Positions 1 through 34,681 of a stretch of 34,681 nucleotides of DNA are shown piece by piece. A program made the translations under genes and the position numbers. The stretch is from Mariprofundaceae bacterium (GTDB taxonomy: Bacteria > Pseudomonadota > Zetaproteobacteria > Mariprofundales > Mariprofundaceae): the NCBI GenBank assembly GCA_030950905.1, contig JAUZQQ010000023.1, positions 1 through 34,681 of the forward strand, written 5' to 3'. Position 1 is the first letter of the stretch. Each line of letters opens with the position of its first letter. A model generated the notes under the pieces. It saw only the letters and a program-made list of their open reading frames with translations. It did no database searches and was not told the DNA's origin.

Positions 1-168
1 CTTGATTTTCGGAGCCAAATAGGGATCCATAATGTCCACTTCAGCGATACGGTACGGGGATTCCAAGCGTAAAATCGCGTTAAGAAAGCTCAATAAAATA
101 TCTGTGCTTTCAGCAGAACCAAATATGCGTTTAAAAGCAAAATCTGTTTTGGGGTTTAAAAATCGCAT
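1..168 (-). CDS. Rpn family recombination-promoting nuclease / PD-(D/E)XK nuclease family transposase, N-terminal fragment (runs off window)
   Basis: Manual minus-strand translation from ATG at 168: MRFLNPKTDFAFKRIFGSAESTDILLSFLNAILRLESPYRIAEVDIMDPYLAPKIK. The 'NPKTDFAFKxIFG...DILxSFLNAIL' opening is characteristic of the Rpn/PDDEXK_2 family. GAGG lies ~6 nt upstream of the ATG. Open to the window edge, hence absent from the ORF track. Confidence 0.85.
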   Translation of the reverse strand, partial: MRFLNPKTDFAFKRIFGSAESTDILLSFLNAILRLESPYRIAEVDIMDPYLAPKIK

Positions 169-273
169 GCGTGACCTCGTCGCTGGGAATGGATGGGGCA
201 ATCATAAACGGCTGGACGGTAGATGTCGCTGAATGACGGTAACGATTTAGTAAACTATCACCGTAACAATTCT

Positions 274-3200
274 CTATTTTGACTGTGGGGGTTTATTTCT
301 TGCTTTTATGGACTGCTTGCCAATAGCATCCAGTTTTCGATTTATCTCGGCCATGTTTCTATGCGTTGTTAAATCTAAATCCAATTTTCCGTTCATGATT
401 TTCACCAAAGGTTCTAACGTGTTTTCTAATACATCCGCGAGTCTGTCGGATGAGATATTGCCTGAGTTTTTAGCGTTTTGATCCTGTGTGTTGCCATCCA
501 TAGTATCAACCAGTTTATTGATAGCTTTGGCGATATAAGTCAATGCCTTATAGTTTTGTTTTCTGCTAACCATCGATTCTTGACTGTTTGTTTTATGCTC
601 TTCCACACGCGTTTTTTCGATACTATCGCGCCAAGCGTTGATGCTGCCAACCAGATCATTGAGTTGTAGAACAATCTTACTGCTGCTATCTGCATTATCG
701 CCGCCTAAGGCTTTGTTACGCATGAAATCAGCTTTAATTTGCTTCCAGCGTTGCTGTTGTGTCTCACTCATGCATGCTCTAATTTCGGCGAGCTTGAGCA
801 AGTTTGCTTCTGTGCCTGTGGTGAGTAACTGAGATTCTCCCTGATAATGATCATCAACCAGGTGAATCAACTCATCGTCGCTCATAATCGCAGAGATCTT
901 TTCTGCCATTTTATTCATGTTTCGGTAGGATCCCTGCAACTTGAATATTGGTTCGGTTCGGTATTTATCATCCTGTGAGCTGGCGGCTATATAGGCCTGA
1001 TTCACCTTCCATACTACGTCCTGAATAGTTTTCATCTTTTGCATGACAGCAACAATCTCTTTAATTTCTGCGCCGCTGTATTGATGCGACAGATCGCTTG
1101 TTGCGAGTGTTACGCCATTGGCCATACCGAGAAATTTATAGACATCATCCATGTCACGTGTCGCAAGTGGTGCGAGTACGGCGTTTGAAGTTAAGGCGTT
1201 TTCAATATAACTGAGCGCGAACACTTCTTCTTTGCCACTTAACACATCGCCCAAGTTGTAAATATCCGCCCGGTTGGCAAGCATATCGGGTACCTGAAAC
1301 GCTTCGCCTGATTCGGTATAAGGGTTGCCAGCCATGACGATGCAAAACTTTTTACCACGCATATCATAGGTTTTGGCACGTTTCTTCCAAACACCTTCAA
1401 TGCGACGTGTACCATCCGATAGCGAGATAAACTTTTGCAGAAATTCACTGTTGGTATGTTGAATATCATCAAGGTACAACATGACATTATTGCCCATTTC
1501 TAATGCCAAATTTAGTTTTTCTAACTCTTGTCGGGACGCGCTATTGCCAGCCTGCTCTGGGTCTACCGAGGTTACGGCATGACCAATCACGGGGCAATTT
1601 ATCTTCATGAAAATAAGCCCGAGTCGGTCAGCCACGTATTCCATTAACGTGGTTTTGCCGTAACCTGGTGGGGAGATCATTAATAATAGCCCCATTAAAT
1701 CAGTGCGTTTTTTATCGCCGACTGTGCCAATTTGTTTGGCTAAATTGTCTCCAATCAGGGGCAAATAGACATCATTGATGAGGCGATTTCTAACAAAAGA
1801 GGACAGTGGTTTTGCTTTAAACGCCTCAAGTCTCAACGCCGTCCTCTTGTTGAGGATAATCTGATGCCGCGTTTGTAGGTAATGCTCGTAAGCAGGTATG
1901 ACCTGTTCATGATGGTCTCTATTGTTATCTAAAAATTGGTCGAGTTGAATCGTTAGTTGACGGTTTTTAATCTTATCGTGCGTACCAAGCAGATCTTCGA
2001 TGTTTACTTGAACATCGCTCTCTCTATCCAAACGATCAATGCGTTGTTCTGCGTTTAATATGCCAATGGCTTCTGCGACAAAACTGGTGTATTGCGTTTT
2101 TTGTTGCGATTGTATAAACGCCTGCAACCAGCCCTCTGCCAGCGCCCAGCGTTTGCCAACCAGCCCCTTCATGTCATCCAATGATTTTTGATAATCACGC
2201 CAAATATTATGCGTTTTTAGGTGGGTGATGAATGCATCACATAGATGACGTGCATATTTGGTGCTTGCAAAGCAGACCCGATCTTGCCCCAGTTCGTCGG
2301 TCAAGTATTCACTGGCATTGATCAGCAGGCGTTTATCTTCGGGTAGTTGGTGCTGTGCCATAAAGCATGCCATATCGCTGGCAATGTCATCAGCAAGGGT
2401 TTTTTTTGCGTGGTTATCAGAAAAGATGTTTGCCATCTGTCCTGCGTTTTTTCCGCGGTGATGCCATAACTTTTGCAACTCACCATTTTGCACATTCGCC
2501 CAATAAACAGCCGCGAGGCCGCGAGCAGAGGGCGAGTACTTGAAGCTGCCAGCAGTTTCGTAGATCGCGACTATTTTTTGCAGGATTAAACTGGCATCAT
2601 GATCGTGGATGCCCTTTTCGTAGCGTTCCTTGTGACGTGGGGCAGCAAAGTCCACCACCAGTTTGAGCATTGTTTTAAAGTTTGTTGTGGCACTGCTTAA
2701 TGTCTGCCAATCAAGATTTTCTTGATTGCTTTCTGCCGCCTTTAGAACGCTGTATGCCAGATATTCGCCACGGTAAATCTGATCGCTTTCAGAAGGCGTT
2801 TCCATCGCCCAGTAGGCACGCATCTTATTGAGTTCTGCATGATCAAGGGGTTCAAAATAGTCAGTGCCCGTCAGACGAACAAACAATGTATCACCCTTGG
2901 CCAAAATCGTTACATCCAACGCTTGCGTATTGACCGAAAACTTATGCCGTGGGCCAAGTTTGATAACTTGACCCCCTTCTTCATACAGATCCTTTTTATC
3001 GCGCAATGCGCGAATGGACTGCTCCCTAATGGCTTTTAATTGGGTATCCAAGTCTTCGGCTTTTACGCTATCATTCAATGCTTTTAATTTACGGATGATC
3101 TCGCCAATTTTTCTGACCAGGTTGTCGGCACTGTAAAAGGTGTTTAATTCATCCTGGGTAGAGAATCGTTTTACCCGGCGTTGCACGCTTTGCAATAGGC

Positions 3201-5547
3201 GTTCAGCCGCATCGTTCAGCGATTGTGCCTTGCGTTGCTGTGCGTCAATTAAATGTTGCTTGTGTTCCTCAAAGGTTTCAAATATTTCTTCACGTTTTTT
3301 AATAATATCAGCAATGAAATCATCATGATCGCCAAATTGACCTTCAAGTTCTTCTAGTTGTACCAGAAGCCTAGAGAACTGTTCGTCACTTTTAGCTGGC
3401 GTGGTCGACATGGCAAGCGCGTTGTGAATACTCTGGTTGAGCAATTTAAGTCGTGCTGCGAATTGCGCCGTGGCTTCGGCACTGCCCATGGTGTTGCGTT
3501 GATGTTCAAGTTCGGCTTTTTGCTGATTGAGGCGGCCATAGAGCTCAGAAACGCTATCGACAATTTTAGTTTGTACGCTTGCATCATCCACTTTTAGGGT
3601 GGCCATCATCTCAGCAATGAGATCCAGTGATCGTGCCAGTTTCTGAAGTGCTTCAACATAGGGTTTTAGTTCAGCATTCGTTTTGCATTTAACACGTTCG
3701 GCAGCAACGGTATTTAGCACCTTGTAGTAGCTGATTAAAGCACCTTCAGAGCCAAGAAACGCCACTGTTTGCTGATTTAAATCAAGCTCAACCGCTGCAA
3801 TACCGTGATCCAACCGCTGTATCTTGTCGGTATCGATATAACGGTACGATTTAATCGTCATCAGGTGACCACGGTGTTGTCTTATGCTGAATAAACCATC
3901 AATAAATTCTTGGGGGTTATGCCAGCTACCCAATTGGATATGGCGAATGATTTCACGTTGTTTCGCACAAGCTTCAAGCAATGCCTTGGTGGATTGCGCA
4001 CGGATACTCTCTACTTTCTCGTATTCATCGATCACCAATTCTGCGGTATGGGTAATTTCACGCAGTAGTTTAGCCATGGATGCCATCTCAGGAGAATCTA
4101 ACCAGTAATAGCTATCGAACACCTTACTACAGGATTGATTGAGTCTGTTGTAGTGAGTAGCTGATACATCCTCTAAGCGCATGCTTTTGCTTATACTGTA
4201 TAATTCAGAAATACCCCGAACCAGTTCGGCGTTACCGATTTTTCCAAAAAAACTCTTTGATGCAGGTCGTGTACTGGCATAATCTTCGCTGCAATAGGGC
4301 GTTTGCCAGATTTGCAATGGATGCACCCGGTTGGGTTCGGCATCCGCATAAAAAATAATCATCCGCCCATCTTCATAAAAGCCATAACCGTGACCTTTTA
4401 ATGGATTTTGCAGTGATTTTTCAATCAAATTGTAGCCATACAGCACAACCACATTATATTCAGGTTGGTAAAAGACATACAAGACATCCTCACCATTGGG
4501 CGAGCGTATGGAGCGTTTGTAGACCAAGTTTTCAAGCTTATCATTGAATGTTTTGGTTTCACCTGTGGTTAAACAATAGCCACCTGGGAAAATAATACCG
4601 TGATCTTCAGGCAATTGTATGCAGGCATGGCCAATCGCATCAATGCGTTGTACCTGCTGATTGTTTCGATTAAAAACCAAGTAGCGGTAGTTGTCTTCTC
4701 TGTAAGGTTTTATTTTTAATAAGATTAGCTGGTTAAGGTTCGCGTAGTAGAATGCAGCATCATCAAGGGACTGATTTTTATCTTCCACTGGCTCAGAATA
4801 GATACCGAGTCCAACATTGGTATTATCTTCTACCTTGATCGTAATATCGCCACGCGATGCATCAATAAACAGGGTATCCAAAATATTGATGTGCGGATTT
4901 CGCCCTTCAACAACATCGTCGCGGTGGCATTCAACCCATTCAAAATCGTAGCTGGCGGGCAACTGGATGTCGCGTTCGCCACGGTTATCAATATACACAA
5001 CCTGTTGACCATCGGCCGAGACTTCCCAGCGAAAGACACGAACATCGCTGAGTTTTTCGCCGATCTGAAATGATGCAAGCAACTGATTGTTCTTGAACAG
5101 CAACTGGGACAATACTGTATCTTTATAATAGGCATAAAGTTCTTGAAAATCGGTTTGAAAGCGGCGATCAGCCAAGAATGCGTCTTGAACACCCACTGAT
5201 CTTAAATCGTATTCACCTTCATTTTCAACCAGCGTGTAGAGCGAAAGAACATCTTCGATACGTGTTTCTCTTCTCAGCCCAATATGAACATTATAACCAA
5301 AAAGCACATAATCACCGACCAAGACCAGATCTTTTGCCTGACAGTTGTTTTCGGTTCTTAATCGCATGCGGCCGAGTACTTTCATCTCGGTGCTACCAAA
5401 CTCTTGCTGACGTTGCTTGTTTATATTGCTGATGAATGTTTCAAGTGAATGCTGTTGTTTGCTTAAACGCTGGCGTATAACCTCATAAGCACCACCCTCG
5501 GCAACCGCTTGTTCAGCTACCGTTGTGTTTTTAGTTTGCTCGCTCAC
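274..5547 (-). CDS. Giant AAA ATPase of the DUF3686 / 'DNA repair ATPase' type (1757 aa, coiled-coil rich)
   Basis: Long ORF. Walker A 'MISPPGYGKTTLMEYVADRLG', Walker B-like 'NVMLYLDDIQH', sensor-like 'FCIVMAGNPYTESGEAFQVPDMLANRAD'. Long charged helical segments. Directly downstream of flotillin and YqiJ-like genes. Confidence 0.85.
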   Translation of the reverse strand: MSEQTKNTTVAEQAVAEGGAYEVIRQRLSKQQHSLETFISNINKQRQQEFGSTEMKVLGRMRLRTENNCQAKDLVLVGDYVLFGYNVHIGLRRETRIEDVLSLYTLVENEGEYDLRSVGVQDAFLADRRFQTDFQELYAYYKDTVLSQLLFKNNQLLASFQIGEKLSDVRVFRWEVSADGQQVVYIDNRGERDIQLPASYDFEWVECHRDDVVEGRNPHINILDTLFIDASRGDITIKVEDNTNVGLGIYSEPVEDKNQSLDDAAFYYANLNQLILLKIKPYREDNYRYLVFNRNNQQVQRIDAIGHACIQLPEDHGIIFPGGYCLTTGETKTFNDKLENLVYKRSIRSPNGEDVLYVFYQPEYNVVVLYGYNLIEKSLQNPLKGHGYGFYEDGRMIIFYADAEPNRVHPLQIWQTPYCSEDYASTRPASKSFFGKIGNAELVRGISELYSISKSMRLEDVSATHYNRLNQSCSKVFDSYYWLDSPEMASMAKLLREITHTAELVIDEYEKVESIRAQSTKALLEACAKQREIIRHIQLGSWHNPQEFIDGLFSIRQHRGHLMTIKSYRYIDTDKIQRLDHGIAAVELDLNQQTVAFLGSEGALISYYKVLNTVAAERVKCKTNAELKPYVEALQKLARSLDLIAEMMATLKVDDASVQTKIVDSVSELYGRLNQQKAELEHQRNTMGSAEATAQFAARLKLLNQSIHNALAMSTTPAKSDEQFSRLLVQLEELEGQFGDHDDFIADIIKKREEIFETFEEHKQHLIDAQQRKAQSLNDAAERLLQSVQRRVKRFSTQDELNTFYSADNLVRKIGEIIRKLKALNDSVKAEDLDTQLKAIREQSIRALRDKKDLYEEGGQVIKLGPRHKFSVNTQALDVTILAKGDTLFVRLTGTDYFEPLDHAELNKMRAYWAMETPSESDQIYRGEYLAYSVLKAAESNQENLDWQTLSSATTNFKTMLKLVVDFAAPRHKERYEKGIHDHDASLILQKIVAIYETAGSFKYSPSARGLAAVYWANVQNGELQKLWHHRGKNAGQMANIFSDNHAKKTLADDIASDMACFMAQHQLPEDKRLLINASEYLTDELGQDRVCFASTKYARHLCDAFITHLKTHNIWRDYQKSLDDMKGLVGKRWALAEGWLQAFIQSQQKTQYTSFVAEAIGILNAEQRIDRLDRESDVQVNIEDLLGTHDKIKNRQLTIQLDQFLDNNRDHHEQVIPAYEHYLQTRHQIILNKRTALRLEAFKAKPLSSFVRNRLINDVYLPLIGDNLAKQIGTVGDKKRTDLMGLLLMISPPGYGKTTLMEYVADRLGLIFMKINCPVIGHAVTSVDPEQAGNSASRQELEKLNLALEMGNNVMLYLDDIQHTNSEFLQKFISLSDGTRRIEGVWKKRAKTYDMRGKKFCIVMAGNPYTESGEAFQVPDMLANRADIYNLGDVLSGKEEVFALSYIENALTSNAVLAPLATRDMDDVYKFLGMANGVTLATSDLSHQYSGAEIKEIVAVMQKMKTIQDVVWKVNQAYIAASSQDDKYRTEPIFKLQGSYRNMNKMAEKISAIMSDDELIHLVDDHYQGESQLLTTGTEANLLKLAEIRACMSETQQQRWKQIKADFMRNKALGGDNADSSSKIVLQLNDLVGSINAWRDSIEKTRVEEHKTNSQESMVSRKQNYKALTYIAKAINKLVDTMDGNTQDQNAKNSGNISSDRLADVLENTLEPLVKIMNGKLDLDLTTHRNMAEINRKLDAIGKQSIKARNKPPQSK

Positions 5548-5574
5548 GTGTATTCCCCGCCGTTATTAAGTCAC

Positions 5575-7569
5575 TTAGGAAGTCTTTGAATTGCCCTTCG
5601 TATGATGATTATCTGATTTAGAAACAGCTTTAGGTATAATGCTGCTACCGCCCAGCAGCTTTTCCATCAGCGCTTGAACGATGGGGCTTTTTTCGATGAA
5701 ACCGTTCACCGCGTTGCCAGCACCCATACCCTTGGCCAGTTTGTCAAAATAATCACCCTGACCACCAACAATATCAATGTTTGCTTTTTGAAGTGCCGCA
5801 GCCAGTACACTTGCCTGATCACCCGCGATATCTTTATTGGCTGCGATGGATGCCATGATTTCTTGCAAATGCGCTTCAAGATTCAAACGAAACTCTTCGA
5901 ATTCCCGGGATTCTTTGTTCATGTTGTTCATGGCCGCAAACTTCTCAATCAAAGCATCGGCTTCAGCCTTGCCTTTTTCACGCAGGACTTCAGCTTTACT
6001 TATGCCAATCTCTTTGTTGGCAACGGCTTCGGCTTTGCCCATTTCCTCATTGCCGCGTGCCTCTGCGGATAATTTTTCTTCCAATACGCGGGCTTCCGCC
6101 AATCCCTCTTTTTCAGTGGCTATGACTTTGGCTTCTTGAATATGGGCTTCGGCGATGCCTTCTTTCTCTTTGGCATCCGCTTTCGCTTCCATGACGCGCG
6201 CTTCGGCTAGCCCAGAAGCGGCGGCGCTTGCCTGTGTACCCTCGGCTAATTTTTTGTCAGCTTCTGCTTTTTTCGATGCTGCTTCTAATTCAGCCTGTGC
6301 CATCACATTGATTTCGCGAGCTTTGTGTACCGCTTTCTTTTCGTCTGCCTCTGCGCGCATCACGGTGTGTACCAACGCTTCCTCAGCCGATGCCTCTGCT
6401 CCGAGAATAAGAATCTGCTTTAAGCGGTCGGCTTCAGAAATTTCATGTACTTCTTTGATTCGCTCTTCTTCTTCCGCGACTTTCTTTTCAACGGAGATCC
6501 TTTCACTGATGGTTTGTGCAATGATTTTCTTTTCTTCTTCCAGTGCCTTGTCTTTTTCGATAACGGCCAATTCAACTTCGCGCTGGCGGTTTACTTGTTC
6601 CATCTTTTGCGCACGAATAACCTTTTCTTTTTCAATCACGATGGCACGTTCGCGGTTTTGTGCTGCCACTTCAACCTGACGCAGTTTCACTTGGGTGCGT
6701 ATTTCGAGTTGTTCATCAGTATCAATTTTTGCTTGCCCAGCTTTAAGCCGCTCTTCTTCTTGAACTTTTTTGGTCTCTGCTGCTTCCCGTGCTTGCACGG
6801 TTTGTATCTCACGTTTTTGCTTCGATTCAGCATCGGTTTGTTGCCGTTCTAAAGCCAGCATGGCTTCGCGTGTTTCTACATTCTTTTTGGTAATGGCAAG
6901 CGATTCATCTTTTTCCAGTCGATTGGTTTGGATGTTTTGAATGGCAGTGATTTCTGTTATTCGGCGAATGCCTTCAGAATCAAGAATATTATTTGGGTCA
7001 AGTTTTGATTTTGGTGTTTGTTCCAGATAATCAATGGCGACATCTTCTAGTATATAACCATTGAGATCATCACCAATCACTTCGATTATTTTTTCTCTGA
7101 ACTTGATTCTGTTTTCAAACAGATCAAGAAAGATCATATTCTTACCGACGGTCTTTAACGCCTCGGAAAATTTGGCACCAAACAATTCGTTCACGGCCTC
7201 TTTATCACATGCCCGATCCACACCAATCGACTTCGCGACGCGAAGCACATCGTCTCTCGTTTCATTGACCCTTAAATAAAATGCCACGGTAATATCTGCG
7301 CGAAGATTATCCTTACAAATCAACCCATCATTTGATTTCCGCTCTATCTCCAGCGTAATAAGTGAAATCTGCATCACTTCCATCTTATGAACGACCGGCA
7401 AGACCAAACCCCCAGTAAAATGCACCTTGGGTTTGGATGACATATCGTTGACAATTAACGCATAACCTTGGGGTACTTTTTTATAAAAGGCACTGAACAA
7501 CATCACAACCCCAACGATTGTGGTTAAGATGATGCCGCCATACATTAATATCGGTAATAGTATTTCCAT
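5575..7569 (-). CDS. Flotillin-like SPFH/Band-7 protein (YqiK-like)
   Basis: N-terminal TM segment, SPFH-like region (VPQGYALIVNDMSSKPKVHFTGGLVLPVVHKMEVMQISLITLEIERKSNDGL), then a long EA-rich coiled coil (AEARVMEAKADAKEKEGIAEA...) and C-terminal tail, typical of flotillins. Confidence 0.9.
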   Translation of the reverse strand: MEILLPILMYGGIILTTIVGVVMLFSAFYKKVPQGYALIVNDMSSKPKVHFTGGLVLPVVHKMEVMQISLITLEIERKSNDGLICKDNLRADITVAFYLRVNETRDDVLRVAKSIGVDRACDKEAVNELFGAKFSEALKTVGKNMIFLDLFENRIKFREKIIEVIGDDLNGYILEDVAIDYLEQTPKSKLDPNNILDSEGIRRITEITAIQNIQTNRLEKDESLAITKKNVETREAMLALERQQTDAESKQKREIQTVQAREAAETKKVQEEERLKAGQAKIDTDEQLEIRTQVKLRQVEVAAQNRERAIVIEKEKVIRAQKMEQVNRQREVELAVIEKDKALEEEKKIIAQTISERISVEKKVAEEEERIKEVHEISEADRLKQILILGAEASAEEALVHTVMRAEADEKKAVHKAREINVMAQAELEAASKKAEADKKLAEGTQASAAASGLAEARVMEAKADAKEKEGIAEAHIQEAKVIATEKEGLAEARVLEEKLSAEARGNEEMGKAEAVANKEIGISKAEVLREKGKAEADALIEKFAAMNNMNKESREFEEFRLNLEAHLQEIMASIAANKDIAGDQASVLAAALQKANIDIVGGQGDYFDKLAKGMGAGNAVNGFIEKSPIVQALMEKLLGGSSIIPKAVSKSDNHHTKGNSKTS

Positions 7570-7590
7570 TGCTAAGCTCCTATCTAATCT

Positions 7591-7610
7591 AACCTGAATT
7601 ATTCAGGCTA
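7591..7610. repeat. Copy 1 of the CCTGAATTATTCAGG palindrome (core 7593-7607), overlapping the TGA stop of the YqiJ-like gene
   Basis: CCTGAAT-T-ATTCAGG. The minus-strand stop codon occupies 7603-7605 inside the palindrome. Confidence 0.85.
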
Positions 7611-8262
7611 ACTTCTGTTTAAATGCTTCTTCGCTGACGACATAAAAAAAATCACTGGTTTTCTCATGTTCGATCAACACCACATTATCGCCGTTGCTAA
7701 ACGTATCACTTCCCGTTGAGCGTACTTTTATAATCAAAGTCGCGCCTTCATTCTGGCACGCTACTTCACCAAATTCAGTGTCCACCCGACTGCTTCTAAC
7801 GCGGCAGGTCGATCCTAAAAGCGAGGTTGCTTTTGGTTCTTGATTGACTTTTCGAAAGAATCCGCGAAGGGGTTTAATCATGCTTGCGGTGAGTAGAATG
7901 GATACCATAAAGCTGGCAATCGCCACACCAGCATTGATTGCGGTTTGTACCAACGAAACAAATTGTGGCAGTGTTGGAATAAACAGGGTGAGAAAATAGC
8001 AGATGATCCATGCATTAAGCAACAACAGGCTAATCACGATGGTGATCGGAACACCCGTTAAACCCAACGTGGCCATGAAGCCAGCAACGCCACCCAACGC
8101 GCTAACGCTGCCATCCATGTCCAGATCGACATCTGCGTCAAAGGCATCAATATCAAGCGTTCCAAAAAAAGCCAACAGCCAGTAGCCGACCACAACAACC
8201 AGAGACGTTGTATAAATAGCCGTTGGAAAACTGCTTATGTTGATTAAAAAATTATCCATCAC
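7603..8262 (-). CDS. YqiJ/NfeD-like membrane protein with C-terminal OB-fold domain
   Basis: Multiple hydrophobic segments followed by a beta-rich C-terminal domain (ATSLLGSTCRVRSSRVDTEFGEVACQNEGATLIIKV...GDNVVLIEH). Immediately upstream of flotillin, matching yqiJ-yqiK synteny. Confidence 0.8.
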   Translation of the reverse strand: MMDNFLINISSFPTAIYTTSLVVVVGYWLLAFFGTLDIDAFDADVDLDMDGSVSALGGVAGFMATLGLTGVPITIVISLLLLNAWIICYFLTLFIPTLPQFVSLVQTAINAGVAIASFMVSILLTASMIKPLRGFFRKVNQEPKATSLLGSTCRVRSSRVDTEFGEVACQNEGATLIIKVRSTGSDTFSNGDNVVLIEHEKTSDFFYVVSEEAFKQKLA

Positions 8263-8301
8263 GCATGCTCCAACTGTTTTCTAGGCGTTTTTCAGGCTTC
8301 C

Positions 8302-8337
8302 CCAATGTAGCAGCGAATAAATGAGCTGCTACATTGG
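8302..8337. repeat. 13-bp perfect inverted repeat / hairpin between the SPOR gene and the YqiJ-like gene
   Basis: CCAATGTAGCAGC (8302-8314) - GAATAAATGA - GCTGCTACATTGG (8325-8337). No strong T-tract on the minus strand. Confidence 0.8.
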
Positions 8338-8348
8338 CAAGCAATATT

Positions 8349-9260
8349 CTATTTGTTCTTGATCACCAGCCCTGCAACCCCCATTTTTTTCTTCAAGGAG
8401 GCTTGCGCTTTTTTAGCTGATGCGCTTGAATGGTAAGGGCCAATCATCACACGAAAGACGGGTTTGCCTTTGACATCGGCTTTTCTTACATGAACGCTGT
8501 AACCCTGTTTGCGTAGCTGGCCGCGCATTTTTGTGGTGGCTTCATTGCTTTTAAATGAACCCATTTGCACCATAAACGTAGCCGTGCTTTGGCTTGTCTT
8601 TTTTGCTGGTTTTGAAGTTTTTACTTCTTTTGCTTTGGATCTTTTTGGCGCAGGTATTTTGCCGCTTTTAAAGCCCGGTGGTATGTAGCGAGCTGGCAAT
8701 GTTTTGCTTTTTGCTGTGCTTTTGTGTCTTTCTTTTTTAACCGATGGTGTGAGTACTTGATTGGCAGCCAATGGTTTGTTGCTCATTCCTGCTGCAGCTT
8801 TTGGCGTACTTTTGTGTTCTTTATCACGGGCCTTGTTTTTATTTGGCATGGCTGCAATAGCCGTTACCGTGGGGCTTGCAAGGGCAGCCAATTTTTTGGG
8901 GTCTGCTTGCAGTGGTTCTGGTTGGACTTTTTGCTTGGGTAGGTCATTGTAAAAGTTCAACGCACCAACATCAGTATTGGCAGCGTCCTTGTCTTGCGCC
9001 GCAGTAGCCACCTGCGTTTGATGTTTTGCCTCGGCTTCGTCCATGGATTTTTTCAATGCGACTTGTTCGCTTTTTAATGCATCAAGCGAGGCCTGCAACG
9101 ATGCCAACGATTGATCTTTTTTATTCAACTGTTCTTGTAAACGTGTCAATTCTTCCGTGTTGTCTACAGCTTCGCCTTTGCCTGGGCTAATTGAATAACC
9201 AATGGCAAAAACCACCACCAAACACACAGTAAAAATCAAGGGTTTTAAAATTTTCATCAT
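8349..9260 (-). CDS. SPOR-domain membrane protein
   Basis: N-terminal TM (ILKPLIFTVCLVVVFAIGYSI), low-complexity linker, C-terminal SPOR domain (FMVQMGSFKSNEATTKMRGQLRKQGYSVHVRK...FRVMIGPYHSSASAKKAQASLKKK). The start is set at MMKIL (9260), preceded by AAGGAGGTCGT; the ORF-track start at 9332 is less likely. Confidence 0.88.
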   Translation of the reverse strand: MMKILKPLIFTVCLVVVFAIGYSISPGKGEAVDNTEELTRLQEQLNKKDQSLASLQASLDALKSEQVALKKSMDEAEAKHQTQVATAAQDKDAANTDVGALNFYNDLPKQKVQPEPLQADPKKLAALASPTVTAIAAMPNKNKARDKEHKSTPKAAAGMSNKPLAANQVLTPSVKKERHKSTAKSKTLPARYIPPGFKSGKIPAPKRSKAKEVKTSKPAKKTSQSTATFMVQMGSFKSNEATTKMRGQLRKQGYSVHVRKADVKGKPVFRVMIGPYHSSASAKKAQASLKKKMGVAGLVIKNK

Positions 9261-9377
9261 ACGACCTCCTTCGCCCCGCCTTCTTTTCGTTCGTTTTGCT
9301 TGTGCGTTTTCAGCTTGGGCAAAATCATACATATATTTTTCCTAGTCCTTGTAAAAAAAGTAAAAAAAATAATAGTC

Positions 9378-11081
9378 TTACATTTTCTCAGGTGCTGACA
9401 CACCCAAAACATTCAATGTATTGTGCAATACCTGTGCCACCGCCTCAGCCAGCAACAAGCGAGCATGAACCAACGCTGTATTATCTTGAATAATTCGGCA
9501 TTGGTGGTAAAAGGTATGAAAACCAGCAGCTAATTGCATGGCATAATTGGTTAAGCGGTAAGGCTCAAGACGATCCGCTGCTTTTTGAAGCAATCCAGGG
9601 TAGCCAAGAAGCTGGGCAATCAATGCTTGTTCTGATTTTGCAACAAGCAAGGATAAGTCACAATCTGTGGCTGCAATACGTCGCACATTCATCGCTTCTG
9701 CCTTACGCAATACGGCATAAATACGTGCATGGGCATACTGTACATAATAAACAGGGTTTTCATTGCTTTGTAATTTGGCTTGTTCCAGGTCAAAATCAAA
9801 TTGTGTTTCCGCACGACGGGTCATAAAGTTGAAGCGTACGGCATCAGCCCCAACTTCACGCACGACTTCTTCAAGCGTGACAAATGTACCGGCTCGCTTG
9901 GACATGCGCACGGGTTGACCATTGCGTGTTAAATTCACCATTTGCACCAGCAGTACATCAGGTTGTTTCTGCAACCCTGTTAAAGCTTCAACCGCTGCTT
10001 GTACACGGGTAACGTAACCACCGTGATCAGCACCCCAAATATCAATCATGCGATCAAAACCACGCCCATGTTTATCATAATGGTAGGCAATATCGGCAGC
10101 AAAATAGGTGGGGGTACCATCTTGTTTGATCACGGGTCGGTCAACATCATCACCAAAGCTTGTTGTTTTAAATAATGGCTGGACCTGCGGTGTATAATCG
10201 CTAACAGATTTACCTTTTGGTGGTGGTAATATGCCATTGAAAATAAGGTTATCATCTTGCAAGCGTTGAATCAATGTGTTTACTGCACCCGATTCATGCA
10301 ATTGCCTTTCGGAAAAGAATAAATCAAAATGAATGTTTAACCTTGCCAAATCAGCGCGTATTAGGGTCATGTTTTTGCTTACAGCCAAATCTGCAAGCAG
10401 TGTCATGCGTTCATTTTCAGGCATCTTTAACAGTGTTTTAAATGGGTGGCTGATAAGAATTTCACGGGCAATATCAACAATGTATAACCCAGGGTAACCA
10501 CCTTCAGGAAAAACGACAGCCTGCCCTTGCAGCTCTTTAATACGCGCCCAAACAGAGCAGGCCAATACCCCGATTTGTCCACCCGCATCGTTGATGTAAT
10601 ACTCACGTTGAACATCATGGCCTTGGGTTTGTAAAAGACGAACCAAAGAATCACCCAATACCGCGCCGCGCCCATGACCAACATGCATAGGGCCTGTCGG
10701 ATTGGCAGAAACAAACTCTATGCATATTTTTTGCGGTGATGTGACGTGCTGGTTACCATATTGTACACCCTGCGCAACAATACTGCACAAGATGTTTGCT
10801 TCGCTTGCAGCTTTTAAATGAATGTTAATAAAGCCAGGGCCTGCGATTTCTGTTTTGCACACTTCTGCTGGCCATTGCACATGAAAGAGGATGTTGGTGG
10901 CAATATCACTGGGCTTTTGTTTCAAACATCGTGCCAATACCATGGCTATATTACAGGCATAATCACCATGACCATCAGCTTTTGACCGCGTTAGGTGTAC
11001 ACGGGGGGTGTCATTGGTATCAATATTTAATAGAAGCTTTGTTACAGCTTCTTGCAATGCTTGTTCAAGCGTCGATTTCAC
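9378..11081 (-). CDS. argS: Arginyl-tRNA synthetase
   Basis: Class I aaRS signature 'FVSANPTGPMHVGHGRGAVLGDSL', 'RMSKRAGTFVTLEEVV' and a DALR-like C-terminus. Confidence 0.97.
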   Translation of the reverse strand: MKSTLEQALQEAVTKLLLNIDTNDTPRVHLTRSKADGHGDYACNIAMVLARCLKQKPSDIATNILFHVQWPAEVCKTEIAGPGFINIHLKAASEANILCSIVAQGVQYGNQHVTSPQKICIEFVSANPTGPMHVGHGRGAVLGDSLVRLLQTQGHDVQREYYINDAGGQIGVLACSVWARIKELQGQAVVFPEGGYPGLYIVDIAREILISHPFKTLLKMPENERMTLLADLAVSKNMTLIRADLARLNIHFDLFFSERQLHESGAVNTLIQRLQDDNLIFNGILPPPKGKSVSDYTPQVQPLFKTTSFGDDVDRPVIKQDGTPTYFAADIAYHYDKHGRGFDRMIDIWGADHGGYVTRVQAAVEALTGLQKQPDVLLVQMVNLTRNGQPVRMSKRAGTFVTLEEVVREVGADAVRFNFMTRRAETQFDFDLEQAKLQSNENPVYYVQYAHARIYAVLRKAEAMNVRRIAATDCDLSLLVAKSEQALIAQLLGYPGLLQKAADRLEPYRLTNYAMQLAAGFHTFYHQCRIIQDNTALVHARLLLAEAVAQVLHNTLNVLGVSAPEKM

Positions 11082-11110
11082 ATGGTCTCCCCGTTATTTT
11101 ATACAAGCAC

Positions 11111-11167
11111 GACCAGCATTATTTTAAAATTTTATTCACAAACAAAAATATTAAAATAATGCTGGTC
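11111..11167. repeat. 17-bp perfect inverted repeat (stem-loop) between the OmpA-like gene stop and the argS start
   Basis: GACCAGCATTATTTTAA (11111-11127) and TTAAAATAATGCTGGTC (11151-11167), exact reverse complements separated by 23 nt. Confidence 0.9.
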
Positions 11168-11173
11168 GATATA

Positions 11174-11824
11174 TCAAACCTCAAGATAAAGCTCGACACG
11201 ACGGTTTAATTTTCGTCCCTTGGCTGTTGCATTGCTGGCCACAGGTTGGTTATCAGCCACGCCAACAATTGTGATTCTTTTAGGGTCGATGTGCTGCTCC
11301 CAGGTCAAATAACGTGCGACAGAGGCGGAACGTGCTGCGGATATTTCCCAATTGTCCAAATAGCGTTCTTGCAGGCGCGGGGTCGGCAATCTACTGTCGG
11401 TATGCCCTACAATGCGAACGTGCAAGTTTTTATTTTTTTTCATGGATTTGGCAAATTGAGAAAGGACTTTTTTGCCTGCTTTACTAAAATTGGTGCTGCC
11501 GTTGCTAAACAGCACCTTGTTTTGCAATGTCACCCTTGCTGAGCGCGAACTGAGCTGCTCGACCCGTGCATCACGGTTTTTAATAGGCTCTTTCATGTCT
11601 TTACGCATGGACTCTACGGCCTTGCGCAAGTTATCAATGTTTTCTTCTAAGCGCATATCGTTTTGTTCAAGAATAATCACTTGCTTGGGCATTTTCTTGA
11701 CTGTAACGTACTCTCTATCTGTTAGCGTATGGCAGCCAGTGAACAGTAATCCTGCACATGTAGCCACCAAAACAGACCGAACAATACTTGTGTACCCATG
11801 AATATAGTGTTGCATCATGCACAC
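11174..11824 (-). CDS. OmpA-family peptidoglycan-binding lipoprotein
   Basis: Lipobox 'LLFTGC'. C-terminal OmpA domain 'LHVRIVGHTDSR...ERYLDNWEISAARSASVARYL...PKRITIVGVADNQPVASNATAKGRKLNRRVEL'. Confidence 0.9.
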   Translation of the reverse strand: MCMMQHYIHGYTSIVRSVLVATCAGLLFTGCHTLTDREYVTVKKMPKQVIILEQNDMRLEENIDNLRKAVESMRKDMKEPIKNRDARVEQLSSRSARVTLQNKVLFSNGSTNFSKAGKKVLSQFAKSMKKNKNLHVRIVGHTDSRLPTPRLQERYLDNWEISAARSASVARYLTWEQHIDPKRITIVGVADNQPVASNATAKGRKLNRRVELYLEV

Positions 11825-12010
11825 CTCCTGTTGAATGCGCCATCATACTAACCTTAATCTATTACTTCAACAAAAAAATGTATCTTGTTGTTTTTTCATG
11901 GGTTTCATGGTGTATTGACCCAAGGCATTCGCGGGTTTTTTGCTTCCTAAACAAGCACTTTTAACGATGTGCTTGATTCTTGGCGCGTCTCCTAATATTG
12001 CCCTTTCTTT

Positions 12011-12031
12011 AGCCTGAATTATTCAGGTTAG
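12011..12031. repeat. Copy 2 of the CCTGAATTATTCAGG palindrome (core 12013-12027), overlapping the murJ TGA stop
   Basis: Identical 15-bp core to copy 1. The murJ stop codon (minus) is at 12023-12025, the same offset as in copy 1. Confidence 0.85.
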
Positions 12032-13642
12032 GCACAAGGATACACCAAAAAACACGCCTGCGCCGCCGCCAACGGCAAGTGCAACCCATAAAGCTTGTGC
12101 AATCTTAGCTTCTTCAGGAAATACCAAAACAAGTGGTAAGCCAACAAGAAACACCGCCATGGATACACTGGCAAGAAAAGCATGGATCATGCGCCTAAGA
12201 TCGTGTGAAGCAAGAATGCTTTGTTGATGGGTCATGGTAAAATGCCGCCACAACAGAAACACATTTAACCAAGAAGCCAGTGACGTTGCCAAAGCCAGCC
12301 CAACATAACCCAAGGGTTGCATCAACAACAGGGCGAAAACAATATTGGCAGCAACACTGATCAAAGCGTAGCGCATGGGGGCTTTGCCATCTTTGTTGGC
12401 ATAACAAGCTATTGATAATACCCTCACCCAACAAAAAGCCATTAAACCAACGGCATAAGCTTGCAGCGTCATGGCAGTTGCAAGGGCATCGGCAGAAGTG
12501 AATTGACCATGTTCAAACAAGGTGCGCACGATGGGTTCAGCAAGCAGCAGCAAACCAACAACCGCCGGTAAGGTGATCCAAGTCAGCCATGCCAGACCTT
12601 GCCCCAATTCGCGGCGGGCATCATCAATGCGGTGATTCGCCATGTGTTCGGACAAGGCTGGCAGCAATGCTGTTCCCATGGCAATGCCAAAAACACCCAA
12701 AGGTAATTGCACCAGTCGATCGGCATAGTACAAGTAAGAAACAGCACCCACAGGTTGCAAGGTGGCGAGGATTGTGCCCACCAAAATATTAATTTGCACG
12801 GCAGCAATAGCGATGACGGCAGGGCCAAACAGCAGCAGCGTCTGCCAAAGAGCGGGCAGCCGTGGGTTCCAAGACGGCGAGGGAACCCAGCCAATGCGTT
12901 TTAATGCGGGGAATTGAATAGCCAATTGCAGTACGCCACCGACCACCACGCCGATAGCCAAGGCTTCTGCCGGGTTGTCCATGTTGGGGGCAAGGCCAAT
13001 GGCTGCAAAAATCAGCGCTATATTTAGCAGGGCAGGACTGGCTGCTGCGACAGAGAACTTTCGGTAGCAGTTCAATACAGCCCAAGACATGGCCGCCAAA
13101 GAAATACAAGCAAGGTAAGGAAACATCCAACGAGCCAAGGACAACGACTGTTGCCAACGGTTCGGTTCATCATGAAACCCGGGGGCAAACAGCAGCAGCA
13201 GCCACGGCATAGCAACAATCCCAGCAACAGTAAAAACAAGTAACGCGAGTAGCAAGACACCTGCCAATGCATTTAAATAAACATGGGCATCTGCCTCGCT
13301 TTTTTTGCGCTGCTCTGTAAGCACGGGAACGAGGGCAACTGTCAACGTACCTTCGGCAAAAAGACGGCGGAAAAAATTGGGTAATTTTAAGGCCACAAAA
13401 AAAGCATCCGCCAATGCTCCCGCGCCAAGCAAGCGTGCCAACAGTATATCACGAACAAAACCAAGGACGCGAGATAGCATGGTCCAACTGGCTATTTTTG
13501 TAAGTGTCCGCAATAAATTAGAACGATCTATTGACTTTACTCCTGAATTAATTATGCTGCGCGACCTTTTTGCATGTATCATTGTGCGTGGTCTGTATTT
13601 TTTGCGGATCATGCTATGCCCGTGCAGATAATCAAGTGTCAT
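12023..13642 (-). CDS. murJ: MurJ/MviN lipid II flippase (N-terminal start uncertain; probably shorter than the ORF)
   Basis: 'TKIASWTMLSRVLGFVRDILLARLLGAGALADAFFVALKLPNFFRRLFAEGTLTVALVPVL' is diagnostic of MurJ; polytopic. Confidence 0.95.
   Translation of the reverse strand: MTLDYLHGHSMIRKKYRPRTMIHAKRSRSIINSGVKSIDRSNLLRTLTKIASWTMLSRVLGFVRDILLARLLGAGALADAFFVALKLPNFFRRLFAEGTLTVALVPVLTEQRKKSEADAHVYLNALAGVLLLALLVFTVAGIVAMPWLLLLFAPGFHDEPNRWQQSLSLARWMFPYLACISLAAMSWAVLNCYRKFSVAAASPALLNIALIFAAIGLAPNMDNPAEALAIGVVVGGVLQLAIQFPALKRIGWVPSPSWNPRLPALWQTLLLFGPAVIAIAAVQINILVGTILATLQPVGAVSYLYYADRLVQLPLGVFGIAMGTALLPALSEHMANHRIDDARRELGQGLAWLTWITLPAVVGLLLLAEPIVRTLFEHGQFTSADALATAMTLQAYAVGLMAFCWVRVLSIACYANKDGKAPMRYALISVAANIVFALLLMQPLGYVGLALATSLASWLNVFLLWRHFTMTHQQSILASHDLRRMIHAFLASVSMAVFLVGLPLVLVFPEEAKIAQALWVALAVGGGAGVFFGVSLCLT
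13531..13558 (+). promoter_or_regulatory. Candidate sigma70-type promoter upstream of rpsU
   Basis: TTGACT (13531-13536), 16-nt spacer, TATGCT (13553-13558), upstream of rpsU. By-eye match only; lies within the over-extended murJ ORF. Confidence 0.35.
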
Positions 13643-13668
13643 TGTGATGAAGGAGGTGATGTTTAACT

Positions 13669-13884
13669 ATGCCAGGAATTAAAATAGGTATTGAAGAGCC
13701 CATAGAAATGGCCATCAAGCGTTTCCGCAAACAAGTGGAGCGTGCTGGTGTGATTACCGAGTGTCGTCGTCGTGAAGCGTATGAAAAACCTTCCGTTGCG
13801 AAAAAACGCAAAGATGCCGCTGCACGCAAGCGTCTGATGAAACGCCTTCGCCGTGTAAGAATGCGCGAAAACCGCGAGTATTAA
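13669..13884 (+). CDS. rpsU: 30S ribosomal protein S21
   Basis: 71 aa basic protein 'PGIKIGIEEPIEMAIKRFRKQVERAGVITECRRREAYEKPSVAKKRKDAAARKR'. RBS AAGGAGGTGATG upstream. Confidence 0.97.
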   Translation: MPGIKIGIEEPIEMAIKRFRKQVERAGVITECRRREAYEKPSVAKKRKDAAARKRLMKRLRRVRMRENREY

Positions 13885-13913
13885 AGTACTGATGCTTTAA
13901 ATGCTACACATTA

Positions 13914-13943
13914 AACGTCGAGTCTTTGTGCTCGGCGTTTTTT
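13914..13943 (+). terminator. Rho-independent terminator after rpsU
   Basis: AACGTCGAG-TCTTTGTG-CTCGGCGTT followed by TTTTG (stem with G-U), shortly after the rpsU stop. Confidence 0.75.
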
Positions 13944-14007
13944 GTTTTACTCATAAATCTATTTTATGAAAAAAATCGTTTGATCACTAAATTTTAAGGA
14001 CGCTGTT

Positions 14008-14445
14008 ATGCTAAACACAATCATGAACGATATGAAATTGGCGATGAAGGCCAAAGATAGCTTGCGTTTAAATGCGATTCGGATGTTTCGTGCTGCATTA
14101 AAAGATAAAGAAATTGAGCTGAAAACCAACTTGACCGATACCGATGTGATTGCCATTGCATCCCGTTTGATCAAACAACGCAAAGATGCCGCGACGCAGT
14201 ACTTGGCAGCGAATCGACAAGATTTGGCTGATAAAGAATTGGCGGAAGTTGATGTGCTGGCTGTTTACCTGCCCAAGCAGATGCATGAACAAGCAGTGAC
14301 TGAAGCCGTTGCCCAAGCAATAGCCAAAACAGGCGCAACAGCCATGAAAGACATGGGTAAGGTCATGGCTGTTCTTAAACCATCACTGCAAGGGAAAACC
14401 GATATGAGCTTGGTATCAAAACAAGTAAAAGCCGCATTAACATGA
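14008..14445 (+). CDS. GatB/YqeY domain-containing protein
   Basis: 'MLNTIMNDMKLAMKAKDSLRLNAIRMFRAALKDKEIE...DKELAEVDVLAVYLPKQM...GATAMKDMGKVMAVLKPSLQGKTDMSLVSKQVKAAL', a typical YqeY, located between rpsU and dnaG. Confidence 0.93.
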   Translation: MLNTIMNDMKLAMKAKDSLRLNAIRMFRAALKDKEIELKTNLTDTDVIAIASRLIKQRKDAATQYLAANRQDLADKELAEVDVLAVYLPKQMHEQAVTEAVAQAIAKTGATAMKDMGKVMAVLKPSLQGKTDMSLVSKQVKAALT

Positions 14446-14495
14446 AAAAATCCTGCCCCTGCCAATTGCCCCACTGTTTCGCCCGCTAATATTTA

Positions 14496-16229
14496 ATGGC
14501 GTACTACCCAGCGGCGTTTTTAGACCAATTATTAACCCGCATTGATTTGGTTGATTTGGTGGCACGTCATGTAGAATTAAAACGCTCTGGCAATAATATG
14601 TTTGGCTTGTGTCCCTTTCACCATGAAAAATCACCTTCCTTTTCTGTGGCTATTGACAAGCAAATGTTTTATTGCTTTGGTTGTGGCAAAGGCGGCGGTG
14701 CTTTTCAATTCTTGATGGAGCATGATGGTTATTCATTTCCTGAGGCTGTGGCGTTTTTGGCCGAGAAAGCAGGTGTTGCCCTGCCAGAAGTGACTCCGCA
14801 ACAACAACAACAAGCCGAGCAGCATGCCCGCTTGCGTACATACGCGGGCGATTTATTGCAGCAGGTAACATCGTGTTTTATGCAGCAGTTGCAACAACCA
14901 GCAGGGGCAAAAGCGGCGGCTTACTTGAACAAGCGTGGATTGCCGCAGGCTTTGATTAAAAAATACCAGCTTGGTTTTGCACCAGCAGGTTACGGTTTTA
15001 TGGCACAAGCGTTTGATGCGGATAAACATGCCGCACTGGAATCCCAAGGGTTGTTGTTTGCTGGTGATCGTGGTTATGTGGATCGTTTTCGTGATCGGGT
15101 GATGTTCCCCATTGCTGATGCACGGGGCACGGTGGTTGGTTTTGGGGGGCGCATATTGGATGATGCTCAACCCAAATACTTAAACTCCCCCGAAACCGAT
15201 TGGTTTCATAAATCAGAACTGTTGTATGGTATGGCTGAACATCGGGATGATATTCGCCAGCGCAAGCAGTTGTTGGTGGTTGAAGGTTACATGGATGTAT
15301 TGGCTTTGGCAGCACATGATTTACCCATTGCTGTTGCGCCACTCGGTACTGCCATCAGTGAACACCAATTGCGCTTGTTGTTTCGTATGCATGATGCGCC
15401 TGTATTTTGTTTTGATGGTGATAGGGCGGGTTATCAGGCGGCTTGGCGTGCGCTTGAGCGTGTGTTGCCGCTGCTTAAATCTGAATGGCAACCACGCTTT
15501 TTGTATTTGCCTGATGGCGAAGACCCTGACTCGCTGTTGCAGCGCGAAGGTAGCAAAGCATGGATGGATCGTGTGGGTACAGCAACGCCTGTGCTTGAAA
15601 CATGGCTGCTTGGCTTGCGGAAGCTGGCGGGTCAAGGCATCGAAGGCAAAGCACGCATGGCAAAAAAAGCAGATGTAATGCTAAAGAATATTAACGATGA
15701 TTATTTGCGCCAAGCTTGGCAACAGGCTGCTGAACAGCAAACAGGCTTGAAATTGCAGCTTCAACACCGAACACACATGGCAATACGTGGTGGCATGCGA
15801 CAGCAGCCGATCAATCAAGTACAAGATAAATTTATGGCTGGGCTGATGCAAAAGCCTGAACGATTGAACACATTGCCTGAAGACGCATGTAATTTTACAC
15901 TTGACGATGATGAGGTTCGTTTGTTATACCATCGCGCTTTATCATTAAAAGGACTGGACGGTTATGCAGGCAATACCTGCGCTGCATATTTACAACGTTT
16001 GTTTCCCGATACGATCCACATTCCACGCTGGATGAATCAGGATGCAGTCAGTGATTTGGAATTTTCCAGCATCACACTGGATATGTTACGCACCCATTTG
16101 GAGTGTAGCACCCATCAAACCCATGATATGGGCGAGAAAATGCATATTCGCCAACGCTTGCATCAATTGCAAGGCGAACAAAAAGTTTTAACCGAGAAAT
16201 TAGAAGAAGAACGCAGAGGTAGCCAATGA
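14496..16229 (+). CDS. dnaG: DNA primase
   Basis: Zinc-binding '[29 protein letters not shown]'. TOPRIM '[13 protein letters not shown]...[18 protein letters not shown]...DGEDPDSLL'. Confidence 0.97.
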
Positions 16230-18196
16230 CACCTGATAAAATCCGTATTCGCGAGCTGGGAAGCTTGATGTCCAAGGGCAAAGAAATCGGTTACATTACC
16301 TATGATGATCTTAACAAACATCTGCCTGAAGGACTGGTTTCAGCAGACCGTGTAGAACAAGTCATCAATGTTTTTACTGAACTGGGTATTGAGGTGGTTG
16401 ATCCTGAACGTGCGCCAACAGGTGCTTATGCCGTTCGTAAAGACCGCTTGCGAAAAGAGGACTCTGCCCTCCGTGCTGATACCACGACACTGGGAACCGT
16501 TATTCGGATTGATGACCCCGTGCGTATGTATTTGCGTGAAATGGGAACAGTTGAGTTGCTAACCCGTGAAGGTGAAATTGAAATTGCGCGGCGTATTGAA
16601 GAAGGCCGCATGCAGATTCATGAAGCGATTTGTTTGTGTCCTGCAACCTTTCGTGAAATCATGATGCTGGGTGAGCGGGTGATTGAAATTCGTGATGCTG
16701 CAGAGGGTACGGATGTGCCACCTGTTTTTCGTGATATTTTAGACATTGATCAAAAAGTCGTAAACGCTGCCGCAATTGCAGAGTATGAACGCCGTTTAAA
16801 CAGCAGTGACGATGAAGAAGAAGAACCCGTAGAACCAGAAAAACTGGATCCTGAGGCACTTTCTCAAGCCATCAAGGCACGCACAGCAACACCCGATGGT
16901 ACACCCATGGATGAAACTGTGATCACCATGGAAGAACAATTGGACGATGCTTTAATGCATTTTGATGCTGCCAAAAAGCACCATGACCATTACCTTAAAC
17001 TTAAAGCACGTTTTGACCGTAAGTCTGATGATTTAAAATTGGCCACGCAGGTGCATAAAGCACTTGAATCCATGCTTATGGAATTGGTGGCTATTCCGTT
17101 TTCTGTGCGTCAAATTGCAGTGTTGGTATTGCGTTTTAAACATGCCATTGATCGGGTTCGCCGTTTTGAACGAGAAATTCGAGATATGGCGTTGGCTGCA
17201 AAAATGCCGCGCAAATTATTTATTGAATCGTTTGTGCCCAACGAAACGAATGAGCGTTGGCTTGATGCGTTGTGTGTCGAGCATAAAGGTGCACGATGGA
17301 TTCCTGCACTAGAAAAAATAGCGCCAAAAATTCGTGAAAACCAACGGCGACTGCGTCGTGTTGAGCAAGACTGTGAAATGCCTGTAGAAGAACTCAAAGA
17401 TGTCGCCCGTAAACTCACCATGGGTGAGGCAAAAATGCGTCAAGCCAAACGCGAGATGATCGAAGCGAATCTACGGCTGGTTATTTCGATTGCCAAAAAA
17501 TACACCAACCGTGGCCTGGGCTTTTTAGACTTGATTCAAGAAGGCAATATTGGTTTGATGAAAGCGGTTGATAAATTTGAATGGCGGCGTGGTTATAAAT
17601 TTTCTACCTATGCCACATGGTGGATCAGGCAAGCCATCACCCGTTCTATTGCCGACCAAGCACGAACCATTCGCATTCCCGTTCACATGATTGAAACGAT
17701 CAATAAAATCAATCGTGTATCCCGTCAAATCGCCCAAGAAATTGGCCGTGAACCCACCCCCGAAGAATTAGCAGAAAAGTTGGAGATGCCGATTGAGAAA
17801 GTCGAGCAGATTTTGGAAGTAGCCAAAGAACCTGTTTCGCTAGAAACCCCCGTCGGTGATGATGATGATTCACAACTGGGTGATTTTGTGGGTGATGTTC
17901 ATGCTGAAAACCCATTGGATAAAACAGTCAGTGAGGCATTGGCTGGGGTTACGTTGGAAGTGTTGGATAATTTAACCTCGCGAGAAGAAAAAGTCTTACG
18001 TATGCGTTTTGGTATTGGCATGAATACGGATCACACCTTAGAAGAGGTGGGCAAACAGTTTGGTGTTACCCGTGAACGGATTCGCCAAATTGAGGCGAAG
18101 GCATTGCGTAAATTGCGCCATCCATCACGTTCGCAAAAGTTAAAGACGTTTGCCGACAAACCCGATGAAAATGCATTTCCTGTATCTTCGGCATAA
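16226..18196 (+). CDS. rpoD: RNA polymerase primary sigma factor RpoD
   Basis: Regions 2-4: '[72 protein letters not shown]' and '[36 protein letters not shown]'. The ATGA overlaps the dnaG stop. Confidence 0.98.
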
Positions 18197-18206
18197 GGGT
18201 GTATAG

Positions 18207-19250
<1,044 letters not shown>

Positions 19251-19277
19251 GCGCACGAATAAGCGATTAGGTGAATA

Positions 19278-20060
19278 ATGCGCCATCGTTTATTGCTTCG
19301 TCGCGGGGTGTTTGTCGCCATTGTTCTTGTCGCGCTGTTTTCCTTGGATGCCATGAATATCGGTCAGCGTTTTTTGTTGGCATCCGGCCCTGTTTTTTCT
19401 TGGGTGCAACGCCCTGTGCTGTGGGTTGATGAATTAGCCCTATGGCTACAAGAGCGCGCAGCATTGCAAGAAAAAGTAATAGCCATGGAAATAAGACTCG
19501 GAAAACAAACCGCATTGTTTCAACAAACCCAAAGTCTGCATGAAGAAAATATTCGTTTGCGGCGTTTGCTAAACGTGCAAGATATAGAAGGTTATGAATG
19601 GCATGGTGCATCCGTGCTTGGCCGAAGCCCCGATCAAAAAAGCCAACGTATCATCATTCAAAGCCTTCAAGCGGTGGTTGATAATGTGGTGATTTCCAGT
19701 GAAGGTTTGGTTGGTCTGATTGATGCAAGGCAAGGTGAATATGCGGTTGTGCGTACCGTGTTGGATGCATCCATTGCCGTGCCTGTGACCATGCAAGGCA
19801 GCGATCTTGCCGCATTGGCGCGGGGCGATGGCAAACAACTGCTGTTGGACTTTATCCCTGCTGTTTTCACTTTAAGCGTTGGTGATATTTTATTCACCTC
19901 TGGCGCAGGTGGCTTGTACCCACCGGGCATTCCTGTTGCCCGTGTCGTTCGCACGAAAGCCATTCAGGGAAGTCCCTTTGCCCATGTTGAAGCTGTGCCT
20001 GTGGCACACTGGCAACGCGACCATTGGTTGGCTGTGGCAGCAACAAAAAACAGTGATTAA
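19278..20060 (+). CDS. mreC: Rod shape-determining protein MreC
   Basis: N-terminal TM, coiled coil, MreC beta domain ('GLVGLIDARQGEYAVVRTVLDASIAVPVTMQ...DILFTSGAGGLYPPGIPVARV'). Between mreB and mreD. Confidence 0.95.
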   Translation: MRHRLLLRRGVFVAIVLVALFSLDAMNIGQRFLLASGPVFSWVQRPVLWVDELALWLQERAALQEKVIAMEIRLGKQTALFQQTQSLHEENIRLRRLLNVQDIEGYEWHGASVLGRSPDQKSQRIIIQSLQAVVDNVVISSEGLVGLIDARQGEYAVVRTVLDASIAVPVTMQGSDLAALARGDGKQLLLDFIPAVFTLSVGDILFTSGAGGLYPPGIPVARVVRTKAIQGSPFAHVEAVPVAHWQRDHWLAVAATKNSD

Positions 20061-20490
20061 TTTTCGCTTTTTAAACGCTGTTGTTTGGCTGTTTTGTTTT
20101 ATCTTACTGGGGCTTTGGTTGAACTGGTTGGTTCCTGTTAAATTTTACCAACCTGATTGGGTTTTCGCCCTGCTGCTGGGTGCTTTATTGGCGCAATGGC
20201 GTTATGCATGGTGGGTGTTTTTTGTCGCTTGCGTGCATGACTTTATCTTTTATTGGACGCTTTGGCCCGGTATTCTACTGTGGCTTTCCCTGCCTTTGTT
20301 GTTGATTTGGATGGACGATGTGGCAGGTGCGGGTCTGCCACAACGGCTATTGTTGTTGGTGCTGGCTTGCAGCTTATTGCTGTGGCAAGGCTGGTCACTG
20401 GAATCCACCCTATTAACCTTATTGCTTGCCGTTTGTTGTTGGTACCAATGGGTGCGTGTGAATGAAACGTCTTGGTTGTCTGTGCGATGA
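20053..20490 (+). CDS. mreD: Rod shape-determining protein MreD (GTG start overlapping the mreC stop)
   Basis: In-frame GTG at 20053 (GTGATTAA overlaps the mreC TAA). Polytopic 'VINFRFLNAVVWLFCFILLGLWLNWLV...'. The ORF-track start at 19879 would extend far into mreC. Confidence 0.82.
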   Translation: MINFRFLNAVVWLFCFILLGLWLNWLVPVKFYQPDWVFALLLGALLAQWRYAWWVFFVACVHDFIFYWTLWPGILLWLSLPLLLIWMDDVAGAGLPQRLLLLVLACSLLLWQGWSLESTLLTLLLAVCCWYQWVRVNETSWLSVR

Positions 20491-22271
20491 GTGTTTTTGA
20501 TACCCGTTCACGTTTTACATTTCGCATGCTTGTATTTCACGGTATCGCTGCATTGTTGTTGCTATTGTTGCTTGGCCGCATGGTAGATTTGCAATGGATG
20601 CAATATGACGGTCTTAACCTTCAGGCAGAAAACAACCGTATTAATGTGCTTCCTATCCTGCCTGTTCGTGGTCAAATAATGGATCGCAATGGCCGTGGTT
20701 TGGCAGTTAATCGTATTTCTTATCGCCTGATCATGATTCCTGAACGTATCGACGATATGGATGCTGTATTGGCGATGCTTTATGCCAATTTACCATGGTC
20801 ATCGAGTCATCGAAAACGAATTTTGCGGCGCATATCTCATGCCCGAAAGGATCGCCCTGTTTTGCTGCAAGACCAGCTACAATGGTACCAAATAGCGTGG
20901 TTATTGCCCCGTTTGCAACATTACCCCGGCTTAAATGTAGAAGCGGGTACGCACCGTGAATATCCGTATGCTGCGCTAACATCACATGTTATTGGGTATT
21001 TATCACGGGTGAGAAAATCGGATTTAAAAGAAGGGTTTTTTCCAGGTGAATATATAGGTCGAAGTGGGCTAGAACTTGCCTTTGAGGCGTATTTACATGG
21101 CTCACCGGGAAGCCAACAAGAAGAAGTTGATGCCCGTGGCCGAAGGGTGGCTGTGTTGGCTGAGACCCCCCCTGTGATGGGAAAGAGTATCCGTTTATCG
21201 TTGGATGTTCGCATTCAGCAAGCCGCAGCGGATGCGCTAGCAGGACGTACGGGCGCGGTGGTCGTGATGGATGTACACAGTGGCGAAGTACTGACCATGC
21301 TAAGTACGCCGGGTTATGATACCAACGCATTTATCCAAGGTTTAAAACAACAACAGTGGTCGGCATGGCTGAACAATGATCAAATACCCTTGCTTAACCG
21401 CGCGCTTCAGGCAACGTACCCACCCGGTTCAACATGGAAGATGGTTACCGCAATGGCAGGCTTACGCAAGGAAGTGAAAGCGGTCAATCAACGTGTTCAG
21501 TGCTTGGGGTATGTGCAATTGCATGATCGACGCTTGCGATGTTGGAAACGATCAGGCCATGGTTATGTTAATTTGCATGATGCTTTGATGCACTCCTGTG
21601 ATGTGTTTTTTTATAATTTGGGTGATCAATTGGGTATGCGTCCGATTATTGAAGAAGCGCACCGCTGGGGGTTTGGTGAATACACAGGCATCACATTATC
21701 GCCAGAAGCACGTGGGAATTTGCCGGCTGCTGGTGGGCATATCCGCCATGGCCATCGACGGGCATGGTTCCCGGGTGAAGTCATGATTACCGCGATTGGT
21801 CAAGGCATGGTGACCGTTACGCCACTACAAATGGCACGTTTTGCAGCGGCACTCGCCAATGGTGGCGATGTTTTAAAGCCACAGATGTTGGCAGGGGTTG
21901 CGCCCAAAATCGAACGCCATGTGGACTTGCCCGCCCATGCTTTAACGCGTGTTCAAGAAGCAATGGCCGATGTTGCCAATACCCCCGGTGGTACGGCCTA
22001 CCGTTACCTTCATGATGCCGCATGGCACATTGCAGGCAAAACAGGCACGGCACAAGTGGTAGGGATGTCGCAAAAACAAAAAAAATATTCAAGCAAAGGG
22101 GTATTGAAAAAGCATCAGGATCACGCTTGGTTTATAGGCTATGCACCGTATGAAAAACCACGTATTTCTTTTGCTATTTTTGTTGAACACGGTGGCCATG
22201 GCAGCAGCGGCGCATCACCGATTGCCAAAGCCATTGTCAATGCCATGGCGAGCAGTGACATGTCAAAATGA
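20487..22271 (+). CDS. mrdA: Penicillin-binding protein 2 (peptidoglycan transpeptidase)
   Basis: 'LPVRGQIMDRNGRGLAVNR', active site 'YPPGSTWKMV', 'SCDVFFYNLG', 'AGKTGTAQ'. ATGA overlap with the mreD stop supports the start at 20487. Confidence 0.96.
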   Translation: MSVFDTRSRFTFRMLVFHGIAALLLLLLLGRMVDLQWMQYDGLNLQAENNRINVLPILPVRGQIMDRNGRGLAVNRISYRLIMIPERIDDMDAVLAMLYANLPWSSSHRKRILRRISHARKDRPVLLQDQLQWYQIAWLLPRLQHYPGLNVEAGTHREYPYAALTSHVIGYLSRVRKSDLKEGFFPGEYIGRSGLELAFEAYLHGSPGSQQEEVDARGRRVAVLAETPPVMGKSIRLSLDVRIQQAAADALAGRTGAVVVMDVHSGEVLTMLSTPGYDTNAFIQGLKQQQWSAWLNNDQIPLLNRALQATYPPGSTWKMVTAMAGLRKEVKAVNQRVQCLGYVQLHDRRLRCWKRSGHGYVNLHDALMHSCDVFFYNLGDQLGMRPIIEEAHRWGFGEYTGITLSPEARGNLPAAGGHIRHGHRRAWFPGEVMITAIGQGMVTVTPLQMARFAAALANGGDVLKPQMLAGVAPKIERHVDLPAHALTRVQEAMADVANTPGGTAYRYLHDAAWHIAGKTGTAQVVGMSQKQKKYSSKGVLKKHQDHAWFIGYAPYEKPRISFAIFVEHGGHGSSGASPIAKAIVNAMASSDMSK

Positions 22272-23377
22272 TGTTTAAGCCATGGTTGTTGATCGATCGT
22301 TGGTTACTGGTTATCTTGCTGATGTTGGCAGCTATTGGTCTGTTGACGCTGTATTCGGCAGTGCATCATGGCGAAATACATATTTGGTACCGCCAATTAT
22401 CCTATTGGTTGGTGGGACTCACAGCTTTTTTAATCCTTGCGTTGATTCCACTGCGTTTGCTTGGTTTGTTGGCTTGGCCCGTGTTTGCTTTTGCTTTGTT
22501 GTGCCTTGCACTGGTACCTTTGATGGGTGATGTGCAAATGGGCGCAAGACGCTGGATCACTATTGGTCCTGTTCACTTGCAACCATCAGAAATCATGAAG
22601 TGGGCCTTGATGTTGGTGTTGGCCCATTGGTTTGCCAACCGTGAACCTGATGGCTGGTTGGCAATTATTGTCGCTGTATGTCTCACCGCCGTACCCGCTG
22701 CGCTTATTGTTGTTCAGCCTGATTTGGGAACGAGCTTGGTATTGCTGTTGGCAGCGACGGCCATGTTGGTGGCAGCAGGGTTCCCGTGGCGTTATTTGTT
22801 TTCTATTGTGGCGATGATGCCTTTTGCTGGGTGGTATGTATGGCTGCACATGCATCAGTATCAAAAGCAACGGGTATTAACTTTTCTTGACCCGCAGACT
22901 GACCCGCTTGGTGCGGGCTATCACGTTATTCAATCGATGATTTCTATTGGTTCTGGTGGCTTGTGGGGCAAAGGTTATCTGACGGGAACCCAATCACGCT
23001 TGAATTTTTTACCTGAGCAACATACAGACTTTATTTTTTCTGTGTTGGCTGAGGAGGCTGGTTTGATTGGCGTTTTTGTGTTGTTGCTGTTGTTTGCATT
23101 GTTGGTGCATCGCATGTTGCATATTGCCAGCATTGCGCATACCCGCTTTGCTGCATTGGTGACGGTGGGTGTTTGCAGTATTTTTATGATCTATATTTTT
23201 GTAAATATTGCCATGGTGTCGGGTGTTTTGCCCGTGGTCGGCGTGCCATTGCCTTTTGTTAGTTATGGCGGCTCTGCCTTGGTCAGTATGTTGGCAGCTT
23301 TGGGCATGGTTGCAAGGGTAAGTATTGAGGCGCATGCTGTGCTACCTTGGCAGCGTGGGGGAAGCCCTCTGGCTTGA
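22268..23377 (+). CDS. rodA: Rod shape-determining protein RodA (SEDS glycosyltransferase)
   Basis: 'GARRWITIGPVHLQPSEIMKWALML...VVQPDLGTSLVLL...QSRLNFLPEQHTDFIFSVLAEEAG...VGVPLPFVSYGGSALVSML'. ATGA overlap with mrdA. Confidence 0.97.
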   Translation: MMFKPWLLIDRWLLVILLMLAAIGLLTLYSAVHHGEIHIWYRQLSYWLVGLTAFLILALIPLRLLGLLAWPVFAFALLCLALVPLMGDVQMGARRWITIGPVHLQPSEIMKWALMLVLAHWFANREPDGWLAIIVAVCLTAVPAALIVVQPDLGTSLVLLLAATAMLVAAGFPWRYLFSIVAMMPFAGWYVWLHMHQYQKQRVLTFLDPQTDPLGAGYHVIQSMISIGSGGLWGKGYLTGTQSRLNFLPEQHTDFIFSVLAEEAGLIGVFVLLLLFALLVHRMLHIASIAHTRFAALVTVGVCSIFMIYIFVNIAMVSGVLPVVGVPLPFVSYGGSALVSMLAALGMVARVSIEAHAVLPWQRGGSPLA

Positions 23378-23394
23378 TATTGAGAATCACTATT
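23376..23394 (+). promoter_or_regulatory. Candidate Fur box upstream of fur-FTR1
   Basis: GATATTGAGAATCACTATT matches the classical GATAATGATAATCATTATC at 15/19 positions by direct alignment. Lies 13 bp upstream of the fur ATG and overlaps the rodA stop. Confidence 0.65.
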
Positions 23395-23407
23395 TATAGG
23401 ATGGGGC

Positions 23408-23821
23408 ATGACTATTCGATTAACACCGCAACGGCAGGCAATACTTGCCCTTATTAACGGCTCATCATCGCATTGGGATGCCGAGACTGTATTGGCTGCC
23501 ATGAAAAGTACGGGGAAAAGCATTGGTATTGCAACGGTATACCGTGCTTTGGCTGCATTAGAAGCAGCAGCGTTGATCGACAGTATGTTTATTGGCGAGC
23601 GCAAATGTTATGAACGCATGGATAAACACCACCATGATCATTTGCTGTGTACTGTTTGCGGTGGTATTGAAGAGTTTTTCCAGCCACAAATTGAAGAATT
23701 ACAAGCAAAGATTGCCCATGAACATGGCTTTATGATGAAAAGTCATTCACTGATTCTTCAAGGTATTTGTCAGCAATGCCAACAACCAGAAGACTGCCTG
23801 AAAATCAAGGGGTTGACGTGA
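23408..23821 (+). CDS. fur: Fur family transcriptional regulator
   Basis: 'LTPQRQAILALINGSSSHWDAETVLAAMKSTGKSIGIATVYRALAALEAAALI', 'HHHDHLLCTVCGGIEEF', C-terminal CxxC 'ICQQCQ'. Confidence 0.88.
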   Translation: MTIRLTPQRQAILALINGSSSHWDAETVLAAMKSTGKSIGIATVYRALAALEAAALIDSMFIGERKCYERMDKHHHDHLLCTVCGGIEEFFQPQIEELQAKIAHEHGFMMKSHSLILQGICQQCQQPEDCLKIKGLT

Positions 23822-24639
23822 TTGCATCATTAACGATTGTCTTTCGAGAAATGCTTGAAATGGCAATGATTATTGGTATTTTAATGGCAGCGACCCGTGG
23901 CGTGGCGACAAGCCGCCTCTGGATTTCTGGGGGTATCATCCTCGGTTTAAGTGGCGCTGTTTTTTTGGCTTGGTTCATGGAAGAAATGGAAGCAGCCTTT
24001 GATGGAACGGGTGAGTTTATTTTCAATGCTGTGGTATTGTTGCTGGCATCAATACTGCTCGCTTGGACTGTGGTGTGGATGAGCCGGCAAGGAAAGGTCA
24101 TGGCCAAACAGATGCATCAAGCGGGGCAAGATTTTTCAACAGGTGATATTTCTGGCATGGGTTTACTGTTGATCGCTTTTAGTGCTGTGGTGCGTGAAGG
24201 CTCGGAAGCCGTCTTTTTTCTGTTTGGGGCATGGCAAGTTGGTGATCAAGATAGTGCGAGTATGGTGACGGGTGCATTGTTGGGTATGCTGCTTGGTATT
24301 GCTTGTGGTTATTTGTTGTACAAAGGATTATTAAAAATACCCATTCAACATGTTTTTTATGTCATTGCATGGTTATTAATGCTTGTTGCCGCAGGCATGG
24401 CCTCACAAGCCTGTTGGAATTTGGTGGTGATTGAATGGTTGCCGCCATTGATTGACCCCTTGTGGGATAGCTCTGCGATTTTATCGCAAGATAGTTTGCT
24501 CGGTGAATTGTTGCATGTACTGATGGGTTATGACGATCGCCCCAGCGCTTTGCAGGTGATGGTGTTCTTAGCAACCTTGGCAGGGGTGTTTTGGTTAAAA
24601 GAAAACAACAGTGCATCAGCAAAAAGTCCACCAAAATAA
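23818..24639 (+). CDS. FTR1 family iron permease
   Basis: Polytopic with two REXXE motifs: 'FREMLEMAMIIGI' and 'VREGSEAVFFLFG'. GTGA overlap with the fur stop suggests a GTG start at 23818 rather than the ORF-track 23767. Confidence 0.88.
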   Translation: MIASLTIVFREMLEMAMIIGILMAATRGVATSRLWISGGIILGLSGAVFLAWFMEEMEAAFDGTGEFIFNAVVLLLASILLAWTVVWMSRQGKVMAKQMHQAGQDFSTGDISGMGLLLIAFSAVVREGSEAVFFLFGAWQVGDQDSASMVTGALLGMLLGIACGYLLYKGLLKIPIQHVFYVIAWLLMLVAAGMASQACWNLVVIEWLPPLIDPLWDSSAILSQDSLLGELLHVLMGYDDRPSALQVMVFLATLAGVFWLKENNSASAKSPPK

Positions 24640-24671
24640 AACCACCAAACAATAAACAATAAGGTAAAGCC

Positions 24672-25785
24672 ATGAATATTGCTGATAAAATAACAGGATT
24701 TCGCAGCCGCGCAGTGAATTATACAGCGCGCTTGGAAGCACTTCGGAGGTCACTTTGACGTTGAAAGCAAAGAAGATGAACTGCGCGAGCTAAACGCCCG
24801 TATTGAAGACCCTGCATTATGGGATGCCCCCGAAAAGGCACAGACCCTGATGCAAGAACGAACCCGAATTGAACGCATCTTAGAACAACACCATGGTGCT
24901 TTGAACGCATTAGAAGAAGCATCAATGTTGTTTGACATGGGTGGTGAGGAAGACGACGAAGAAAGCCAATGTGAAGCCATCGAAAGCATTGATGGCGTAC
25001 AAGCAACGGTAGAAGCCTTAGAGCTGGCGCAGATGTTGGGCAGAGAAACGGATATTGAATCAGCCTTTTTAGAAATCAATGCTGGAGCGGGCGGCACAGA
25101 AGCACAAGACTGGGCAGAGATGTTGTTGCGTATGTATTTGCGCTGGGCCGAACGCAAAGGTTTTCAAACAGCGTTAATGGAATGTACGGCTGGGGAAGAG
25201 GCAGGCATCAAGTCGGTAACGGTATCCATTCGTGGTGATTATGCATTTGGTTATTTAAAAGCAGAAATAGGCGTTCATCGTTTGGTTCGAAAGTCCCCTT
25301 TTGATTCGGGTAACCGTCGCCATACATCTTTTTCTTCTGTTTTTGCTTACCCTGATATTGATCGTGAGATTGAAATTGATATCAACGTGTCTGATGTTCG
25401 CATTGATACTTACCGGGCTTCGGGTGCTGGGGGTCAACATATTAACAAAACCGATTCAGCCGTTCGCATGACACACATGCCTACGGGGGTGGTGGTTCAA
25501 TGCCAAAGCGATCGTTCACAACATAAAAACCGTGCCGCCTGTTGGAAAATGCTCAAAGCACGTTTGTATGAATTAGAACTTGAAAAGCAACGCGATGAAA
25601 AACAATCGTTGGAAGATGGTAAAACTGATATTGGTTGGGGCAATCAAATTCGCTCTTATGTTCTTGATCAATCACGCATCAAAGACTTGCGAACAGGTAT
25701 GGAGACAGGCAATACACAATCATTTCTTGATGGTGATATAGATGCCTTTATTTCGGCACAATTAATGGGGGTCACCCGTGTTTAA
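24672..25785 (+). CDS. prfB: Peptide chain release factor 2 with programmed +1 frameshift: join(24672..24755,24757..25785)
   Basis: ATG at 24672 encodes MNIADKITGFRSRAVNYTARLEALRRSL, then an in-frame TGA at 24756-24758 in the context GGAGG-TCA-CTT-TGA-C. The +1 frame continues DVESKEDELRELNARIEDPALWDAPEKAQTLMQER..., then RF2 'GAGGTEAQDWAEMLLRMY', GGQ 'RASGAGGQHINKTDSAVRMTH'. Confidence 0.97.
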
Positions 25786-25803
25786 CCTAAATTATTTAGG
25801 CTA
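25784..25803. repeat. Copy 3 (variant) of the palindrome: CCTAAATTATTTAGG (core 25786-25800), abutting the prfB stop
   Basis: Differs from copies 1 and 2 by a symmetric, compensatory G-to-A/C-to-T pair. prfB TAA at 25783-25785. Confidence 0.8.
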
Positions 25804-25813
25804 AACATATACA

Positions 25814-25846
25814 GCAGCAGTCATTTACCTGACTGCTGCGTTTGAA
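25814..25846. terminator. Bidirectional terminator-like hairpin between prfB (+) and rpmA (-)
   Basis: GCAGCAGTCA (25814-25823) - TTTACC - TGACTGCTGC (25830-25839), 10-bp perfect stem, then GTTTGAA. Located between convergent genes. Confidence 0.7.
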
Positions 25847-25880
25847 GTGCCCAAGTTGTTTTGCGCACGTTCCTTACATA

Positions 25881-26129
25881 CTACGAAACAACACGAACGC
25901 TGGTTCGACCAGCTTTGTTAAAATATTCTACTTGCCCATCAATCAATGCGAACAATGTATAATCGCGGCCGCAGCCAACATGTTCACCAGGGCGAATTTT
26001 AGTGCCGCGTTGACGCACCAAAATATTTCCTGCGCGAACCGCTTCGCCACCGTATTTTTTTACGCCAAGGCGTTTGGCATTAGAGTCGCGCCCATTTCTG
26101 GATGAACCACCTGCTTTTTTATGTGCCAT
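25881..26129 (-). CDS. rpmA: 50S ribosomal protein L27
   Basis: '[65 protein letters not shown]'. Confidence 0.98.
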
Positions 26130-26141
26130 TGTTGCTTCTCC

Positions 26142-26450
26142 TTACGCGCCCGTGCTGATTGATGAAATTTGAATAGCGGTGAAGTTTTGGCGATGCCCCA
26201 TGCTACGTTGCGAATGTTTACGCCGACGTTTTTTAAACACTATAATTTTTTTATCGCGGCCATGACCACGAACCACTGCGGCAACATTGGCGCTCTCTGC
26301 GCCCAATGTAATTTCACTACCCTCACCGACCAACAAAACATCATCAAATGTGATTGCTTGGCCAATATCGGCAGTGATGGTGGGAACCCGTAAGGTGTCC
26401 CCTTCTTGCACACGGTACTGTTTTCCACCGGTGCGAATAACTGCGTACAT
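26142..26450 (-). CDS. rplU: 50S ribosomal protein L21
   Basis: '[30 protein letters not shown]...[28 protein letters not shown]'. Start at MYAV preceded by GGAG. Confidence 0.96.
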
Positions 26451-26592
26451 TGATTTTTCTCCATTCATCTGCATGCTTTTGTTACCGTAAAACACAAAGT
26501 TTTAAATAAAAACTGGTGCTTCAATAGGAAAACGATCAAGCATGCTATTGTATTGATTGCAGGAGCTGGCCATGCCAAATCTCCTACTCGAA

Positions 26593-26805
26593 TCAGGCAG
26601 CGTTAGCCGGCTTACCGTATTTCCGATAAAAACGTTCAACACGGCCTTCCGTATCGACGATTTTTTGCTTGCCCGTATAAAACGGATGACAAGCGGAGCA
26701 AATCTCCACACGGATATTGCCCGTGGTTGAACGTGTCTCGAATGTATTGCCACAAGAACATGTTACGCCCGTTGTGGTATATTCAGGATGGATGCCAGAT
26801 TTCAC
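26593..26805 (-). CDS. rpmE: 50S ribosomal protein L31 (Cys-containing, zinc-type), GTG start
   Basis: '[64 protein letters not shown]'. GTG at 26805 preceded by GGGAG at 7-nt spacing. The ORF-track ATG at 26829 would add 8 atypical residues. Confidence 0.93.
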
Positions 26806-26873
26806 TTTGCAACTCCCATAGGTTTTCAAAAAGGGGGCGATTTATAGCGTTTATATCAGTAACAATCAAGTTT

Positions 26874-28496
26874 TCATTCGATTTCTTTATAAAAACCATG
26901 GGTCATAGGGAAGCGACGTTCCTTACCAAAGGCACAGGATGTTACCTTCACCCCTGGCGGCGATTGCCTGCGTTTGAACTCCATTTGATGCAACATGCGT
27001 TCAATGCGCAGCACTTCGTTGCCATCGTGTCCTTGGCTGATCAGCTCTCTGCTGCTTTGATGCGCTTCAATAAGACCCAACAATATAGCATCAAGCTGAT
27101 CGTAAGGCGGCAGTGAATCTTCATCCCGTTGATCGGGGGCGAGCTCGGCGGAGGGCGGCTTGTCAATACTGTTTTGCGGGATGCGGCATGGGGATTGTTG
27201 CGTATTGATCCAACGGGCAAGGGCAAAAACTTGGGTTTTGTACACATCTTTCAACACCGAATATGCGCCACACATATCACCATAAAGGGTGGCATAACCC
27301 ACTGCCAATTCTGACTTGTTACCCGTAGTTAAGAGCATGCGTCCTGTTTTGTTGGAAATAGCCATCAACAACAAACCCCGTGTCCGCGCCTGAATATTTT
27401 CCTCACATACATTTCGTATACCGTTATAACCCCAAGCATCGAACAAAGGCTTTAAACTATTTTCGACACTTTGGACGCTCGTGCTTATGGGCAATAAACA
27501 ATGCGCCATTCCAAGGTTATCCGCCAGTATTTTAGCATCATCAATAGAATGATCGCTGGAAAAGCAAGAGGGTAACAATACACCCAATACCGCATCACAG
27601 CCCAAAGCATCCACCGCAATGACCGCCGTTAATGCTGAATCAATGCCACCAGACAAGCCCAAAACCACCCGCGCCCCACCATTTCTGCGCACATAATCAC
27701 GCAACCCAAGCACCAAAGCACCATGGAGTTGCGCCATTTCTTCCAAGGGTGGTGTTACGGCTTTGGGGTAAGGAAAGGGCAAGCAAAAGACCCTGTTCGC
27801 CGTTTTAAATTGCCCCAGACGCATGGCAATGCCTTGGGGGGTGGCGACATGAGAGCCACCGTCAAAAACCAGCTCGTCTTGCCCCCCCACCATGTTCAAA
27901 TAGATAATAGCAGTATTGTTTTCTTTGGCACGAAGGCATGTGAGTTGTTCGCGTGCTTTTTGCTTGCCAAGTTGAAAGGGCGATGCATGGATAGTGATCC
28001 AGCAGTCTACGGCTTCGTGCTGCATCCGTTTGGCAAAATCAGCTTGCCATAAATCTTCACAAATAGCAACGCCAACACGGGTGTTATTGAGCGTAAAATA
28101 CAAGGCTTGATGGTGATCGCCAGGGGTGAAATAACGTCGCTCATCAAACACCCCATAATTCGGCAGTTGCTGTTTGTGGTAGAAAAACAGTGGTTTGCCC
28201 TTGTGTGCTACCAACAAGCTATTGTGCATCGTGCCATGGGCTTGCGATGGGTAGCCAAACAACACGGCAATGCCATGCGAGGTTTGAATGATGCGTTCAA
28301 GCATCGTTTCAACTTTTTGCATAAATGCAGGCAGTAGCAGCAAATCTTCTGGTGGGTAAGCGGTCAAGACCAGTTCAGGAAAAACAATAAGGTCACAGTG
28401 ATCCACGATTGCTTGCTGGATCGCAGTTTCCATCATACTTGCATTGTGCGCCAACGCACCAACCCGTGGCATGCACTGTGCCAGCATTATTTTCAT
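26874..28496 (-). CDS. nadE: NAD+ synthase (glutamine-hydrolysing), nitrilase-like domain plus synthetase
   Basis: 'DLIVFPELVLTAYPPEDLLLLPAFM', 'VAICEDLW', 'VVLGLSGGIDSALTAVIAVDALG', 'LLTTGNKSELAVGYATLYGDMCGAYSVLKDVYKTQV'. Start at 28496 preceded by GGAGTAACC. Confidence 0.95.
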   Translation of the reverse strand: MKIMLAQCMPRVGALAHNASMMETAIQQAIVDHCDLIVFPELVLTAYPPEDLLLLPAFMQKVETMLERIIQTSHGIAVLFGYPSQAHGTMHNSLLVAHKGKPLFFYHKQQLPNYGVFDERRYFTPGDHHQALYFTLNNTRVGVAICEDLWQADFAKRMQHEAVDCWITIHASPFQLGKQKAREQLTCLRAKENNTAIIYLNMVGGQDELVFDGGSHVATPQGIAMRLGQFKTANRVFCLPFPYPKAVTPPLEEMAQLHGALVLGLRDYVRRNGGARVVLGLSGGIDSALTAVIAVDALGCDAVLGVLLPSCFSSDHSIDDAKILADNLGMAHCLLPISTSVQSVENSLKPLFDAWGYNGIRNVCEENIQARTRGLLLMAISNKTGRMLLTTGNKSELAVGYATLYGDMCGAYSVLKDVYKTQVFALARWINTQQSPCRIPQNSIDKPPSAELAPDQRDEDSLPPYDQLDAILLGLIEAHQSSRELISQGHDGNEVLRIERMLHQMEFKRRQSPPGVKVTSCAFGKERRFPMTHGFYKEIE

Positions 28497-28600
28497 GGTT
28501 ACTCCAATTAAAGCGCACCACATCCCACAAAAACGTAGGAAGCAAGCGATAATAATAGGGTAAACTGTATGGTGTAAATCTTTTGGATTCAAGAACCAAT

Positions 28601-28630
28601 AAAAAAGACCCCGCATAAAGCGAGGCCTTT
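28601..28630 (-). terminator. Rho-independent terminator downstream of the porin gene
   Basis: Minus strand GGCCTCGC-TTTAT-GCGGGGTC followed by TTTTTT. Confidence 0.85.
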
Positions 28631-28658
28631 CTTATTTAAAACCGTATTTAAACGAGGT

Positions 28659-29753
28659 TTAAAATGATACCCGAGAATACAAACCATAACGGCGTGTGCG
28701 CTTGGTATCACCTGCTACATTACCATTATTGCTGACCTTGTGATCATCAAATGCTAAGGAAAAACGAACGTTTTTACGTGGTGAATATTGAACGCCCGCA
28801 ACATAACGTGTACCTTTGAATGGATTCACAGTATTAACTTTATCTTTTTGCGACTCAATACGTCCAAATGCGCCAAAACCACCACCAAAGTTAGCCCAGC
28901 CCCACAACACCGTAACGTCTTCTTTCTTGGTTGTGATTTGTGTTATATTGCTTTTTTGGGTATTTAAAATGTAGTTTGCACCAACGCGGTAATCATGGCC
29001 TGTACCATAGGTCACCATCAATTGGTTCAAAGTTTTTAACGTGCCCGCGCTGGTTGATGTTTTTGTACCCATGAAACCATGGCGGTATTGCAAATCAATG
29101 GTCAAGCCTTTGACAGGGTAAATACCAAAGCGAAGGTTGTAGTCTGTGCCTGTGCCTGCTGTTTTGTTGTTGGTTTGTGTGCCATAACCTTCACCATTGG
29201 TCGCTGTTACCCAATAACCAAACAAGCCATCGGCCAGCTTGCCTTTTAAGCCAATGCCCAAGTCAGAAGACGCATCATACTTGTATTGATCAATAGCAAC
29301 CTTGGACACATAACGGTATTTCCATAAACCTTGCTCATAATCAATCCAAGGCGTATGTGAAAGACCCAAACGAAGCACCGCCGCTTTGCCTGCTAACTTA
29401 CCTTCAACATAAGCGTATTTTAGAAACACGTTGCTGCCTTTGTTTTTTTTGCTTAGTACGCCAGCAGTACGCTTTGTTTCACTATTTACATCAGAAGTAA
29501 AACGCATCATCCAATTGCTATCAAAATAATAACGTGCTTCAAGGTAGGCGCGATCAACAGCCATGCCACGGGTACGGGTGCTTTGCACGCCGTTTTTTTC
29601 AACTTTATAATCGGTCATGTTCAAATAGAACTTGGCACCAATTTTTAATTTGCTGTCGCCTTTTTCTGCTACGACCACACCCGCAAACGCAGGTACAGAT
29701 GCAGAAGCAATCATCGCAAGCGCAGCGGCTTGCGCAATATGCTTAATTTTCAT
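28659..29753 (-). CDS. Outer-membrane porin (candidate phosphate-selective OprO/OprP-like porin)
   Basis: Signal peptide 'MKIKHIAQAAALAMIASASVPAFAG', repeated amphipathic beta-strand pattern ('IGAKFYLNMTDYK...RAYLEARYYFDSNWMMRFTSDV'), C-terminal 'RYGLYSRVSF' ending in aromatic F. Start at 29753 with GGAGG upstream. Substrate inferred only from phoB adjacency and the Pho box. Confidence 0.75.
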   Translation of the reverse strand: MKIKHIAQAAALAMIASASVPAFAGVVVAEKGDSKLKIGAKFYLNMTDYKVEKNGVQSTRTRGMAVDRAYLEARYYFDSNWMMRFTSDVNSETKRTAGVLSKKNKGSNVFLKYAYVEGKLAGKAAVLRLGLSHTPWIDYEQGLWKYRYVSKVAIDQYKYDASSDLGIGLKGKLADGLFGYWVTATNGEGYGTQTNNKTAGTGTDYNLRFGIYPVKGLTIDLQYRHGFMGTKTSTSAGTLKTLNQLMVTYGTGHDYRVGANYILNTQKSNITQITTKKEDVTVLWGWANFGGGFGAFGRIESQKDKVNTVNPFKGTRYVAGVQYSPRKNVRFSLAFDDHKVSNNGNVAGDTKRTRRYGLYSRVSF

Positions 29754-29800
29754 GGTTCCTCCAAAGGAATTTAATATCAGCCGCAACCTAGGCGTAGATT

Positions 29801-29822
29801 GTGTCATGAATATGTCACCTTT
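29801..29822. promoter_or_regulatory. Candidate Pho box in the porin/phoB divergent intergenic region
   Basis: GTGTCATGAATATGTCACCTTT: two TGTCA direct repeats (29802-29806, 29813-29817) at exactly 11-bp spacing, as in the PhoB-binding Pho box (CTGTCATAWAWCTGTCAY). Confidence 0.7.
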
Positions 29823-29871
29823 TACGCTTAGCATGTCTCCAGTTTTTACGCATGTTTTGAAGGATGATCAC

Positions 29872-30576
29872 ATGGCCAAAGCTTCTGTATTGATAGTTGA
29901 AGACGACCCTGCAATCGCACGCTTGATCGACTTGCATTTAAGCCATGCCGGTTACAAGACTGATTGTTGTGACAATGGGCGGCATGCGGCAGACCGCTTG
30001 ATGGCAGAAAATTACCAACTGCTGGTGCTCGATCGAATGATTCCTGGGATGGCAGGCTTAGAATTAACCCGTTGGTTGCGCAAACAAGAAAAAACCCGCC
30101 ACTTGCCCATCTTAATGATTACCGCATTAAGCATGCCAGAAGAGCGGGTGCGCGGTTTAAATGAAGGTGTCGATGATTACCTCGGCAAACCTTTTGAGCC
30201 AGAAGAAATGATTGCCCGTGTCAAAGCCTTACTGCGGCGCAGGCACGATGCTGCTGCCAAAGATGATGTCTCTACAGGGCCTATTTATTTGAACACAGAT
30301 GCACTGAATGCTAAAGTTGGCGGCAAAATCATTGATCTTCGCCCTTTGGAATTTAAATTGTTGCAAATACTGATGAAAAAACCTGAAAAGGTGCGCACCC
30401 GAGATTACCTGCTTGACCATGTGTGGGGCGTTAATGCTTTTGTTGAAGAACGTACCGTGGATGTCACCATCAAACGTCTGCGCAAAGCCTTGAACAAACA
30501 TGGTATGGGTGATTATATCCGCACAGTTCGTGGTGCAGGCTACTGCTACACACTCAAACAGCCTGATGAGTCATAG
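29872..30576 (+). CDS. phoB: PhoB-like OmpR-family response regulator
   Basis: Receiver 'SVLIVEDDPAIARLIDLHLSHAGY...LLVLDRMIPGMAGLELTRWLR...GVDDYLGKPFEPEEMIARVKALLRR' and winged helix 'VEERTVDVTIKRLRKALNKHGMGDYIRTVRGAGYCY'. ATG at 29872; the ORF-track start lies inside the divergent porin gene. Confidence 0.88.
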   Translation: MAKASVLIVEDDPAIARLIDLHLSHAGYKTDCCDNGRHAADRLMAENYQLLVLDRMIPGMAGLELTRWLRKQEKTRHLPILMITALSMPEERVRGLNEGVDDYLGKPFEPEEMIARVKALLRRRHDAAAKDDVSTGPIYLNTDALNAKVGGKIIDLRPLEFKLLQILMKKPEKVRTRDYLLDHVWGVNAFVEERTVDVTIKRLRKALNKHGMGDYIRTVRGAGYCYTLKQPDES

Positions 30577-30596
30577 CTTGATGGGCTACAGCCGCC

Positions 30597-31736
30597 TTGA
30601 TTGAACATGTTTGGGTTGGTGCTTTACTTGTCGCCTTGTTGTTCTGGTATGGGTTACGCTTGCACCGATTGATTAATGAACAAAAAAGACAGCTTACCCG
30701 TATGCAACAAAAGCTGGAACAGTCTGAGCAACGTGTAACACGGCGAGGCAAACGCTTGGACTTGTTGCTGGAGACCATGAACGAGGCTGTTTTACGCTTG
30801 AATATGGATGGGCAAGTTAAAAGCATCAATCCCAGGGCGCAAGATATTTTTCGCCTTTCTAAGAATCCACCATTACCGCAACCCTTGGCAACATTGTACC
30901 GTGACCCTGATTGGCTGGCGTATTTCACAGAGGCAATGCATGCACTTCCTGCACGAAGCCTGTTGCCAAAGCTCTATATTCATGATCGGGTACTTAAACC
31001 CAAATTGACATTGCTGGGGAAAAACCAAGCGTTGCTTATTTGTATGGATGTAACGCAAGAATACCAATTGCAACAACAACGAAGCGTTTTTTTAAGCAAT
31101 TTGATGCATGACCTAAAAACACCACTCACTTCATTGTTGGGTTATGCCCGCAGTATGCAAACATTTTCTTCAAACAAAGCCTTGCGAAAAGAAGCCACAG
31201 CGGTGATTGTCAACGAAGCGCGTCACGTTAATGGCTTGCTTGATGCACTGCTGTGTGTTGACCAGATTGAACATGGTAAACCCTTGGCGGGGCAATGTGA
31301 TTTAACACAAGTTTTAACACAGGTCTGGGGCAAACTTGATGTCACCCTGCGACAAAAAGAGATCACATTAAAGGTGCAACCAGACGTTGATAAAGCGATG
31401 GTGCCAATGCATGAAATTGATTGCCTACGGGTGATCAGCAATGTAGCCAGCAATGCTGTTCATTACAGCAATGAAAAAAGCATCATCCATTGTTGCTTGC
31501 GCATGGAAAACAAAACCCCTGTGGTCGTAGTCTGTGATCAAGGGGTAGGCATCAGTGATCATGATTTGCCCCATATTACCGAACGATTCTACCGTGGCGA
31601 TGCAACACGTGCACGCGGCGGTCATGGTTTAGGGTTGGCTATTGTGCATGAAACGCTTAAACGCGATGGCGGCAGTGTAAGCTTTGAACACAATCAACCG
31701 AAGGGCTTGTGTGTCACCATGTGTTTTCCGTATTGA
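30597..31736 (+). CDS. phoR: PhoR-like sensor histidine kinase (TTG start)
   Basis: N-terminal TM, PAS-like segment, H-box 'FLSNLMHDLKTPLTSLLGYARSM', N/G boxes 'VISNVASNAVHYS', 'VCDQGVGISDHDLPHITERFYRGDATRARGGHGLGLAIVHETLKRDGGSV'. Confidence 0.85.
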   Translation: MIEHVWVGALLVALLFWYGLRLHRLINEQKRQLTRMQQKLEQSEQRVTRRGKRLDLLLETMNEAVLRLNMDGQVKSINPRAQDIFRLSKNPPLPQPLATLYRDPDWLAYFTEAMHALPARSLLPKLYIHDRVLKPKLTLLGKNQALLICMDVTQEYQLQQQRSVFLSNLMHDLKTPLTSLLGYARSMQTFSSNKALRKEATAVIVNEARHVNGLLDALLCVDQIEHGKPLAGQCDLTQVLTQVWGKLDVTLRQKEITLKVQPDVDKAMVPMHEIDCLRVISNVASNAVHYSNEKSIIHCCLRMENKTPVVVVCDQGVGISDHDLPHITERFYRGDATRARGGHGLGLAIVHETLKRDGGSVSFEHNQPKGLCVTMCFPY

Positions 31737-31805
31737 CGGATGGCATGGGCTTTAGCAGTGTGGCGTGATGATTGTAATTATTGTTGCGCTGGTGCTTGGT
31801 CACTG

Positions 31806-32516
31806 ATGAAACGCATGACGTTCATCCATATTGTATTATGGCTGCTATTGATGGCCATAACAACAGCAGGCTGTGCTGATGAAATTGGCTTGCGTATTCA
31901 TGGTTTGGTGTTGGATCCTGTGATGCAGGATCTGGGGGACGTCAAAGAAGGTAAGCATGTGTTTGCGACGCTATTGATTCGCAACAACACGCAAGAAGTT
32001 GCTCAAATTATTGATGTTATCGCCTCCTGTGGTTGCACCGAAGCCACGCCCGATCAAACGATTCTTGCTGCTGGGGAATTTACAGTATTAAATATTGATA
32101 TTGATACCACGGGGAAAACAGGACGGGTGAAAAAGAATGTAGTGGTTACTGACCAGGCAGGGCGGCAATCGACTGCGTGGATGACATTAACCGTGCTTGC
32201 TGCTGATCCACACACCCAACTTCCTGATCATGGTATTTTTGATGGCGCATGCGCACGTTGCCATGTTATGCCTGCGCAAGGCAAGGTATTGGGCAAAGAA
32301 ATTTTCGCGGCTGTGTGCGCCATGTGCCACGGTGCTAAGGCACAAGGTGCTTATGCCCCCAAGCTTACAGGTTTTGACGATGTTGATACATTGAAAACCA
32401 TTGTTTCTGAAGGTTTAGATCCACGTCATATGCCTGGTTTTGCAAAAAAAAATGGTGGGCCTTTGACACCAAAACAAATTCATGCCTTGGTCAAATGGTT
32501 GATGTCGCTGGACTAG
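31806..32516 (+). CDS. DUF1573 domain protein fused to a C-terminal c-type cytochrome with two CXXCH motifs
   Basis: Signal/lipobox-like N-terminus 'LLLMAITTAGC'. DUF1573-like 'DLGDVKEGKHVFATLLIRNNTQEVAQIIDVIASCGCTEATPDQTILAAGEFTVLNIDIDTTGKTGRVKKNVVV'. 'CARCH' and 'CAMCH', candidate Met ligand 'RHMPGF'. Start moved to MKRMTF (31806). Confidence 0.8.
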   Translation: MKRMTFIHIVLWLLLMAITTAGCADEIGLRIHGLVLDPVMQDLGDVKEGKHVFATLLIRNNTQEVAQIIDVIASCGCTEATPDQTILAAGEFTVLNIDIDTTGKTGRVKKNVVVTDQAGRQSTAWMTLTVLAADPHTQLPDHGIFDGACARCHVMPAQGKVLGKEIFAAVCAMCHGAKAQGAYAPKLTGFDDVDTLKTIVSEGLDPRHMPGFAKKNGGPLTPKQIHALVKWLMSLD

Positions 32517-32545
32517 CTGGTCTTTTTTGGCTATAAATCGCACCT

Positions 32546-33211
32546 ATGAAAGAAATAATTATTGCACCATCAATTTTGTCGGCAGACTTTTCCAATTTGG
32601 AAAAAGAAATTCGCGCCATTGATGAAGGCGGTTGCGACTGGATTCATGTGGATGTTATGGACGGTCAATTTGTACCGCCAATCACCATTGGCGATAACAT
32701 CGTGAAAGCCATTCGTCCGCATACATCTAAAATTATGGATGTTCACCTTATGGTGATGAATCCTGATCGCCAAATCGAAGCGTTTGCCAAGGCTGGCGCA
32801 GATATTATCACGGTACACCAAGAGGCTTGCATTCATTTAGAACGCACCTTGCAGGTGATTCGTGATGCTGGCTGCAAAGCGGGGGTTAGTTTAAACCCTG
32901 CGACACCTGTATCAACACTGGTTAATGTCATGCATTGCGTAGATTTGGTGCTGTTGATGAGTGTCAATCCAGGTTATGGTGGCCAGTCTTATATTCATGC
33001 CGTAACAGATAAAATCACTGAAGCTCGCCGCATGCTCGATGACGCGGCTAGCCATGCGTGGTTGGAAGTAGATGGCGGTGTGAATACTGGTACGATCGCT
33101 GAAGTGATTGGTGCTGGCGCAAACGCCGTGGTTGCAGGATCAGCCGTATACAATAAACCTGATTATGCTGCTGCAATGGCCGAGTTAAGGGCGTTGGCAG
33201 CGAATTCTTAG
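32546..33211 (+). CDS. rpe: Ribulose-phosphate 3-epimerase
   Basis: 'IIIAPSILSADFSNLEKEIRAIDEGGCDWIHVDVMDGQFVPPITIG...DVHLMV...VLLMSVNPGYGGQSYI...WLEVDGGVN'. Confidence 0.97.
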   Translation: MKEIIIAPSILSADFSNLEKEIRAIDEGGCDWIHVDVMDGQFVPPITIGDNIVKAIRPHTSKIMDVHLMVMNPDRQIEAFAKAGADIITVHQEACIHLERTLQVIRDAGCKAGVSLNPATPVSTLVNVMHCVDLVLLMSVNPGYGGQSYIHAVTDKITEARRMLDDAASHAWLEVDGGVNTGTIAEVIGAGANAVVAGSAVYNKPDYAAAMAELRALAANS

Positions 33212-33273
33212 TCTGGGTTATCGTAGGTTGTTTGAATCGTTGTATTTTTTAAAACGTAAAAGGAGGGGATACT

Positions 33274-33870
33274 ATGTCTGATCAAGTCGATCAATCGCGG
33301 CGCAATATGTTGTTTATTGCCGCAGGCGGACTTGGAGCTGTTGCCGTGGCTGCAACGGCCATTCCGTTTGTTGGCAGCATGTTTCCAGCAGCAGATACAT
33401 TGGCTGCATCAAAAACAGAGTTTGATGTGGCCACAGTAGAAGAGGGGCAAGTGGTGGTTATTCAGTGGCAAGGCAAGCCCGTGTTTATAACCCATCGCAA
33501 CCAAGCATTGCTTGCGCAATTGGACGGGCATGACGATCTTCTTAAAGATCCAGAGTCCAAGGCCATTGAAGAAGTAAGTGCAACGTGGTTAAACGACAAA
33601 AACCGCAAGTACCGCTCAATAAAACCAGAATACTTGATTGTTGTTGCCAGTTGCACACATTTGGGTTGCATTCCTTTGTACAAACCCAGTAAAGGGCGCG
33701 AAGAATGGGGGAATTCTGTACCAGAGGATTGGGTAGGTGGTTGGCATTGTCCATGCCATGGTTCCTTGTATGACCTTTCGGCTCGTGTGATCAAAGGCTC
33801 ACCTGCGCCACATAATCTTCATTTGATGCCTTACAAGTACAAAACTGATACCACTGTGGTCATCGGTTAG
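33274..33870 (+). CDS. petA: Ubiquinol-cytochrome c reductase Rieske iron-sulfur subunit
   Basis: Twin-arginine-like N-terminus 'SRRNMLFIAAGGLGAVAVAA'. Rieske motifs 'CTHLGC' and 'CPCHGS'. Confidence 0.96.
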   Translation: MSDQVDQSRRNMLFIAAGGLGAVAVAATAIPFVGSMFPAADTLAASKTEFDVATVEEGQVVVIQWQGKPVFITHRNQALLAQLDGHDDLLKDPESKAIEEVSATWLNDKNRKYRSIKPEYLIVVASCTHLGCIPLYKPSKGREEWGNSVPEDWVGGWHCPCHGSLYDLSARVIKGSPAPHNLHLMPYKYKTDTTVVIG

Positions 33871-33891
33871 GTTACGGGGGAGAACAAAAAC

Positions 33892-34681
33892 GTGTTAAAT
33901 GCAATTATGAAAACAAAAATATTCGCTTGGGTCGATGAACGAACAGGGGCTGATGCAATCATCAAGTCTCAAATGACTGAATACCCAGTACCTAAAAATT
34001 TGAATTATATGTGGAACTTTGGTTCCTTGGCTTTGTTGGTTCTGGTGATCCAGATCCTGACAGGTATTTTTCTGGCGATGTACTACAAACCGAGTGCAGC
34101 GTTAACTGCTGGTGGTTACAGTGTCGCTTTTGATTCGGTTGAACGAATCATGCGTGATGTCAACTTTGGTTGGTTGATTCGTTATATGCATGCTGTGGGT
34201 GCTTCCGCATTTTTCTTTGTGGTGTATTTGCACATGGGTCGTGGATTGTATTATGGTTCTTACAAAGGGCCTCGCGAACTGTTGTGGATTATTGGTGTGG
34301 TTATTTTATTGATCATGCAAGGCTCTGCATTCTTCGGTTATTTGTTACCTTGGGGACAGATGTCTTTCTGGGGCGCAACAGTGATCACCAATCTGTTTGG
34401 TGCGATACCTGTAATCGGCGTCTATGTACAAGAAGCACTGCGCGGTGGATTTGCTGTGGGTGATCCTACGTTGAACCGATTCTTCTCATTGCATTATCTG
34501 TTTCCATTGCTGCTGGCAGGTATTGTAGGGGGGCATGTTCATGCGTTGCATGTGGTGCATTCAAACAACCCTGAAGGTATTGATGTAAAAACTGCCGAAG
34601 AAAAAATTAACTTTCATCCGTATTACACCACCAAAGATGCGTTCGGTGTTGGTGTGTTCTTGTTGATTTATTGCTACATCG
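33892..34681 (+). CDS. petB: Cytochrome b (bc1 complex), N-terminal part, truncated by window end; probable GTG start
   Basis: Manual translation: ...[42 protein letters not shown]...[78 protein letters not shown]... GGGGGAG precedes GTG at 33892; the alternative ATG is at 33907. No stop before the window end, so absent from the ORF track. Confidence 0.96.

Follow-up and report, generated by a model that had tools for sequence, protein, structure and literature searches.

What do three closely packed genes for a small membrane protein, a flotillin and a giant AAA+ ATPase do together, and do they act alone? The genes in question lie near one end of a contig from a Mariprofundaceae bacterium, in a stretch of 34,681 nucleotides (hereafter the window). 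They are codirectional on the minus strand, with open reading frames exactly where they had been predicted and ORF-called gaps of 33 bp (YqiJ-like/flotillin) and 27 bp (flotillin/ATPase). The features are as follows.

7603..8262, minus strand: gene 1, YqiJ/BacC-like small membrane protein (ORF call, 219 aa; hydropathy)
5575..7569, minus strand: gene 2, flotillin/YqiK/BacD-like SPFH protein (ORF call, 664 aa)
7033..7479, minus strand: SPFH (Band_7) domain, flotillin residues 31–179 (PF01145, 2.3e-10)
274..5547, minus strand: gene 3, DUF3686 giant AAA+ ATPase, BacE-like (PF12458 1.6e-190, 1757 aa)
4303..5382, minus strand: beta-propeller, ATPase residues ~56–415 (AlphaFold2 and PDB fold matches)
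2986..4287, minus strand: long helical/coiled-coil region, ATPase residues ~421–854, including DUF7902 at 603–685 (AlphaFold2, PF25472)
2050..2967, minus strand: small beta domain and all-helical region, unnamed, ATPase residues ~861–1166 (AlphaFold2, pLDDT mostly >90)
733..1833, minus strand: AAA+ core, ATPase residues ~1239–1605 (Pfam, AlphaFold2, fold matches)
1651..1674, minus strand: Walker A SPPGYGKT, residues 1292–1299 (alignment of 60 homologues)
1456..1479, minus strand: Walker B region LYLDDIQH, residues 1357–1364 (alignment of 60 homologues)
1..171, minus strand: start of an Rpn-type PD-(D/E)XK transposase/nuclease gene, cut by the contig end (PF12784, 8e-13)

The Rpn-type gene, which had also been predicted, was recognised by its PF12784 match; it lies 3′ of the ATPase gene and is outside the system. 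An Rfam scan found no RNA.

The flotillin is well supported and the small protein is only YqiJ-like

The second gene encodes the flotillin that was expected, with an N-terminal transmembrane segment, a Band_7 (SPFH) domain, a long Glu/Ala-rich coiled coil and homology to E. coli YqiK (27% identity over 471 aa, 1e-42). Scanning the whole length of the protein returned no Pfam match; the N-terminal 210 aa match Band_7 (2.3e-10), as do the same regions of all nine orthologues tested. PDB sequence searches using the single proteins gave no matches, and searches with alignments gave weak ones, to flotillin-1 for the SPFH part of the flotillin and to RuvB for the AAA part of the ATPase.

The 219-aa protein contains about three hydrophobic segments, judged by hydropathy, and a soluble C-terminal part, and has no significant match in Pfam or NCBIfam. 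It had been described as a small polytopic OB-fold protein, and of this description the transmembrane topology stands. Three of eight orthologues touch the YqiJ_N model (PF21001; best 0.0023), none of the eight matches YqiJ_OB, and hhalign gives the family a probability of 9% against E. coli YqiJ. Since sequence kinship to E. coli YqiJ is marginal, the OB fold stays putative. The name YqiJ-like is accordingly a weak one, based on topology, on gene position and on the DUF1449 label of the syntenic gene in Hymenobacter. The start of the gene is probably the ATG at 8259 rather than the GTG at 8262, because relatives begin M(D/E)...

The proposed likeness to E. coli yqiJ-yqiK thus holds for YqiK and is marginal for YqiJ, to which the small protein is barely related in sequence. 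In both cases the gene before that of the YqiK-type flotillin encodes a membrane protein of about the same small size, but E. coli lacks the DUF3686 ATPase.

The ATPase joins a beta-propeller and a coiled coil to an intact-looking AAA+ core

The product of the third gene matches PF12458 (DUF3686) at 1.6e-190, scoring 633.8 bits against a Pfam gathering cut-off of 25, and also matches PF25472 (DUF7902; 6e-21) and AAA_5/AAA (~5e-6), with AAA_5 the best AAA match in Pfam. It is indeed the 1757-aa DUF3686 AAA protein of the original prediction, with the SPPGYGKT and LYLDDIQH motifs falling at residues 1292–1299 and 1357–1364. The gene is present in single copy in its own genome, and DUF3686 was absent in control genomes.

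AlphaFold2 models, made with 60-sequence alignments, place a beta-propeller at residues ~56–415 (pLDDT ~88), followed by a helical and coiled-coil region (to ~855), a small beta domain, an all-helical region and the AAA+ core. The propeller region matches WD40-, clathrin- and prolyl-oligopeptidase-type beta-propellers in the PDB with a probability of 1.00 and with TM-scores that are low because the complete 880-residue model was compared; a beta-propeller is also stated for the ATPase in PMC11237479. Sequence conservation is highest in the AAA+ core. Across the 60 aligned homologues, the Walker A and Walker B stretches are invariant or nearly so, and GYGKT, D1360 (the first Asp of Walker B), N1408 (sensor-1) and R1426 (a candidate Arg finger) are invariant. 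In 60 of the 60 the usual Glu of Walker B is replaced by Asp (DD not DE), which might mean slow hydrolysis. By the motif criteria for an active ATPase the DUF3686 AAA+ core looks intact.

The usual annotation of this family is 'DNA repair ATPase', and a function in DNA repair or at membrane–DNA contacts would agree with that label and with the nearest solved fold to the AAA+ core, which is RuvB (E 3e-4), followed by the MoxR-type proteins NorQ and CbbQ. All of these fold matches are weak, however, the one to RuvB covers only the generic AAA+ core, no DNA-binding domain was found, and the operon partners in four phyla are membrane proteins, so that we regard such a function as highly improbable. 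The label would trace at most to a weak resemblance between the AAA core and RuvB. A RuvB-like DNA-repair enzyme was separately rejected as an identity for the protein, whose score is 17.4 bits where the cut-off is 282.

The three genes form one conserved unit

A scan of a genome collection yielded 80 homologous loci in gammaproteobacteria, whose neighbourhoods were mapped by tblastn. The YqiJ-like gene and, directly after it, the flotillin gene lie just upstream of the ATPase gene on the same strand in 68 of the 70 loci with at least 4.3 kb of upstream sequence, the two exceptions without the upstream pair being Methyloprofundus MAGs (L011 and L017). The picture was the same in ten records of plasmids or megaplasmids, which cover Pseudomonadota, Actinomycetota, Deinococcota and Bacteroidota: the flotillin gene adjoins the ATPase gene in all ten, and a YqiJ-like gene is present in nine. 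On pQBR103 and in Hymenobacter the genes yjfI/Tir-pspA-yqiJ-SPFH-ATPase are all found in one row, and the Deinococcus and Streptomyces loci hold a flotillin-ATPase core with yjfI-pspA not nearby. Recurrent neighbours of the operon are stress and membrane genes, and a rhomboid protease gene is present at 35 of 81 loci.

The three genes are one conserved unit. It could be supposed instead that an SPFH-NfeD-type pair merely happens to stand beside an unrelated downstream ATPase gene, as the two Methyloprofundus MAGs that have the ATPase without the pair, and E. coli, which has yqiJK without the ATPase, might suggest. The gene order kept at 68 of 70 loci and in four phyla speaks against chance, as does the cotranscription of bacD and bacE in P. 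aeruginosa, demonstrated by RT-PCR (PMC10948618), and for practical purposes this supposition is refuted. A neighbourhood survey was among the checks on which the original prediction had staked its claim of a single membrane-associated system; the linkage of flotillin and YqiJ to DUF3686 is strongly conserved, and the claim holds.

The regular partners YjfI and PspA are encoded elsewhere in the genome

In about two-thirds of the gammaproteobacterial loci the operon begins with yjfI(DUF2170)-pspA: where at least 6.5 kb of upstream sequence is available (68 loci), pspA precedes yqiJ in 48 and yjfI in 45. Neither gene is present in the window. The three genes had been taken for a self-contained system, a view we abandon, since the regular partners YjfI and PspA adjoin them in most relatives and are unlinked here. 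In the same genome yjfI-pspA is found on another contig (C8:9103-10238). Beside it lie a DUF4178-like gene and a small gene belonging to cluster 24, a family whose members stand between pspA and yqiJ in several of the nearest relatives with intact operons. In the tree the host PspA groups with the PspAs that are linked to the operon in Aliikangiella and Thiodiazotropha, with moderate support (93/94), and lies a long way from that of E. coli. No PspB, PspC or PspF genes were found around it on C8. A canonical E. coli-type Psp system (pspF-pspABC) was ruled out, given the missing neighbours and the separation of this PspA from that of E. coli.

The partnership extends to unlinked genes. DUF3686 is found in 10 of 398 Pseudomonadota genomes, the host included, and all ten also have yjfI and a YqiJ-like gene, as against yjfI in 45 of the 388 genomes without DUF3686 (Fisher ~1e-9 for the DUF3686–yjfI association, with shared ancestry ignored). 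In three of these ten genomes yjfI lies apart from the ATPase gene. Among the 22 genomes whose locus has no adjoining yjfI, 19 carry yjfI elsewhere, always next to pspA, and in three it was not found anywhere; some PspA is encoded in all 22. These counts for unlinked genes support the published proposal that abbreviated operons might cooperate with a PspA encoded elsewhere (PMC11237479). The pairing also offers a function-based reason for dropping the misleading 'DNA repair ATPase' label.

All three same-genus genomes, which are incomplete assemblies, contain yjfI, along with pspA and the two neighbouring genes where the contig covers them; the ATPase and YqiJ were not found in these assemblies. 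One of them (G003), 93% complete, has yjfI-pspA and no ATPase. The simplest reading is that of one system in two genomic pieces. This arrangement could come from operon splitting or from separate acquisition, and because the same-genus genomes have yjfI-pspA without the ATPase or YqiJ, a split is no likelier than an ATPase arm acquired separately; we therefore make no claim that an operon was split. Counting against a DUF3686–PspA pairing, many genomes carry yjfI-pspA without the ATPase, as the 45 of 388 with yjfI and G003 illustrate.

A patchy distribution suggests horizontal gain or repeated loss

The ATPase is absent from all other members of the host family that were searched. The gene order in this family is argS, a SPOR gene, a kinase-like gene, and in the window the operon occupies the place of the last of these. 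More distant family members were used for this empty-site comparison because the contig of the same-genus genome G003 ends at the end of argS. In one relative (G004) yqiJ survives in truncated form, broken off close to repeat-like sequence. The operon also occurs in 12 plasmid or megaplasmid records, several of them chromosome-sized. The patchiness, the argS-SPOR site and the plasmid copies together indicate horizontal gain or repeated loss.

An anti-phage or other defence module on mobile DNA might be expected to look like this, being patchy in the host family, standing in place of a conserved kinase gene after argS-SPOR, adjoining an Rpn-type gene and recurring in 12 plasmid or megaplasmid records. 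Several of those 'plasmids' are, however, records of chromosome size, no phage copies of the operon were found, defence genes do not recur as neighbours, and PADLOC models gave chance-level matches, the best being 4e-4 to a partial model. With no phage copy and no fitting defence model, the gain and loss pattern is not evidence of defence, which we consider very unlikely. Among the roles suggested in the original prediction, membrane stress is the one supported; DNA contact or repair and defence are not, the latter in view of the negative PADLOC and phage searches.

The locus is probably one arm of a known membrane-stress system

An operon class of this kind was described in mSystems in 2024, comprising CesT/Tir(YjfI)-PspA-band7/flotillin-AAA+-YqiJ and abbreviated forms, with an AAA+ ATPase that combines a coiled coil with a beta-propeller, and with a three-transmembrane-segment protein of YqiJ/YuaF type (PMC11237479). 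The gene set is identical to that of the host, in which the propeller and coiled-coil AAA+ protein is likewise found, but in the host it is divided over two contigs (the abbreviated form), unlike the full form of the class.

The counterpart in P. aeruginosa is BAC (bacABCDEF; PA3732-PA3728 onward), whose six genes are cotranscribed (PMC10948618). BacA, corresponding to YjfI, belongs to DUF2170 and its crystal structure is T3SS-chaperone-like, BacB is a PspA and is raised by hyperosmotic shock, and mutation of bacA or bacB impairs biofilm formation, rhamnolipids and swarming (PMC10948618, PMC2587700). PMC13086221 names BacC as a short NfeD and BacD (PaFlo3) as a member of the SPFH proteins, and PA3728 is labelled an ATPase (PMC8190622). 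Going by gene order and this label, rather than by the BacE sequence, BacE is presumably the DUF3686 protein. The bac genes then belong to a system that spans at least four phyla. BAC differs from the arrangement in the host in that all its genes are cotranscribed from one operon, for which a sigma-54 promoter has been predicted. A sigma-54 motif upstream of yjfI at 38 loci showed no enrichment over random pieces; the scan was crude and some starts may have been miscalled, so the result is compatible with the bac promoter as published.

Contrary to the original prediction, then, the system is not poorly described: the operon is covered by PMC11237479 and the phenotypes of bac mutants by PMC2587700 and PMC10948618. 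With an operon class described in 2024 and a bac counterpart, this is a known kind of system, here in split form; it is ordinary in kind, and its function is poorly understood. That the three-gene locus belongs to the YjfI-PspA-flotillin-AAA+ system is very probable. We put a probability of roughly 0.7 on the more specific reading that it is the YqiJ-flotillin-AAA+ arm (the equivalent of bacCDE) of a membrane-stress system built on YjfI and PspA, the second arm of which, yjfI-pspA and two small genes, is encoded elsewhere.

A candidate motor for PspA

In such a system the flotillin and the YqiJ-like protein would form a membrane-attached cage or microdomain that serves as a platform, YjfI, with its CesT/Tir-chaperone fold, would hold or deliver PspA, and PspA would coat and repair the stressed membrane. 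The ATPase would dock via its propeller and coiled coil and spend ATP in taking apart or reloading PspA polymers, or other clients, at the platform, and the outcome would be a sealed membrane and recycled machinery. The steps involving the platform, YjfI and PspA draw on relatives and published work, and the substrate of the motor we infer. PspA is an ESCRT-III-like membrane remodeller according to the literature on relatives, which reports no direct physical interaction between the ATPase and its partners. In B. subtilis PspA depends on an SPFH protein and two membrane partners to reach the membrane (PMC8581546). The pspA-ydjGHI operon of that organism is thus similar in its recruitment of PspA, but YdjI is no YqiK-type flotillin with a YqiJ, and the operon lacks an AAA+ motor.

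We judge the chance that the motor acts on PspA or on the flotillin assembly to be a little short of even. A serious rival, which is nevertheless doubtful, is membrane-protein quality control, in which a flotillin-YqiJ cage would confine unfolded membrane proteins and an AAA+ unfoldase would extract or refold them, with PspA as a parallel helper in the same stress. FtsH works with HflKC and provides the model for this idea. What makes the rival serious is that the Deinococcus and Streptomyces flotillin-ATPase cores stand without yjfI-pspA nearby. The best Pfam AAA match (AAA_5), the presence of MoxR-type NorQ/CbbQ among the fold matches and the frequent rhomboid protease gene are in its favour, as is the precedent of S. 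aureus FloA-NfeD, which is reported to stabilise unfolded proteins (PMC11222466). On the other hand, quality control does not predict the strong unlinked association with yjfI-pspA, and the core has neither a protease domain nor a ClpP-type partner. The same Deinococcus and Streptomyces cores, together with the three of 22 genomes without yjfI, suggest that PspA may not be a universal client.

For the preferred YjfI-PspA reading, the interest lies in the motor. An ATPase that would disassemble PspA is not known for most bacteria, and PMC11237479 calls the question open. The near-obligate pairing of DUF3686 and flotillin with YjfI-PspA, even where these are unlinked, names a concrete candidate, and it is the quantified unlinked yjfI-pspA association and this clear candidate for a PspA-associated motor that are new here. 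Set beside ESCRT-III/Vps4, the AAA core resembles RuvB/MoxR, and PspA is a putative substrate, but the two systems are alike in pairing a polymer of the ESCRT-III family with an AAA+ ATPase. A bolder and unlikely proposal would make DUF3686 a AAA+ protein dedicated to remodelling a bacterial ESCRT-III (the YjfI-type PspA) on a flotillin-YqiJ platform, as a bacterial counterpart of ESCRT-III/Vps4 with a RuvB/MoxR-like motor in place of a Vps4-type one and with YjfI as the adaptor or chaperone for the distinctive C-terminal tail of this PspA.

The C-terminal tail of YjfI-type PspA proteins

A C-terminal tail of the rough form K-L-x-x-A-G-I ... V-L-x-R-L-K is common to PspA proteins of the YjfI type. 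The proteins compared were as follows.

L084:9103–9798, PspA of the same genome, encoded beside yjfI on another contig
L144–L162, PspAs adjoining yjfI where this pair sits away from the ATPase operon
L124–L140, canonical PspAs
L122, E. coli YjfJ

The strict pattern was found in 13 of the 19 unlinked PspAs adjoining yjfI, and the tail is discernible by eye in all 19 except one misread ORF. E. coli YjfJ also carries the tail, whereas none of the 17 canonical PspAs does. The tail could be where YjfI docks.

The operon in other genomes

Plasmid pQBR103 combines the E. coli yjfIJKLMC type with the flotillin-ATPase type in a single apparent operon.

L163, 84437–97641 of the record: yjfI-pspA-rhomboid-DUF2491-DUF350-DUF1190-glutathionylspermidine synthase-yqiJ-like-SPFH-ATPase

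Among the ATPase homologue loci (L002–L081), accessory genes recurring to either side of the ATPase encode a small rhomboid protease (35 loci), a phospholipase-D-like protein (29), a TerB/DUF533-like protein of 80 residues (23) and a zinc-finger protein (12), and PHA_gran_rgn lies downstream in Aliikangiella and Psychromonas. The ATPase lacks upstream flotillin and YqiJ in only 2 of 70 loci (L011 and L017), both from Methyloprofundus MAGs. One relative (G004) has a truncated yqiJ.

L114:12000–13066, yqiJ ending early at ~115 residues, followed by repeat-like sequence with the inverted motif CTGTCCGA...TCGGACAG, then the contig end

Decay, an insertion or an assembly break could each account for this.

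Features within the window

1465–1470, ATPase Walker B (residues 1360–1361)
8304–8335, perfect 11 bp inverted repeat (AATGTAGCAGC, 10 bp loop) in the gap that separates the SPOR gene from yqiJ
18207–23377, mreB-mreC-(mreD region)-PBP2-rodA

Every one of the 60 homologues has DD in Walker B where DE is usual, and this invariant deviation may slow ATP hydrolysis. The inverted repeat could be a terminator or the border of an inserted piece. The elongasome cluster, which comes after yqeY-dnaG-rpoD, is ordinary housekeeping.
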